Of a stretch of 51,277 bases of DNA, positions 1-51,277 are shown piece after piece (within the stretch, counting starts at the first letter, position 1; every line of letters begins with the position of its first letter). Made by a program: the position numbers and the translations under genes. The stretch is from the NCBI RefSeq assembly GCF_000855665.1, contig NZ_JXSS01000103.1, positions 1 through 51,277 of the forward strand. The letters are read 5' to 3'. The notes below the pieces were generated by a model. The model saw only the letters and a program-made list of their open reading frames with translations. It made no database searches and was not told where the DNA came from. Origin of the DNA: Lysobacter sp. A03 (GTDB lineage Bacteria > Pseudomonadota > Gammaproteobacteria > Xanthomonadales > Xanthomonadaceae).

Positions 1-819
1 GTCCGCAGCGAGGCGGGAAAGCAGGGCGATGCAGTCGGCTCGCAGGCCGGGGTCGCGCGCCAACTGCGCCGAGCCCGGCCCGCCCCAGCGGCTGACGCCC
101 TGCATCGCCGCCAGCGCGACGGCGGCCCATTGACCCAGTGCCTGCGTCGCCATGAAATCCGCCGGCGCGCGAGTGCCGGTTGCGGCCTGCATGCCAGCGG
201 ACACGCGCGGATCCATGGCGGGCACCGCCGCTCCCGCGCGCGCGTCGAGCAACAGGGCCAGCAATTGGCCGGCGTGGGGTTCGTAGCGGGGCGCGACAGC
301 GGCCGAATGCAGGTACTCGCGAGCGGCGGGCAGATCACCCGACTCCAACGCAATGCCGTTCGCCCACAGGTGGCTCGCGGCGTTGTTGCCGTCCAGCTGC
401 AGCAGGCGTGCAATCGCAGCGTCACGATCGCAGCCCAGAACATGGCAATCGGTAACCTCCACCCAGGCGACCAGCGGGTCGGTCGGCCCGAGCTGGCGGG
501 CACGTGCGAACCAGCCGCGCGCCTGCGGTCCCAGCACGCCGGGCGCGTTATCGGATGCGCCGTCCTGGGCGGGCATGATCATCATCGCGCCCAGCAGACT
601 GCGGACATCGCCGCGCTGCGCCAGGACCTGCGCGTGTGCCGCCATCGCAGCCTCGTAATCCCGACTCCACGCGTCCATCGCCGCCTGGGTGGCGGGATCG
701 TCCAGCACCGCACGGTCGAGGCCGGGAGCCTGTCCCGCCGCGTGAGCGGACCCCACCAACGACACGGCGACGAGCAGGAACGCGGCGAGGGTTCCTTCAA
801 GCAGTCGTCTACTCAGCAT
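1..819 (-). CDS. Exported helical-repeat-like protein, 3' end cut by window edge
   Basis: The reading frame is open from the ATG at 819 to position 1 with no stop, giving the first 273 residues. The N-terminus (MLSRRLLEGTLAAF...) has a basic start and a hydrophobic core ending near an Ala-rich SAHAAG site, so it looks like a Sec signal peptide. The mature part is Ala- and Leu-rich, with alternating helices such as DPLVAWVEV and AREYLHSAA that resemble TPR or Sel1-type solenoids, but no motif is clean enough to name the family. It lies 40 bases downstream of another exported repeat-type gene on the same strand and is probably co-transcribed with it. Function is unknown. Confidence 0.75.
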   Translation of the reverse strand, partial: MLSRRLLEGTLAAFLLVAVSLVGSAHAAGQAPGLDRAVLDDPATQAAMDAWSRDYEAAMAAHAQVLAQRGDVRSLLGAMMIMPAQDGASDNAPGVLGPQARGWFARARQLGPTDPLVAWVEVTDCHVLGCDRDAAIARLLQLDGNNAASHLWANGIALESGDLPAAREYLHSAAVAPRYEPHAGQLLALLLDARAGAAVPAMDPRVSAGMQAATGTRAPADFMATQALGQWAAVALAAMQGVSRWGGPGSAQLARDPGLRADCIALLSRLAAD

Positions 820-859
820 TCCCTTGCTCCCGTTCGAGTGGAGGGTGGTCAGGCGCGGA

Positions 860-1519
860 TCAGCGCCATTGTGGCGGATCAGCCTGCCACGCTTGTTGGA
901 CCTTCACGAGTGTCTCGCGCTCGGCGGGCAACCAATCGGGCAACAGCTCTTCGTACCGATCGGGGTAGCTCCAGCGGTCCGGGTGCGTACGCACGGCAGC
1001 CGCATACCACTCCACCGCCTCGTCCTTGCGATCGAGTTGCCACAACGCCAGGGCAAACGTGGTCGGCATCCAGTCGGCGGTGACGTTGCGCGCCTTGACC
1101 AGCGTGTCCCAGCGCTCCAGCGCGGCTTCCGGGTCGCCGGTGCGCAGCAGGTCCCAGCCGTAGTTCCACAGGACCGGCCGATACAGGACTTCGGTCGTGC
1201 TCAGATCGCGCAGCACGCGCTCGTAAAGCTCCACGCCCAGCTCGGGACGCCCGCCGCTCATGGCGACATGGGCAAGCTGGGCGGTCTCGGCGTGGGCACG
1301 CGGCTTACGCGCGATCACCTTGAGCAGCGCTTCGGTCAACGCATCGCCTTCGCCCTGGATGGCCACCACCGGACGTGTCGTGCGCGCTTCTTCGGCGAAA
1401 TAGAACTCGGATGCCGGCACCAGCCGGCTTTGCGCCGATGCCGCACCGGTCATCAACAGACAGGCCGCCAGCGTGGCACCCAAAACCCGGCCGCTGAGCG
1501 ACCGCTTCAAATTGAACAT
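860..1519 (-). CDS. Exported TPR-like protein of unknown function
   Basis: A 219-residue protein with a clear signal peptide (MFNLKRSLSGRVLGATLAAC, cleavage near ASAQS). The second ATG (1519) is preferred over the one at 1525, because a GGGGGGA Shine-Dalgarno stretch lies seven bases before 1519 and only one base before 1525. The mature part has helix pairs typical of tetratricopeptide repeats: AELGxxLYERVLRDL-like, DPEAALERWDTLVKA and KDEAVEWYAAAVRTHP. These pack as protein-protein scaffolds, so an envelope adaptor role is likely, but the partner is unknown. It is divergent from the oxidoreductase gene at 1720 and 40 bases upstream of the partial gene ending the window, with which it probably forms an operon. 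Confidence 0.8.
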   Translation of the reverse strand: MFNLKRSLSGRVLGATLAACLLMTGAASAQSRLVPASEFYFAEEARTTRPVVAIQGEGDALTEALLKVIARKPRAHAETAQLAHVAMSGGRPELGVELYERVLRDLSTTEVLYRPVLWNYGWDLLRTGDPEAALERWDTLVKARNVTADWMPTTFALALWQLDRKDEAVEWYAAAVRTHPDRWSYPDRYEELLPDWLPAERETLVKVQQAWQADPPQWR

Positions 1520-1719
1520 GCACATTCCCCCCTGGATTGCGCGCTCATGGTAACGCGCGTGGCCCGCTGGACAAAGCCGCTGACTGCTAGACTCCCGCGG
1601 CTGCGCCGACTTCCCGCCCCGCCCATTCACTCTCAGACCAGGCGAATGCGGCAGCGCTTCCCGAACCGACTCCCGATCCCCGCAGCCACCTCGCGGCCGC
1701 CGCCGCGTCGGAGCCCCGC

Positions 1720-4700
1720 ATGACCAGCACCGCCCAGCTCTCCTCGCCCGCCTCGGCCAACACCGTCGGCCTTGCCGACCCCGATTACGGCCTGGACCAC
1801 AAGTACAGCCGCGAATCCGGTCGGATCTATCTGTCCGGGGTACAGGCACTGGTGCGGTTGCCGCTGATGCAGCGCCTGCGCGACCAGGCCGCCGGCCTGA
1901 ACACCGCCGGCTTCATCTCCGGCTACCGCGGCTCCCCGCTGGGCGGGTTCGATCTGGAGCTGTGGCGGGCCAAGCAGCACCTGACCAAGGCCGGGGTGAA
2001 GTTCATTCCCGGGCTCAACGAGGACCTCGGCGCGACCATGGTCTGGGGCACCCAACAGACCAACCTGTTTGAAGGCGCGAAGGTCGATGGTGTGTTCGGC
2101 ATGTGGTACGCCAAGGGCCCCGGCGTGGACCGCAGCGGCGACGTGCTCAAGCACGCCAATGCCGCCGGCACCAGTCCGCTGGGCGGCGTGCTGGCGCTGG
2201 CTGCCGACGACCACGCCTGCCGCAGCTCGACGCTTCCCCACGGGTCGGAGGGCGAGTTCACCAGCGCGATGATGCCGATCCTCAACCCGGCCGGGGTGCA
2301 GGACATCCTCGACATGGGCGCGATTGGCTGGGCGATGTCGCGTTATACCGGCCGTTGGGTCGGCTTCAAGACGATCGCCGAGACGGTGGAATCCTCGGCT
2401 TCGGTCGACGTCAATCCGCTCGCGCAGCGGATCATCATTCCGGACGACTTCGAGATGCCGGTCGGCGGCCTCAATATCCGCTGGCCGGATCCTCCGCTGG
2501 ACCAGGAGATGCGCCTGCACCGGTATGCCGTGAAGGCCGCGCAGGCCTTCGCGCGGGCCAACGCGATCGACCGCATCGTGATCGATTCGCCCAACCCGCG
2601 CCTGGGCATCATCACCACGGGCAAGTCCTACCTGGACGTGTTGACCGCGCTGGAATACCTCGGCCTGGACGAGCGCGCCTGCGAGGATCTGGGCATCCGC
2701 GTATACAAGGTCGGCATGACCTGGCCGCTGGAGCCGGTCGGGCTGAAGCGTTTCGCCGAGGGTCTGGCCGACATCGTGGTGGTGGAGGAGAAGCACGCCT
2801 TCATCGAGAGCCAGATGAAGGAGGCGATGTACAACTGGGGCGGCGGCGCGCGGCCCTCGATCGTCGGCAAGTACGACGAGCAGGGCAACTGGATCCTCCC
2901 CAGCACCGGTGAGCTCACTCCGGCCACGATCGCCGGCGTGATCGGCCGGCGGATCCAGAAGAACATTCCGCTGGATGCAGGCGCCAACGAGCGCATGCGC
3001 GAGGTGATGCGCTGGATGGCCGAGAAGGAAGCCGAGCTGACACTGCCGCGGGCGCAGTTCCCCCGCGTGCCGCACTACTGCTCGGGCTGCCCGCACAACA
3101 TCTCGACCGCCGTGCCGGAAGGCTCGCGCGCGCTGGGCGGGATCGGTTGCCATTACATGGTGACCTGGATGAACCGCAGCACCGACACCTACACCCACAT
3201 GGGTGGTGAAGGCGTCACCTGGGCCGGGCAGGCCGCGTTCACCGATACCGAGCACGTGTTCCAGAACCTCGGCGACGGCACCTACTTCCACTCCGGCACG
3301 CTGGCGATCCGGCAGGCCGTCGCGGCCGGGGTCAACATCACCTACAAGATCCTCTACAACGACGCGGTGGCGATGACCGGCGGCCAGCCGGTGGACGGCC
3401 AGTTGAGCGTTCCGCAGATCGCGCATCAGGTGCGCAGCGAAGGCGTGCACGCGATCATCGTGGTGTCCGACGACATCGGCAAATGGCGCCGCCGCGACCT
3501 GTTCCCCAGCGACGTCGAGTTCTTCGACCGCGCCGAGCTGGACGCGGTGCAGAAGCGCCTGCGCGAGGTGAAGGGGACCTCGGTGCTGATCTACGACCAG
3601 ACCTGCGCGACCGAGCTGCGACGTCGCCGCAAGCGCGGCAAGGTGGTCGACCCGGCCAAACGCGTCATGGTCAACTCGCTGGTCTGCGAGGGCTGCGGCG
3701 ACTGCGGCAAGAAATCGTTCTGCGTGTCGGTGTTGCCGAAGGAAACCGAGTTCGGCCGCAAGCGCGAGATCGACCAGTCCAACTGCAACAAGGACTACAG
3801 CTGCGTCAGCGGCTTCTGCCCCAGCTTTGTCACCATCGAAGGCGGCGGGCTGAAGAAGAAGTCCGCCAGCAACGCACGCGACCGTTTGGCCAATCTGCCG
3901 ATGCCGGTGCTGCCGACATTGGAGCGGCCGTGGAACATCCTGATCACCGGCGTTGGCGGCACCGGCGTGGTCACCATCGGCGCGCTGCTGGGTATGGCCG
4001 GGCATCTGGAGGGCAAGGGTTCCAGCGTGCTCGACCAGACCGGGCTGGCGCAGAAGGGCGGCGCGGTCACCACCCACATCCGCATCGCCAACAGCCCGGC
4101 CGAGATCCACGCAGTGCGCATCGCCGCCGGTGAGGCCGATCTGGTGCTGGGCTGCGACATGGTGGTCGTCAACGACTACTGGGCGCTGTCGAAAATCCGC
4201 GGCGGCCGCAGCCAGGTGGTGCTCAACAGCTACGAGGCAATGCCCGGCAGCTTTACCACCCGCCCGGACATCCAGTTCCCGGCGGCCGACATCATCAGCG
4301 CGGTGCAGACCGCGCTCGGCGGCGAGAAGCCGTTTGTGGTCGACGCGACCCAGATCGCCACCGCCCTGCTCGGCAACGCGATCGGCAGCAACCTGTTCCT
4401 GCTCGGCTATGCCTGGCAGCGCGGCCTGGTGCCGATCTCACTGGACGCGATCATGCGCGCGGTCGAGCTCAACGGCGCGGCGATCGAGATGAACAAGACC
4501 GCCTTCGCCTGGGGCCGGCTGGCGGTGATCGACCCCAACGCGGTGGCCGATGCCGCCGGATTGGTGCGCAACCAGCCGACCGCGGCGGAAGCCACCCCAC
4601 GCGACCTGCCGATGCTGGGTGCCGGCGACTGGGAAGGCAGCGAATTCGCCAGCCCGTCGGCGCCACTGGGCGGGCGCAACGAGGACGAACTGCGCCACGT

Positions 4701-5430
4701 GCCGCAGAGCCACCCCGGCGACCGCGTCGCGTTCCTGCCGATGGACGACTCGCGCCTGTCGCGCTCGCTGGACGAACTGATTGGCCGCCGGGTGCAGTTC
4801 CTGACCGAATACCAGGACGCCGCCTATGCCCGCCACTACGCCAGCCTGGTCAACCGGGTGCGCGACGCCGAGGCCGGCAAGGCCGGCGGCAGCACCGATT
4901 TGACCGAGGCGGTCGCCCGCTACGCGTTCAAGCTGATGGCCTACAAGGACGAGTACGAGGTCGCCCGTCTGTACACCAGCGGCGACTTCCTGCGCCAGGT
5001 GGAGCAGCAATTCGACGGCGACTACAAGATCAGGTTCCACCTCGCCCCGCCTCTGTTTGCCAAACGCGATGACAACGGCCAGCTGATCAAGCGCGAGTTC
5101 GGGCCGTGGATGTTCACCGCGTTCAAGTGGCTGGCCAAGCTGCGCACCCTCCGCGGTGGCAGGCTGGACGTGTTTGGCTATACAGAGGAGCGGCGCGAGG
5201 AGCGCCAGCTGATCGTCGACTACTTCAAGACCATCGACGCCCTGCTGCCGCAACTGGACCGCAGCAACGTCGCTTTGGCCGCCGAAATTGCATCGATCCC
5301 CGAGCACATCCGCGGCTACGGCCACGTCAAGGAGGCGCATCTGGAAAAGGCCAAGGCGCGCGAGGCGGAGCTGTTGAAGGAGTGGTCCGGCGAGGCGCCG
5401 TCGCGGTTGGAGCTGCGTCTGATCGCCTGA
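1720..5430 (+). CDS. Indolepyruvate:ferredoxin oxidoreductase, fused alpha/beta form
   Basis: A 1236-residue thiamine-diphosphate enzyme of the 2-oxoacid:ferredoxin oxidoreductase family, expected to convert aryl-pyruvates from aromatic amino acids to aryl-acyl-CoA while reducing ferredoxin. The N-terminal pyrimidine-binding part (GYRGSPLGG, LNEDLGATMVWG) is followed by a TPP/PP part (HMGGEGVTWAGQA, YNDAVAMTGGQP). A cysteine-rich iron-sulfur segment lies at about 656-703 (CEGCGDCGKKSFC, CNKDYSC, GFCPS). A gamma-type domain follows with a glycine-rich loop ITGVGGTGVVTIGALL, and a C-terminal region of the DUF6537 type ends the chain. Length matches the fused proteobacterial form rather than archaeal IorA+IorB. 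The start is supported by GGAG six bases upstream. Aromatic-amino-acid breakdown is also represented by phhA at 39693. Confidence 0.93.
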   Translation: MTSTAQLSSPASANTVGLADPDYGLDHKYSRESGRIYLSGVQALVRLPLMQRLRDQAAGLNTAGFISGYRGSPLGGFDLELWRAKQHLTKAGVKFIPGLNEDLGATMVWGTQQTNLFEGAKVDGVFGMWYAKGPGVDRSGDVLKHANAAGTSPLGGVLALAADDHACRSSTLPHGSEGEFTSAMMPILNPAGVQDILDMGAIGWAMSRYTGRWVGFKTIAETVESSASVDVNPLAQRIIIPDDFEMPVGGLNIRWPDPPLDQEMRLHRYAVKAAQAFARANAIDRIVIDSPNPRLGIITTGKSYLDVLTALEYLGLDERACEDLGIRVYKVGMTWPLEPVGLKRFAEGLADIVVVEEKHAFIESQMKEAMYNWGGGARPSIVGKYDEQGNWILPSTGELTPATIAGVIGRRIQKNIPLDAGANERMREVMRWMAEKEAELTLPRAQFPRVPHYCSGCPHNISTAVPEGSRALGGIGCHYMVTWMNRSTDTYTHMGGEGVTWAGQAAFTDTEHVFQNLGDGTYFHSGTLAIRQAVAAGVNITYKILYNDAVAMTGGQPVDGQLSVPQIAHQVRSEGVHAIIVVSDDIGKWRRRDLFPSDVEFFDRAELDAVQKRLREVKGTSVLIYDQTCATELRRRRKRGKVVDPAKRVMVNSLVCEGCGDCGKKSFCVSVLPKETEFGRKREIDQSNCNKDYSCVSGFCPSFVTIEGGGLKKKSASNARDRLANLPMPVLPTLERPWNILITGVGGTGVVTIGALLGMAGHLEGKGSSVLDQTGLAQKGGAVTTHIRIANSPAEIHAVRIAAGEADLVLGCDMVVVNDYWALSKIRGGRSQVVLNSYEAMPGSFTTRPDIQFPAADIISAVQTALGGEKPFVVDATQIATALLGNAIGSNLFLLGYAWQRGLVPISLDAIMRAVELNGAAIEMNKTAFAWGRLAVIDPNAVADAAGLVRNQPTAAEATPRDLPMLGAGDWEGSEFASPSAPLGGRNEDELRHVPQSHPGDRVAFLPMDDSRLSRSLDELIGRRVQFLTEYQDAAYARHYASLVNRVRDAEAGKAGGSTDLTEAVARYAFKLMAYKDEYEVARLYTSGDFLRQVEQQFDGDYKIRFHLAPPLFAKRDDNGQLIKREFGPWMFTAFKWLAKLRTLRGGRLDVFGYTEERREERQLIVDYFKTIDALLPQLDRSNVALAAEIASIPEHIRGYGHVKEAHLEKAKAREAELLKEWSGEAPSRLELRLIA

Positions 5431-5551
5431 TTCCCTGACCCCGCGAAGATCCGCGGTCCGCCGGCGCCAACCGCACTAGGGTCCGCCCCAGCTACCGCGG
5501 CGCCTTGCATCGGCCCTATGGTCGGTACAGGCGCCGAAAAGGAGGCGGGAC

Positions 5552-7384
5552 ATGTTGATCGGTCAGGGTGGACTCAGCGGACTCACCAACCGCTTGCAGA
5601 TGTTGGTACCGTTGCAGAACCTGCAGCGGCCAATGCCTTTCTCGCCGCTTTCGCCATCGCCGCTTGGCATCAGCGGTCTGCGCGAACCGAGCTACCACCC
5701 GCAGCTGGCTTCGCTGTCCCCGGCGCGACTGGCACCACAGGCCCCGCCGTCTCCGCCCAGCCCCTATGCCCTGCCTGCCGGCAGCACGCTGAAGGATGCC
5801 ACCAGCGGCACCAAGGCGCAGCCGTTCGATGTGACGATGTCGCAGCTGGCGACCTCGGTCTACGGAACGCGCGGCGCACCGCCTGAGGGCTGGAGCGCGG
5901 TCAGCGACTCGATGCTGGAATCACGCGGGATCGAGAACCCGGCCACCTGGCGCCAGGAATTCCTTGGCGGCGTCGAGCAGACCACCGCCAACCAGTTCAA
6001 GGCCGAGGTCTACACCGATGGTGAGGGCAACTTCGTCCTCGCCTATCGCGGCACCGCCGAAGGCGGCGCGGATTGGGGCGACAACTTCCAGCAGGGCCTT
6101 GGCTTCGAGACCGGTCCGGTCGACAAGTTCACCGGCCTGGCTGCCGACAGCGCGATCGAGTTTGCCCGTGTATTCGGAGATGGGGAGGCCGGGGCCGCGA
6201 CCAACCTGGCCATCACCGGCCACTCGCAGGGCGGTGGCCTGGCCTCGGTCGCGTCGCTGGCCACCGGCATCTCTGCGGTTACCTTTGACGCCTCGGGCAT
6301 CCACCCCAACACCCTGGATCGCCTCGGCATGGCCAGCCCGCAGCAGGCGCGCGACATCGCCGAAGGCGGCCAGATCCGCGCCTACTCGATGAAAACCGAC
6401 CTGCTGACGCGGGTGCAGGAGTCCGGTCCGCTGTCGCTGGCTGCCCCCGACGCGCTGGGCACCAAGATCGTCGTCGAGCCCAGTGGCATCGACAAGCACA
6501 CGTTGACCGGGCGCGCGGCAAAACACGAATTCGATCTGCCGCTGCTCGGGCAGGCCGGGGCCAACGGGCTGGTGGAAGCGATGCGCAACAGCGGCATCCC
6601 GGTCATCAGCGATGTCGGCCAACTGGCCTACAACGCGCTCAGCCACAGCCCCAACCTGCTCACCGACACCATGATCGCGCGAGAGCCATGGCAGGCCGGT
6701 TACCAGAACCCGTCGGACTTCGGCAAATCCCTCCACGACATGGTGCCCGAAGGCCTGCGCGATGACTTTGCGCGCAACACCCACGAGGTGGCCGACGAAG
6801 TCAACGGCGTGCTCAAGACCGACATGGCCGACGGCAACTACCTGCAGGGATCGGTGAAGATCGCCGGGCATGTGGTTGACGGGGCCATCGACTCGGTTGG
6901 CGATACGATCCACCACACCGCGGAAGGCGTTGCGGCGCGCGTGGATGAGCGCGTCGAAGGGCCGGTGGGCGATGTGTTGGCCGGTGCGATCTCGCTTGGC
7001 GGCAAGGCGGCCCAGTTCACCGCCGACAAGCTCGGCGACGGGATTGAGCAGATCGCCGGCGCCCAGGGCGCCATTGTGCAGAACACGTTTGACGGTGCCG
7101 TCTGGGCCGGCGGCAAGGCGGTCGAAGGCATCCAGTGGACCGGCGAAAAGGCGATCCAGGGCACCACCTGGGTGGCTGACAAGGCGGTCGAGGGTGCCAA
7201 GTGGACCGGCGAAAAAGCCGTCGAAGGCGGCACCTGGGTCGCTGGCAAGACGGTCGAGGGCGCCAAGTGGGCCGGCAACAAAGTGGTTGAAGGCGCCACC
7301 GCGATCAAGGATGGTGTGACCAATACCGGCCGAGCGATCGGCGAAGCCGTCTCCAACTCGCGGGTCATGCCCTGGAACTGGTAA
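5552..7384 (+). CDS. Class 3 lipase-fold protein with C-terminal hendecad repeats (candidate antibacterial effector)
   Basis: A 610-residue protein with no signal peptide. Residues about 110-330 resemble an alpha/beta-hydrolase of the lipase class 3/DUF2974 type: FVLAYRGTAEGGADWGDN precedes a nucleophile elbow ITGHSQGGGLAS with Ser225, and ISAVTFDASGIHPNT follows. The last quarter is Gly/Ala-rich, with six consecutive 11-residue units (K-A-V-E-G-x-x-W-x-x-x) at residues 522-587. The start has a strong AAAGGAGG site six bases upstream. The next gene, an ankyrin lipoprotein, begins on the base after the stop codon. Secreted phospholipase effectors of type IV and type VI systems in related bacteria are often encoded beside periplasmic immunity lipoproteins, so I infer an interbacterial toxin. 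I see no xanthomonad XVIPCD secretion domain. Confidence 0.75.
   Translation: MLIGQGGLSGLTNRLQMLVPLQNLQRPMPFSPLSPSPLGISGLREPSYHPQLASLSPARLAPQAPPSPPSPYALPAGSTLKDATSGTKAQPFDVTMSQLATSVYGTRGAPPEGWSAVSDSMLESRGIENPATWRQEFLGGVEQTTANQFKAEVYTDGEGNFVLAYRGTAEGGADWGDNFQQGLGFETGPVDKFTGLAADSAIEFARVFGDGEAGAATNLAITGHSQGGGLASVASLATGISAVTFDASGIHPNTLDRLGMASPQQARDIAEGGQIRAYSMKTDLLTRVQESGPLSLAAPDALGTKIVVEPSGIDKHTLTGRAAKHEFDLPLLGQAGANGLVEAMRNSGIPVISDVGQLAYNALSHSPNLLTDTMIAREPWQAGYQNPSDFGKSLHDMVPEGLRDDFARNTHEVADEVNGVLKTDMADGNYLQGSVKIAGHVVDGAIDSVGDTIHHTAEGVAARVDERVEGPVGDVLAGAISLGGKAAQFTADKLGDGIEQIAGAQGAIVQNTFDGAVWAGGKAVEGIQWTGEKAIQGTTWVADKAVEGAKWTGEKAVEGGTWVAGKTVEGAKWAGNKVVEGATAIKDGVTNTGRAIGEAVSNSRVMPWNW
7115..7312 (+). 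repeat. Six 33-bp in-frame units coding hendecad repeats
   Basis: Six tandem 33-base units encode 11-residue blocks beginning KAVEG, KAIQG, KAVEG, KAVEG, KTVEG and KVVEG, the first five with Trp at position 8. Eleven-residue periodicity predicts right-handed coiled or amphipathic membrane-surface helices. The DNA units are similar but not identical. Confidence 0.85.
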
Positions 7385-8152
7385 ATGCCTGCAGGATCGC
7401 GGATAGACTCGTTTCTCTCAGGGCGCCTCACCGGCGCCCTTTTCGCCGCGTTCCTCTTCTCCGCCACCGGGTGTGATCCACAGTCCATGAGCAATGAAGC
7501 CTTCGCCAATTCCAGCCTCGAGCCGCTTGCGCAAGCCGTTGCCAGCGGCGACAGCGCCGAGATCAAACGCCAGCTCGCCAGCGTCGATCCCAACACGCCT
7601 GGCGCCGACGGTGCCACGCTGCTGGTGGCAGCGATTGGAGCGGAGAATCTGGCCGCGACACAGGCGCTGCTGGACGGCGGAGCGGATCCCAACCAACCCG
7701 GCGGCGGCGGTGAAACCCCGGTCCATGCCGCGGCGTTTGTCGGCAATCCGGCTTTCCTGAAAGCCGTGCTGGCCCACGGTGGAGACCCGAACGTTCGCAA
7801 TCCGGCGACCGCGTCGACCCCGCTCTCACGCGCCCTGCGCGGGCTCCACCTGGACAACGTCCGCATCCTGCTGGATGCCGGCGCCGACCCGCAGCTGGGT
7901 GACAACAACGGCGACCGTCCCCTGCACGTTGCCGCGCGCACCAACGCCGGCGCGGCGATCCTGATGCTGCTGGAGGCGGGCGCTGACCCGATGGCTGCCA
8001 ACTCGGGCGGCGCGAGCTTCCAGGCGTATTACTTCTCCTACCCGCCGCGCAACGCGCTCAATGATCGCGCGCTGGCTGAGCGCCGGGAGGTCGTGGCGTG
8101 GTTGAAGGCGCACCAGGTGCCGCTGGAAGCCAATGTCCCCGCGGACTACTGA
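7385..8152 (+). CDS. Ankyrin-repeat lipoprotein (candidate immunity protein)
   Basis: A 255-residue protein whose hydrophobic N-terminus ends in SATGCDPQ, a plausible but weak lipobox with Cys30, so it is probably a periplasmic lipoprotein. Residues about 45-220 hold four to five ankyrin repeats, seen in the pattern GATLLVAAI...ATQALLDGGADPN, GETPVHAAAF, TPLSRALRG...ILLDAGADP and DRPLHVAAR...LLEAGADP. It starts directly after the lipase-like gene's stop with no good Shine-Dalgarno site, so translation is probably coupled. Ankyrin proteins beside secreted lipases often act as periplasmic inhibitors of that lipase. That role is inferred from context only. Confidence 0.82.
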   Translation: MPAGSRIDSFLSGRLTGALFAAFLFSATGCDPQSMSNEAFANSSLEPLAQAVASGDSAEIKRQLASVDPNTPGADGATLLVAAIGAENLAATQALLDGGADPNQPGGGGETPVHAAAFVGNPAFLKAVLAHGGDPNVRNPATASTPLSRALRGLHLDNVRILLDAGADPQLGDNNGDRPLHVAARTNAGAAILMLLEAGADPMAANSGGASFQAYYFSYPPRNALNDRALAERREVVAWLKAHQVPLEANVPADY

Positions 8153-8183
8153 TCGCGGGCCCAGCGCCCACAAGTTTCCCGCT

Positions 8184-9752
8184 CTACAGCTCACCTGCTC
8201 CTGACTGGGCTTTCTCGGCGCGTTCGCGCTCCTTTTGCAGCCAGCGTACTTCCGCGTGGCGGACCTCCCGATCGTGGCGTTCGTGCATTCGCTTCTCCTC
8301 GCCCAGTGTGCGGTTCAAGGAGACCATGATCGCCGCCAGCAACACCGCGAACGGCAGTGCGGCGACGATGATCACCGCCTGCAGGGCTTCCAGCCCCCCA
8401 GCCGCCAGCAGGGCCACGGCGATCACCGACTGCAGTACGCCCCAGACGACCTTCTTTGCCAGCGGCGGGGCGCCGGCGGACTCGCTGGACATGCTGGCCA
8501 GCACCAGCGTGGCCGAGTCGGCGGAGGTGACGAAGAAACTCAGCAACAACACGATCGCCACCCATGAGATGACGGTCGACAGTGGCAGCAGGTCGGCCAT
8601 CGCAAACAGCACGTGTTCGATGCCCAGGCTGAGCGCGGCCAGCTGATCCGCGCCCTGGAACATCTGCTGGTAGAGCACGGTCGCGCCGAACGCGGCGAAC
8701 CACAGGAAGCTCACCATTGCCGGCCCGCAGACCACCCCGAACACGAACTCTCGGACCGTGCGCCCGTAGGATATCTTGGCGAAAAACGCCCCAACGAAGG
8801 GCGCCCACGCAATCCACCACGCCCAGTAGAAGATCGTCCAGTCACCCACCCACGCGCGCTGCGAGAACGGCGTCATGTGCAGGCTCATCGCCGGCAGCTG
8901 GTTGAGGTAGGCGCCCAGGGTGGTGGTCAGCGATTCAAAAATGAAGGCGGTCGGGCCGAGCACGATCACCAGCGCGAGCAGCAGCGCCGCCACCGCCATG
9001 TTGAAGTTGGACAGCCACTTGATGCCCCGCGACAGCCCGGTCGCGCTGGATGCCATGTACAGCACGAACGCCACGGCGATGATCACCGCCTGAGTGGAAA
9101 AGCCGGCCGGAACCGTGGTCACGTGGCTGAGGCCGGCGCTGATCTGCATGGCACCAAACCCCAGCGTGGTCGCCACCCCTATCGCAGTGGCCACGACAGC
9201 CAACACGTCCACCGCCTTGCCCAGCGCACCGTGCGAGTGCCGCTCACCGATCAAGGGCGACAACAGGTCGCTGATCAGGCCACGCGAGTTGCGGTTGAAC
9301 TGGAACCAGGCCATCGCCAGACCCATCAGGGCGTAGATGGCCCAGGGATGCAGGCCCCAATGGAAGAAGACATAGCGAAGCGACGCGCGCGCCGCCTCCA
9401 GGCTTTGCGGCTCAATGCCTTCCGGTGGGCGCTGGAAATGCGATAGGGGTTCGGCGGCACCGAAGAACACCAGACCGATGCCCATTCCGGCGGAAAACAG
9501 CATGGCGAACCAGGAGCGACGGCTGAATTCAGGCTCCGCATCAGCCCCGCCGATACGCAGCGCGCCCATGGGACTCACGGCCAGGTACAGCAGGAACACC
9601 AGCGCCACGAACACGATTACCAGATAGAACCAGCCGGCACCGGACAACGTAAGCGCCTGTGCGCGTGCACTGATCTCGCCAAATGCCTCCGGGACAAACA
9701 CACCACCCAAGGCCAGCAAGGCCAGCAATACCACCGATATTCGAAACACCAT
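8184..9752 (-). CDS. BCCT family transporter (betaine/choline/carnitine type)
   Basis: A 522-residue inner-membrane protein with about twelve hydrophobic segments. Family marks include the glycine-rich MGIGLVFFGAAEP stretch and the aromatic WTIFYWAWWIAWAPF substrate-binding helix, followed by FFAKISYGRTVREF. BCCT members take up quaternary ammonium compatible solutes such as glycine betaine, driven by sodium or proton gradients, usually for osmoprotection. The C-terminal tail is rich in Arg, Glu and His (HERHDREVRHAEVRWLQKER), as in osmosensing members, although sensing cannot be proved here. The exact substrate is not readable from sequence. A second possible betaine-type system is the ABC importer at 36100-38333. 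Confidence 0.92.
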   Translation of the reverse strand: MVFRISVVLLALLALGGVFVPEAFGEISARAQALTLSGAGWFYLVIVFVALVFLLYLAVSPMGALRIGGADAEPEFSRRSWFAMLFSAGMGIGLVFFGAAEPLSHFQRPPEGIEPQSLEAARASLRYVFFHWGLHPWAIYALMGLAMAWFQFNRNSRGLISDLLSPLIGERHSHGALGKAVDVLAVVATAIGVATTLGFGAMQISAGLSHVTTVPAGFSTQAVIIAVAFVLYMASSATGLSRGIKWLSNFNMAVAALLLALVIVLGPTAFIFESLTTTLGAYLNQLPAMSLHMTPFSQRAWVGDWTIFYWAWWIAWAPFVGAFFAKISYGRTVREFVFGVVCGPAMVSFLWFAAFGATVLYQQMFQGADQLAALSLGIEHVLFAMADLLPLSTVISWVAIVLLLSFFVTSADSATLVLASMSSESAGAPPLAKKVVWGVLQSVIAVALLAAGGLEALQAVIIVAALPFAVLLAAIMVSLNRTLGEEKRMHERHDREVRHAEVRWLQKERERAEKAQSGAGEL

Positions 9753-9783
9753 CAGTTCGACTCACGCAGACGCCGGGACTGTC

Positions 9784-10317
9784 TCACAGGCTGCCGGCCA
9801 CGTCGCTGGATTCGCTGCGCAGCGCTTCGAAGAGGCGGCCGCGCTGGTCATGATCGATCGGGCTGGCGACGATCACGAAGCGGCCGTTGTCCAGCGCCTC
9901 GCGTACCTTCATCACCACATGGTCCTGATCCGGGCGCAGGGTGATCAGACCTCCGGCAAACAGCCCGAACACCGCGCCGAAAAACCCCAGCACCCCGGCG
10001 ACTGCCAGTGGCGAGGAGGTCACCGCCGTGATGTGCATGCCGCGGAGAATGGCGAAGATGACGAGCCCGGCGACGATGCCGAGGATTGCAAAGGTGATGT
10101 GCGCCTTGATCGCGGTCTGGCGGATGCCGCGGCTTTCCGGCTCGATCTTGCGGCCCGGGTGCGGGTCCTCCGGCGAGATCACCTGCAGTTGCGCGGCATC
10201 GAGACTGAATTGCTGGCGCAGTCGCGCGGCGACGTCATCGGCCTGCTCGCGGGAGTCGAAGACCGCCGCCAGTTTGCTCAGCGACTTCTCACCAAATACC
10301 GGGCCGTCGGTTTTCAT
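9784..10317 (-). CDS. Small membrane protein with two hydrophobic segments
   Basis: A 177-residue protein. The N-terminal 60 residues are soluble (AVFDSREQADDVAARLRQQF) and look like a small alpha/beta domain. Two hydrophobic stretches follow at about 72-90 (ITFAILGIVAGLVIFAIL) and 100-125 (LAVAGVLGFFGAVFGLFAGG), the second Gly-rich. The last 50 residues (DHVVMKVREALDNGRFVIVASP) look like a second ferredoxin-like fold. This layout resembles small stress-related membrane proteins with glycine-zipper segments, but I do not recognise a named family. The start has GGAG eight bases upstream. It lies 31 bases upstream of the BCCT gene on the same strand and may share its transcript. Confidence 0.78.
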   Translation of the reverse strand: MKTDGPVFGEKSLSKLAAVFDSREQADDVAARLRQQFSLDAAQLQVISPEDPHPGRKIEPESRGIRQTAIKAHITFAILGIVAGLVIFAILRGMHITAVTSSPLAVAGVLGFFGAVFGLFAGGLITLRPDQDHVVMKVREALDNGRFVIVASPIDHDQRGRLFEALRSESSDVAGSL

Positions 10318-10386
10318 CCTGCCACTCCGTGAACGTCAATGCGTCCATCGTGGCCGTCGCGCGGTCTAAGGGCGGTGAACTCCGGC

Positions 10387-11274
10387 TCAGAGCGTCGCCG
10401 CGGCGACTCGGCTGCCGTTACCCGCACTGGCAACGGCGTCGCTGGACACGGCCTCTTTGCGCGCGTCCGCCAGGATCTGGCCGGCAGTGCGGCCACCGCA
10501 GCCGAAGTAGCGAGAACCCTTCAACCACGGATCATCGGGGTAGTAGGCAAACACCAGCTGGTCGTTCTTGATCGTGTCGATGACTTCGCGGGCGACCTGC
10601 GGGCGCAGCGCGGGACAACCGTAGCTGCGTCCCAGGCGGCCCTGCCGCTGGGCCTGCTCGGGATTCACATAGGGCGCGCCGTGGATGACGATCAGGCGGT
10701 CACGCGCGTTGTCGTTCACGCCCGGCTCCAAGCCGTCCATGCGCAGTGAGTAGCCGTTGCCGCCGACGTAGGTTTCCGCGGTGCGGAACAGGCCCAGGCT
10801 GGTCTGGTGGCTGCCATCCACGTTGCTGAAGCGCTTGGACATGTTTTCGCCGCTGCCCTGGCCGTGGGCGACGTGCTCGGCATACAGCAGGCCGGGTTGC
10901 TCCACGTCGAACACCCACATGCGCTTCTGCGTGGAGGGCAGCGAGTAGTCGATCACCGCCAGACGGCTGCCGGCAGCGGTACCGCTGTTCAGTGCGCACG
11001 AGCGCGCTTCCAGGGCGAGCGCCAACACGCCCGGATCCATCTCCGGAGCGGCTGCGCGCAGGCTTTCCAGCAGGCCAGATGCCGCCGACGGCCCGGCTGC
11101 TGCCTCCGGCTTTGCCATCAACTCTTCAAGCTTGGGCGAGGCCGAAGGATGGTGCGCGGACGGAGGCGCGTGCGCGGCAACCGCGGGGCTGGCGACCACG
11201 GGGCGCGAGCCGGCCGAACACACGGCGATGGCTGCGGCGCAGGCCAGCAGGAAAGAGACAGGGAGACGAGGCAT
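10387..11274 (-). CDS. Murein L,D-transpeptidase catalytic-domain protein (YkuD_2 type)
   Basis: A 295-residue exported protein with a signal peptide (MPRLPVSFLLACAAAIAVCS). The catalytic part spans about 95-265: VIDYSLPSTQKRMWVFDV, then HGQGSGE, then IVIHGAPYV, and the active-site segment RSYGCPALRP with Cys220. This HG...SxGC arrangement is typical of the YkuD_2 group, which is presumed to act on 3-3 or lipoprotein crosslinks in peptidoglycan. A Pro/Ala/Ser-rich linker separates signal and catalytic part. It is followed on the chromosome by a second, unrelated-subfamily L,D-transpeptidase reading the same way, 70 bases upstream, so the two cell-wall enzymes are likely co-expressed. Confidence 0.88.
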   Translation of the reverse strand: MPRLPVSFLLACAAAIAVCSAGSRPVVASPAVAAHAPPSAHHPSASPKLEELMAKPEAAAGPSAASGLLESLRAAAPEMDPGVLALALEARSCALNSGTAAGSRLAVIDYSLPSTQKRMWVFDVEQPGLLYAEHVAHGQGSGENMSKRFSNVDGSHQTSLGLFRTAETYVGGNGYSLRMDGLEPGVNDNARDRLIVIHGAPYVNPEQAQRQGRLGRSYGCPALRPQVAREVIDTIKNDQLVFAYYPDDPWLKGSRYFGCGGRTAGQILADARKEAVSSDAVASAGNGSRVAAATL

Positions 11275-11344
11275 GGCTGGCAGGATACGGGGCGGGAGCC
11301 GATCGCGCCTGAATAGCGGGTGATGACGCCCGCCCGGCGAGCGG

Positions 11345-12544
11345 TCACTCGGCCGGAGGCGGGGGTGCGGCCGGGTCCTCGTCGGCGCGCAGCACGGTGA
11401 GGTCGGCCGGCGTGGTGCCGCGGATGGACTCGCTGGTCACCACCACGGTGGATCCAGGCTGCAGTGCCTCGTAGATGTCAGTGGCAAACGCCGGCGGGAA
11501 CTGCACCCCGCCATTGCCCAATGCGGCCTCCACGGTCGGTGAATCGGGCGATTTGCCGTCGCCGATGCTGGCCACTTCCAGCCATCGCAGGGCCGCACGG
11601 TCCGGAACCACGGTACTGGGCTCGGGCTTCTCGCCTTCCAGCAGCACGTACACGTGGGTCCCGGGGACCCGCGCATCGCGGGTCACGACGCTCGCGCGAC
11701 CGATTTCCACGCCGTTGCGCATCGCCACCACCTGTTGGTCGGCCAGGCTGAGTACCAGGGTCAGGGCTCCCTGGGGCGCGCGGTCGGGATTCCAGCTGTA
11801 CTCGCCCGGCCCGATCTCGCCGAACTCGACCCGATTGCCGCGCGCATCTCCGCCGCTGACCGGATCCACCGGCGCAAACCAGCCCGGGGACGACACTCCG
11901 GGTGCGTGCGAGGATTCGTTGGCCACCACCACCGTCATCCCGCTGGCAGTCACGCCATAGAGTTTTTTCGAGAAGTCGAACGGCATCCTCACGCACCCGT
12001 GCGACGCGGGATAGCCTGGCAGGCTGCCGGCGTGCAGGGCGATGCCGTCCCAGGTGAGCCGCTGCATGTAGGGCATCGGCGCGTTGTTGTAGAGGTTGGA
12101 GTAATGCTCCTTGCGCTTTTGCAGGATCGAGAACACCCCGGTCGGGGTCTCGTGGCCCGCCTTGCCGGTGCTCACCGTCGAGACCCCGATGCGCACGCCG
12201 TTGCGATACACGTGCAGCAACTGCTCCGGAAGGCTGATCACCAGCACGACCGGGCCGGACGGCGCCATTTCCGGCATCCAGAGGTACTCGCCGGCTTCCA
12301 GGCGCACTGTCGAGGTGGGCAGCGGAGCCGCGGCTTCCGTGGCCGGCATCACTGGCGTGACCGCCTCCTGCGCGAGCGCACCCCCCGCGAACGCCAGACC
12401 CAACGCGAGCGCGGCAAGTCCCGGGACCATCGGACGGCGACGTACCGGCGTTTTGTGCGTGTCGCGTCTGAAAACCGATGCCGCGCCTGGGGGGACAAGA
12501 GAGTTCACCGATACCGCCTGCAGATCCAAGGGAGTAAGCGCCAT
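11345..12544 (-). CDS. L,D-transpeptidase (YkuD) with a degenerate second catalytic copy
   Basis: A 399-residue envelope protein with an Arg-rich N-terminal extension before the hydrophobic signal core (GLAALALGLAFAGGALA). The first YkuD domain (about 80-200) carries ALHAGSLPGYPASHGCVRMP with catalytic Cys184 and supporting His. A second copy starts near 235: EYSWNPDRAP and VLSLADQQVVAMRNGVEIGR align with EYLWMPEMAP and VISLPEQLLHVYRNGVRIGV of copy one, but the second copy has no SHGC motif. It ends in an acidic Pro-rich tail. The ATG shares one base with the stop of the DUF938 gene (TAATG), which supports this start and translational coupling. The family forms 3-3 peptidoglycan crosslinks. 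Confidence 0.88.
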   Translation of the reverse strand: MALTPLDLQAVSVNSLVPPGAASVFRRDTHKTPVRRRPMVPGLAALALGLAFAGGALAQEAVTPVMPATEAAAPLPTSTVRLEAGEYLWMPEMAPSGPVVLVISLPEQLLHVYRNGVRIGVSTVSTGKAGHETPTGVFSILQKRKEHYSNLYNNAPMPYMQRLTWDGIALHAGSLPGYPASHGCVRMPFDFSKKLYGVTASGMTVVVANESSHAPGVSSPGWFAPVDPVSGGDARGNRVEFGEIGPGEYSWNPDRAPQGALTLVLSLADQQVVAMRNGVEIGRASVVTRDARVPGTHVYVLLEGEKPEPSTVVPDRAALRWLEVASIGDGKSPDSPTVEAALGNGGVQFPPAFATDIYEALQPGSTVVVTSESIRGTTPADLTVLRADEDPAAPPPPAE

Positions 12545-13152
12545 TATTGGCGCTCCCAGGTGATGCAGCGGTTGTTGGCCGGCATCGCCGTGTCATCGAT
12601 GAGTTGCAGGCCGATGGATCGCGCCAGGGAATCGACTGCCTCGAAATCGCGGATGCCTGAAGCCGGGTCACGCGCCTTCAGCCATCCATCGAACTCGCGG
12701 TTGCTCTCGCTGGTGTAGTCGCCGGCATAGTTGAAGGGTCCATATACGACCAGTGTCGCCGCCGGTGTCAACGCGCCGTCCAGTCCGCGGAAAAAGTGCT
12801 GCACCTGCGGCCAGCCCATGATGTGCAGGGTGTTGGCGCTGAAGGCCGCGTCAAACCCCGCCGCGTCGCTACCCGCGTCCCAGCGCGCATCATCGACGTC
12901 GAGCTCACGTGGTTCCGGCGTATTGGCCAGCGCGGCTTCGTCCAACCACTGGCGGATGCCGGGGAGGTACTCCCTGCGGTCGGTGCATTGCCAGGTCAAC
13001 CAGGGCATCGCAGTGGCGAAGTGCACCGCATGCTGGCCGGTGCCGCTGCCGATTTCGAGGACGCGCCGCCGGTTGGCGAACGCCGTGCGCAGCACTTCCA
13101 GAATCGGGCCGCGGTTGCGTTCGGAGGCGGGCGAAAAAGGCTTTTCGGACAT
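12544..13152 (-). CDS. DUF938 SAM-dependent methyltransferase
   Basis: A 202-residue protein starting MSEKPFSPASERNRGPILEVL. This internal ATG is chosen because the family begins here; an in-frame ATG 60 bases earlier adds unconserved residues. The SAM-binding motif VLEIGSGTGQHAVHFA is followed by LDVDD and FDAAFSANTLHIMGW, as in DUF938 proteins. Related sequences are annotated as class I methyltransferases but the substrate is not known. Its stop overlaps the start of the YkuD transpeptidase gene by one base, so the two are probably in one operon although no functional link is evident. Confidence 0.9.
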   Translation of the reverse strand: MSEKPFSPASERNRGPILEVLRTAFANRRRVLEIGSGTGQHAVHFATAMPWLTWQCTDRREYLPGIRQWLDEAALANTPEPRELDVDDARWDAGSDAAGFDAAFSANTLHIMGWPQVQHFFRGLDGALTPAATLVVYGPFNYAGDYTSESNREFDGWLKARDPASGIRDFEAVDSLARSIGLQLIDDTAMPANNRCITWERQ

Positions 13153-13215
13153 GACTGCGAGATACCACCGGTGAGGGACCGCCCCATGATGGACGATCCC
13201 GCAGGACGCCACCGA

Positions 13216-14448
13216 TCAGCGCAGCGCCTCGTCCGGTACCACGCCACCGCTGCAGCTGTCGTCCCGGCGCGCCCAGAGGTAGACCAACAGGCCGGCCACG
13301 GCCGTCGCGGCACCGACGTAACCGGTGGAGGTCCAGCCAAGACCGGCAGTAATCGCCAGTCCGCCCAGCCACGGTCCAAGTGCATTGGCGGCGTTGAAGG
13401 CGGCGTGGTTGGACGCCGCGGCGAGGGTCTGGGCCTCGCCGGCGACGTCCATCAACCGCGTCTGCAGGGCCGGACCCAGTGCGCCCATGGTTCCGATCGC
13501 CAGGACGGCCGGGAGGATGGTCCACAGCGAGTGGGCGGCCAGCGGGAACACCAGCAGCACCAGCGCCGACCAGATCAGGATCACGGCCGTGGCGCGGAAC
13601 TGCATGCGGTCCACCAGCCAGCCCCCAGCCAGATTGCCGATCACCGAACCCACGCCGAACACCGCCAGGGCGACCGGAATCCACCCGTCGCTGACGCCGG
13701 TGACATGGGTCAAGGTGGCGGTGAGGTAGCTGAAGACGCAGAACATCCCCGCAAACCCGATCGACCCGATCAGCAGGGTCAGCCACACCTGCGAGGTATT
13801 GAAGGCGCGCAGCTCGCGCAGCGGCGACTGGTCGGGATCGGCGGGCACGGTGCGCAGGTGACGGGCGATCATCGCCACGGTGATCACCGCGACCAGGGCC
13901 ACCAGCGCGAAGGTGTAGCGCCAGCTCACCGCCTGGCCCATCCAGGTCGCCAGCGGATTGCCGACCAGAATCGCGATTGACAGCCCCAGCATCACCTGGC
14001 TCACCGCTGCCCCGCGCCGCGCCGGGCCGGCGATGTCGGCCGCCACCAGCATGGCGACGCCGAAATACGCCCCATGCGGCAGCCCGGCGATAAAACGGAA
14101 CGCCAGCATCGTCGCGTAGTTGGGCGCCAGCGCGGTCGCCAGGTTGCCCAGCGCGTAGAACGCCATCAACGCCAGCAACAGGGTGCGCCGCGGCAGGCGT
14201 GCGCCAAGGATGGCAAGCACCGGCGCGCCAACCACCACGCCAAGCGCATAGGCGCTGATCATGTGGCCGACCTGCGGCTCGGTGACGCTGAAGGCCTGCA
14301 CCAGATTGGGCATCAGGCCCATCATCGCGAACTCGCTGGTGCCGATGGCAAAGCCACCCAGCGCCAGCGCGAACAGGATCACGGCGTAGCGGCTCTCGCC
14401 TGCGGGGCGCCCTGGCACGGGCGATATGGGAGGTGCCACGCGGTGCAT
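13216..14448 (-). CDS. MFS transporter, DHA1-like (AraJ/NepI type exporter)
   Basis: A 410-residue inner-membrane protein with twelve predicted membrane helices. Helix 1 and loop (GGFAIGTSEFAMMGLMPN) and the loop after helix 2 (GVVVGAPVLAILGARLPRR) match the AraJ/NepI/arabinose-efflux branch of drug:H+ antiporters. Later marks are FRFIAGLPHGAYFGVA and a Gly-rich QVMLGLSIAILVGNPLATW segment, the antiporter motif C region. The expected role is efflux of sugars, nucleosides or drugs; the substrate cannot be assigned. It is divergent from the 2H phosphoesterase gene and 63 bases upstream of the DUF938 gene on the same strand. Confidence 0.9.
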   Translation of the reverse strand: MHRVAPPISPVPGRPAGESRYAVILFALALGGFAIGTSEFAMMGLMPNLVQAFSVTEPQVGHMISAYALGVVVGAPVLAILGARLPRRTLLLALMAFYALGNLATALAPNYATMLAFRFIAGLPHGAYFGVAMLVAADIAGPARRGAAVSQVMLGLSIAILVGNPLATWMGQAVSWRYTFALVALVAVITVAMIARHLRTVPADPDQSPLRELRAFNTSQVWLTLLIGSIGFAGMFCVFSYLTATLTHVTGVSDGWIPVALAVFGVGSVIGNLAGGWLVDRMQFRATAVILIWSALVLLVFPLAAHSLWTILPAVLAIGTMGALGPALQTRLMDVAGEAQTLAAASNHAAFNAANALGPWLGGLAITAGLGWTSTGYVGAATAVAGLLVYLWARRDDSCSGGVVPDEALR

Positions 14449-14611
14449 CCATCGGGAATCAACCCTGCATTGTCCGCCCGACCGGCCCTGCGAGGCTTGA
14501 TCGCACCCAAACGGGCAATCTGTCCCCAGCAGGCATCGGCGCCCTGACCGCGAGCCCGGTTACCCCGCTTGCCACGAAGAGCCCGGCGCGTGGCTGGGGC
14601 ATGATCCCCGG

Positions 14612-15130
14612 ATGGATCTGGCCACTCCGCCACATACGCTGCTGCTGCCCATTGATCCGGACCTGTGGCCGCCGCCGTCAGGTCCGATCAGCGTCGATGG
14701 CACCGTCTACGCACCAAAGCCCGAGCTGCATGTCACCCTCATCGGCTCGCGCCTGGGAGCCAGGCTACACACCACGTTCTCGAAGACTTTCGTGCATGAA
14801 GAGATAGCGAAGGCAGTGGCCGAGCAGGACTGGCGGTTTCAGCGCACCGGGCGGCTTGTCCAGCTCGCGCACACGCCTGCCGCCACAGGCAACGCGAGCA
14901 GCCAGGCACCGCCGCGCGGGTCGATCATCGAGCTGATCGATCTGCCCGCCATGCGCTTGTTCCATCAGGCGCTGGCCGCCCTGCTTGGCCGCCAGCTGCC
15001 CGTGCCGCCGCCGCACGTGACGCTCTACACCGCCCACGGCCCGCGCGGGATCGGGCTGGCCAGTCCCTTGCAACTGCGGACGCGCAGGTTGCGCGAGCTG
15101 CGTCCCGAAGAGATCCACTACTTGGGGTAG
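14612..15130 (+). CDS. 2H phosphoesterase-like protein (2'-5' RNA ligase superfamily)
   Basis: A 172-residue cytoplasmic protein. Two copies of the 2H signature are visible: HVTLIGSRLG near residue 35 and HVTLYTAHGPRG near residue 135, about 100 residues apart. The paired H-x-T/S motifs form the active site of the superfamily, which includes RNA 2'-5' ligases and cyclic phosphodiesterases. The rest is basic and Pro/Ala-rich. Substrate is unknown. No good Shine-Dalgarno site is visible before the ATG at 14612, so the start is less sure. It stands alone between a divergent MFS gene and the amidase gene. Confidence 0.7.
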   Translation: MDLATPPHTLLLPIDPDLWPPPSGPISVDGTVYAPKPELHVTLIGSRLGARLHTTFSKTFVHEEIAKAVAEQDWRFQRTGRLVQLAHTPAATGNASSQAPPRGSIIELIDLPAMRLFHQALAALLGRQLPVPPPHVTLYTAHGPRGIGLASPLQLRTRRLRELRPEEIHYLG

Positions 15131-15357
15131 CTCGGCTCGATCCTGCGAAATGCTCCATACGGTTTCTTTGCGCATAGTATGGGTGCGATGCGGCAAAAGT
15201 CTGGGCCCTGTTAAAGGGTTTTCCCTACAGTTGCAACGGATTATCGGCTCCTGAACGCGACACACTGCCCCATTCGGAAAATTGCTGAACCCAAGCTTAG
15301 TGACTCGCGCGATAACGCCGTGGCAGGGGACGCACACCACACGGAGTTCAGGGAATC
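15131..15357 (+). other. Long leader of the amidase gene, no gene seen
   Basis: These 227 bases contain no convincing ORF. They hold a compact hairpin at 15208-15230 (CTGT and AGGG arms pairing with CCCT and ACAG around a TTTT loop, with a TAA bulge). An AT-rich stretch surrounds it, unlike the neighbouring coding DNA. The promoter of the amidase probably lies here. I compared it with known riboswitch cores and found no convincing match. Confidence 0.4.
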
Positions 15358-17316
15358 ATGAGGGGATATTCACGGATTTTGCTGTCGGTCGCGATCAGCG
15401 GCCTTCTTGCCTCGACCGCTTTCGCCGGCGAGTCCACCGCGTTGCCGGAGGAGGCCGCGCTGGTCGAACAGTTGAACGTCGAGGAAGCCGCGCTGCGACC
15501 GCAGCGGCTGGCCTTCCAGCGCTACTTCAAGGAAGCCTACGCCCTCTATCCGGCGGTGCCCGTGGGCACGCTGGAAGCAGTCGCCTATGTCCAAAGCCGC
15601 TGGCTGAACATCCAGCCCGACGCGAACGAGTCGCAGACCGAAGCGCATCACCACATGCCCGCCGCCTACGGTGTGATGGGTCTGTACGCCGGCCAGGGCT
15701 TCGCCGACCAGGTGACCGCTGGGGCCCAGTTGCTCGGCGTATCGCCGGCCCTGGTGCGCACCGACGCACGCACCAACGTACTCGCAGCCGCGGCGCTGCT
15801 GGATGCGGAAATCCGCAAGGACCACCCCGCAGCCGACTCACGCACGCGGCTCAAGCGCGGTGGCAACACGCCTTCCCCCGAAGAGATCCGCCCGGCCCTG
15901 ATGCGCTACGCCGGCTTCTCGGCGTCGCCGGTGGAAGCGGCGCGCGCCAGCGCCGTTGGCGAATACGCGCGCACCAGCTTTGCCTACGACGTGCTGCTGG
16001 CCCAGGACCGCGGCGTCAACGATCGCGGCATCGTGGTGCCCGAGCGCGCGATCGAGTGGGAGCGCGCGTTCGACATGGACCAGCTGATCACGCAGCGCGC
16101 GCCAATGGTGCGCCTGGACGTGGCCAATGACCGGATCGAGACCGCCGACTACGAGATCGACCCTATCAGTGAGACCCTGCGGGCCAAGTCGGCTGAGACC
16201 CGGCCCACCGTCAAGGGCGCGGCTGCCGCTGGTCCGGACGCGGGAATCCAGAGCACCGACTACGGCCCGGCAATCTGGAACGCCGCGCACTCGTCCAACT
16301 ACAACGCGTCCCGCTCCGCGGCGGTCAGCGCGGTCGCCATCCACACCGCCCAGGGCAGCTATGCCGGCACCATTTCCTGGTTCAAGAACTCCAGCTCGAA
16401 CGTCAGTGCCCACTACGTGATCCGCAGCTCCGACGGCCAGGTCACCCAGATGGTGCGCAACGCACACACCGCGTGGCACCTGCGCAACCAGAACAGCTTC
16501 GCCCTGGGCATTGAGCACGAGGGCTACGTCAACAACAGCTCCTGGTACACCAACGCGATGTACAACGCGTCGGCGGGCGTGGTGCGCAGCTTCTGCGCCA
16601 AGTACAGCACCATTCCCTGCAGCAGTGCCTACAAAGGCGCCCCCAGCAGCGGCATCAACGTGTTGCCGACCAGCGTCAAGATCAAGGGCCACCAGCACTA
16701 CAGCGGCCAGACCCACACCGACCCGGGGATCAACTGGAACTGGAGCAAGTACTACGGACTGCTGAATCCGGGCAGCGGCGGCACGGTCAAGTATCTGGAC
16801 CGGTTCGAGAGCAGCGTCGGCCACTTCAACACCAGCCCGGCCTATTCCGGCAGCACCACCGGCATCTCCAGCGCATCCACTGCCACGCGTGACTGCAGCA
16901 CGCGCAAGAACGGCTCCTGCTCGCTGCGCGTCCTGCTCAAGGACAACAAGTCGAGCTCGGCCAACTGGGCGGTACGCCTGCTTTCGGGCAGCGGCAATCC
17001 GGGCAGCAACACCGCACTGACGCGCGCCAACGGCACCGTCGGTTTCTGGGTCTGGTCCGGCGGCACCGGCACCAGCGTGGGCGTGGGCATCGACGACAGC
17101 GACGGCACCGAGCGCTCCACCAGCAAGTCGGTTCCGGCCAACAAGTGGACCTACGTGTCGTGGTCGCTGCCCACCTCGTCGAACTGGAATGCCTGGGTCG
17201 GCGGCAACGGTGCGATCAGCGCGAGCACGGTCAAGATGGATGCGATCTGGCTGTACCACGCCAACACCGCGTATGACGTCAACGTCTATATCGATGACGT
17301 GCAGATAAAGAACTAA
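15358..17316 (+). CDS. Secreted N-acetylmuramoyl-L-alanine amidase, three-domain
   Basis: A 652-residue exported protein with signal peptide MRGYSRILLSVAISGLLAST. Residues 55-150 resemble a lysozyme-like/SLT fold (TLEAVAYVQSRW ... AYGVMGLY), but the position of the usual catalytic Glu is Gln79. Residues about 300-470 are an Amidase_2 domain: AVAIHTAQGSYAG, SAHYVIRSSDGQVTQMV, NSFALGIEHEG and HQHYSGQTHTDPGINW, with zinc-ligand histidines and the terminal HTDPG motif. Residues about 475-652 form a Ser/Gly-rich beta-sandwich (YLDRFESSVGHF ... VNVYIDDVQI) like carbohydrate-binding modules. It should cleave the lactyl-Ala bond of peptidoglycan, its own or a competitor's. A strong terminator follows. 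Confidence 0.9.
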   Translation: MRGYSRILLSVAISGLLASTAFAGESTALPEEAALVEQLNVEEAALRPQRLAFQRYFKEAYALYPAVPVGTLEAVAYVQSRWLNIQPDANESQTEAHHHMPAAYGVMGLYAGQGFADQVTAGAQLLGVSPALVRTDARTNVLAAAALLDAEIRKDHPAADSRTRLKRGGNTPSPEEIRPALMRYAGFSASPVEAARASAVGEYARTSFAYDVLLAQDRGVNDRGIVVPERAIEWERAFDMDQLITQRAPMVRLDVANDRIETADYEIDPISETLRAKSAETRPTVKGAAAAGPDAGIQSTDYGPAIWNAAHSSNYNASRSAAVSAVAIHTAQGSYAGTISWFKNSSSNVSAHYVIRSSDGQVTQMVRNAHTAWHLRNQNSFALGIEHEGYVNNSSWYTNAMYNASAGVVRSFCAKYSTIPCSSAYKGAPSSGINVLPTSVKIKGHQHYSGQTHTDPGINWNWSKYYGLLNPGSGGTVKYLDRFESSVGHFNTSPAYSGSTTGISSASTATRDCSTRKNGSCSLRVLLKDNKSSSANWAVRLLSGSGNPGSNTALTRANGTVGFWVWSGGTGTSVGVGIDDSDGTERSTSKSVPANKWTYVSWSLPTSSNWNAWVGGNGAISASTVKMDAIWLYHANTAYDVNVYIDDVQIKN

Positions 17317-17334
17317 AGCGCTGCAGCAGGGGCG

Positions 17335-17376
17335 AACGCCCGCCGGCCTCTCTCCCGGCGGGCGTTTTCCTCTTTT
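17335..17376 (+). terminator. Rho-independent terminator after the amidase gene
   Basis: A perfect 12-bp stem (17335-17346 with 17355-17366) encloses an eight-base loop and is followed by a T-rich stretch (TTCCTCTTTT). It lies 18 bases after the amidase stop. Because the next gene converges from the right, it may act for both, although the minus-strand side has only two A bases at its edge. Confidence 0.9.
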
Positions 17377-17411
17377 GGTTCCGCGGCGCCCGGTCGATCG
17401 GTCGGCGTTGG

Positions 17412-18449
17412 CTATTCCTCACCGGGAATATGAGTCTCCGTCTCCAGTGCCTCGCGCACATACAGACGCTTTACCAACACAAAGGCCACCACCGTCAAAG
17501 GGGCGGCCAGCACTACACCGGGCAGGCCGAACAGCGCGCCGATCGCAAACAGCGAGATCAACAGCAACGCCGGCGGCAGATCCACCACCCGCTGCTGGAT
17601 CAAGGGCTGCAGGACGTGGCTCTCCAGTTGCTGGATAACGATGAACAGCGCCAGCGCACCGAATCCGACCTGAGGGCTGACCGTGAAGCCCAGCAGAACC
17701 GCAGGGATGGCCGCCAGCACCGGCCCCGCGATCGGGACGAAATCCAGCAGCGCGGTGATGATCCCCAGACCCAGGGCCACCGGAACGCCCAACAGCCACA
17801 GGCCCAGGCCCGTGAGGACGCCGACGACCATCATCGCCAACACCTGGCCCATCAGCCAGGACTTAAGCGCATGGCCGCTGGCATCCAACGCATCGCCCAC
17901 CAGCGCCCGGCGGTCGGCCGGGAACAGTTTCAACAGGCCCACCCGGTACAGGTCGGGCTGGGCCGCCAGGTAGATGCCGCCGGCCACCATCAGTACCAGT
18001 TGGGTGAGGTTGCCCGAGGCCGACATCGCCAACGCGCCCAGCCGGGAGGCGAGGTTGCCGGCGTCCGACTGGGTCTGCTCGCTGAACTGCTGCACCGTGG
18101 GCCCGAGCGGGCTGGCAGCAAGCCACGATTGGAACTGTTCCCAGGCCAGCGGCAGCGAAGCCTTCAGCGACTCCATCTCGCCGGCCAGCTGTGCGCCGAA
18201 CAACCACATCAGCAGGGAGAACGCGATCACCAGCACCAGCAGGACGACCGTCAGTGCAGCACCTTGCGACAACGGGGTGTGGCGGACGGTCCGGGCGACC
18301 AGTGCGTGCAACATCACTGCCACCACCACGGCGCCAAACACCACCATGACCAGATCCGAGAGCTGCCAGAGCAACACGGCCAACCCGGCGAGCGCCAGCG
18401 CTATCACCACGCGCGCGACGTAGGCGCGGATGTCTGAAGTCCCCTGCAT
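17412..18449 (-). CDS. AI-2E family transporter (YdiK/PerM-like)
   Basis: A 345-residue polytopic membrane protein starting MQGTSDIRAYVARVVIALAL, chosen over an upstream in-frame ATG because GAGGA lies five bases before it. It has the family layout: two to three N-terminal membrane helices, a soluble loop (about 110-165, MESLKASLPLAWEQFQSW), then five helices with the conserved LDFVPIAGPVLAAIPAVLLG and QQLESHVLQPLIQQRVVDLPP segments. Members have been linked to quorum-signal export, ion or proton antiport and other roles, so no substrate is assigned. It is convergent with the amidase gene and divergent from the helicase gene. Confidence 0.9.
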   Translation of the reverse strand: MQGTSDIRAYVARVVIALALAGLAVLLWQLSDLVMVVFGAVVVAVMLHALVARTVRHTPLSQGAALTVVLLVLVIAFSLLMWLFGAQLAGEMESLKASLPLAWEQFQSWLAASPLGPTVQQFSEQTQSDAGNLASRLGALAMSASGNLTQLVLMVAGGIYLAAQPDLYRVGLLKLFPADRRALVGDALDASGHALKSWLMGQVLAMMVVGVLTGLGLWLLGVPVALGLGIITALLDFVPIAGPVLAAIPAVLLGFTVSPQVGFGALALFIVIQQLESHVLQPLIQQRVVDLPPALLLISLFAIGALFGLPGVVLAAPLTVVAFVLVKRLYVREALETETHIPGEE

Positions 18450-18693
18450 GAAATCCTCGAAGCACTGGATGGGTGGGAAGACCGTAGTTGAGCCGGCGCG
18501 GCGGAACTGTGAGGGAGCGGCACCCGGCCCCATCCCAACGCGCGGGCGATGCTGCTGATCTGACGCCCGGAGTGGAGGTCACCCGATGGCTTTCTCGTGC
18601 GGGGTCGACGTCAAGGTCGATACGACCCTTGTGGTATTCACCGAGCCACCGCTGCTCCTGGCGGTGGTGTGTCTCAGCCGCTGAGACCGCCGC

Positions 18694-21228
18694 ATGCTCC
18701 CATGGCGCCCTTTCATCACGATGGCCGCCATGTCCTACGCCCTTGCTCCCCGCACCGCCGCCAGCGAACAGGCACTGTCGACCACCGACGGTCGCCCGTC
18801 CCGTGATGGCGCGTTGCTGGGCCAGCGGCTGGAGCGGCGCTACGCGGACCGGATCACCGGCAGCTTCACCATTCCGGGCCGCGAGGGCCGTTATGCACCG
18901 ATTCCGGACGGCGTGCCGGCGGCCTTGCGGTCGGCGCTGAAGGAACGTGGCATCGAGCAGCTGTATTCCCATCAGGCCGAGGCGTGGGGTGCCACCCAAC
19001 GCGGTGACCACGTCGCCATCGTTACCCCCACCGCATCGGGCAAGTCGCTTTGCTACACGCTGCCGGTGGTCAGCGCCGCGATGGCCGGGAATGCCAAGGC
19101 CCTGTACCTGTTTCCGACCAAGGCGCTCGCCCAGGACCAGGTCGCCGAGTTGCTCGAGCTCAACCGCGCCGGCGATCTGGGGGTCAAGGCGTTCACCTTC
19201 GACGGCGATACGCCCGGCGACGCGCGCCAGGCGATCCGCCTGCACGGCGATATCGTGGTCAGCAACCCGGACATGCTGCACCAGGCGATCCTGCCGCATC
19301 ACACCAAGTGGGCACAGTTCTTCGAGAACCTGCGCTACGTCGTCATCGACGAGGTGCACACCTATCGTGGTGTGTTCGGCAGCCACGTCACCAACGTGCT
19401 GCGCCGACTGAAGCGGATCTGCGCGTTCTATGGCGTCAGCCCGCAGTTCATCCTGTGCTCGGCGACGATCGGCAATCCGCAGGCGCACTGCGAGGCACTG
19501 ATCGAAGCGCCGGTCACGGCGATCACCGAATCCGGTGCGCCCAGCGGCGACAAGCATGTGCTGCTGTGGAATCCGCCGGTGGTGAATGCCGACTTGGGCC
19601 TGCGCGCGTCGGCGCGTTCGCAGTCCAACCGCATCGCCCGAATCGCGATCAAGAGTGGCCTGAAGACCCTGGTATTCGCGCAGAGCCGGCTGATGGTCGA
19701 GGTGCTGACCAAGTACCTGAAGGACATCTTCGACCACGACCCGCGCAAGCCGCCCCGCATCCGCGCCTATCGCGGCGGCTACCTGCCGACCGAGCGCCGC
19801 GCGGCCGAGCGCGACATGCGCGCCGGCAACATCGACGGGATCATCTCGACCTCCGCGCTGGAGCTGGGCGTGGACATCGGCGCGCTCGACGTGGTGGTGC
19901 TCAACGGCTATCCCGGTTCGGTCGCGGCGACCTGGCAGCGCTTCGGGCGCGCCGGTCGCCGCCAGCAGCCGGCACTGGGCGTGCTGGTCGCCAGTTCGCA
20001 ACCACTGGACCAGTACGTGGTGCGACATCCGGACTTTTTCGCCGATGCCTCGCCGGAGCACGCACGCGTTGCGCCGGACCAGCCGCTGATCCTGTTCGAC
20101 CACATCCGTTGCGCGGCGTTCGAGCTGCCGTTCGTGGTCGGCGAAGGCTTCGGCCCGATCGATCCGGACGTGTTTCTGGAGGCGCTGGCCGAGACCGACG
20201 TGGTGCACAGGGAAGGCGAGCGCTGGGAGTGGATCGCCGACAGCTATCCGGCCGGGTCGGTGTCGCTGCGCGCGGTCGCTGACGGCAATTTCGTGGTCGT
20301 CGACAAGACCGGCGGCAAACAGCAGATCATCGCGGAGGTGGACTACTCGGCCGCCGCGCTCACCCTGTACGAGGGCGCGATCCACATGATCCAGTCCACG
20401 CCCTATCAGGTGGAACGGCTGGACTGGGAGGGACGCAAGGCCTACGTGGTCCGCACGTTCGTCGATTACTACACCGACTCCATCGACTACACCAGGCTCA
20501 AGGTGCTGGAGCGCTTCGAGGGCGAAGCGGCCGGCCGCGGCGAGGCCAGCCACGGCGAGGTGCACGTGGTGCGCCGCGTCTCGGGCTACAAGAAGATCCG
20601 CTACTACACCCATGAGAACATCGGCTACGGCCCGGTCAATTTGCCGGATCAGGAACTGCACACCACCGCCGCCTGGTGGCAGTTGCCGCAGGCAACCCTG
20701 CTGGCGTGGTTCGCGTCGCGGCAGGATGCGCTGGATGGTTTCCTCGGCGCCGGCTACGCGCTGCACGTGGTGGCGACGGTGGCGGTGATGGCCGACGCCC
20801 GCGACCTGCAGAAGGCGATCGGCAACGGCGATGGCGCGTGGTTTGCCACCGCCGACAGCAAGGGCCGCGGGACGCTGCGCGGGATCGAGGACAGCAGCAT
20901 CCTCGATGACGAGGACACCAACCGCCACCTGACCCACGCCAACGAGGAGATGATCGAGGTGCGCCAGTTCGTGCCGACCATCTACCTGTATGACAATTTC
21001 CCCGGTGGTGTGGGCCTCAGCGAGCCGCTGTGGAACCGCCAGGCCGAGCTGGTCCGGCGCGCGTCCGAGCTGGTCGAGCGCTGCGACTGCAAGGCCGGCT
21101 GCCCGGCCTGTGTCGGTCCCATCCTTGCCGCTGACGAGAGCAGCGACGAGGCCACGCCCAAATCGCTGGCCCTGCGGGTGCTGGAGTTGCTGCAGGCAAA
21201 AGAGTCACTGGAGGCGACCGAGGCGTGA
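18694..21228 (+). CDS. mrfA: DEAD/DEAH helicase with C-terminal Cys cluster, MrfA (YprA) family
   Basis: An 844-residue superfamily 2 DNA helicase. Motif I is TPTASGKSLCY, motif II is IDEVHTY, motif III is LCSATIGNP, and the second RecA-like domain ends with QRFGRAGRR. The C-terminal MZB/DUF1998 region carries CDCKAGCPACVGP, a C-x-C-x3-C-x2-C zinc site. In Bacillus subtilis MrfA works with the exonuclease MrfB in repair of mitomycin C damage; here the mrfB-like gene overlaps the stop codon. The start is uncertain: ATGs at 18694, 18721 and 18730 are in frame and none has a clear ribosome-binding site. Confidence 0.9.
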   Translation: MLPWRPFITMAAMSYALAPRTAASEQALSTTDGRPSRDGALLGQRLERRYADRITGSFTIPGREGRYAPIPDGVPAALRSALKERGIEQLYSHQAEAWGATQRGDHVAIVTPTASGKSLCYTLPVVSAAMAGNAKALYLFPTKALAQDQVAELLELNRAGDLGVKAFTFDGDTPGDARQAIRLHGDIVVSNPDMLHQAILPHHTKWAQFFENLRYVVIDEVHTYRGVFGSHVTNVLRRLKRICAFYGVSPQFILCSATIGNPQAHCEALIEAPVTAITESGAPSGDKHVLLWNPPVVNADLGLRASARSQSNRIARIAIKSGLKTLVFAQSRLMVEVLTKYLKDIFDHDPRKPPRIRAYRGGYLPTERRAAERDMRAGNIDGIISTSALELGVDIGALDVVVLNGYPGSVAATWQRFGRAGRRQQPALGVLVASSQPLDQYVVRHPDFFADASPEHARVAPDQPLILFDHIRCAAFELPFVVGEGFGPIDPDVFLEALAETDVVHREGERWEWIADSYPAGSVSLRAVADGNFVVVDKTGGKQQIIAEVDYSAAALTLYEGAIHMIQSTPYQVERLDWEGRKAYVVRTFVDYYTDSIDYTRLKVLERFEGEAAGRGEASHGEVHVVRRVSGYKKIRYYTHENIGYGPVNLPDQELHTTAAWWQLPQATLLAWFASRQDALDGFLGAGYALHVVATVAVMADARDLQKAIGNGDGAWFATADSKGRGTLRGIEDSSILDDEDTNRHLTHANEEMIEVRQFVPTIYLYDNFPGGVGLSEPLWNRQAELVRRASELVERCDCKAGCPACVGPILAADESSDEATPKSLALRVLELLQAKESLEATEA

Positions 21229-22322
21229 GCATCAACCTGGACAAGTTGCGCGCGTTGCGACGGCAGGCCGGTGGCGACGTCCCAGCGCAGCCGTTCCTCG
21301 CGCGATCGCGTGTGGGCAAAACTGGAATCGGCGGCGCCGGCGGTGTGCGGGCGCCCGACGCCGCGGGGCGCTCCGCTGCAGCGGGCGGGGAAACGCAGGA
21401 ACGGCCCGCCGCGCCCGCGGCCGCGTCCGCCGCGACGTCACTCCCGCCGTCATCCGCGAACTCCCCGGCGGCTGGCGCCGCCCCCACCCCCACACACCCG
21501 TCTCCGCATGCCGCCGCGACCCCGCGCAGCACCTCGATCGAATCATTGCGCCGCCTGCTGGGCGTGCGCGAGCGCAAGCCCGCCTACATGAACTACCCCG
21601 CCGGTCCGATCGACCGCGCGCTGCCGGGGGAGGAAATCGCGCCCGGCCTGCGCCTGATCCAGTCGCATGTCGCATTTCCCGTGCCGGTCACGACGCTCGC
21701 GCTGGACTTCGCGAAGCGCCCCGACGAAGCGGTCGATCCAGACGACCTGTTGTTTTTCGACACCGAGACCACCGGGCTGGCCGGAGGCACCGGCACCCGC
21801 GCGTTCCAGATCGGCGCGGCCGACTGGCATCACGATCCGGTCCACGGCGATGGCCTGCGCATCCGCCAATTGCTGATCACGACCCTGGCCGCCGAGCCAT
21901 TGATGCTGCAGACCTTCACCGACTGGCTCCGGCCCGCGACGGTGCTGTCCAGCTACAACGGTCGCTGCTACGACGCGCCGCTGTTGAAGACGCGCTACCG
22001 GCTGGCGCGCATGGCGGACCCGATCACCGCGCTGGACCACGTCGACCTGTTGTTCCCGACGCGCCGGCGCTACCGTGGGGTGTGGGAAAACTGCCGCCTG
22101 GCGACCATCGAGCGCGAACTGCTCGGCATCGTGCGCGAGGACGACCTGCCCGGTTCGGAAGCACCGGCGGCGTGGCTGTCCTACCTTCGCGGCGGTCCGT
22201 CTTCGCTGCTGCGCCGGGTTTGCGCACACAACCATCAGGACGTGGTGACGCTGGCGCGGCTGATCCTTCGGCTGGTGGAAGCGGAAGCCGAGTCCACCGG
22301 CGAGGTGTTTACCGCATCCTAA
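21225..22322 (+). CDS. mrfB: RNase H-fold exonuclease, MrfB (YprB) family
   Basis: A 365-residue protein starting at a GTG that overlaps the helicase stop (GTGA), so translation is coupled. After an Ala/Pro-rich linker (residues 40-105), the RNase H-like domain shows a DEDD-type exonuclease pattern: LFFDTETTGLAGG, LSSYNGRCYDAP and HNHQDVVTLARL. It lacks the TPR part found in B. subtilis MrfB. Together with the upstream helicase it is expected to process damaged DNA strands with crosslinks or bulky adducts. The linker is unusually long and low in complexity. Confidence 0.88.
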   Translation: MSINLDKLRALRRQAGGDVPAQPFLARSRVGKTGIGGAGGVRAPDAAGRSAAAGGETQERPAAPAAASAATSLPPSSANSPAAGAAPTPTHPSPHAAATPRSTSIESLRRLLGVRERKPAYMNYPAGPIDRALPGEEIAPGLRLIQSHVAFPVPVTTLALDFAKRPDEAVDPDDLLFFDTETTGLAGGTGTRAFQIGAADWHHDPVHGDGLRIRQLLITTLAAEPLMLQTFTDWLRPATVLSSYNGRCYDAPLLKTRYRLARMADPITALDHVDLLFPTRRRYRGVWENCRLATIERELLGIVREDDLPGSEAPAAWLSYLRGGPSSLLRRVCAHNHQDVVTLARLILRLVEAEAESTGEVFTAS

Positions 22323-22371
22323 CGGTGCGGCGGGCACGATCCGGGAGGTTGCCCGCCGACTGGAGACGCCA

Positions 22372-22665
22372 ATGATCCGCACCCCCCTGTCCGCCACCGC
22401 ACTGATGCTTGTCGCAGCCGCCTGCACGACCGTGCCGCCGCCGATGGCCCAGCAACGGCCGGATTCCTGCACCACCGACACGATCGGCTGGGTGATTGGC
22501 CAGGCCGCCACGCCCGAGATTGTCGAGCGCGCCCAGTTCGAAAGTTACAGTCGTGCCGTGCGCGTGATCGAGCCCGGCATGGCGGTGACGCTGGACTACC
22601 GCGGCGACCGCCTGAACCTGCACGTCAACAGTGCCGGCGCAATCAATCAGGCCACCTGCGGCTGA
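22372..22665 (+). CDS. I78-family peptidase inhibitor-like lipoprotein
   Basis: A 97-residue protein with a lipoprotein signal (ALMLVAAACTT, Cys18). The mature part has the I78 pattern: DTIGWVIGQAATPEIVERA, then RVIEPGMAVTLDYRGDRLNL and a terminal GAINQATCG. A pair of cysteines (Cys33 and Cys96) probably forms a disulfide. I78 members inhibit serine peptidases such as subtilisins, so this may guard the periplasm against its own or foreign proteases. It has GGAG seven bases before the ATG and is followed after 75 bases by the RNase gene. Confidence 0.87.
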   Translation: MIRTPLSATALMLVAAACTTVPPPMAQQRPDSCTTDTIGWVIGQAATPEIVERAQFESYSRAVRVIEPGMAVTLDYRGDRLNLHVNSAGAINQATCG

Positions 22666-22740
22666 CGGAAGCCAACGCCGGTTATCGCCGGGTCGGACAG
22701 GCGTTAGACTCGGCCGGTCAATCGAACACGGAAGCGCCTG

Positions 22741-23211
22741 ATGGACCGTACTCGCCTGTGGCTGGTGGCCGCCGTAATCGTGGCCGGTCTGTGGTCGTGG
22801 AGCCAGTACCGCCAGGCGCCCGTCGTGCCGCCTGCGACAACGGTCCAATCGCCCGCGTCGTCCAGCGACGCACCCGGCACCGCCAACAGACCCACTGCCG
22901 CACCCACTGCTCCGGCATCCGGCAGGCAGACTCGCTACCCCGCGTTCCTGCCCGCGGAAGCCCACCCGGTCTTGGACGCGATCGCCCGCGGCGGTCCTTA
23001 CGCGTATCGCCAGGACAACGGGGTGTTCCAGAATCGCGAGCGGCTCCTGCCGCAGCGCCCCCGCGGCCATTACCGCGAGTACACCATCCCCACGCCCGGG
23101 GAAGCCGACCGCGGCGCGCGACGCATCGTCACCGGTGGCGATCCGCCGACGGAGTACTTCTATACCGATGACCACTACGGCAGCTTCCGCCAGTTCGAGG
23201 TGACCCCGTGA
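22741..23211 (+). CDS. Barnase/N1-type guanyl-specific ribonuclease, membrane-anchored or exported
   Basis: A 156-residue protein. A short hydrophobic N-terminus (LWLVAAVIVAGLWSWSQY) serves as signal or anchor, followed by a Pro/Ala/Ser/Thr linker to about residue 60. The catalytic domain starts at YPAFLPAEAHPVLDAI and ends in FRQFEVTP. Likely catalytic residues by family position are Glu113 (HYREYT), Arg128 (GARRIVTG) and His145 (TDDHYGSF). Such enzymes cleave RNA after G. The gene for its likely inhibitor, a barstar, overlaps the stop codon, so the pair is made together. Signal type and export are inferred. Confidence 0.9.
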   Translation: MDRTRLWLVAAVIVAGLWSWSQYRQAPVVPPATTVQSPASSSDAPGTANRPTAAPTAPASGRQTRYPAFLPAEAHPVLDAIARGGPYAYRQDNGVFQNRERLLPQRPRGHYREYTIPTPGEADRGARRIVTGGDPPTEYFYTDDHYGSFRQFEVTP

Positions 23212-23690
23212 TTCCCACCGACTTCCGTGCGCTGCTGCTGGAGCCCGATCAGGCGCGGGCGTTCTTCATCGACGCTCGCGACAGCAGCGCCATGGCGGAG
23301 GCGGCGGCGTCGCTGGATTTCGCGATCGCGCGGATCGATCTGGCGGGTTGCGCGGAGAAGGCCGAAGCACTTGAGCGTATCGCCAAGGGACTGTCATTTC
23401 CCGGCTGGTTCGGCGGCAACTGGGATGCAGTGGCCGATTGCCTGGGCGACCTTTCGTGGTTGCTGGCGCCCGGTTACTTCTTGCTGATCGAGAACAGCGG
23501 CGCCTGGCATGCCGCGCAGCCGGAGGAATTCGACACGCTGTTGGCGATCCTCAACGAGGCCGCGCTGGAATGGCGCGAGCGCAATGTGGCGTTCTGGGCG
23601 CTGCTGCCCTTGCCCGCCGAGGCAATGGAAGCGCTGGAGAATGCCATCGAGCCACCTCCGGATACCGAAGGCAGCTACAGCGGGCCTTGA
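23208..23690 (+). CDS. Barstar-family ribonuclease inhibitor
   Basis: A 160-residue cytoplasmic protein that starts at GTG overlapping the RNase stop (GTGA). The barstar core is clear: FFIDARDSSAMAEAAASLDF, then ALERIAKGLSFPGWFGGNWDAVADCLGDLSWL, followed by GYFLLIENSGAWH. The acidic loop and helix around FGGNWDAVADCLGDL insert into the active site of barnase-type enzymes. The C-terminal tail is longer than in B. amyloliquefaciens barstar (89 residues) and acidic. Its job is almost surely to neutralise the adjacent RNase before export. Confidence 0.92.
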   Translation: MIPTDFRALLLEPDQARAFFIDARDSSAMAEAAASLDFAIARIDLAGCAEKAEALERIAKGLSFPGWFGGNWDAVADCLGDLSWLLAPGYFLLIENSGAWHAAQPEEFDTLLAILNEAALEWRERNVAFWALLPLPAEAMEALENAIEPPPDTEGSYSGP

Positions 23691-23723
23691 AGCCGGGCCG
23701 GGCTCGGCATCCGGTGGCTTGCC

Positions 23724-23957
23724 TCAGACCCGGTCATCCAGACCGATCACGCCCGACTTGCGTGCGCAATGCGCGCAGCAGTACATCTTGCCGTCATGCT
23801 CGCTGCCGTGGCCGATGATCTTGCACTTGCAGTGGGAACAGTTGGGGGCAAGCGCATGGATCGCGCATTCGAAAGAGTCGAACGTTCCACCGCCGTCAAC
23901 GGTTTTCACTGTGAAGCTCTTGTCGTAGTCGTTGCCGCAGACATCGCATGTCGCCAT
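23724..23957 (-). CDS. Small Cys-rich zinc-binding protein (prokaryotic metallothionein-like)
   Basis: A 77-residue protein starting MATCDVCGNDYDKSF. The start at 23957 is preferred because GGAG lies eight to nine bases upstream and the first CxxC sits right after it. Cysteine motifs are CDVC, FEC, CSHCKC and CCAHC, enough for two metal sites. The sequence resembles small proteins annotated as prokaryotic metallothionein, but the layout also fits a zinc-ribbon adaptor. No partner gene is evident. Confidence 0.85.
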   Translation of the reverse strand: MATCDVCGNDYDKSFTVKTVDGGGTFDSFECAIHALAPNCSHCKCKIIGHGSEHDGKMYCCAHCARKSGVIGLDDRV

Positions 23958-24270
23958 GGTGTTTTCTCCGCACGGGACCTCGAGTCTCCCGCGCCGGGCG
24001 GCCACAGCGGGTGAAGATTCGGCTTAGCGCGACCGCCTGTGCTCGCTCTTGAGGAACTTCAGCGCGGCGCGTTCCCATTGGCGGGAAACCCGGGCTGGTC
24101 GTCGCAGACGTAGCGAAGGCCCGCCTGACCGGCTGCCTCGATCGATTCGGCGGGGGGTGACACGGACGCTTGTGATCTCATCGCGAGAGCATCCGCAGGT
24201 GCATGTCGACGGATTGCGAACCCGGCACGCCCGAATCATCGGGCCGGCGCGAAACGACCCAAAGAGACTC
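23958..24270. other. Intergenic region, no gene seen
   Basis: About 310 bases upstream of the Cys-rich gene and downstream of egtD. It must hold the promoter of the former. A short perfect 6-bp hairpin (24229-24244, loop ATCA) lies 27 bases past the egtD stop and could end that transcript, but there is no T tract. Confidence 0.4.
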
Positions 24271-25245
24271 TCAGATCGCCGCGAGCAGACGCAGCCCGAA
24301 CCAGTCGTTGGGATCGTTCCAGCGTTCGACCACTTGCAGACCTGCGCGAGCGGCCAGCGCCGCGAAACTGGCGTCGGTGTATTTGTGGCTGTACTCGACT
24401 TCCATTGCCTCGCCGTCGAAAAAATCGAACCTCTGGCCGGCCACGGTCACCTGCTGGTCACGCAGGCTGACCAGGTGGGTCTCGATACGCATGCGCTCCT
24501 GCGAGTACACCGCGCGGTGGGCGAACGAGTCCACGTCGAAGTCGCTGCCGATGTCGCGGTTGAGCCGCACCAGCAGGTTGAGCGTGAAGTCGGCGGTGAC
24601 TCCGGCGGCGTCGTTGTAGGCCGCCTCGATCAATGCCGGGTCCTTGTCCAGGTCGATGCCGATCAACGCTTGGCCACCGGCGCCCATCGTTGCGCGCATC
24701 GAGCTCAGCAGGCGCTCGGCGTCGCCCGGCAGGAAGTTGCCCAGCGTCGAGCCGGGGAAGAACACGAGCACGTGGCCATTGCCGCGCGCCGGGGACGGCA
24801 GTGGCACCGGCTGGGTGAAGTCGGCGCAGACCGGGAGCATCTCCACCTCAGGGTAGGCATCGGCCAGTCGTTCCACGCTAGCCAGCAGAGCGGTACGGGA
24901 GATTTCGATCGGCGTGTAGGCGACCGGATCGAGCAGCCCGTCCAGCAGAAGGTGGGTCTTGCGCCCGCTGCCGCTACCGTATTCGACCACGTGGGCGCGC
25001 GGCGTGACCGCCTCGGCGATCGCTGGCATGGAGGCGTCCAGAAGGTCCAGCTCGACCCGGGTCAGGTAGTACTCCGGCTCGCGGGTGATGCGCTCGAACA
25101 GGCGCGAGCCGCGCTCGTCGTAGAAGTACTTGGACGGCAACGTCTTGGGCGTAGCAGAAAGCCCTGCGAGCACGTCGCCGGTGATGTCGTCGGCGCTTGG
25201 CTGAAGGTCGCTGAGCGTGATATTCGACGCCACGGCGACCATCAT
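24271..25245 (-). CDS. egtD: L-histidine N-alpha-methyltransferase EgtD
   Basis: A 324-residue enzyme that trimethylates histidine to hercynine, the first step of ergothioneine synthesis. Family marks are LPSKYFYDERGSRLFERIT near the N-terminus, then the SAM motif VVEYGSGSGRKTHLLLDGL, then FFPGSTLGNF and LIGIDLDKDP, and the C-terminal NDPNDWFGLRLL. The ATG overlaps the egtB stop (ATGA at 25245-25242), so the two are translationally coupled. Length is typical for EgtD (about 320). Confidence 0.95.
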   Translation of the reverse strand: MMVAVASNITLSDLQPSADDITGDVLAGLSATPKTLPSKYFYDERGSRLFERITREPEYYLTRVELDLLDASMPAIAEAVTPRAHVVEYGSGSGRKTHLLLDGLLDPVAYTPIEISRTALLASVERLADAYPEVEMLPVCADFTQPVPLPSPARGNGHVLVFFPGSTLGNFLPGDAERLLSSMRATMGAGGQALIGIDLDKDPALIEAAYNDAAGVTADFTLNLLVRLNRDIGSDFDVDSFAHRAVYSQERMRIETHLVSLRDQQVTVAGQRFDFFDGEAMEVEYSHKYTDASFAALAARAGLQVVERWNDPNDWFGLRLLAAI

Positions 25246-26576
25246 GCGTCGCGCGCCAGGCGCAGACCGCTGAACTGCCAGCGGTCGGGGGCGTGGAAGA
25301 AGTTGCGGTAGCTGGCGCGCAGGTGGTCGCGCGAGCTGGCACAGCTGCCGCCGCGCAGGATCTGTTGTCCGCTCATGAATTTGCCGTTGTACTCGCCCAG
25401 TGAGCCGGGCATTTCGCGGAAGCCGGGGTAGGCGGCGTAGGCGCTCGAAGTCCATTCCCACACGTCGCCGAACATCTGCCGCGGCCCGCTGGCATTGACG
25501 CTGTCCGCGTCGCGCTGGGCCGCGACCGGATGCAGGTAGCCCTGATCGACGAAGTTGCCCGCAACAGCTACCGCGGCGGCCGTGTTTTCCCACTCCACCT
25601 CGGTTGGCAGCCGCGCACCCGCCCATCGCGCGAACGCATCGGCTTCGTAATAGCTGAGGTGGCTGACCGGAGCATTGGGATCGATCGGGCGCATTCCGGC
25701 AAGGGTGAACTCGGACTCCAACATCTCGTCCCAGTACAGCGGGCGCTGCCACGAATCCTGGTTGACCAGCGCCCAGCCATCGCTCAGCCACAGCGCGGCG
25801 TCGCGGTAGCCGCCCGCCTCGATGAAGTCACGATACTCGGCGTTGGTCACCGGCCGGGTGGCAAGGGAGTGGGCGGGCATCAACACGCGGTGGCGGGGCG
25901 ACTCGTTGTCGAACGCAAAGTGCTCGCTGTCCAGCGGCCAGGCGGCGGCGCCGATCTCGACGATCGACTCCTCCTGGCCCAGCCAGTCCAGCGCACCCGC
26001 GGCGGCGGTGGCAACCGGAAGGTCGTCGCGGTACGCGGGCTTGAGCGGGTTGCACCACAGCGCGTGCTTGATGTCGGTCAGCAGCAGTTCCTGGTGTTGC
26101 TGCTCGTGATGCAGGCCCAGCTCGATGCGCTGGCACAGCGGTGCGTCGAACCGGTCGACGTCGAACGCCCGCGCCATGCGTTCGTCAACCTGGCGGCGGT
26201 AAGCGAGGACTTCGGACAGCGAGGGACGCGACAGCATTCCGCGCCGCTGGCGCGCGTGCATCGGACCCACGCTCTGGTAGTAGCTGTTGAACAGGTAGTC
26301 CCAGTCCGCGTTCACGGGCTCATAGCCGGTACTTTCGGCCAGTACGAATCGCTCGAAGAACCACGTCGTGTGCGCCAGGTGCCATTTGGTTGGACTGGTC
26401 TCTTCCATCGACTGCAGCATCGCGTCTTCCGCCGAGACGGGCGCGGCCAACGCAACACTGCGCTCGCGCACCGCACGGTAACGGGAGGCGAGCGACTGGG
26501 CGCCTGAGGGCGTAGCGGAGGGGCGCGGCGGGTCTGCCGGCGCGGCGGCCGGCTGCGGGGCAGGTTGGCTGGACAT
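25242..26576 (-). CDS. egtB: Ergothioneine sulfoxide synthase EgtB
   Basis: A 444-residue non-heme iron enzyme starting MSSQPAPQPAAAPADPP. The N-terminal DinB_2 domain holds the iron ligands: HLAHTTWF and the HX3HXE motif in HHEQQHQELLL. The C-terminal formylglycine-enzyme-like domain has MPAHSLATRPVTNAEYRDF, PVSHLSYYEADAFARWAG, GDVWEWTSSAY and RGGSCASSRDHLRASYRNFF. EgtB joins hercynine to a thiol donor with oxygen. No egtA or egtC is in the window, so the donor may be cysteine rather than gamma-glutamylcysteine; that is inference. It precedes egtD in one transcript and follows folE after 52 bases. Confidence 0.95.
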   Translation of the reverse strand: MSSQPAPQPAAAPADPPRPSATPSGAQSLASRYRAVRERSVALAAPVSAEDAMLQSMEETSPTKWHLAHTTWFFERFVLAESTGYEPVNADWDYLFNSYYQSVGPMHARQRRGMLSRPSLSEVLAYRRQVDERMARAFDVDRFDAPLCQRIELGLHHEQQHQELLLTDIKHALWCNPLKPAYRDDLPVATAAAGALDWLGQEESIVEIGAAAWPLDSEHFAFDNESPRHRVLMPAHSLATRPVTNAEYRDFIEAGGYRDAALWLSDGWALVNQDSWQRPLYWDEMLESEFTLAGMRPIDPNAPVSHLSYYEADAFARWAGARLPTEVEWENTAAAVAVAGNFVDQGYLHPVAAQRDADSVNASGPRQMFGDVWEWTSSAYAAYPGFREMPGSLGEYNGKFMSGQQILRGGSCASSRDHLRASYRNFFHAPDRWQFSGLRLARDA

Positions 26577-26628
26577 TGCCCCAGAATACAGACCCGAATG
26601 TATCGACCGGATCACGAAGCAGCGCCGG

Positions 26629-27219
26629 TCAGCTGCGGGACGGGCTGCCGATGAACTGCAGGAACTCGGCGCGTGTGCGGCCGTCATCGCGGAAGCCGCC
26701 CATCATCTTGGAAGTGACCATCGCCACCCCGCGCTTGTGCACACCACGGGTCGTCATGCAGCCGTGGCTGGCCTCGATAACCACGCCGACGCCGCGCGGC
26801 TGCAGCACACGCTGGATGCAATCGGCGATCTGCGCGGTCATTTTCTCCTGCACCTGCAGGCGCCGCGCGTAGGCATCCACGACGCGTGCCAGCTTGCTGA
26901 TCCCCACAACCTTGCCGTCGGGCAGGTAGCCCACGTGCGCACGCCCGATGATCGGCGCCATGTGGTGCTCGCAGTGGCTCTCGAAGCGGATGTCGCGCAG
27001 CACGATCAGCTCGTCGTAACCGGCGACTTCTTCAAACGTGCGGGCCAGGTACTCGTCAGGATCGATCGCGTAGCCGCTGAACCAGTCCGCGTACGCCTTG
27101 GCAACGCGCTTGGGCGTATCGATCAGCCCTTCACGGGCGGGATCGTCCCCGGCCCATGACAGCAGCGTGCGGACAGCGGCCTCGGCCTCTTCTCGAGTGG
27201 GTCTGACGGGATCGGCCAT
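26629..27219 (-). CDS. folE: GTP cyclohydrolase I
   Basis: A 196-residue enzyme starting [20 protein letters not shown]. It shows [11 protein letters not shown], the zinc-binding segment [19 protein letters not shown], and the second Cys motif in [17 protein letters not shown]. It forms 7,8-dihydroneopterin triphosphate, the entry to folate and tetrahydrobiopterin. A pterin supply fits with phenylalanine hydroxylase (phhA) elsewhere in the window. Upstream in-frame ATG (27252) would add poorly conserved residues. It is followed 52 bases on by egtB. Confidence 0.95.
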
Positions 27220-27278
27220 GGCTCTGCAACACCTTGTCTGAGGGCCCGCCATGCTACTCCAGCGGCGTCAGGCCGGCA

Positions 27279-27761
27279 TCAGCGCTTGTCTGGAGAGGCC
27301 TTGATTCCGCCTTCGCGCAGGTAATTCCAGCCAGCGGCAACGGCCGGGCGGGCTTCGGCCCAGTCGGCACGCTCAGGGCGGTCGGCACGCTCGACTTCCC
27401 ACTCCTTCCGCAGGTCCGGCTCCACCTCGGCCCACGGCCGGCCGTGGTACTCCTCGAACTGGTCGTAGGCGAACTCATAGGCAGGTTCGTAGTCATCCCA
27501 GGTCGTGCCTGGGCGGAAATACGCTGCGCCGCTGTAATCGCGCTGGAAGTGAGCGCGGTAGTCTTCGACATTGGCCGTCTCGGCGATGGAATCGCCTGCG
27601 CCCGCACCGATGACGCCGCCGGCAATAGCGCCGATCGCCATGCCGATTGGACCACCGGGCGCACCGACCGCCGCGCCAGTCACCGCGCCGGCGGCTGCTC
27701 CGGCGCCCGTGCCGAGTGCCTGCTTGCCACTGTCATCGAGTATCTTTTTTTCATCGTTCAT
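27279..27761 (-). CDS. Glycine-zipper-containing protein of unknown function
   Basis: A 160-residue protein, starting MNDEKKILDDSGKQALGTGA. Residues 17-60 are a Gly/Ala run with repeated GxxxG spacing (GAGAAAGAVTGAAVGAPGG, GAIAGGVIGAGAGD), typical of glycine-zipper membrane segments. The rest is acidic, aromatic and rich in Tyr, Asp and Glu (YEPAYEFAYDQFEEYHGRPW), like the many stress-linked glycine-zipper proteins of this bacterial group. No signal peptide or enzyme motif is visible. It is divergent from the mla operon. Confidence 0.85.
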   Translation of the reverse strand: MNDEKKILDDSGKQALGTGAGAAAGAVTGAAVGAPGGPIGMAIGAIAGGVIGAGAGDSIAETANVEDYRAHFQRDYSGAAYFRPGTTWDDYEPAYEFAYDQFEEYHGRPWAEVEPDLRKEWEVERADRPERADWAEARPAVAAGWNYLREGGIKASPDKR

Positions 27762-27987
27762 TGGACCTGCTCCGTCAAAGTACCGAAGACCGGATTTGCG
27801 CCGGCATGGACAACACCTTGGCGCGAAACGCGTCCCTCTCCAGTGAAGGCGGTCCTTACGACCATCCATCGCAGATACTCGCGCCGTCTCATTCAGACTG
27901 CGGAGTGCGTGGCGGGCGGCGGACTGCGACAATGCGCATCCCGCCCGGCCCGCCACGCGGCGGCATTCGTGTCCGCCTGCCCTGTCC
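27762..27987. other. Divergent promoter region between glycine-zipper gene and mlaF
   Basis: This 226-base gap should hold promoters for the two divergent transcripts. I see no coding capacity that is better than the background of high-GC open frames, and no clear promoter box can be assigned by eye. Confidence 0.35.
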
Positions 27988-28794
27988 ATGCCCATGACCG
28001 TTCCCGACCCCATCGTCCGCCTTGCCGGCCTGCGCCTTGATCGCGGCAGCCGCACGGTGTTGCAGGACATCAACCTCAGCGTCCCGCGTGGCCAGGTGCT
28101 GACGGTGTTTGGTCCTTCCGGCAGCGGCAAGTCGACCCTGCTGGCGGCGCTGACCGGAGAGCTGCCGGCGAGCGCGGGAACGGTGGAGATCTTCGGCCAG
28201 CCGATACCACGGCGATCGCGCGCGTTGTATGAAATGCGCAAGGGCATCGGCGTGTTGCTGCAAGGCAACGGCCTGCTGACCGATTTGACCGTGGCGGAGA
28301 ACGTGGCCCTGCCATTGCGCACCCACACCGCGCTGCCGCCGCCGTTGATCGACCGCCTGGTGCGGATGAAGCTGCATGCGGTCGGCCTGGTCGCCGCCGC
28401 CGATGCGTATCCGCGCGAGTTGTCCGGCGGCATGGCGCGCCGCGTCGCACTGGCCCGCGCATTGGCGATGGACCCGCCGCTGATGATCTACGACGAGCCA
28501 TTGACCGGTCTGGATCCGATCGCTGCCGGAGTGGTGATGGAGCTGGTACGCCGGCTCAACGACAGCCTGGGCCTGACCAGCATCCTGGTGTCCCACCACG
28601 TCCGCGAAACCCTGCCGATCTGCGATCAGGCGATCATGATCGCCAACCGCACGATCGTGTTTTCCGGCACGCCGGCCGAATTGCAGGCCAGCACCGACCC
28701 GCTGGTACGGCAATTCCTGGACGGCAATCCCGACGGCCCGATCGCGTTCGACGCCCGCCCGCGCACCGCCACCGCGTCAAAGGAAGCCGCCTGA
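27988..28794 (+). CDS. mlaF: Phospholipid ABC transporter ATPase MlaF
   Basis: A 268-residue ATPase of the Mla system, which moves phospholipids between the inner membrane and periplasmic MlaC to keep the outer membrane asymmetric. Walker A is GPSGSGKST, the Q-loop region GIGVLLQGNGL, the signature ELSGGMARR, Walker B LMIYDEPLTGLDP, and the H-loop LVSHH. The signature LSGGMA and the GNGLLTDLTV stretch are typical of MlaF rather than other ABC ATPases. It opens an operon of six genes; mlaE starts at its stop (TGATG). A second in-frame ATG lies at 27994. Confidence 0.95.
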   Translation: MPMTVPDPIVRLAGLRLDRGSRTVLQDINLSVPRGQVLTVFGPSGSGKSTLLAALTGELPASAGTVEIFGQPIPRRSRALYEMRKGIGVLLQGNGLLTDLTVAENVALPLRTHTALPPPLIDRLVRMKLHAVGLVAAADAYPRELSGGMARRVALARALAMDPPLMIYDEPLTGLDPIAAGVVMELVRRLNDSLGLTSILVSHHVRETLPICDQAIMIANRTIVFSGTPAELQASTDPLVRQFLDGNPDGPIAFDARPRTATASKEAA

Positions 28795-29543
28795 TGGCCA
28801 TCGCCCCCCCGGTTCGCGCGGTCGGCCGTGCCGGCCTGTTCACCCTGTCGGTGCTGCGCGCCTCGGTGCCGAGCGCTGACCTGTTCCGCGAGCTGGTCCG
28901 GGAGATCTACAAGATCGGTGCACGCTCGCTGCCGATCATCGTCGTTGGCGGCGCCTTCGTCGGCCTGTCGCTGACGCTGCTGGCTTACCGCGCCCTGGAC
29001 ACCTATGGCGCCAGCACCCAGGTCAGCATGATCCTGGGCCTGGGCATCTACCGCGAGCTGGGTCCGGTGCTGACGGCATTGCTGTTCATCGGTCGCGCCG
29101 GCTCGTCAATCGCCGCGGAGCTGGGGCTGATGCGCGCAACCGACCAGATCACCGCGCTGGGCCTGATGGGCATCGACCCCGTTGGCAAGGCGGTCGCACC
29201 GCGGTTCTGGGCCGCCGTGCTGTGCGTGCCGCTGCTGACTGGCTTCTTCTGCAGCCTGGCCATCAGCGCCAGCTATCTGGAAGCGGTCCACGTGATCGGC
29301 GTGGACGCCGGTGTGTTCTGGCAGGTCCTGCGCGACAGCGTCGACCTCGTCGACGACTTCGGCATGGCGATGGTCAAGTCCGCGGTGTTTGGCGGCGTGG
29401 CCGCGCTGGTCGCCGCCTATGTCGGGTTCCACGCCGAGCCCACCATCGAAGGCACCTCGGTGGCGACCACCAAGGCCGTGGTGAACGCCTCGCTGCTGGT
29501 GTTGATGCTGAACTTCGTAATGTCCGCCCTGCTGTTCAACTGA
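28794..29543 (+). CDS. mlaE: Phospholipid ABC transporter permease MlaE
   Basis: A 249-residue inner-membrane permease. Five or so hydrophobic segments hold the family motifs: PIIVVGGAFVGLSLTLLAYRALDTYGA, GPVLTALLFIGRAGSSIAAELGLMRATDQITALGLMG and KSAVFGGVAALVAAYVGFHAEP. It forms the membrane channel with MlaF, MlaD and MlaB. The start shares bases with the mlaF stop (TGATG), so the two are coupled, and mlaD follows 39 bases later. Confidence 0.95.
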   Translation: MAIAPPVRAVGRAGLFTLSVLRASVPSADLFRELVREIYKIGARSLPIIVVGGAFVGLSLTLLAYRALDTYGASTQVSMILGLGIYRELGPVLTALLFIGRAGSSIAAELGLMRATDQITALGLMGIDPVGKAVAPRFWAAVLCVPLLTGFFCSLAISASYLEAVHVIGVDAGVFWQVLRDSVDLVDDFGMAMVKSAVFGGVAALVAAYVGFHAEPTIEGTSVATTKAVVNASLLVLMLNFVMSALLFN

Positions 29544-29582
29544 GCTCCGGCTCTGAACCCCACCTTTCATGAGTAGCACCCC

Positions 29583-30128
29583 ATGAGTAACCACAGCCCC
29601 CGCATCGAATTCGCCGTCGGCGCCTTTCTGTTGCTCGCCCTGGCGTCCCTGCTGGTGCTGGCAATGAGCTCCACCAACGGCAAGCTGGGCTGGTTTGGCG
29701 GTAATGACTACGAAGTTACCGCCCGCTTCAGCAACCTGGGCCCGCTGCGCTCGAACGCGCCGGTCAAGATCGGTGGCGTGGCGATCGGCCGGGTGTCCGA
29801 CATCACCCTGGATCCAGTGAAGCTCGACTCGGTGGTGACACTGGCCATCGACAAGCGCTACGACGACCTGCCGGCAGATACGAGTGCCGCCATCCTCACC
29901 TCCGGCCTGCTCGGCGAGAGCTATATCGGCCTGCAGCCCGGCGGCGATCCCGATCCGCTGAAAGCCGGCGACCAGATCTTCCTGACCCAGTCCTCGGTCG
30001 ACCTGATCCAGATGGTCGGCAAGTACATGTTCAGCGGCGGTCCGGAGAATGGGCCAGGTAGCGCCGATGACGGCGCCGCCGAGCTTCCTGCGTACCTGCA
30101 GGACAACGGCGATACCCCCAAGGACTGA
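29583..30128 (+). CDS. mlaD: MCE-domain subunit MlaD
   Basis: A 181-residue membrane-anchored protein. One N-terminal hydrophobic helix (IEFAVGAFLLLALASLLVLAM) is followed by the MCE domain: YEVTARFSNLGPLRSNAPVKIGGVAIGRV, DTSAAILTSGLLGESYIGL, with a hydrophobic tail QSSVDLIQMVGKYMF that would line the ring pore. MlaD hexamers hand phospholipids to or from MlaC. It lies five bases ahead of mlaC. The Ala/Asp/Gly-rich C-terminus (PGSADDGAAELPAY) is a short acidic extension. Confidence 0.95.
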   Translation: MSNHSPRIEFAVGAFLLLALASLLVLAMSSTNGKLGWFGGNDYEVTARFSNLGPLRSNAPVKIGGVAIGRVSDITLDPVKLDSVVTLAIDKRYDDLPADTSAAILTSGLLGESYIGLQPGGDPDPLKAGDQIFLTQSSVDLIQMVGKYMFSGGPENGPGSADDGAAELPAYLQDNGDTPKD

Positions 30129-30133
30129 ATGCA

Positions 30134-30787
30134 ATGAAAATCCGCCTGATCTCCGTTCTGGTTTCCGCCGCCTTGCTGGCCACCGTCCCCGCCCTGGCGC
30201 TTGCCGGCGGGCAGGCGAGCGCAGCGACTGCCGCGGCCACCGCCTCGCCGAGCAAGCTGGTCCTGGACAACTCGACCCGCGTGCTGACCACGCTGGAGGC
30301 GCGTCGCGCCGAGTTCACCACCGATCGCGCGGCGCTGCAGAAGTTCATCAGTGCCGAATTCGAGCAGATGTTCGACAGCAAGTACGCCGCCCAGCTGGTG
30401 CTCGGCCGCCACGGCCGCGGCGCTGCGGATGCAGACATCAACCGGTTTGCCAAGGCCCTGACCAGCAACCTGATGGGCCGCTACGGGTCGTCGTTGCTGG
30501 ACTTCAATACCCGGCTGAAAGTACGCATCAAGTCAGAGACGCCGCTGCGTGGCGGCGCGATGGTCAAGGTATCCAGCGAATTCCTCCGCCAGGGCGGGGA
30601 CCCCATTCCGGTGGACTACCTGATGCGCAAGGTCGGCAACGACTGGAAGGTGTTCGACGTCATGGTGGAAGGCGTGAGCTTCGTGCAGACCTTCCGCAAC
30701 CAGTTTGACGAGCCGTTGGCACGCAAGTCGATCAACGAGATCTCGACCGACCTGGAAGCGGGCAGGTTGCAGCCGACGGCCAAGTGA
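30134..30787 (+). CDS. mlaC: Periplasmic phospholipid-binding protein MlaC
   Basis: A 217-residue exported protein with signal peptide MKIRLISVLVSAALLATVPA and cleavage near the Ala-rich LALAGGQAS. The MlaC fold is marked by EFEQMFDSKYAAQLVLGRHGRGA, then PVDYLMRKVGNDWKVFDVMVEGVSFVQTFRNQF. It shuttles phospholipids between MlaA at the outer membrane and the MlaFEDB complex. It is placed between mlaD and mlaB as usual. Confidence 0.95.
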   Translation: MKIRLISVLVSAALLATVPALALAGGQASAATAAATASPSKLVLDNSTRVLTTLEARRAEFTTDRAALQKFISAEFEQMFDSKYAAQLVLGRHGRGAADADINRFAKALTSNLMGRYGSSLLDFNTRLKVRIKSETPLRGGAMVKVSSEFLRQGGDPIPVDYLMRKVGNDWKVFDVMVEGVSFVQTFRNQFDEPLARKSINEISTDLEAGRLQPTAK

Positions 30788-30801
30788 CACCAGGACCTGA
30801 C

Positions 30802-31095
30802 ATGAGTTCCGCTGCCCGCGTCGCGTCCGTCCAGCGTGATGGAGACGCGCTCGTGTTTTCCGGCACTCTGGACCGCGCTGCCGTGCCTGCGCTGTGGATC
30901 CAATGCGCGACATGGCGCTCGGGCGTCACGCGGCTGGACCTGGTCGCGGTAGACCGCGTGGACAGTGCTGGCGTGGCGCTGCTCGCCGAGCTGGCGGCAC
31001 GCACTGGCGCCACCGCGGTCGAAGGCGAGCCGATCGGCCTGGTCGAGCTGCGACGCGCCTACCGGCTGGGTGCCACGCTGAATTTCGCCACCTAG
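30802..31095 (+). CDS. mlaB: STAS-domain subunit MlaB
   Basis: A 97-residue cytoplasmic protein starting MSSAARVASVQRDGDALVF. The ATG at 30802 has AGGA six bases before it and is preferred over the GTG at 30784. The STAS core is VTRLDLVAVDRVDSAGVALLAEL, with the conserved Ser-Ala-Gly. MlaB binds MlaF and is needed for assembly and activity of the transporter. Its C-terminus is short. Confidence 0.92.
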   Translation: MSSAARVASVQRDGDALVFSGTLDRAAVPALWIQCATWRSGVTRLDLVAVDRVDSAGVALLAELAARTGATAVEGEPIGLVELRRAYRLGATLNFAT

Positions 31096-31165
31096 ACCGG
31101 TTACTTCATGCGCCGGTGGTTATCGCCGCGCACTGCGCCCACCGACGTGCCATGGACTGCTCTTG

Positions 31166-32341
31166 ATGCCCACCCGACCCCGTAACCGCAACCGCCGTGC
31201 ACCTTCTCTGGTGCTTGGCCTGAGCGTGGTCCTCGCCGTGGCGAGCGCTGGTTGCGCCAGTGCGCAGGCACGCAACGATGTGGCATCGCCGGCACCTGCG
31301 GCGGACCCGGTATTGTCTGCCCAGGTGGATCCGGGCGCGGGCTCCGCCGCGGCCGGTCAATCCGGACCTGCTGATTCCATCCAGGCCGGCGAGAACAGCG
31401 CAGCGTCCGTCGCCGATGTGACCGTGGAAGCGCCGGGCGACGCGCCACCGCAAGCCGAAGCTGTCGCTCCGGATCAGGACACCGCGCAACCGGCGGAGGC
31501 CACCACGGGAACCGCCGCAACCGATCAGGACACGGACGGCCTGGAAACCCGCACCGCCGCCGAGCGCGACTTTGATGCCCTGTACGGCCCTTATGATCCC
31601 GTCGCCGACCCCACCCTGCCGGCGGCCGCACAGATGCCCGGCGTTTACGACCCGTGGGAGCGCTACAACCGGTCGATGCACCGCTTCAACAACGCGGTCG
31701 ATCGCGCGGTCGCGCGACCGCTGGCGCGGTTCTACGTGGCGGTAACGCCGCGCCCGGTGCGGCTGGGAGTGAGCAATTTCTTCAGCAACCTCGGCCAGCC
31801 GGTCACCGCCATCAACGCTCTTCTGCAGGGAAAGCCCGGCCAGGCCGGACAGGCCCTGGGACGGTTCGTGCTCAACACCACACTTGGCATCGCCGGCATT
31901 TTCGATCCTGCCAGCGACGCCAAGCTGGATCGCCGCAGCGAGGACTTCGGCCAGACCCTGGGCGTGTGGGGCTGGGAGCAGTCGCGCTACGTCGAGTTGC
32001 CGTTGTTCGGTCCGCGCACCGTGCGCGACGTGATTGGAATGGTCGGCGATGCCCCGCTCAGCCCGCTGCGCCAGGTCGAAGAGGACAAGATCCGGATCCC
32101 GTTGCAGGGTCTGCAACTGGTGGATGTACGCACCCAGTTGCTGTCGACCGACAGCCTGCGCGAGGGCGCCGCGGACGACTACGCGCTGGTCCGCGACGCG
32201 TGGACGCAGCGGCGCAACTACCAGATCCTCGGCGACCGCATGGGCGAGGAGACGGATGACGCGCTGCCTGACTACCTGCGCGATGACGACAACCCGCTTG
32301 TCCCCGCGTCGGCCATGCCGGTGATGCCGACCGACAACTGA
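31166..32341 (+). CDS. mlaA: Outer-membrane lipoprotein MlaA (VacJ) with long acidic linker
   Basis: A 391-residue lipoprotein, starting at the ATG at 31166 (a TTG one codon earlier is also possible). The signal ends in a lipobox VASAGC. A low-complexity Ala/Asp/Glu/Pro linker of about 130 residues then precedes the VacJ domain (DPWERYNRSMHRFNNAVDRA, FSNLGQPVTAINALLQGK, FVLNTTLGIAGIFDPAS, DFGQTLGVWG). E. coli MlaA has almost no such linker. MlaA removes misplaced phospholipids from the outer leaflet and hands them to MlaC. Its 3' end overlaps the rmuC gene tail by 70 bases. Confidence 0.94.
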   Translation: MPTRPRNRNRRAPSLVLGLSVVLAVASAGCASAQARNDVASPAPAADPVLSAQVDPGAGSAAAGQSGPADSIQAGENSAASVADVTVEAPGDAPPQAEAVAPDQDTAQPAEATTGTAATDQDTDGLETRTAAERDFDALYGPYDPVADPTLPAAAQMPGVYDPWERYNRSMHRFNNAVDRAVARPLARFYVAVTPRPVRLGVSNFFSNLGQPVTAINALLQGKPGQAGQALGRFVLNTTLGIAGIFDPASDAKLDRRSEDFGQTLGVWGWEQSRYVELPLFGPRTVRDVIGMVGDAPLSPLRQVEEDKIRIPLQGLQLVDVRTQLLSTDSLREGAADDYALVRDAWTQRRNYQILGDRMGEETDDALPDYLRDDDNPLVPASAMPVMPTDN

Positions 32342-33795
32342 GTCGCCCGGGCCCTGTCTTCGCCGCCGTTGTCGGCTTCGGGCTTGAGCTCTTCCGTGAG
32401 CGCGCGCCTTCCGTGCGCACCCAGCTCGGCCAGACGCCGCGCCCGCGGGATAACCGCCTGACTGGACTCGCTGAGACGGCGGCGAGCGTTCTTGAACGCC
32501 TTGTCAGCGTCCTCCAGGCTCTTGCCGACCTTGTCGAAGTCGGTGAGGAAACCGATCAGCGCGTCCAACACCAGGCCGCCGGTGTCGCTGATCGCGATCG
32601 CCTCGCGCTGGATCTTGTCGCGCGTCCACAGCCGCTCGATCACCCGCAACAACGCCATCAGGGTGTTGGGCGATGCAAACACCACGCGACGGTCGAACGC
32701 GTCCGTCTGCAGCGCCGTGTCGGTACCCAGCGCCGCCGACAGCGCACCCTCGATGGGGATGAAGGCGATGGTCACCTCCAGCGCGGTATCGCCCAGCACC
32801 TTGGGGTAATTCTTCTCGCTCAGCTCGCGCATGTGCTGGCGCAGGCCGGCGGCGTGACGGCGCAGCGCATCGTTCTGCTGGTCCGGCGTGTCGGCGTTCA
32901 TCGCCTCCTGCCAGGCGATCAGGTTGACCTTGCTGTCGACCACCACGCAGCGGTCGTCGGGCAGGCGGACGACGATATCCGGGTGCAGGCGCGCGCCGTC
33001 CTCGTCGACGGTGCCCTTCTGACGGTCGTAATGGACGCCATCCTCCAGCCCGGAGCCGCGCAGCACGCTCTCCAGCATCAACTCGCCCCAGTCTCCCCGG
33101 ACCTTGGAACTGCCCTTCAGCGCCCGGGTCAGCGCGTGGGCCTGCTGCGCCATGTCCTGGTTGAGGGTTTTCAACTCGGTGACCGCGCCCAGCAATGACG
33201 CCCGTTCCCTGGCCTCCTCGCCGTAGAGCGTATCGACCCGGGTGCGGAACTCACCGATGCGCTCGGCAAACGGCTTCAACAACGCGTCGATGTCCGCCCT
33301 GGACTGCAGCGATGCCCGCTGTACGTTCTTCTCGAACAGCTGTCCCTTTTCCTCGAACACCTTGCCGGCGAGCTCGGTGAATGCACCGGAAAGCTTCGTC
33401 TGCGCCTCGGCCAGGAAGGCCTGCATCTCGGCGTGGGCCTGCTTGGCGTGGTGCAGATTGGCCGACACCCCCGCATGCTCGGACTGCAGATGGCGGTAGC
33501 TGTCGCGCAACCCGGCGAGCTCGGCCTCCAGACGGTCGATCACTTGGTCGCGCTCGACAAGCGCATCCTCCAGCGCACCCACACGTCCGTGCAGGCGCCC
33601 ACTTTCGGATGCCTGCCCGCGCGCCGTCTCGCGCTCGGCGCGCAACTCGTCGCCCAGCCGGTCGCGCTCCTCGCGCAACGAACCCAACCCCGCGCTCTGA
33701 CCCCGCGAATCCTGCCTGCGCAGCACGACGACCAGCAGTCCCGCCACGACCAGGATCGCCACGAGCAGCAAGATGAGGAGCAGTTGGGTATCCAT
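32272..33795 (-). CDS. rmuC: DNA recombination protein RmuC
   Basis: A 507-residue protein. An N-terminal membrane helix (LLLILLLVAILVVAGLLVVV) is followed by a long coiled coil to about residue 150 (ERDRLGDELRAERETARGQ and similar). The RmuC nuclease-like domain then shows RGDWGELMLESVLRGSGLEDG, HPDIVVRLPDDRCVVVDSKVNL and ALEVTIAFIPIEGALSAAL. RmuC limits inversions between short repeats. The last 23 codons overlap mlaA on the opposite strand, an unusual convergent overlap. Confidence 0.93.
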   Translation of the reverse strand: MDTQLLLILLLVAILVVAGLLVVVLRRQDSRGQSAGLGSLREERDRLGDELRAERETARGQASESGRLHGRVGALEDALVERDQVIDRLEAELAGLRDSYRHLQSEHAGVSANLHHAKQAHAEMQAFLAEAQTKLSGAFTELAGKVFEEKGQLFEKNVQRASLQSRADIDALLKPFAERIGEFRTRVDTLYGEEARERASLLGAVTELKTLNQDMAQQAHALTRALKGSSKVRGDWGELMLESVLRGSGLEDGVHYDRQKGTVDEDGARLHPDIVVRLPDDRCVVVDSKVNLIAWQEAMNADTPDQQNDALRRHAAGLRQHMRELSEKNYPKVLGDTALEVTIAFIPIEGALSAALGTDTALQTDAFDRRVVFASPNTLMALLRVIERLWTRDKIQREAIAISDTGGLVLDALIGFLTDFDKVGKSLEDADKAFKNARRRLSESSQAVIPRARRLAELGAHGRRALTEELKPEADNGGEDRARATQLSVGITGMADAGTSGLSSSRR

Positions 33796-33941
33796 CGCTC
33801 CAGTGTAGCGACGCCGGTCTCACCGCCCGCGACGGCGGGTCACCGCGGAAAGCGAGCCGGCACCCGGCCAACCGCAGTTCGCACGCTGCGCTTGCGGACG
33901 GCGGACTTTCGTAAAAGCGATGTCGCCCCAGTCAACCGGCA

Positions 33942-34012
33942 GGCGCCGACCGGCAGTCCCGATCACAAAGCGAATTTCGTGGAGCGACTGATCGGGATTG
34001 CCGGTCGGCGCC
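33942..34012. repeat. 24-bp inverted repeat, single mismatch
   Basis: The arms 33942-33965 and 33989-34012 pair over 24 bases with one mismatch and a 23-base loop. The position, between the rlmI-like gene's stop (34047) and the rmuC start (33795), fits a hairpin ending rlmI transcription, a REP-like or mobile element, or a regulator of rmuC. There is no T tract. The surrounding 250 bases carry no gene I can support. Confidence 0.85.
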
Positions 34013-34046
34013 CCCCCTAGGCATCCATACGAGTCCCAGAACCGAC

Positions 34047-35216
34047 TCAGTCCAACACCCGACAAAACGCCGCCTTCAAATACCGCGACTCCGGCACTTG
34101 CGCCAGCCACGGATGGTCCGGCCCCGCGCCAGCCACCTTCAACACCTGCACCGTCCGGTTGGAGAAGAACGCCGCCCGCCGGATCATGTCCAGGAACTGG
34201 TCCTCGCTGACCAGACCCGTGCATGAGAACGTCGCGAACAGCCCGCCGGGCTTGACCACCCCCAGCGCCAGCTTGTTCATGTCCAGGTACTTCTTCAGCG
34301 CCGGTATCACCTGCTCGCGGTCGCGGGTCATCTTGGCCGGGTCCAGCACCACCACGTCGTACTGCTCGCCGGCGATCGCCGCATCGCGCAGCCACGGAAA
34401 GATGTCCGCCTGGACGAATTTCACCTCGGCATGGTTGAGCCTGGCGTTGCCCTTGGCGATCGACAGCACGTCCGCGTCGATGTCCACGCCCACCACCTCG
34501 CTGGCACCGCGCACGGCGGCATAGATGCCGAAGCCGCCGGTGTTGCAGCACAGGTCGAGCATCCGTTTGCCGGCCACGTGCTGGCTCAGCCATTGTCGGT
34601 TGTCGCGCTGGTCGGCGAAAAACCCGGTCTTGTGCGCGCCGGCCGGGTCGGCGCGGAACTTCACGCCGTGCTCTGTGATGACCGCCGGCTGGGCCGGCTC
34701 GGTGCCGCGGAAGTCGAAGCTTTCCTGCTTCTGAACGTGGACGTCGGCGGACATGTGGAAGCGACAGCCCGGGAACTGCTCGCGCAGCGCCGCCTGGATC
34801 CATTCGCGGTGGCGGAACGCGCCGGCACTGAAGAACTCCAGCACCAGCAGGTCGGCGTAGCGGTCGATCACCAGCCCGGAGATGCCGTCGCCCTCGCTGT
34901 GGAAGACACGCCAGGCATCGCTGACCTCGTCCAGCTTCAGCACATCGCGACGCAGCGACACGGCCGCGGCAATCTTGCTCGCGAACCAGTCCGCATCGAT
35001 CACCGCGTTGGGATCGTTGTCGAGCATGCGCAGGGCGATGCGCGAGTGGCCGTTGTAGAAGCCGCGACCGATCAGTTCGCCGTCCACGCCGATCACGTCG
35101 ACGATCTCGCCGGGACGGGGCCGCTGCGCCGGCTTGGCGACCAGGCGCTGGAAGATCCAGGGATGGGAGGACTTCCAGGCGTTCTTGAGGTGGACCGTGG
35201 GGATGGTGTTGTTCAT
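34047..35216 (-). CDS. 23S rRNA (cytosine-5)-methyltransferase, RlmI-like
   Basis: A 389-residue protein of the class I SAM-dependent rRNA methyltransferase family. A PUA-like N-terminus (HPWIFQRLVAKPAQRPRPGEIVDV) is followed by an EEHEE-like part (DRYADLLVLEFFSAGAF), then the SAM domain: KTGFFADQRDNRQWL, MLDLCCNTGGFGIYAA, VVLDPAKMTRDRE and GGLFATFSCTGLV. The Cys in FSCTG matches the catalytic Cys of m5C enzymes, while the usual DPPxF motif is replaced by DPAKM. E. coli RlmI modifies C1962 of 23S rRNA; the same target is likely but not proved. Confidence 0.88.
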   Translation of the reverse strand: MNNTIPTVHLKNAWKSSHPWIFQRLVAKPAQRPRPGEIVDVIGVDGELIGRGFYNGHSRIALRMLDNDPNAVIDADWFASKIAAAVSLRRDVLKLDEVSDAWRVFHSEGDGISGLVIDRYADLLVLEFFSAGAFRHREWIQAALREQFPGCRFHMSADVHVQKQESFDFRGTEPAQPAVITEHGVKFRADPAGAHKTGFFADQRDNRQWLSQHVAGKRMLDLCCNTGGFGIYAAVRGASEVVGVDIDADVLSIAKGNARLNHAEVKFVQADIFPWLRDAAIAGEQYDVVVLDPAKMTRDREQVIPALKKYLDMNKLALGVVKPGGLFATFSCTGLVSEDQFLDMIRRAAFFSNRTVQVLKVAGAGPDHPWLAQVPESRYLKAAFCRVLD

Positions 35217-35273
35217 GCCGCCATTCTACGGCGCCCGCCTTGTATTCGCGGCCGCCAGCGCCACTGTTGGGGA

Positions 35274-36056
35274 ATGCCTGACAAGATTCCCGAGGCGGTT
35301 GCGCTGGATCCCAAGGCCCAGCGCATCGCCGACCGCAAGCGCTGGATGGGCGCGTTCAACCTGAGCCTGGCCGCGGTGCTGCTGTTGCTGGTGATCCATT
35401 CGCTGCAGGGCGCGGTCGACCTGCGCGGCTGGATGGTGCAACCGTGGTCGACGGCGGGCCTGCTCGGCATCCTTGGTGCGCCCCTGCTGCATGGCTCCTT
35501 CGAGCATCTGGCCGCGAATGCGATCTCGCTGCTGATGCTGGGCACGTTGGCCGGCGGAATGTACCCGCGGGCAACCGTCCGTGCGCTGCCGCTGATGTGG
35601 TTCGGTTCGGGCGCCGGGGCCTGGCTGCTGGGCGAGGCGGGCTCCTACCACCTGGGCGCCAGCGGCATCACCCACGGCCTGATGTTCCTGGTCTTCATCC
35701 TCGGCCTGCTGCGGCGCGACCGGCCGGCGATTGCGGCGGCGATGATCGCTTTCTTCCTCTATGGCGGCATGCTGTTGACGATCTTCCCGCGCGAGATCGG
35801 CGTGTCCTGGCAGGCGCACATGGGCGGCGCGCTGGGCGGCGTGCTGGCGGCGTTTCTTTGGCGACGACTGGACCCGCGCCAGCCGCGCAGGAAATACAGC
35901 TGGGAGATCGAAGAGGAGCTGGCGGAGGCGGACGCTCTCAATCCCGATCCGGAAGGCCTGGAACTGCGCGCGTCCGACGACGTTCCCGTGTTGTGGCACC
36001 GCCCGGATCCGGCGGACGAGCGCGGCGTGGTGCTGCCGTTCCGTCGCCGCGACTAG
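35274..36056 (+). CDS. Rhomboid family intramembrane serine protease
   Basis: A 260-residue protein with six membrane segments. The catalytic dyad is visible: Ser130 in LGASGITHGL and His182 in WQAHMGGALGG. The first conserved block is APLLHGSFEHLAANAISLLMLG. The C-terminal 60 residues are charged and cytoplasmic. Rhomboids cut transmembrane substrates; the substrate here is unknown. Start ATG at 35274 is 57 bases from the divergent RlmI-like gene. Confidence 0.92.
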   Translation: MPDKIPEAVALDPKAQRIADRKRWMGAFNLSLAAVLLLLVIHSLQGAVDLRGWMVQPWSTAGLLGILGAPLLHGSFEHLAANAISLLMLGTLAGGMYPRATVRALPLMWFGSGAGAWLLGEAGSYHLGASGITHGLMFLVFILGLLRRDRPAIAAAMIAFFLYGGMLLTIFPREIGVSWQAHMGGALGGVLAAFLWRRLDPRQPRRKYSWEIEEELAEADALNPDPEGLELRASDDVPVLWHRPDPADERGVVLPFRRRD

Positions 36057-36099
36057 GCCTCGCGGCATCGATCACATCGATCCGGTCGCCTCTGTCCAA

Positions 36100-37599
36100 T
36101 CAGTGGCGCGCGGCCAGTCGCAGGCCACGCGGGGTGAGTCCCCGCTCCACCAGTTCGAAGCCGCCCTGCACGAGCAGCGCAAGCACTGCAGCGGGGACCG
36201 CGCCTTCCAGGATCAGACCGAGACCGTCCAGGCGGATGCCGGCCAGGATCGGCTGGCCGTAACCGCCGGCACCGATCAGCGCGCCCAGCGTGGCGGTGCC
36301 GACGTTGATCACCGCCGCCGTCTTGATGCCGGCCAGGATCATGCCCAGCGCGAGCGGCAGTTCGATCCGCCACAGGCGGGTGCGCGGTGGCAGGCCGAGC
36401 GCGGCCGCGGTTTCGCGCAGCTCGCGCGGTATGCCGGTCAGCCCGGCATGGGTGTTGCGCACGATCGGCAGGAGGCTGTAGAGGAACAGCGCGGCAATCG
36501 CCGGCCCGGCGCCGATCCCGAACAGCGGGATCATGAAGACGAACACCGCCAGCGAGGGCAGGGTCTGCAGCAGGCCGGTCACGGTCAGCACCAGCTGGCC
36601 CAGCCGTGGCCGGCGCGCAGCCAGCACACCTAGGGGCAACGCGACGATCAGCGCCAGCCCCAGGGAGATTCCCACCAGCGCGAGGTGTTCCAGGGTTCGC
36701 TTCCAGATCCGCTGCGCGCGCGATGCTGCGGCCGGCGCGCCAACGCCCAGCCATTCCGCGGCGACAGCTGCTTCGCTGACGCCTTCCAGCTTCACTTCGG
36801 CATTGAGACGTTGCATCGTCGGCGCATCGATCCGCCCAGCCAGACCTTGCAGCGCCGTCAGCCATTCCGGTGCGCGTGCCTCCAGGTCTTTCCGATACAG
36901 AAACACCGCCGCGTAATCGGGAAAATAGGCAAGGTCGTCATCCAGCACGACCAGGTCGTAGTACGGAATCTCCGCATCCGTGGTGTACAGATCGATGACA
37001 TCCAGCGCGCCGCTCGCCAAGCCGCGATAGGCCAAATCGTGGTCCAGCCCGTCGGGGCGCTGCGGGAGTCCATAAGTGTCACGCACGCCGGGCCAGCCGT
37101 CTGCGCGCTGCATGAACTCGTTGCTCAGGCCGATTTTCAGCTGCGGATGGCCAGCCAGGTCGGATACCGTGGCCACGTCCAATTCGCGAGCCCGGGCGCG
37201 TGTCATGCCAAGCGCGTAGGTGTTGCTGAATCCCAGCGACGCGGTCATGCCCAGACCGCGTTCGCCCAGCGCGGCGCGCATCCGCCCAGGGTCCGCGCCG
37301 GGCATCTGCAGCAGTTCCGCGGCCAGGGTGCCGGTGTACTCGGGATAGGCGTCGATGTCGCCTTCGATCAGCGCCCGCCACAGGATCCGGGTGCCGCCCA
37401 GCTGGGCCCGGTGGGTCACCGCAACACCCTCGCCATGGGGCAGTCCGGCGGCGACCTCACCCAGGATCACCGACTCGGTAAACGCCTTGGATCCGACCGT
37501 CACGCGTTCGGCGTGGGCCGGAGCGATCGGTACCGCGGCGATGGCCAGTGCGAGGACCAACGCCACCAGCTTGCAGGCCACTCGCGCGCGGATGCTCAC
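36100..37599 (-). CDS. ABC importer fusion: substrate-binding domain plus permease (OpuC/EgtU type)
   Basis: A 499-residue fusion. A signal peptide (MSIRARVACKLVALVLALAI) precedes an OpuC-type binding domain to about residue 290: VTVGSKAFTESVILGEVAAG, EYTGTLAAELLQM, YDLVVLDDDLAYFPDYAA. A permease follows with about five membrane helices (LALVGISLGLALIVALPLGVLAA, PSLAVFVFMIPLFGIG, RETAAALGLPPRTRLWRIELPLA). OpuC and EgtU relatives bind choline, betaine or ergothioneine. The usual fused order puts the permease first, so this binding-domain-first form is notable. The start overlaps the ATPase stop by four bases. Substrate is not settled. Confidence 0.9.
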   Translation of the reverse strand: MSIRARVACKLVALVLALAIAAVPIAPAHAERVTVGSKAFTESVILGEVAAGLPHGEGVAVTHRAQLGGTRILWRALIEGDIDAYPEYTGTLAAELLQMPGADPGRMRAALGERGLGMTASLGFSNTYALGMTRARARELDVATVSDLAGHPQLKIGLSNEFMQRADGWPGVRDTYGLPQRPDGLDHDLAYRGLASGALDVIDLYTTDAEIPYYDLVVLDDDLAYFPDYAAVFLYRKDLEARAPEWLTALQGLAGRIDAPTMQRLNAEVKLEGVSEAAVAAEWLGVGAPAAASRAQRIWKRTLEHLALVGISLGLALIVALPLGVLAARRPRLGQLVLTVTGLLQTLPSLAVFVFMIPLFGIGAGPAIAALFLYSLLPIVRNTHAGLTGIPRELRETAAALGLPPRTRLWRIELPLALGMILAGIKTAAVINVGTATLGALIGAGGYGQPILAGIRLDGLGLILEGAVPAAVLALLVQGGFELVERGLTPRGLRLAARH

Positions 37600-38333
37600 A
37601 GACTCTGCTCCAGGCTCCGCTGGGCGGTCATGAACCGCGTCACGAACGGCTCGGCTGGGGCGTCATGCAGTTCGCGCGCGCTGCCCTGCTGGACGATCCT
37701 GCCGTCGCGCAGCAGCACAAGGGTGTCGGCCAGGTAGGCCGCTTCAGCAACGTCATGGGTGACCAGCACCACGGTCTTGCGCAGATCGACAAACAGCTCG
37801 CGCATCTGCTCCTGCAGTTCGTGACGGATGATCGGGTCCAGCGCGCCGAGCGGCTCGTCCAGCAACAGCACCTGCGGGTCCAGCATCAGCGCCCGGATCA
37901 GCCCGACGCGCTGGCGCTGCCCCCCGGACAGCTCCGCCGGATAACGCTGCAACGCGGCCACCGGCAAGCGGGTCATCGCCGCCAGCACCTCGATGCGCTG
38001 GCCGATGCGCCCGGCCGACCAGCCCACGGTGCGCGCCAGCAGGCCGATGTTGGCCGCGGCGCTGAGGTGCGGGAACAGCCCGCCCTCCTGGATCATGTAG
38101 CCGATGCGGCGGCGCTGCTGGAGCAGGCGGTCACGCTGCAGCGGCTCGCCATCGAAGCGCACCTCGCCCGTGTCCGGCCAGTCCAGTCCGACCAGCATCC
38201 GCAGCACGCTGGACTTGCCCGCGCCGCTGGGTCCGATCAGGGCGGTAGTGCGGCCGCTGGCGATGCACAGGTCGACCGCGTCCAGCGCGACGACGCGACC
38301 GTAGGATCTGCAAACCTGGCGGAGTTCGAACAC
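37596..38333 (-). CDS. ATPase of the OpuC/EgtU-type ABC importer
   Basis: A 245-residue ATPase starting at GTG (38333), VFELRQVCRSYGRVVALDAV. Walker A is GPSGAGKSS, signature ELSGGQRQR, Walker B VLLLDEPLGALDP, H-loop LVTHD. The sequence matches OpuCA/ProV-type import ATPases but ends soon after the core and has no CBS domains, which in OpuCA sense ionic strength. Another in-frame GTG lies at 38351. It overlaps the fused transporter gene (ATGA), so both are translated together. Confidence 0.9.
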   Translation of the reverse strand: MFELRQVCRSYGRVVALDAVDLCIASGRTTALIGPSGAGKSSVLRMLVGLDWPDTGEVRFDGEPLQRDRLLQQRRRIGYMIQEGGLFPHLSAAANIGLLARTVGWSAGRIGQRIEVLAAMTRLPVAALQRYPAELSGGQRQRVGLIRALMLDPQVLLLDEPLGALDPIIRHELQEQMRELFVDLRKTVVLVTHDVAEAAYLADTLVLLRDGRIVQQGSARELHDAPAEPFVTRFMTAQRSLEQSL

Positions 38334-38426
38334 TCTCCGAGGATAAGCCACACGGGCGAGCGGACTGACCGCGTTCAAGCGCCGCGCACTATCCTTGCCG
38401 TCCCGTCCTTCAATGTGGCTGTCGCC

Positions 38427-39506
38427 ATGCGGCTGAAAACGCTGTTCCGTACCCGTCACTGGCTGGCCCTGAGCGCGGGCATCGTCCTGGCCGCGTGCGG
38501 CGGCAACACCCGGCCCGACCCCGCGCCTGCCATCGCCGCGCCGGTCACGCCGGTCAGCGTGCCCCAGCCCCGGATCGGCGTGGCCCTGGGCGGCGGCGCG
38601 GCGAAGGGATTCGCCCACATCGGCGTGATCAAGATGCTCGAGGCCAACGGCATGGAGCCGGTGGTCGTGTCCGGCACCAGCGCCGGCAGCGTGGTCGGCG
38701 CGCTGTATGCCAGCGGCATGGATTCCTTCCAGATGCAGCGCCAGGCCTTCGCCCTGGATGAGTCGAAGATCCGCGACGTGAGCCTGTTCTCCGGCGGGGT
38801 GATCAAGGGCCAGAAGCTGCAGGACTACGTCAACGAGCTGGTCGGAGGGCGAACGCTGGACAAGATGGTCAAGCCCTTCGCGGTGGTGTCCACCCAGTTG
38901 GAGACCGGCGAGCGCACCGTGTTCGTGCGCGGCAACACCGGCCAGGCGGTGCGCGCATCCAGCAGCATTCCCGGCGTGTTCGAGCCCACCCTGATCGGCG
39001 GCCTGCACTACGTGGACGGCGGCATCGTCAGCCCGGTGCCGGTGGACGCCGCGCGCGAGCTCGGCGCGGACTTCGTGATCGCGGTCGACATCTCCACGAT
39101 TGCCAGCGGCAAGGCGCCGGGCAGCCTGCTGGGCAACGTCAACCAGTCAATCGCGATCATGGGCCGCAAGCTCGGCGCGCAGGAACTGGCCCGGGCGGAC
39201 ATCGTCATCCGGCCGAAAGTGGACGAGATCGGGCCGGCCAGTTTCGAGCAGCGCAACAACGCGATCCTGGAAGGCGAAAAAGCCGCGATGGCGGCGTTGC
39301 CGCAGATCCGTACCGCACTGGCCAAGCTGCACAAGCAGCGTGTCGCCGAAGCCACTCTCGCGGCCCGCCAGTCGGCGGCTGCCGCGGCGCGCAAGTCCGC
39401 GCAGGAGGCAGCCGCCGAGGCCGAGCGCTGCGCGCAAGAGCAGTCGCGCATCGGCAGCCTGCTGCGGCGCACGCCCGATTGCACCGCAGGCGCCGACTCA
39501 CGCTGA
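38427..39506 (+). CDS. Patatin-like phospholipase lipoprotein
   Basis: A 359-residue lipoprotein. The signal ends in the lipobox IVLAAC (Cys at about 24). The patatin domain carries the oxyanion loop GVALGGGAAKGFAHIG, the nucleophile elbow GTSAGS with Ser85, and the catalytic Asp197 in YVDGG. The C-terminal 80 residues are Ala/Lys/Glu-rich helix (AARQSAAAAARKSAQEAAAE). Related RssA/YchK-like proteins are mostly cytoplasmic, so the lipid anchor suggests an envelope lipase. Substrate unknown. It is divergent from the ABC importer. Confidence 0.9.
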   Translation: MRLKTLFRTRHWLALSAGIVLAACGGNTRPDPAPAIAAPVTPVSVPQPRIGVALGGGAAKGFAHIGVIKMLEANGMEPVVVSGTSAGSVVGALYASGMDSFQMQRQAFALDESKIRDVSLFSGGVIKGQKLQDYVNELVGGRTLDKMVKPFAVVSTQLETGERTVFVRGNTGQAVRASSSIPGVFEPTLIGGLHYVDGGIVSPVPVDAARELGADFVIAVDISTIASGKAPGSLLGNVNQSIAIMGRKLGAQELARADIVIRPKVDEIGPASFEQRNNAILEGEKAAMAALPQIRTALAKLHKQRVAEATLAARQSAAAAARKSAQEAAAEAERCAQEQSRIGSLLRRTPDCTAGADSR

Positions 39507-39692
39507 CGGGCTGGCCGGCAAAGACATCCCGCGGAGCGCCTTGTCGGCGCGCAGCAGGGGGATTTGACGTCGTCCACGCAGGACTGGTTGAGCAGGTGGT
39601 CCGCCGGAGGACGGGGAACGGTCCGGATCGAGCAGTTGTGTGCACCAGCCGCTACAGTGGTCGGTGACCCGCGCCGTCAACGAGGAGCTCCC

Positions 39693-40580
39693 ATGGAAAC
39701 CGCCCGCCGCACCGAATCCCAGCTCACCGACAAGGGCTACGTGCCGGTCTACACCACGGCCATCGTGGAGCAGCCGTGGGACAGCTACACCGACGCCGAC
39801 CATGCGGTCTGGGCGCAGTTGTTCGAGCGCCAGAAAGCCATCCTGCCGGGCCTGGCCAGCGACGAATTCATCGCCGCGCTGGGGGCAATGGAGATGACCG
39901 CCGACCACATCCCGAAGTTCGCCGAGCTCAATCCGATCCTGCACGCGGCGACCGGCTGGGAGCTGATCGGCGTGGAAGGCCTGCTGCCGGAGCTGGAGTT
40001 CTTCCAGCACCTGGCCAACCGGCGGTTCCCGGTCACCTGGTGGATCCGCCGCGACGACCAGCTGGACTACCTCGCCGAACCCGACCTGTTCCACGACCTC
40101 TTCGGCCATGTGCCGCTGCTGATGAACCCGGTGTTCGCCGACTACATGGCCGCCTACGGGCGCGGCGGTGTGAAGGCGCACGGTATCGGCAGCGACGCCC
40201 TGGTCAACCTGACCCGGTTGTACTGGTACACCGTCGAGTTCGGACTGATCCAGCAGAAGGATGGTCTGCGCATCTACGGCAGCGGCATCGTGTCGTCCAA
40301 GGGCGAGTCGATCCACTGCCTGAAAAGCGATGCGCCCAACCGCATCGGCTTCGACCTCGAGCGGATCATGCGCACCCGTTACCGCATCGACACCTACCAG
40401 AAGACCTACTTCGTCATCGACAGCTTCCAGCAACTGATGGACGCGACCGGACCGGACTTCGCCCCGATCTACACCAAACTCGCTGCCATGGACGCAATTC
40501 CGGCCGGCGACGTGCTCGACAGCGACAAGGTGTTCCACCGCGGCAGCGGCAAGGGCTGGCTCAACGACGGCGACGTCTGA
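39693..40580 (+). CDS. phhA: Phenylalanine 4-monooxygenase
   Basis: A 295-residue iron- and pterin-dependent enzyme converting phenylalanine to tyrosine. Iron ligands are in DLFHDLFGHVPLL and in YWYTVEFGLI (Glu). Other marks are FAELNPILHAATGWELIGVEGL and GSGIVSSKGES. GAGGAG six bases upstream supports the start. Its pterin cofactor pathway starts with folE at 26629-27219, and the oxidoreductase at 1720 takes aromatic 2-oxoacids further, so the window has pieces of aromatic amino acid breakdown. Confidence 0.96.
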   Translation: METARRTESQLTDKGYVPVYTTAIVEQPWDSYTDADHAVWAQLFERQKAILPGLASDEFIAALGAMEMTADHIPKFAELNPILHAATGWELIGVEGLLPELEFFQHLANRRFPVTWWIRRDDQLDYLAEPDLFHDLFGHVPLLMNPVFADYMAAYGRGGVKAHGIGSDALVNLTRLYWYTVEFGLIQQKDGLRIYGSGIVSSKGESIHCLKSDAPNRIGFDLERIMRTRYRIDTYQKTYFVIDSFQQLMDATGPDFAPIYTKLAAMDAIPAGDVLDSDKVFHRGSGKGWLNDGDV

Positions 40581-40671
40581 GCGACGCCACGTATCATCTG
40601 CGGATCCCTTTGCTGCGGACGATCGCCCATCGGCCGGCTTCAGGACCGGTGGTTCTCGTCGCACTCCCGTC

Positions 40672-42165
40672 ATGACCTCGAAACCGGATTCAACGCCCTC
40701 GGCACAATCGCTGCTCGCCGCCGGCGCTGGCGCCTTGCAGCGCCAGCAGCCGCATCAGGCCATCGTGCCCTTGCAGCAAGCGGCCGCACTGGATCCGCGC
40801 AATCCCGAGATAGCGCTGTATCTGGCCCGCGCACTGGCGATGGCGCATGACAGCGCGGGCGCAATGGAACAGGTTGAGCGTGCCCTGCAGCTGACACCCG
40901 ACGACGCGCTGGCCCACGACCGCGCGGGCGACGTGCTGACCCAGTGCCATCTTCACGAGCGCGCGCTGGCCGCATTCCAGGACGCGGTTGCGCTGGCGCC
41001 GGACGATCCGGGCTACCGCTACAACCTGGCCACCTCGCTGACGTACCACGGTCGCGTCGCGGACGCGGAGCGCGAATACGAGGGGTGTATTGCCCTCGCC
41101 CCGCTGCACTGGCAGGCGCACCTGGGGCTGTCGCAGTTGCGCCGGCAAACCGCCGAAAGCAATCACCTGGAGCGTCTGCGCCGCTTGCTAGCCCGTCCGG
41201 GCAACAGCGTGACGGCGACGGTCTACCTCAATATGGCGCTGGCCAAGGAGCTGGAGGACCTGGGGGATTATCCGCAGGCGTTCGGGCACCTGGTGCGCGG
41301 CAAGTCCGCGCCCCGGCAACTGATGGGCTACTCCAGCGCGCAGGATGCGGCGCTGTTCGATGCCCTCGCGCGCAGCGTCGACCACCCGCCCGCTGGCAAC
41401 GGGCACCCCAGCCGCGAGCCAATCTTCATCGTCGGGATGCCCCGCTCCGGCACCACGCTGGTCGACCGCATCCTCGCCAGCCATCCGCAGGTCCAGTCGG
41501 CCGGTGAGTTGCACCAGTTCGGCGCCGCCTGGAAGGAGGCCATGGGCGGTGACGGCTTCCGCATGTTCGATCCGGGCCACATCGCCGCCGGCCGCGTCCG
41601 GGACTGGGCCGCGCTCGGCGAACGCTACCTGGATGGCACACGCCCCCTCACTGGGCAACTCCCGCGGTTTACCGACAATCTGCCGCACAACTTCCTCTAT
41701 CTGGGCTACATCGCCCAGGCGCTGCCCAATGCCACCTTGGTGAGCGTGCGGCGCAATGCCATGGACACCTGCCTTGGCAACTTCCGCCTGTTGTTCGGCC
41801 CCGAGTCGCCCTACTTCGGCTACTCCTATGACCTGCTCGACATCGGCCGCTACTACCTGCTGTTCGACCGTCTGATGGCGCACTGGGAACGCCATTTCCC
41901 GGGTCGCATCATCCAGGTCGACTACGAGGCGCTGGTGGCCAACCAGGAAGCTGAGACGCGTCGCCTGCTGGAGGGTGCCCGCCTGTCGTGGGAGCCGGCC
42001 TGCCTGGACTTCGCCAGCCATCCGGCGCCGGTGGCGACCGCCAGTGCCGGCCAGGTCCGCGAGCCTTTGCATGCGGGCGCGGTGGGCCGGTGGAAGCGCT
42101 ATCGCGAGCAACTGGCCCCATTGCGCGCCCTGCTGGAGGAAGGCGGGGTCGTCATCGAGGATTGA
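40672..42165 (+). CDS. TPR-sulfotransferase fusion protein
   Basis: A 497-residue cytoplasmic protein. Residues about 15-170 are a run of tetratricopeptide repeats ([38 protein letters not shown]). A sulfotransferase domain follows from about 245: the 5'-PAPS loop is [18 protein letters not shown] and the 3'-phosphate region [18 protein letters not shown]-sulfotransferases are widespread in Proteobacteria but most have no known substrate. No Shine-Dalgarno site is visible at 40672. It lies 91 bases after phhA. Confidence 0.88.
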
Positions 42166-42232
42166 GGCACCCGGACCGGATCGGGGGCCGCGGCTTACAA
42201 TGCCGCCATCGCCACTGCCCCGGAGCGCCACG

Positions 42233-43297
42233 ATGACGCCCAATCGCCGCAACAGCCCCTACTCGCTTACCCGCTTCCTGATCGAGGAGGAGCGCGCCGG
42301 TCATATCCGTCCGGACCTGCGCCTGCTGATCGAAGTGGTGACCCGCGCCTGCAAGCGCATCTCGATCGAAGTCGGCAAGGGCGCGCTGGGCGGCGTACTG
42401 GGCGATGCCGGCATCCCCGGCCAGGCCAGCATCAACGTCCAGGGCGAGGCGCAGAAGAAGCTCGATGTGATCGCCAACGACGTCCTGATGGAAGCCAACG
42501 CCTGGGGCGGCCACCTGGCCGGATTAGCGTCTGAGGAGATGGACCACAGCGTGCCGATCCAGGAACTGTGCCCGGACGGCGCGACGGCCGGCAACTATCT
42601 GTTGCTGTTTGATCCGCTGGACGGCAGCTCCAACATCGACGTCAACATCTCGGTGGGCACGATCTTCTCGGTGCTGCGCTGCCCCGAAGGCGTGGACAAG
42701 CCGGCCGATGAGCACTACCTGCAGCCGGGCACCGAGCAGCTGGTCGCCGGCTATTGCACCTACGGTCCCAACACGACCCTGGTGCTGACCATCGGCCACG
42801 GCACGCATGCCTTCACCCTTGACCGCGAGATCGGCAGCTTCACCCTGACCACGCGCGGCATGAAGATTCCCGAGGACACCCAGGAATTCGCGGTCAACAT
42901 GTCCAACCAGCGCCACTGGCAGCCGCCGATGCAGGCCTATGTCGCCGACCTGCTGGCCGGAAAGACCGGCCCACGCGGCAAGGACTTCAACATGCGCTGG
43001 GTCGCCAGCATGGTTGCCGACGTGCACCGTCTGCTGACACGGGGCGGTATCTTCAGCTATCCGCTGGACGCCAAGTGCGAGGCCAAGGGCGGCAAGCTGC
43101 GCCTGATGTACGAGGCCAACCCGATGGCGATGCTGGTCGAGCAGGCCGGCGGCGCCGCCAGTACCGGCCGCCAGCGCATGCTGGAAGTTAAACCCACCGG
43201 CCTGCACCAGCGCGTGCCGGTGTTTCTGGGGTCGCGCAACGAGGTCGATGCGGCGGTGCGCTACCACCGCGAGTTCGACCAGAAGACCACCGCCTGA
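42233..43297 (+). CDS. fbp: Fructose-1,6-bisphosphatase class 1
   Basis: A 354-residue gluconeogenic enzyme. It shows [12 protein letters not shown], the substrate and metal site [23 protein letters not shown], and the C-terminal [22 protein letters not shown]. Length is typical for the bacterial class 1 form. The ATG at 42233 has CGGAGCG nearby. It is probably transcribed from its own promoter, 67 bases after the sulfotransferase gene. Confidence 0.95.
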
Positions 43298-43384
43298 ACC
43301 GATAGCCAGGAATCGTCGCCACGCTGCCTGATCGTCACGGTGTCCGGGATTGCCGCGGTGTCGCGTTGTTATCCAGTACCTGCC

Positions 43385-43415
43385 GCTGTGCGGCAACCAA
43401 GCGTTGCCGCACAGC
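43385..43415. repeat. Perfect 12-bp inverted repeat upstream of the sigma-54 activator gene
   Basis: Arms 43385-43396 and 43404-43415 are exact reverse complements with a 7-base loop. It is 88 bases after fbp and 90 before the activator start. With no T tract after it, it could be an fbp terminator hairpin or an operator for the activator gene. Confidence 0.85.
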
Positions 43416-43504
43416 ATGTGAAACCCGTATCAGGAGGGAGACTGCAGTCGGCTTGACAGGGGGATCCGGCCGCGTTTTGCCCAGGCGTCATTTGGGGGGA
43501 ACCC

Positions 43505-44836
43505 ATGGCTGTTGTTCCAGCGCTTTCCACGCAATGCGTGATCTGGTTTGGAGAACCACTGCGCCACGAACGCGCCGCCCTGGGCGCGGCCGGTTGGCAG
43601 GTGCGTGCAGCGCACGCTGATGACGGGATCGGGCTGCGCGCAGGCGACACGGTGGTCGGCCTGCTGGATCTGCGCGACGGCAGCCAGGGCTGCCTGGACC
43701 GGCTGGAGCGTCTCACCGATGACCACGATTACCTGTCGTTGCTCGCGGTCGTGCCGGCGGGGATCAGCCACGCACCGGTCCGCCATCCCCTGTTGGACCA
43801 ATGCGCCGCGATCCTGACCGCACCGCTTGACCTGTCGCGGCTGATCCAGGCCCTGGGTCGGCTGGCGCATGAGCCCCCGCTCCACCCCACCCATGCACTG
43901 GATGCGCTGATCGGCGCCAGCCTCCCGATGCGGGACATCCACGGCACCATCCGCAAGTTCGCACCGGTCGATCTGCCGGTACTCATCACCGGCCAGACCG
44001 GCACCGGCAAGGATGTCGCCGCGCGAGCGCTGCATGAGCTCTCGGCGCGTCGCCACGCCCGTTTTGCTGCGGTCAACTGCGGCGCACTGTCGCCCAACCT
44101 GGTCCAGTCCGAACTGTTCGGACACGAGCGCGGTGCCTTTACCGGTGCCAATGCGCGACGCACCGGACTGTTCGAAACCGCTGACGGCGGCACCGTGTTC
44201 CTGGACGAGATCGGCGACCTGCCCCTGGAGGCGCAGACCAACCTGCTGCGCGTGCTGCAGGAACACAGCGTGCAACGCGTGGGCAGCCACGAATCGATTC
44301 CGGTGGATGTGCGGGTGCTGGCTGCCACCAACGTCGATCTGGAAGCCGCCGTGGCGGCAGGCAGGTTCCGCAATGACCTGTTCTATCGCCTCAACGTTCT
44401 GCGACTGCACATGCCGCCGCTGTACGAGCGGGGCAAGGACATCCTCCTGCTTGCAGCGCATTTCCTGAGTGCCTTCCGGGAATCGAACCCCACCCGGGCG
44501 CGCGCCTTCAGCGCCGATGCGCAGAAGGCCATGCTGGGGTTTGATTGGCCCGGACACGTCCGCGAGCTGATCAACCGGGTCCAGCGCGCTGCGGTCATCG
44601 CCAGCGGCGAGCTGATCAGCGCCGAGGATCTCGGGCTGTGCGGCAAACAGCAGCCGCCTGCAGGTGACGGCGCCCTGGATGTGGCCCGGGAATCCGCCGA
44701 GCGCGAGGCGATCCTGAACTGCCTGCGCGAGAGTGGATTCAACATCAGCGAGACGGCGCGCCGGCTGAAGGTGTCCCGGGTGACGGTGTATCGCCTGTGC
44801 CGCAAGCACGGCCTGGACTTGGCCGAGTTGCGCTGA
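43505..44836 (+). CDS. Sigma-54-dependent activator, VpsR-like
   Basis: A 443-residue enhancer-binding protein. The first 135 residues form a degenerate receiver-like domain with no obvious phosphoacceptor pocket. The AAA+ domain follows: Walker A GQTGTGKD (about 163-170), the sigma-54 contact loop GAFTGA at 210-215, Walker B TVFLDEIG, and FRNDLFYRLNVLRL. A Fis-type helix-turn-helix ends the chain (NISETARRLKVSRVTVYRLCRKHGL). Related proteins control biofilm matrix genes. It is tail-to-tail with the six-gene Fap-like operon, whose promoter has a good sigma-54 -24 element, so it is the likely activator. A G6 run lies before the ATG. Confidence 0.93.
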   Translation: MAVVPALSTQCVIWFGEPLRHERAALGAAGWQVRAAHADDGIGLRAGDTVVGLLDLRDGSQGCLDRLERLTDDHDYLSLLAVVPAGISHAPVRHPLLDQCAAILTAPLDLSRLIQALGRLAHEPPLHPTHALDALIGASLPMRDIHGTIRKFAPVDLPVLITGQTGTGKDVAARALHELSARRHARFAAVNCGALSPNLVQSELFGHERGAFTGANARRTGLFETADGGTVFLDEIGDLPLEAQTNLLRVLQEHSVQRVGSHESIPVDVRVLAATNVDLEAAVAAGRFRNDLFYRLNVLRLHMPPLYERGKDILLLAAHFLSAFRESNPTRARAFSADAQKAMLGFDWPGHVRELINRVQRAAVIASGELISAEDLGLCGKQQPPAGDGALDVARESAEREAILNCLRESGFNISETARRLKVSRVTVYRLCRKHGLDLAELR

Positions 44837-44887
44837 CCCGCGCGCTCGGCATGAGACTCATAGGCGCGCGCTGCCGAGTCCCACGGC

Positions 44888-46270
44888 TCACAGCATGTAC
44901 GGCACCTTGAACACCAGGCTGAAGTCCGGCGCATCCGGGGTCAGACCGATGCCCAGCGAGCTGACCAGGGTGGTGTGCTGGTTGAGCGCGTAGGTCACGC
45001 CCAGATTGAACATGCCCGCGTTGGCGTCACTGCCGATGATCTTGGTCCACTCCTGACCGTCGTAGCGGGTCCGGGCACGGGCGCTCAGCTTGTCGCTGTA
45101 GGAGATGCTCAGGCTGGTGCGCTCGTTGAACGCGAACGCCACGCCGGCACCGAAATAGAAGCTGCGCCCCAGCTGCACATCACCCGGATTGACGGTCTCG
45201 GGGTTGTTGTCGAGGTCATCGAAGCTGTTGCTGAACGAGTGGATGTAGCCGAAGTTGCCGAACAGGATCGCCGGATCGGCGGTTTTCACCACCGACACGC
45301 CCACGTTGGTCTGCCAGACGCCATTGCCGGTGGGCTCCTCCTGGGGCACGGCGAAGCGGATGAACCCGTCGTCATCGCGCTCAAGCACTTCCCAGGAAAT
45401 CCCGTACGGCTCGCGCCCGGTGGGGGCTGTGACGCCGAGCGTAAGCACGGTCTCCGGCCAACGCGGGCTTTCCATGAACATCCGATAGTTGCCGCTCACG
45501 GTGACATCGCCAAAGCCGTGCCCGAAGGTGTCCTCCTGGGCCACTGCACCGGCCGATCCGCCCGCACCGCCCTTCTGGTACACCGTCTTGCGCGCGATGT
45601 AGGGCACATCCAGGTTCAGGGTCAGGCGCGGATTGAGCCCGTAACGGGCGGCGAAGTTGTAGGTCAGGGTGTCGGACTCGACGTTCTCGATGGCGATGTT
45701 GCCCAGGAAGATCGCGTCCAGCGCCAGGAAGCCGGTCAGGGTCAGTTGCTTGCGGTCGTAGCGGTTGTAGGTGACGGCATTTTCCAGGGTGAGCCGACGA
45801 TCGAACACCGCCGCCACCTGCTGTTTCACGTCATCGACGCTGCGCTTGGAGGCTTCCTTCGCCTCGGCCGCTTCGGCGGGGCTGCTGGCATAGCCCTCCG
45901 CGGACGTCGTCGGCGGGGCGGCAGCCGACGGAATCGCTACCGGCGCGGGGGACGGACTGCTTGCGACCGCTGTGGCGATCGGCTGGGCCGGCAGGGTCTT
46001 GCCGTCGACCCGGGCCTGCAGCGCCTGCACGCGCATGTCCAGCTCACGCAGACGGCGGACCTCCTGGGCGTAGCTGCCTTTCAGCACTTCCAGCTCGGCC
46101 AGCAGCGCGCGCACGTCGGCCTGGTCCTGCGGATCGACGCTGCGCTCCGGGCCCGCGCCGGTTGGCTGGGCTTGCGGCGCTGGCTGGGCGGGCCGGGCTT
46201 GCTGGGCCGGCGCCGCGAAGGGCGTGACACCGGCCAGGACCACGGTGATGGCGATTGGCAGGACTTTCAT
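44888..46270 (-). CDS. FapF-like outer-membrane exporter (last gene of Fap-like operon)
   Basis: A 460-residue exported protein starting MKVLPIAITVVLAGVTPFAA, with GAAGGA about seven bases upstream. After an Ala/Pro/Gln-rich stretch comes a coiled coil at about 50-90 (ALLAELEVLKGSYAQEVRRL), then a Pro/Ala linker, then alternating amphipathic beta strands to a C-terminal aromatic-rich end (FSLVFKVPYML) typical of outer-membrane barrels. This coiled-coil plus barrel plan is that of FapF, the Pseudomonas amyloid exporter. Its gene is last in the operon as in fapABCDEF, 99 bases after the fapE-like gene. Confidence 0.82.
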   Translation of the reverse strand: MKVLPIAITVVLAGVTPFAAPAQQARPAQPAPQAQPTGAGPERSVDPQDQADVRALLAELEVLKGSYAQEVRRLRELDMRVQALQARVDGKTLPAQPIATAVASSPSPAPVAIPSAAAPPTTSAEGYASSPAEAAEAKEASKRSVDDVKQQVAAVFDRRLTLENAVTYNRYDRKQLTLTGFLALDAIFLGNIAIENVESDTLTYNFAARYGLNPRLTLNLDVPYIARKTVYQKGGAGGSAGAVAQEDTFGHGFGDVTVSGNYRMFMESPRWPETVLTLGVTAPTGREPYGISWEVLERDDDGFIRFAVPQEEPTGNGVWQTNVGVSVVKTADPAILFGNFGYIHSFSNSFDDLDNNPETVNPGDVQLGRSFYFGAGVAFAFNERTSLSISYSDKLSARARTRYDGQEWTKIIGSDANAGMFNLGVTYALNQHTTLVSSLGIGLTPDAPDFSLVFKVPYML

Positions 46271-46369
46271 GCGCGTCCTTCCCTCTCCGAGGGCTTCACT
46301 GTCCCTGTGCCGGCGCTCCGACCGATCACGCTCCACGCTCTCGCCGTCCATGCGTCTGCCTGCTCCATG

Positions 46370-47212
46370 TCAGTAGCCTCCCGGCCCGATCCCGCGCGTC
46401 ATCTGTATCGCCTGGGCCACGTTCTGCGCCAGTTGCGCATTGGACGCCAGTGACTGGCGAACCAGGTCGATCTCCATCCGGTTGCTTACCTGCTGGTGGT
46501 CGCTGGTCAGCTGGATCGACTGGCCCAGGCTGCCGTTGCGAATCCACTGCTGGACCGCACCCTGCCCCTGGACCTGCAGCAGCACGTTGGCACTCCCGCC
46601 ATCGAACCCGGCACTGGCCACGGCGTCGTCGACGCGGCTGGTGGCGCTGCCGGGCGCGTATGCCGCGACGGACGCGGGTGCATCGCCATCACGCACGTTC
46701 AGGCGGGTGACGTTGGCGGCGATGTTGCCGTCACCGGCCACCTGCACGCTCTGGGTCATGCCCGACACGTTGGCCAGCCCGGACGCATCAACGCTGCGGG
46801 CAATACCGTCGCTGCCGGTCACCGGCGCGTCGACCGCGGTGATGTTGACCGTCGGCATGAAGCTGACCACCGGGCGGCCGCCCTGGGAGAAGTCCATGCC
46901 CAGCAGCAGCGTACCTTCAAGGGTCTGGCCGGACGCGGTCTGCCAGGTGGAGATCATCGACACACCGAACCAGGCCACCTGATGGTCGCCCACCGTGTAG
47001 CGCCCGCGCATGGTCGCCAGCTCGGGATCGGGGATTTCGGTCATGCCTGCCGCGCGGCGGACAGCAGGCGCGTCAGCCGAAGTGGGTGGTGCTGAAAGGG
47101 CACCCCCGGCAGCGGCCGCAACGGCCTGCAAGCCGCTCGCCTGGGCCGGTGTCGCCAGCAGCAGGCCCAGCGCGAAGCCGGCGGTGATGAGGTTGGAACA
47201 AAGTCGGCGCAT
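46370..47212 (-). CDS. FapE-like exported protein
   Basis: A 280-residue exported protein with signal peptide MRRLCSNLITAGFALGLLLA. The mature part has a RGRYTVGDHQVAWFGVSMIS segment, then WQTASGQTLEGTLLLGMDFS and beta-rich, Asn/Gln/Ser-rich sequence (ANVTRLNVRDG, NVLLQVQGQGAVQQWI), ending IQMTRGIGPGGY. The beginning fits FapE-type proteins, but this was judged by eye. AAGGAG eight bases before the ATG lies at the end of the upstream peptidase gene. In the Pseudomonas operon FapE is a minor extracellular component. Confidence 0.72.
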   Translation of the reverse strand: MRRLCSNLITAGFALGLLLATPAQASGLQAVAAAAGGALSAPPTSADAPAVRRAAGMTEIPDPELATMRGRYTVGDHQVAWFGVSMISTWQTASGQTLEGTLLLGMDFSQGGRPVVSFMPTVNITAVDAPVTGSDGIARSVDASGLANVSGMTQSVQVAGDGNIAANVTRLNVRDGDAPASVAAYAPGSATSRVDDAVASAGFDGGSANVLLQVQGQGAVQQWIRNGSLGQSIQLTSDHQQVSNRMEIDLVRQSLASNAQLAQNVAQAIQMTRGIGPGGY

Positions 47213-47224
47213 GATCGCGCTCCT

Positions 47225-47932
47225 TCAAAAAAGATCGGCGTGGGTGAAACCGAAGTCCAGCAGGTCGGCCTCACTGATCGGTCGCTGCATGGCCAGCAAG
47301 GCGCGCGCACTGGGGCGCTCGGAGGGCTGCAGCAACGCCGTGTTGCGGTCAAAGTCACTTCCTATAACGACGAACACTGCCCGTGACGGCCACGACTCGA
47401 GGAATTCCTCGATCGGCACACTGCGGTTGCCAAGGATCGGATCTGCGATTTCCGCGTACTCGCCCGCCACCTGCTTGAGCACGACGAAGTGGCGGAATCC
47501 GCGCACGTCCATCAACACCAGGCCCGGGACGCGCAGCGATCGCAGGCGCTCTTCACTGATCCGGTAGCCGCGCCCGCGCATGCCGATCGACTCGACATAG
47601 CGCTTGATGTCCAGCAACGAGAATCCCCGCTGCTCCACCAGTTCCGCATCCGCGATGCCCAGCATGCCCTGGATCACCGTCGTCTCATCGGCATCCAGGT
47701 GGTAGGCGTAGCGCAGGATGGTTGCCAGCGCCGAGGCGCCGCAGCTGTAGTCGGTCTGTTGCCGCACGATGTTGCGGAAGCGACCTTCGCGCATGCTCTC
47801 CACGTTGCGGGTGTACAGGCCGCCGTTGGGCAGCACCCCGCTGAACGCGATCTCGCCGGCCAGTGCGGGCGGCGCGAATGCGGACCACGTCAGCACGCAG
47901 CCCGTTGCCAGCATCTGCAGGAATCGGGTCAT
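47225..47932 (-). CDS. C39-family peptidase, FapD-like
   Basis: A 235-residue exported papain-like protease with signal MTRFLQMLATGCVLTWSAF. The catalytic Cys64 is in QQTDYSCGASALATILRYAY, followed by His148 in VRGFRHFVVLKQ and Asp in EIADPILGN, so the triad is intact. FapD has this plan and is needed for Fap amyloid secretion. It has no ABC transporter fused, unlike bacteriocin C39 proteases. It lies between the large subunit gene and the FapE-like gene as in fapCDE. Confidence 0.88.
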   Translation of the reverse strand: MTRFLQMLATGCVLTWSAFAPPALAGEIAFSGVLPNGGLYTRNVESMREGRFRNIVRQQTDYSCGASALATILRYAYHLDADETTVIQGMLGIADAELVEQRGFSLLDIKRYVESIGMRGRGYRISEERLRSLRVPGLVLMDVRGFRHFVVLKQVAGEYAEIADPILGNRSVPIEEFLESWPSRAVFVVIGSDFDRNTALLQPSERPSARALLAMQRPISEADLLDFGFTHADLF

Positions 47933-47952
47933 GTCACTCTACCGTTGAAAGG

Positions 47953-47991
47953 GAAAGCCCCGCTCCCGGGGGAAAGGAGAGCGGGGCTTTC
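47953..47991 (-). terminator. Intercistronic hairpin between fapC-like and fapD-like genes
   Basis: Arms 47953-47965 and 47979-47991 form a perfect 13-bp stem with a 13-base loop. Reading with the operon it is followed by CCCTTTC, a weak U-tract. It may be a leaky terminator or a 3' stabiliser that leaves more subunit mRNA than export mRNA. Confidence 0.75.
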
Positions 47992-48035
47992 GGGACCCGG
48001 TCGCAGGGGAGGGCGACCGGGGTTACGCTCCTGGC

Positions 48036-49670
48036 TTACTGCTCGCCGCCGCCGCCGCCGCCACCACCGCCGCCCGTCGAGGGCTGAGCGACCGCGAGGG
48101 ACAGGCTGTTGGCCTGCAGGTTGCCGGTACCCGCGGCGACGTTGACGCCGATGTTGCCGGAGGCGGCGCTGAACGCGCTGCCCGACAGGCTCGCCGTGTT
48201 GGTCGCGTCCACTGCGATCCAGTACGAGTTGGTCACGCTGCCGCTCAGGCTGGCATCCAGTGCCGCGTAACCCAACTCCAGGAAGCCCAGCTCACCGGAC
48301 TGGCTGGACTCGGTTGTGCCCGAGACAGAACCTTCGCCGTCCATGTCGACGCCAAACGCCAGCGCGCCGCCGTCGTCGTTGAGATCGGATCCGCCCTGGG
48401 TATCGGTATCCAGGTCGAGGTGGCCCATCAGGTTGCCGCCCGGATGCGGGTTGGACGAGTCGTCGTTGGCTCCGTTGGACCACATGTCGGGGTACACGTC
48501 GCCGATCTGGTCGGCGAAGCCCGACAGCGATGCGGTGCTGGTGCCATCGAAGCTGCCCTGCGAGGTGCCTTCGTAGCCGCCGTAACCTTCGGCGATCGTG
48601 ATGCCGTCCACCGTACCGCTCAGGTCGATCGCCACGGTCTCGGTGCGTCGCTCGTAATGTCCGGCGTTGTCGGTCACGTTACCCGAGCTGTTCTGATTGG
48701 AACTCACGCTCGATTGGGCGTAGGCACTCGTGGCCACCGACGCGGCCAGCGCATTTTTCTGCTGGTTGTTGTTGCCAGCGGCAATGTTGACCCCGATGTT
48801 GCCGGAGGCCGCACTGAACGCGTTGCCACCCATGCTGGCGTCGTTGGTCACGCCGCTGTTCATGGTGAGGTTGCCGCTGCCCGCCTGGTTGACGAAGACT
48901 TCCGCATCGGCCATGCCGAAGGCGAAGCTCGCATCCGCCGCGGACAGGGCCGCAGCGTTGTCCTGCACGTTGTTGTCGCCGGCGGCGACGTTGAAGGCCA
49001 GGTTGCCGGACGCGTCGGACGCCACATCGTCCTCGATCGACGCCTCGTTTGTCAGCATGTCGTTCAGGCCGAGGTTGTCGCTGGAAGACTGACGGTTGTC
49101 GACGATGGCAATGGCCGCCGAATCCAGCTCGATGTCGCCACTGATGGTCGGGTTGCCGGTGAAGCTGATGTCCGAGCTCAACGACAGGTCCTTCTTCAGC
49201 GAGACCGATACCTGGTGCTCGTTGCCTTCCTTGCGCACGTCGGAGTTGACCACCTCGGTGCGCTCGATGTTCTCGGTGACGTCGTTGGACCAGGTGTAGG
49301 CACGGTCATCGGTGATGGACGTGTCGCTGGAGTACGAATCGCTCACCGAATTGCTGGTGCTGTTGTCGACCGAGGTGCTGTAGCTGCGATCATCGTTGAT
49401 CGACACGTCGCCGGTATAGGAATCGCTCACCTGGTTGCTGGTGTAGTTGTAGGTGGATGTGTTGTCGGTGGTCGTGTTGGTCGTGTCGTTGTTGACGGTG
49501 GTGTTGCGGGTGTCGTCGACGGTGATGTCCCAGTCTTCCACGACGACGTGGTTGTGCAGGATATCTGCACTGACATTGGGGTCATCCACGCTCTGGGCAA
49601 ACGCCAGCGGGCTGGCGAGCAGCGTGGTGACCGCCAACGCAATGGCGGTTTTGCGGATCGTGATCTTCAT
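48036..49670 (-). CDS. FapC-like major amyloid subunit candidate
   Basis: A 544-residue exported protein with signal peptide MKITIRKTAIALAVTTLLAS (cleavage after AFAQ). Residues 45-130 are Asn/Thr/Ser/Asp-rich with a tandem duplication (VSDSYTGDVSINDDR, then VSDSYSSDTSITDDR). The rest has amyloid-type repeats: ASGNLAFNVAAGDNNVQDN, ASGNIGVNIAAGNNNQQKN and ASGNIGVNVAAGTGNLQAN, as in FapB/FapC. No cysteine is present, unlike the CxxC of Pseudomonas FapC as I recall it. The tail is ten glycines then EQ, coded by a GGC/GGT-type run. The start has AGAGGA about eight bases upstream; an in-frame ATG 30 bases earlier is less likely. Confidence 0.8.
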   Translation of the reverse strand: MKITIRKTAIALAVTTLLASPLAFAQSVDDPNVSADILHNHVVVEDWDITVDDTRNTTVNNDTTNTTTDNTSTYNYTSNQVSDSYTGDVSINDDRSYSTSVDNSTSNSVSDSYSSDTSITDDRAYTWSNDVTENIERTEVVNSDVRKEGNEHQVSVSLKKDLSLSSDISFTGNPTISGDIELDSAAIAIVDNRQSSSDNLGLNDMLTNEASIEDDVASDASGNLAFNVAAGDNNVQDNAAALSAADASFAFGMADAEVFVNQAGSGNLTMNSGVTNDASMGGNAFSAASGNIGVNIAAGNNNQQKNALAASVATSAYAQSSVSSNQNSSGNVTDNAGHYERRTETVAIDLSGTVDGITIAEGYGGYEGTSQGSFDGTSTASLSGFADQIGDVYPDMWSNGANDDSSNPHPGGNLMGHLDLDTDTQGGSDLNDDGGALAFGVDMDGEGSVSGTTESSQSGELGFLELGYAALDASLSGSVTNSYWIAVDATNTASLSGSAFSAASGNIGVNVAAGTGNLQANSLSLAVAQPSTGGGGGGGGGGEQ

Positions 49671-49715
49671 TGCTTCATCCTCTCTCTCTCGTGGTACCAC
49701 TTGAACGGGAACGAT

Positions 49716-50366
49716 TCACGGGTGTCCGTCGACAGACAGCGCCAGCTGGTTGCTGATGCTGTTGCCCGACCCCGCGATCTGGTTGAGTTGCAGAATTCCT
49801 TCGAATCCCTGCATGGCGGTGGATTCCACCGCGACGTTGCGCGTGCCGGGTCTGGCCACGTCCGGATTCGGGGACGTCTGCCCCCCTGCTGACGCGGATA
49901 CGGCCGACAGCAGATTGCCGTCGGTCGATTCGCGTATGCCCTGGTGCGCCAGCGCGGCGGCGACGAGGTTGGTCTCCGCGTTGCCGCTTCCGCTGGCCTG
50001 ATTGATCGACACCAGCCCGCTGGCATGGCCGAACGCCAGGCCACCGATCGTGGCGGACGCATGCGTGGGGGTGTCGTGGTGATCGTTGGCGGTTTGCTGG
50101 TTGGAGCGGGCGAAGGCAGCGGCCTGGCCACCGCTTGCGAAGCTGCGCAGGTTGGATTGCAGGTTGTGGTCGCCGGCCGCCAGGTTGGCGCCGACGGCGC
50201 CGCTGGCATCGACAAACGCCCGGCCGTCGATGCGGCTGGTGGCGAGGTAATCGAGCATCTCGGCGTAGCCGTCGCCGGACTGGGCAGCGATCACCGGCGA
50301 GCAGAAAAGCGTGGCCGCGACGGTAATGGCCAGACACGGCAATGAGCGGGAGCAGATCATCGCCAT
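49716..50366 (-). CDS. FapB-like amyloid nucleator candidate
   Basis: A 216-residue exported protein starting MAMICSRSLPCLAITVAATL (an alternative ATG is at 50360). After cleavage near SPVIAAQ, it holds three repeat units like those of the larger subunit: ASGAVGANLAAGDHNLQSN, ASGLVSINQASGSGNAETN and FEGILQLNQIAGSGNSISN. The shared repeats and smaller size parallel Pseudomonas FapB, which nucleates FapC fibres. Cys occurs only in the signal peptide. The ATG is one base after the stop of the fapA-like gene, so the two are coupled. Confidence 0.8.
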   Translation of the reverse strand: MAMICSRSLPCLAITVAATLFCSPVIAAQSGDGYAEMLDYLATSRIDGRAFVDASGAVGANLAAGDHNLQSNLRSFASGGQAAAFARSNQQTANDHHDTPTHASATIGGLAFGHASGLVSINQASGSGNAETNLVAAALAHQGIRESTDGNLLSAVSASAGGQTSPNPDVARPGTRNVAVESTAMQGFEGILQLNQIAGSGNSISNQLALSVDGHP

Positions 50367-50367
50367 G

Positions 50368-50886
50368 TCAGCCCCCCGGCGGTGGAGTAGTGGCCGGAGG
50401 TGAGACCAGCGGGAACTGCGCCAGAGCGCCACGAACCTGATCGCCGACACCGCGGGTGACATTGCCCACCGCGCCCATCGGCACCCCGAGTGCCTGGTTG
50501 ATACCGCTGCCCGACAGGGTGCCGTTGGTGGTTGAGGTCAGCGATCCCAGCGGCGCCAGCGCACGCCCCGTCATCTGGGTCACGGCCGGCAAGGGTCGGG
50601 CGGCGCTGCCCGCGCCCAGGCTCGCGTACTCCTCCTCGGACAGCTCACCCGTGCCGAGGACCGCGTCGAGATTGCTCTTGGGCGAGGGGTCCACGATCAG
50701 CGCCATGCCCGGCGGCTTGGTCCGGATCGCGTGGCGGGCCGAGACGTCGCGCAGCAGGACCATCTCGCCGTGCTTGGCGTGGACGGCCTTGCGTGCGCCC
50801 GAAGCAGACGCGCTCGCGGGCATCAGCACGAGGGCGATGAGCAGTAGAGGTACCAGTCCGGCTGGCGTGGCGATTGCGTAGCGCAT
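50368..50886 (-). CDS. FapA-like exported protein, first gene of the operon
   Basis: A 172-residue exported protein. The ATG at 50886 (MRYAIATPAGLVPLLLIALV) is preferred over 50892 because GGGGA lies about six bases before it. After the signal, the mature part has GEMVLLRDVSARHAIRTKPP and GMALIVDPSPKSNL, then GTGELSEEEYASLGAG. The Gly/Thr/Val/Pro-rich end (GSGINQALGVPMGAVGN) is simple in composition. FapA of Pseudomonas is a periplasmic chaperone-like protein; the match here rests on position and size, with weak sequence recognition. It is the first gene after the sigma-54-type promoter. Confidence 0.72.
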   Translation of the reverse strand: MRYAIATPAGLVPLLLIALVLMPASASASGARKAVHAKHGEMVLLRDVSARHAIRTKPPGMALIVDPSPKSNLDAVLGTGELSEEEYASLGAGSAARPLPAVTQMTGRALAPLGSLTSTTNGTLSGSGINQALGVPMGAVGNVTRGVGDQVRGALAQFPLVSPPATTPPPGG

Positions 50887-50916
50887 ATCCATTCCCCAGG
50901 TAGGTCCCGGGGATGA

Positions 50917-50934
50917 CGCATCATGCGTGCCAAC
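50917..50934 (-). promoter_or_regulatory. Candidate sigma-54 promoter (-24/-12) of the Fap-like operon
   Basis: On the minus strand the sequence reads GGTTGGCACGCATGATGCG. The -24 element TTGGCACG matches the sigma-54 consensus over all eight bases; four bases later ATGCG keeps the -12 GC of TTGCW. It lies 31 bases ahead of the fapA-like ATG at 50886, so the 5' leader would be short (about 20 bases) and end in the GGGGA Shine-Dalgarno site. Confidence 0.72.
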
Positions 50935-50995
50935 CAATAATATCCTTATGATTCAGTAGCTTATTAACTATGGCAGGGCTTGTTCACCGGTCAGT

Positions 50996-51013
50996 TGTCA
51001 CAGGGCTGTCACA
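50996..51013. promoter_or_regulatory. Two direct TGTCACA repeats, candidate activator sites
   Basis: TGTCACA occurs at 50996-51002 and 51007-51013, 11 bases apart, about one helical turn. They lie 60-100 bases upstream of the -24/-12 element, the usual place for an enhancer-binding protein. The DNA between (50935-50975) is AT-rich, which would allow IHF-assisted bending. Confidence 0.45.
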
Positions 51014-51274
51014 CCGCCGAGCGGAATTCCAGCCGTACACGCTTCAGACTTGATTCATCACGGGCTGCGCCGCTGTATCACCGGCGTAACACCCTCCAGC
51101 CGTCCCGGTTACAACGCCTGCGTATGGTCCGGGAGAGCGCGTGGGGCAATGCGACTGCGCATGCCTTCGAATTCCAACGGGCGGATGCGACCATGCGGGG
51201 CCGGAAGCGAGCGTCGATCGCATGACGCAGGAATCATCCGGATCGTTCATCCGCAACTCGTCCACGGAGTCCGC
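51014..51274. other. Intergenic region between Fap-like operon and a plus-strand gene
   Basis: About 260 bases with no supported gene. It must contain the promoter of the gene that starts at the window end. A short minus-strand open frame here lacks a ribosome-binding site and homologous features, so I did not call it. Confidence 0.4.
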
Positions 51275-51277
51275 ATG
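51275..51277 (+). CDS. Start codon of a gene running off the window
   Basis: The last three bases are ATG, preceded six bases earlier by CGGAG in ACGGAGTCCGC, a good Shine-Dalgarno site. It is divergent from the Fap-like operon and shares its upstream region, so it could be co-regulated. The product cannot be known from this window. Confidence 0.4.

Follow-up and report, generated by a model that had tools for sequence, protein, structure and literature searches.

A fapABCDEF operon in a Lysobacter genome and a candidate site of FapD action in FapE

Introduction

Among described systems, the closest to the locus studied here is the fapABCDEF operon of Pseudomonas (Dueholm et al.; PMC3792158), for which the same six genes, the same gene order, and three repeats in both FapB and FapC are described. 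The published repeat motif reads GN-x-G-x-N...G-x-x-N-x-Q-x-N, usually in three copies, while a published rule for a Fap system (PMC12392863) calls for a cluster in which a FapB/C repeat gene is accompanied by three or more other fap genes. Operons of the fapABCDEF type were reported in 2013 from the Xanthomonadales Rhodanobacter and Stenotrophomonas (PMC3792158), i.e., from the same bacterial order as our locus, though the genus here is Lysobacter-like, and our by-name sequence comparison covers Dyella mobilis (L049) alone. Control of fap by c-di-GMP, BrfA, and RpoN is already known in Pseudomonas. In P. fluorescens PF07, the gene of the Fis-family sigma-54 activator BrfA lies beside fapF in convergent orientation, and the -24/-12 (RpoN) promoter of fapA was located by 5'-RACE (PMC9207406); moreover, BrfA is described as sensing c-di-GMP (PMC13101488). 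The target of FapD was called unclear in a 2017 paper. The operon described here extends the known Fap family by one genus, and what is useful is that the comparison around it pinpoints a candidate place for FapD to act.

Results and discussion

Six fap genes in operon order

The window, meaning the whole stretch of 51,277 nucleotides that was analysed (Lysobacter sp. A03, contig NZ_JXSS01000103.1), has its segment 44888-50892 filled by six consecutive minus-strand open reading frames (Table 1), in the order that the original prediction had named. All six products match the NCBIfam Fap models in operon order, with E-values from 2.1e-115 (FapF) to 8.2e-8 (FapA), though, as a difference from the Pseudomonas system, none of them reaches its curated NCBI equivalog cut-off (e.g., 385.8 of 700 bits for FapF and 188.8 of 195 bits for FapC). 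Here, the FapF cut-off is very strict, since every FapF match in 369 class genomes falls below it too. With the preferred starts, the intergenic gaps from fapA to fapF are 1, 45, 103, 12, and 99 bp; fapA itself has two possible ATGs, at 50892 and 50886, the second being the end given earlier. Gene content and order are those of fapABCDEF, and the published rule also assigns the cluster to Fap. Export signals of the six proteins were judged by eye.

Table 1. Positions of the operon, its regulator, and its sequence elements in the window.
Feature	Position	Strand	Evidence or remark
BrfA-like sigma-54 activator	43505..44836	+	PF00158 E 4.2e-68; GAFTGA, HTH; convergent with fapF
fapF, trimeric-barrel secretion pore	44888..46270	-	NCBIfam FapF E 2.1e-115; N-terminal coiled-coil-like stretch
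fapE, fibre-associated protein	46370..47212	-	NCBIfam FapE E 6.3e-27
FapE residues 60-72, IPDPELATMRGRY	46997..47035	-	C39-leader-like motif, proposed FapD site
fapD, periplasmic C39 peptidase	47225..47932	-	NCBIfam FapD E 8.4e-77; PF03412 E 2e-17
fapC, major amyloid subunit	48036..49670	-	NCBIfam FapC E 2e-55, 188.8 bits, cut-off 195
fapC repeats (three)	near 48933-49061, 48729-48857, 48084-48212	-	
FapC N-terminal extension	49104..49592	-	ORF residues 37-199, 163 residues; Ser/Asp/Thr/Asn-rich, net charge -23
fapB, minor amyloid subunit	49716..50366	-	NCBIfam FapB E 5.4e-21 (on longer ORF 49716-50462)
fapB repeats (three)	near 50127-50255, 49944-50072, 49725-49853	-	
fapA	50368..50892	-	NCBIfam chaperone_FapA E 8.2e-8, 32.7 bits, cut-off 110 (scored on longer ORF)
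Sigma-54 (-24/-12) promoter-like site, TTGGCACGCATGATGCGT	50916..50933	-	upstream of fapA
TGTNACA palindrome 1	50996..51002	.	62 bp upstream of -24 element
TGTNACA palindrome 2	51007..51013	.	73 bp upstream of -24 element, 11 bp from first

In eight further genomes (G001-G005, G007, G018, and G055) and a Dyella mobilis record, the six genes have this order too, and the regulator accompanies them; locus L048, which shares its contig with the G001 locus, was left out of this count. Because six family matches in operon order coincide with this repeated arrangement, we regard the likeness as more than chance. A complete fapABCDEF operon under sigma-54 control is very probable, and the prediction of a complete but divergent Fap system holds up, with family models, solved barrel, repeats, and synteny in agreement. 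Amyloid production and a role in biofilms would follow from the family. Two details of the original prediction fared less well. With 3 Trp and 11 Asn among its 280 residues, FapE (fifth in the order) is rich in neither Trp nor Asn, and to call a C39 peptidase without an ABC transporter a mark of Fap is too strong, as FapD-like C39 genes adjoin FapF-like genes in cassettes L040-L047, in which no FapB or FapC was detected, and FilB/FilC are a further relative. We take the latter pair to be the Fil pilus system of Acinetobacter, and its C39 peptidase and barrel are related to those of the window (FilB E 2e-31, FilC E 6.4e-19). A Fil identity was nevertheless rejected, with scores far below those of the Fap models and amyloid repeat proteins present in the window.

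FapD, FapF, and a leader-like motif in FapE

FapD and a FapF homologous to PDB 5o65 are common to this operon and that of Pseudomonas. As predicted, the fourth protein is a C39 peptidase, with its catalytic residues Q58, C64, H148, and D164 all in place. Residues 170-486 of the 487-aa FapF ORF match the solved Pseudomonas FapF (PDB 5o65) with an E-value of 5.3e-80, and PDB 5o67 and 5o68 were matched as well. Membership of the barrel in a different porin family, which would have spoken against Fap, was rejected, the Pfam Phenol_MetA_deg match being weak (E 8.7e-5) beside the FapF match.

In double-glycine leaders, hydrophobic residues occupy positions -12, -7, and -4, with Gly at -2. The FapE motif IPDPELATMRGRY has the same spacing, which it shares with the leaders of C39 peptidase-ABC exporters, although FapE is predicted to be Sec-exported and FapD stands without an ABC transporter. 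The hydrophobic residues and the Gly at -2 are present in 33 of the 34 aligned FapE proteins, and the Arg-Gly is invariant (34/34). Position -1 is Arg or Lys in every one of the 34 rows, against the expectation from C39 leaders, which are described as usually having Gly, Ser, or Ala there (PMC10986499). In the sister cassettes, -1 is Gly: at all 10 loci examined, the protein encoded between the FapD-like and FapF-like genes has a true MRGG, and one sister protein matches the FapE model over positions 1-52 only, which is the leader part. When the pattern is loosened to allow any residue at -3 and G, A, S, K, or R at -1, it is found in two of 10 FapC proteins as well, and is absent from 10 each of FapA, FapB, FapD, FapF, and the regulator; one further relaxed pattern was chosen after misses had been seen and is no independent test. 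A second Gly-rich place in FapE (GLANVSG-MTQSVQVAGDGN) was set aside by eye as an amyloid-like repeat.

The comparison of relatives thus suggests a candidate FapD site in FapE. With a probability of roughly 0.5, FapE across Fap systems would carry a modified C39 leader (hydrophobic-x4-[LM]-x2-[MLI]-R-G-[RK]-[YF]) that periplasmic FapD cuts at this place, and the FapD/FapF cassettes would make up a broader class of outer-membrane export systems licensed by C39 peptidases. Drift of the leader from RGG to RG[RK] would have taken place in the amyloid branch, whereas the true double glycine would have been kept by sister cassettes that carry different cargo (e.g., a Gly-rich protein). A strong competitor, to which we give somewhat less than even odds, is that the motif just forms the first strand of the mature domain of FapE, or the point at which its folding starts, and that FapD cuts elsewhere, either at another place in FapE or in the FapF linker, likewise proposed as a FapD target in the 2017 paper. 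The motif does lead directly into a conserved FGV/FGI segment, and its basic -1 residue is unlike that usual in C39 leaders. Moreover, the mass spectrometry described for Pseudomonas (PMC5557850) yielded no peptide from the ~70 N-terminal residues of FapE, and the motif Gly lies at 39-40 in FapEs of 247-250 aa. Against this competitor stand the retained hydrophobic positions and the Gly at -2, the MRGG carried, in sister cassettes, by the product of the gene adjoining that of FapD, and the FapE-model match confined to the leader part of a sister protein. With Arg-Gly in every aligned FapE and true Gly-Gly in the sister cassettes, the question of the FapD target is open to simple mutagenesis.

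Amyloid subunits

FapB and FapC share repeats, as predicted, with three in each, of which the third in FapB is degenerate, as published for FapB. The FapC repeats fit the published motif, its invariant Asn, Gln, and Gly positions being kept in 19 of 19 aligned sequences, and the FapC profile matches the solved FapC fibrils PDB 9nqd and 9u4u. Two further differences from Pseudomonas concern FapC, namely its long N-terminal extension and the absence of the CxxC found near the C-terminus in Pseudomonas. A review describes this CxxC as conserved (PMC6173800); it is stated for Pseudomonas FapC, and is not known to be treated as defining in the 2013 and 2025 surveys. No Cys occurs in FapC of the window or of seven relatives (L028-L034), and FapC of L035 and of L049 has a single Cys in the mature part.

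The Ser/Asp/Thr-rich and variable extension would also suit the secretion of a non-amyloid surface protein by a Fap-like unit, with the acidic extension and linker as the functional part and the repeats just as an anchor. FapD/FapF-type cassettes with other cargo do exist, as in L040, where a Gly-rich 465-aa protein adjoins the FapD and FapF homologues. Nonetheless, the kept repeat positions, the fibril matches, and the presence of FapB in the operon make this improbable. Still less probable is an operon that is decaying or silent and retained by linkage, as all six fap frames are intact, identity with the nearest relatives is 86-97%, catalytic and repeat positions are kept, and the fapA promoter is kept.

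Regulator, promoter, and proposed order of action

As described for PF07, a convergent activator with a sigma-54 AAA+ domain, GAFTGA, and a Fis-type HTH adjoins fapF, and a -24/-12 element precedes fapA. BrfA was compared by its description, and the recognition helix YRLC[RK]KH and the TGTNACA sites are tied to the window lineage. The N-terminus of the activator is of the VpsR type (VpsR domain above the Pfam cut-off in three of five orthologues, and below it in the window's own), which only hints at c-di-GMP binding. The genome encodes nine GGDEF domains and a sigma-54 DNA-binding domain, split across two contig ends.

The fapA site was missed in the first sigma-54 scan, which used a TTGC consensus and allowed one mismatch, since the site has ATGCG instead. 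By itself, the best-score test is weak, as 93 of 3000 410-bp stretches drawn at random from the window reach its score of 10, and the case for this putative promoter rests on conservation and position rather than score. The two TGTNACA palindromes before fapA are the only ones in the window. The promoter with palindrome was found in six of 10 genus genomes, always at fap, and the reversed control of this search gave none. Of the 26 best FapF matches in 198 family genomes, no more than 16 have the strict layout, and nine of the 25 promoters of this kind lie away from fapF.

Gene content and order, homology, repeats, catalytic residues, and the conserved promoter layout and FapE motif are directly supported, and we propose the following order. 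At high c-di-GMP, the activator would bind the TGTNACA sites and drive sigma-54 transcription from -24/-12 before fapA, by analogy with Pseudomonas BrfA. The six Fap proteins would be exported via Sec, after which periplasmic FapD may cut FapE directly past ELATMRG(R), a new site, and this cleavage would license the FapF pore, as in the 2017 model. FapB, FapC, and FapE would then exit via FapF, and the three repeats would let FapC stack as an amyloid fibre, the long acidic extension possibly being exposed as a corona.

A plasmid origin was considered and rejected (94 records in the FapD plasmid search, none above 60% identity), as was a phage origin (no hit of the 18-base promoter in viral contigs). 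Other window genes that were scanned look chromosomal. Finally, the promoter layout points to a small site at which BrfA-like regulators of Xanthomonadales may bind.

Identity of the fap operon

Rather as the original prediction had it, a complete Fap-like operon in fapABCDEF order is found in the window, and the six proteins each match the corresponding NCBIfam Fap model, with all six scores below their own curated cut-offs (see table). For FapF, this cut-off (700 bits) was reached by none of the FapF matches in 369 genomes of the class. The proposed FapF type of the barrel protein is borne out by residues 170-486, which match the solved Pseudomonas FapF structures (5o65, E 5.3e-80; also 5o67 and 5o68). 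Similarly, the placing of the repeat proteins in the Fap amyloid family agrees with the retained motif positions, and a profile built from 19 FapC sequences gives matches to the solved FapC fibrils (9nqd, 4.5e-34; 9u4u, 1.4e-33). FapE, described beforehand as Trp/Asn-rich, is not so. The window operon is an ordinary, intact, divergent Fap operon with regulation of a known type.

Features of the fap region in the window
Feature	Position	Strand	Details
fap operon (fapA, B, C, D, E, F in order)	44888-50892	-	
FapA			NCBIfam, E 8.2e-8
FapB			NCBIfam, E 5.4e-21
FapC			NCBIfam, E 2e-55; 188.8 bits, cut-off 195
FapD			NCBIfam, E 8.4e-77
FapE			NCBIfam, E 6.3e-27
FapF			NCBIfam, E 2.1e-115; 385.8 bits, cut-off 700
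Putative -24/-12 site ahead of fapA	50916-50933		TTGGCACGCATGATGCGT
FapE motif	FapE residues 60-72		IPDPELATMRGRY
Regulator (convergent with fapF)	43505-44836	+	sigma-54 activator; GAFTGA and Fis-type HTH

The repeats lie near ORF residues 232, 300, and 515 in FapC and near residues 56, 117, and 190 in FapB. Invariant columns in the 19 FapC sequences correspond to the Gly, Asn, and Gln residues of a motif described in 2025, in an account whose available text gives three repeats for 94.2% of 1094 FapC genes (PMC12392863). Ahead of the first repeat region, the window FapC has a 163-residue extension with a net charge of -23; its length differs by 32 residues between the closest relatives (554 vs 585-586 aa), and by eye the extension is replaced by some 17 residues in the FapC of G055. 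In contrast to the CxxC described for FapC, and called conserved in the available part of a review (PMC6173800), cysteine is absent from FapC of the window and of loci L028-L034, while a single one is found in the mature part of FapC in L035 and L049. Elsewhere in the window, a tandem repeat of about 33/66 bp (7103-7283) lies within an ORF (5552-7384, 610 aa) matched by no NCBIfam model.

Relatives and distribution

Our FapF search of 60 genomes, the window's own counted, found a match in 19 at an E-value of 0.001 or less, very short in two cases. Six fap genes and a convergent regulator are common to G001-G005, G007, G018, G055, and Dyella mobilis, and among named records the closest is Lysobacter antarcticus (FapF 91%), counted as one with G001. 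In the FapD tree (35 rows), the 12 operons of the window's type cluster together with support of 100/96; long-branch warnings apply to other parts of the tree. Fap in Xanthomonadales had already been reported in 2013 (PMC3792158).

A second kind of fap operon is found in the same genus and family (L036, L037, L038, and L039), in which one FapB-like gene is followed by three, one, four, and three tandem FapC-like genes, respectively, and then by FapD, FapF, and a different regulator. Genes for FapA and FapE were undetected there with the window's proteins as queries, ORFs being present in those places. The same fructose-bisphosphatase gene adjoins both kinds, which are two divergent fap versions at one chromosomal site. 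Separately, G660 (C78) and G708 (C11) each have a contig carrying two FapD-like genes at a distance of about 3-5 kb.

A candidate FapD cleavage motif in FapE

C39 leaders have hydrophobic residues spaced at -12, -7, and -4. This spacing is kept by a leader-like motif in FapE ([VILMF]x4[LMI]x2[VIML]RG[KRG][YF] as the strict pattern), though its -1 residue is Arg or Lys, and as the candidate site of FapD on FapE it offers a general, testable proposal on both proteins. We found the strict motif in 24 of the 25 FapE proteins (L048 being a duplicate row, and L096, with Q replacing M, the exception), and in none of 60 other Fap proteins and regulators from ten loci. Moreover, of 34 aligned FapE sequences, 33 have the strict motif, and R69 and G70 are invariant. 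A scan of 2866 ORFs from the loci (507,685 residues) gave 34 occurrences, namely the 24 FapE rows and ten others that all read RGG[FY], one each in L040-L047, L098, and L099, where the gene lies between the FapD and FapF homologues. These cassettes have FapD-like and FapF-like genes, FapB and FapC being undetected, and possibly represent a wider C39/barrel export class. Within L040, the upstream neighbors are an exported, Gly-rich protein of 465 aa and one of 162 aa that carries LAAMRGGE.

Of 398 genomes drawn across the phylum, 38 matched FapD at an E-value of 1e-20 or below, and 30 loci among the matches listed (7 genomes used earlier, 23 new) were tested. Here, the motif is present in an ORF at 21 loci, including 14 of the 23 new genomes and 8/8 loci exceeding the NCBI FapD cut-off, and the reversed pattern is found in none of 606 ORFs. 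Those eight we infer to be Pseudomonas-type, and the FapE of two, scanned, exceeds the FapE cut-off of 250 bits (346.1 and 345.5). Six of the nine misses have a relaxed motif, chosen after the fact, such as LSDPELSEYRGGF (L122) and LSDSELGQQRGRF (L108); L124 and L127 show by eye an RGG in an adjoining small protein, and L126 has no motif form, the relaxed one included. The L122 protein matches the NCBI FapE model at positions 1-52 only, the leader part (E 1.2e-4). RGG motifs are also seen in small proteins flanking the peptidase gene at L122-L124 and L127, FapD-like loci of other bacteria (e.g., ETELAALRGGQ in L124 and NLDQQRGGT in L127). Among the tandem-fapC operons, L036-L038 have a weaker motif (e.g., VDDATLSEVSGKF) in the gene at FapE's place, and that of L039 did not match.

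The candidate site agrees with FapE as a FapD substrate, but only loosely: in FapEs of 247-250 aa the Gly of the motif falls at residue 39-40, short of residue ~70, up to which Pseudomonas mass spectrometry gave no FapE peptides (PMC5557850). A later paper on the site was not found among the literature matches listed on FapD/FapE cleavage, which does not prove its absence.

Promoter and regulator

The brfA/RpoN control scheme of fap is already known, since in P. fluorescens PF07 a convergent brfA adjoins fap and fapA has an RpoN promoter (PMC9207406), and BrfA is called c-di-GMP-sensing (PMC13101488). TGTNACA sites, absent from the available text of both accounts, are an addition of the present analysis. 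Two such palindromes lie 62 and 73 bp upstream of the fapA promoter-like site, the only two in the window's 51 kb (5.8 expected by shuffling). All 12 loci of the window's type have a -24/-12 site of the TGG type and, farther upstream, one or more TGTNACA palindromes (a relaxed promoter pattern being used for L035, L049, and L089), the nearest palindrome lying at 61-64 bp in nine, and at 75 (L035), 145 (L030), and 155 bp (L089). Over the same upstream stretch, no TGTNACA was found in the 13 other fap loci assessed, seven further loci being left out; L082 and L084 have one each beyond it, 735 and about 1400 bp upstream. Fisher's p for this comparison (1.9e-7) makes the contrast look stronger than it is, because the 12 loci are close kin.

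Genome-wide, the combined promoter and palindrome pattern occurs in 6/10 genus genomes, always at fap, and its reverse in none of the ten. Across 198 family genomes, it occurs in 22, as 25 distinct promoters, of which 16 lie 4.2-4.9 kb upstream of fapF and 9 elsewhere; joined by eye, these cover 16 of the 26 best FapF matches. The promoter pattern is also present at G000:C32:11524-11541 and G000:C36:35748-35765 in the window's genome, TGTNACA being absent at the fap spacing.

The regulator's N-terminus scores below the cut-off for the Pfam VpsR domain (19.1 vs 23.7 bits); among five orthologs, the window's counted, three exceed it, and L034 has no match. In all 12 loci of the window's type the regulator ends in YRLC[RK]KH, and in other fap loci mostly in YRLM, YRLL, or HRLI, with L088 seen as a fragment only. 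A regulator beside the fap operon of L095 (1493-2839) may work without sigma-54, since neither GAFTGA nor GSFTGA is present. In the window's genome, the sigma-54 DNA-binding domain is in two pieces at contig ends (G000:C44:2-244 and G000:C63:4-234), most likely split by the assembly, and nine GGDEF domains are found.
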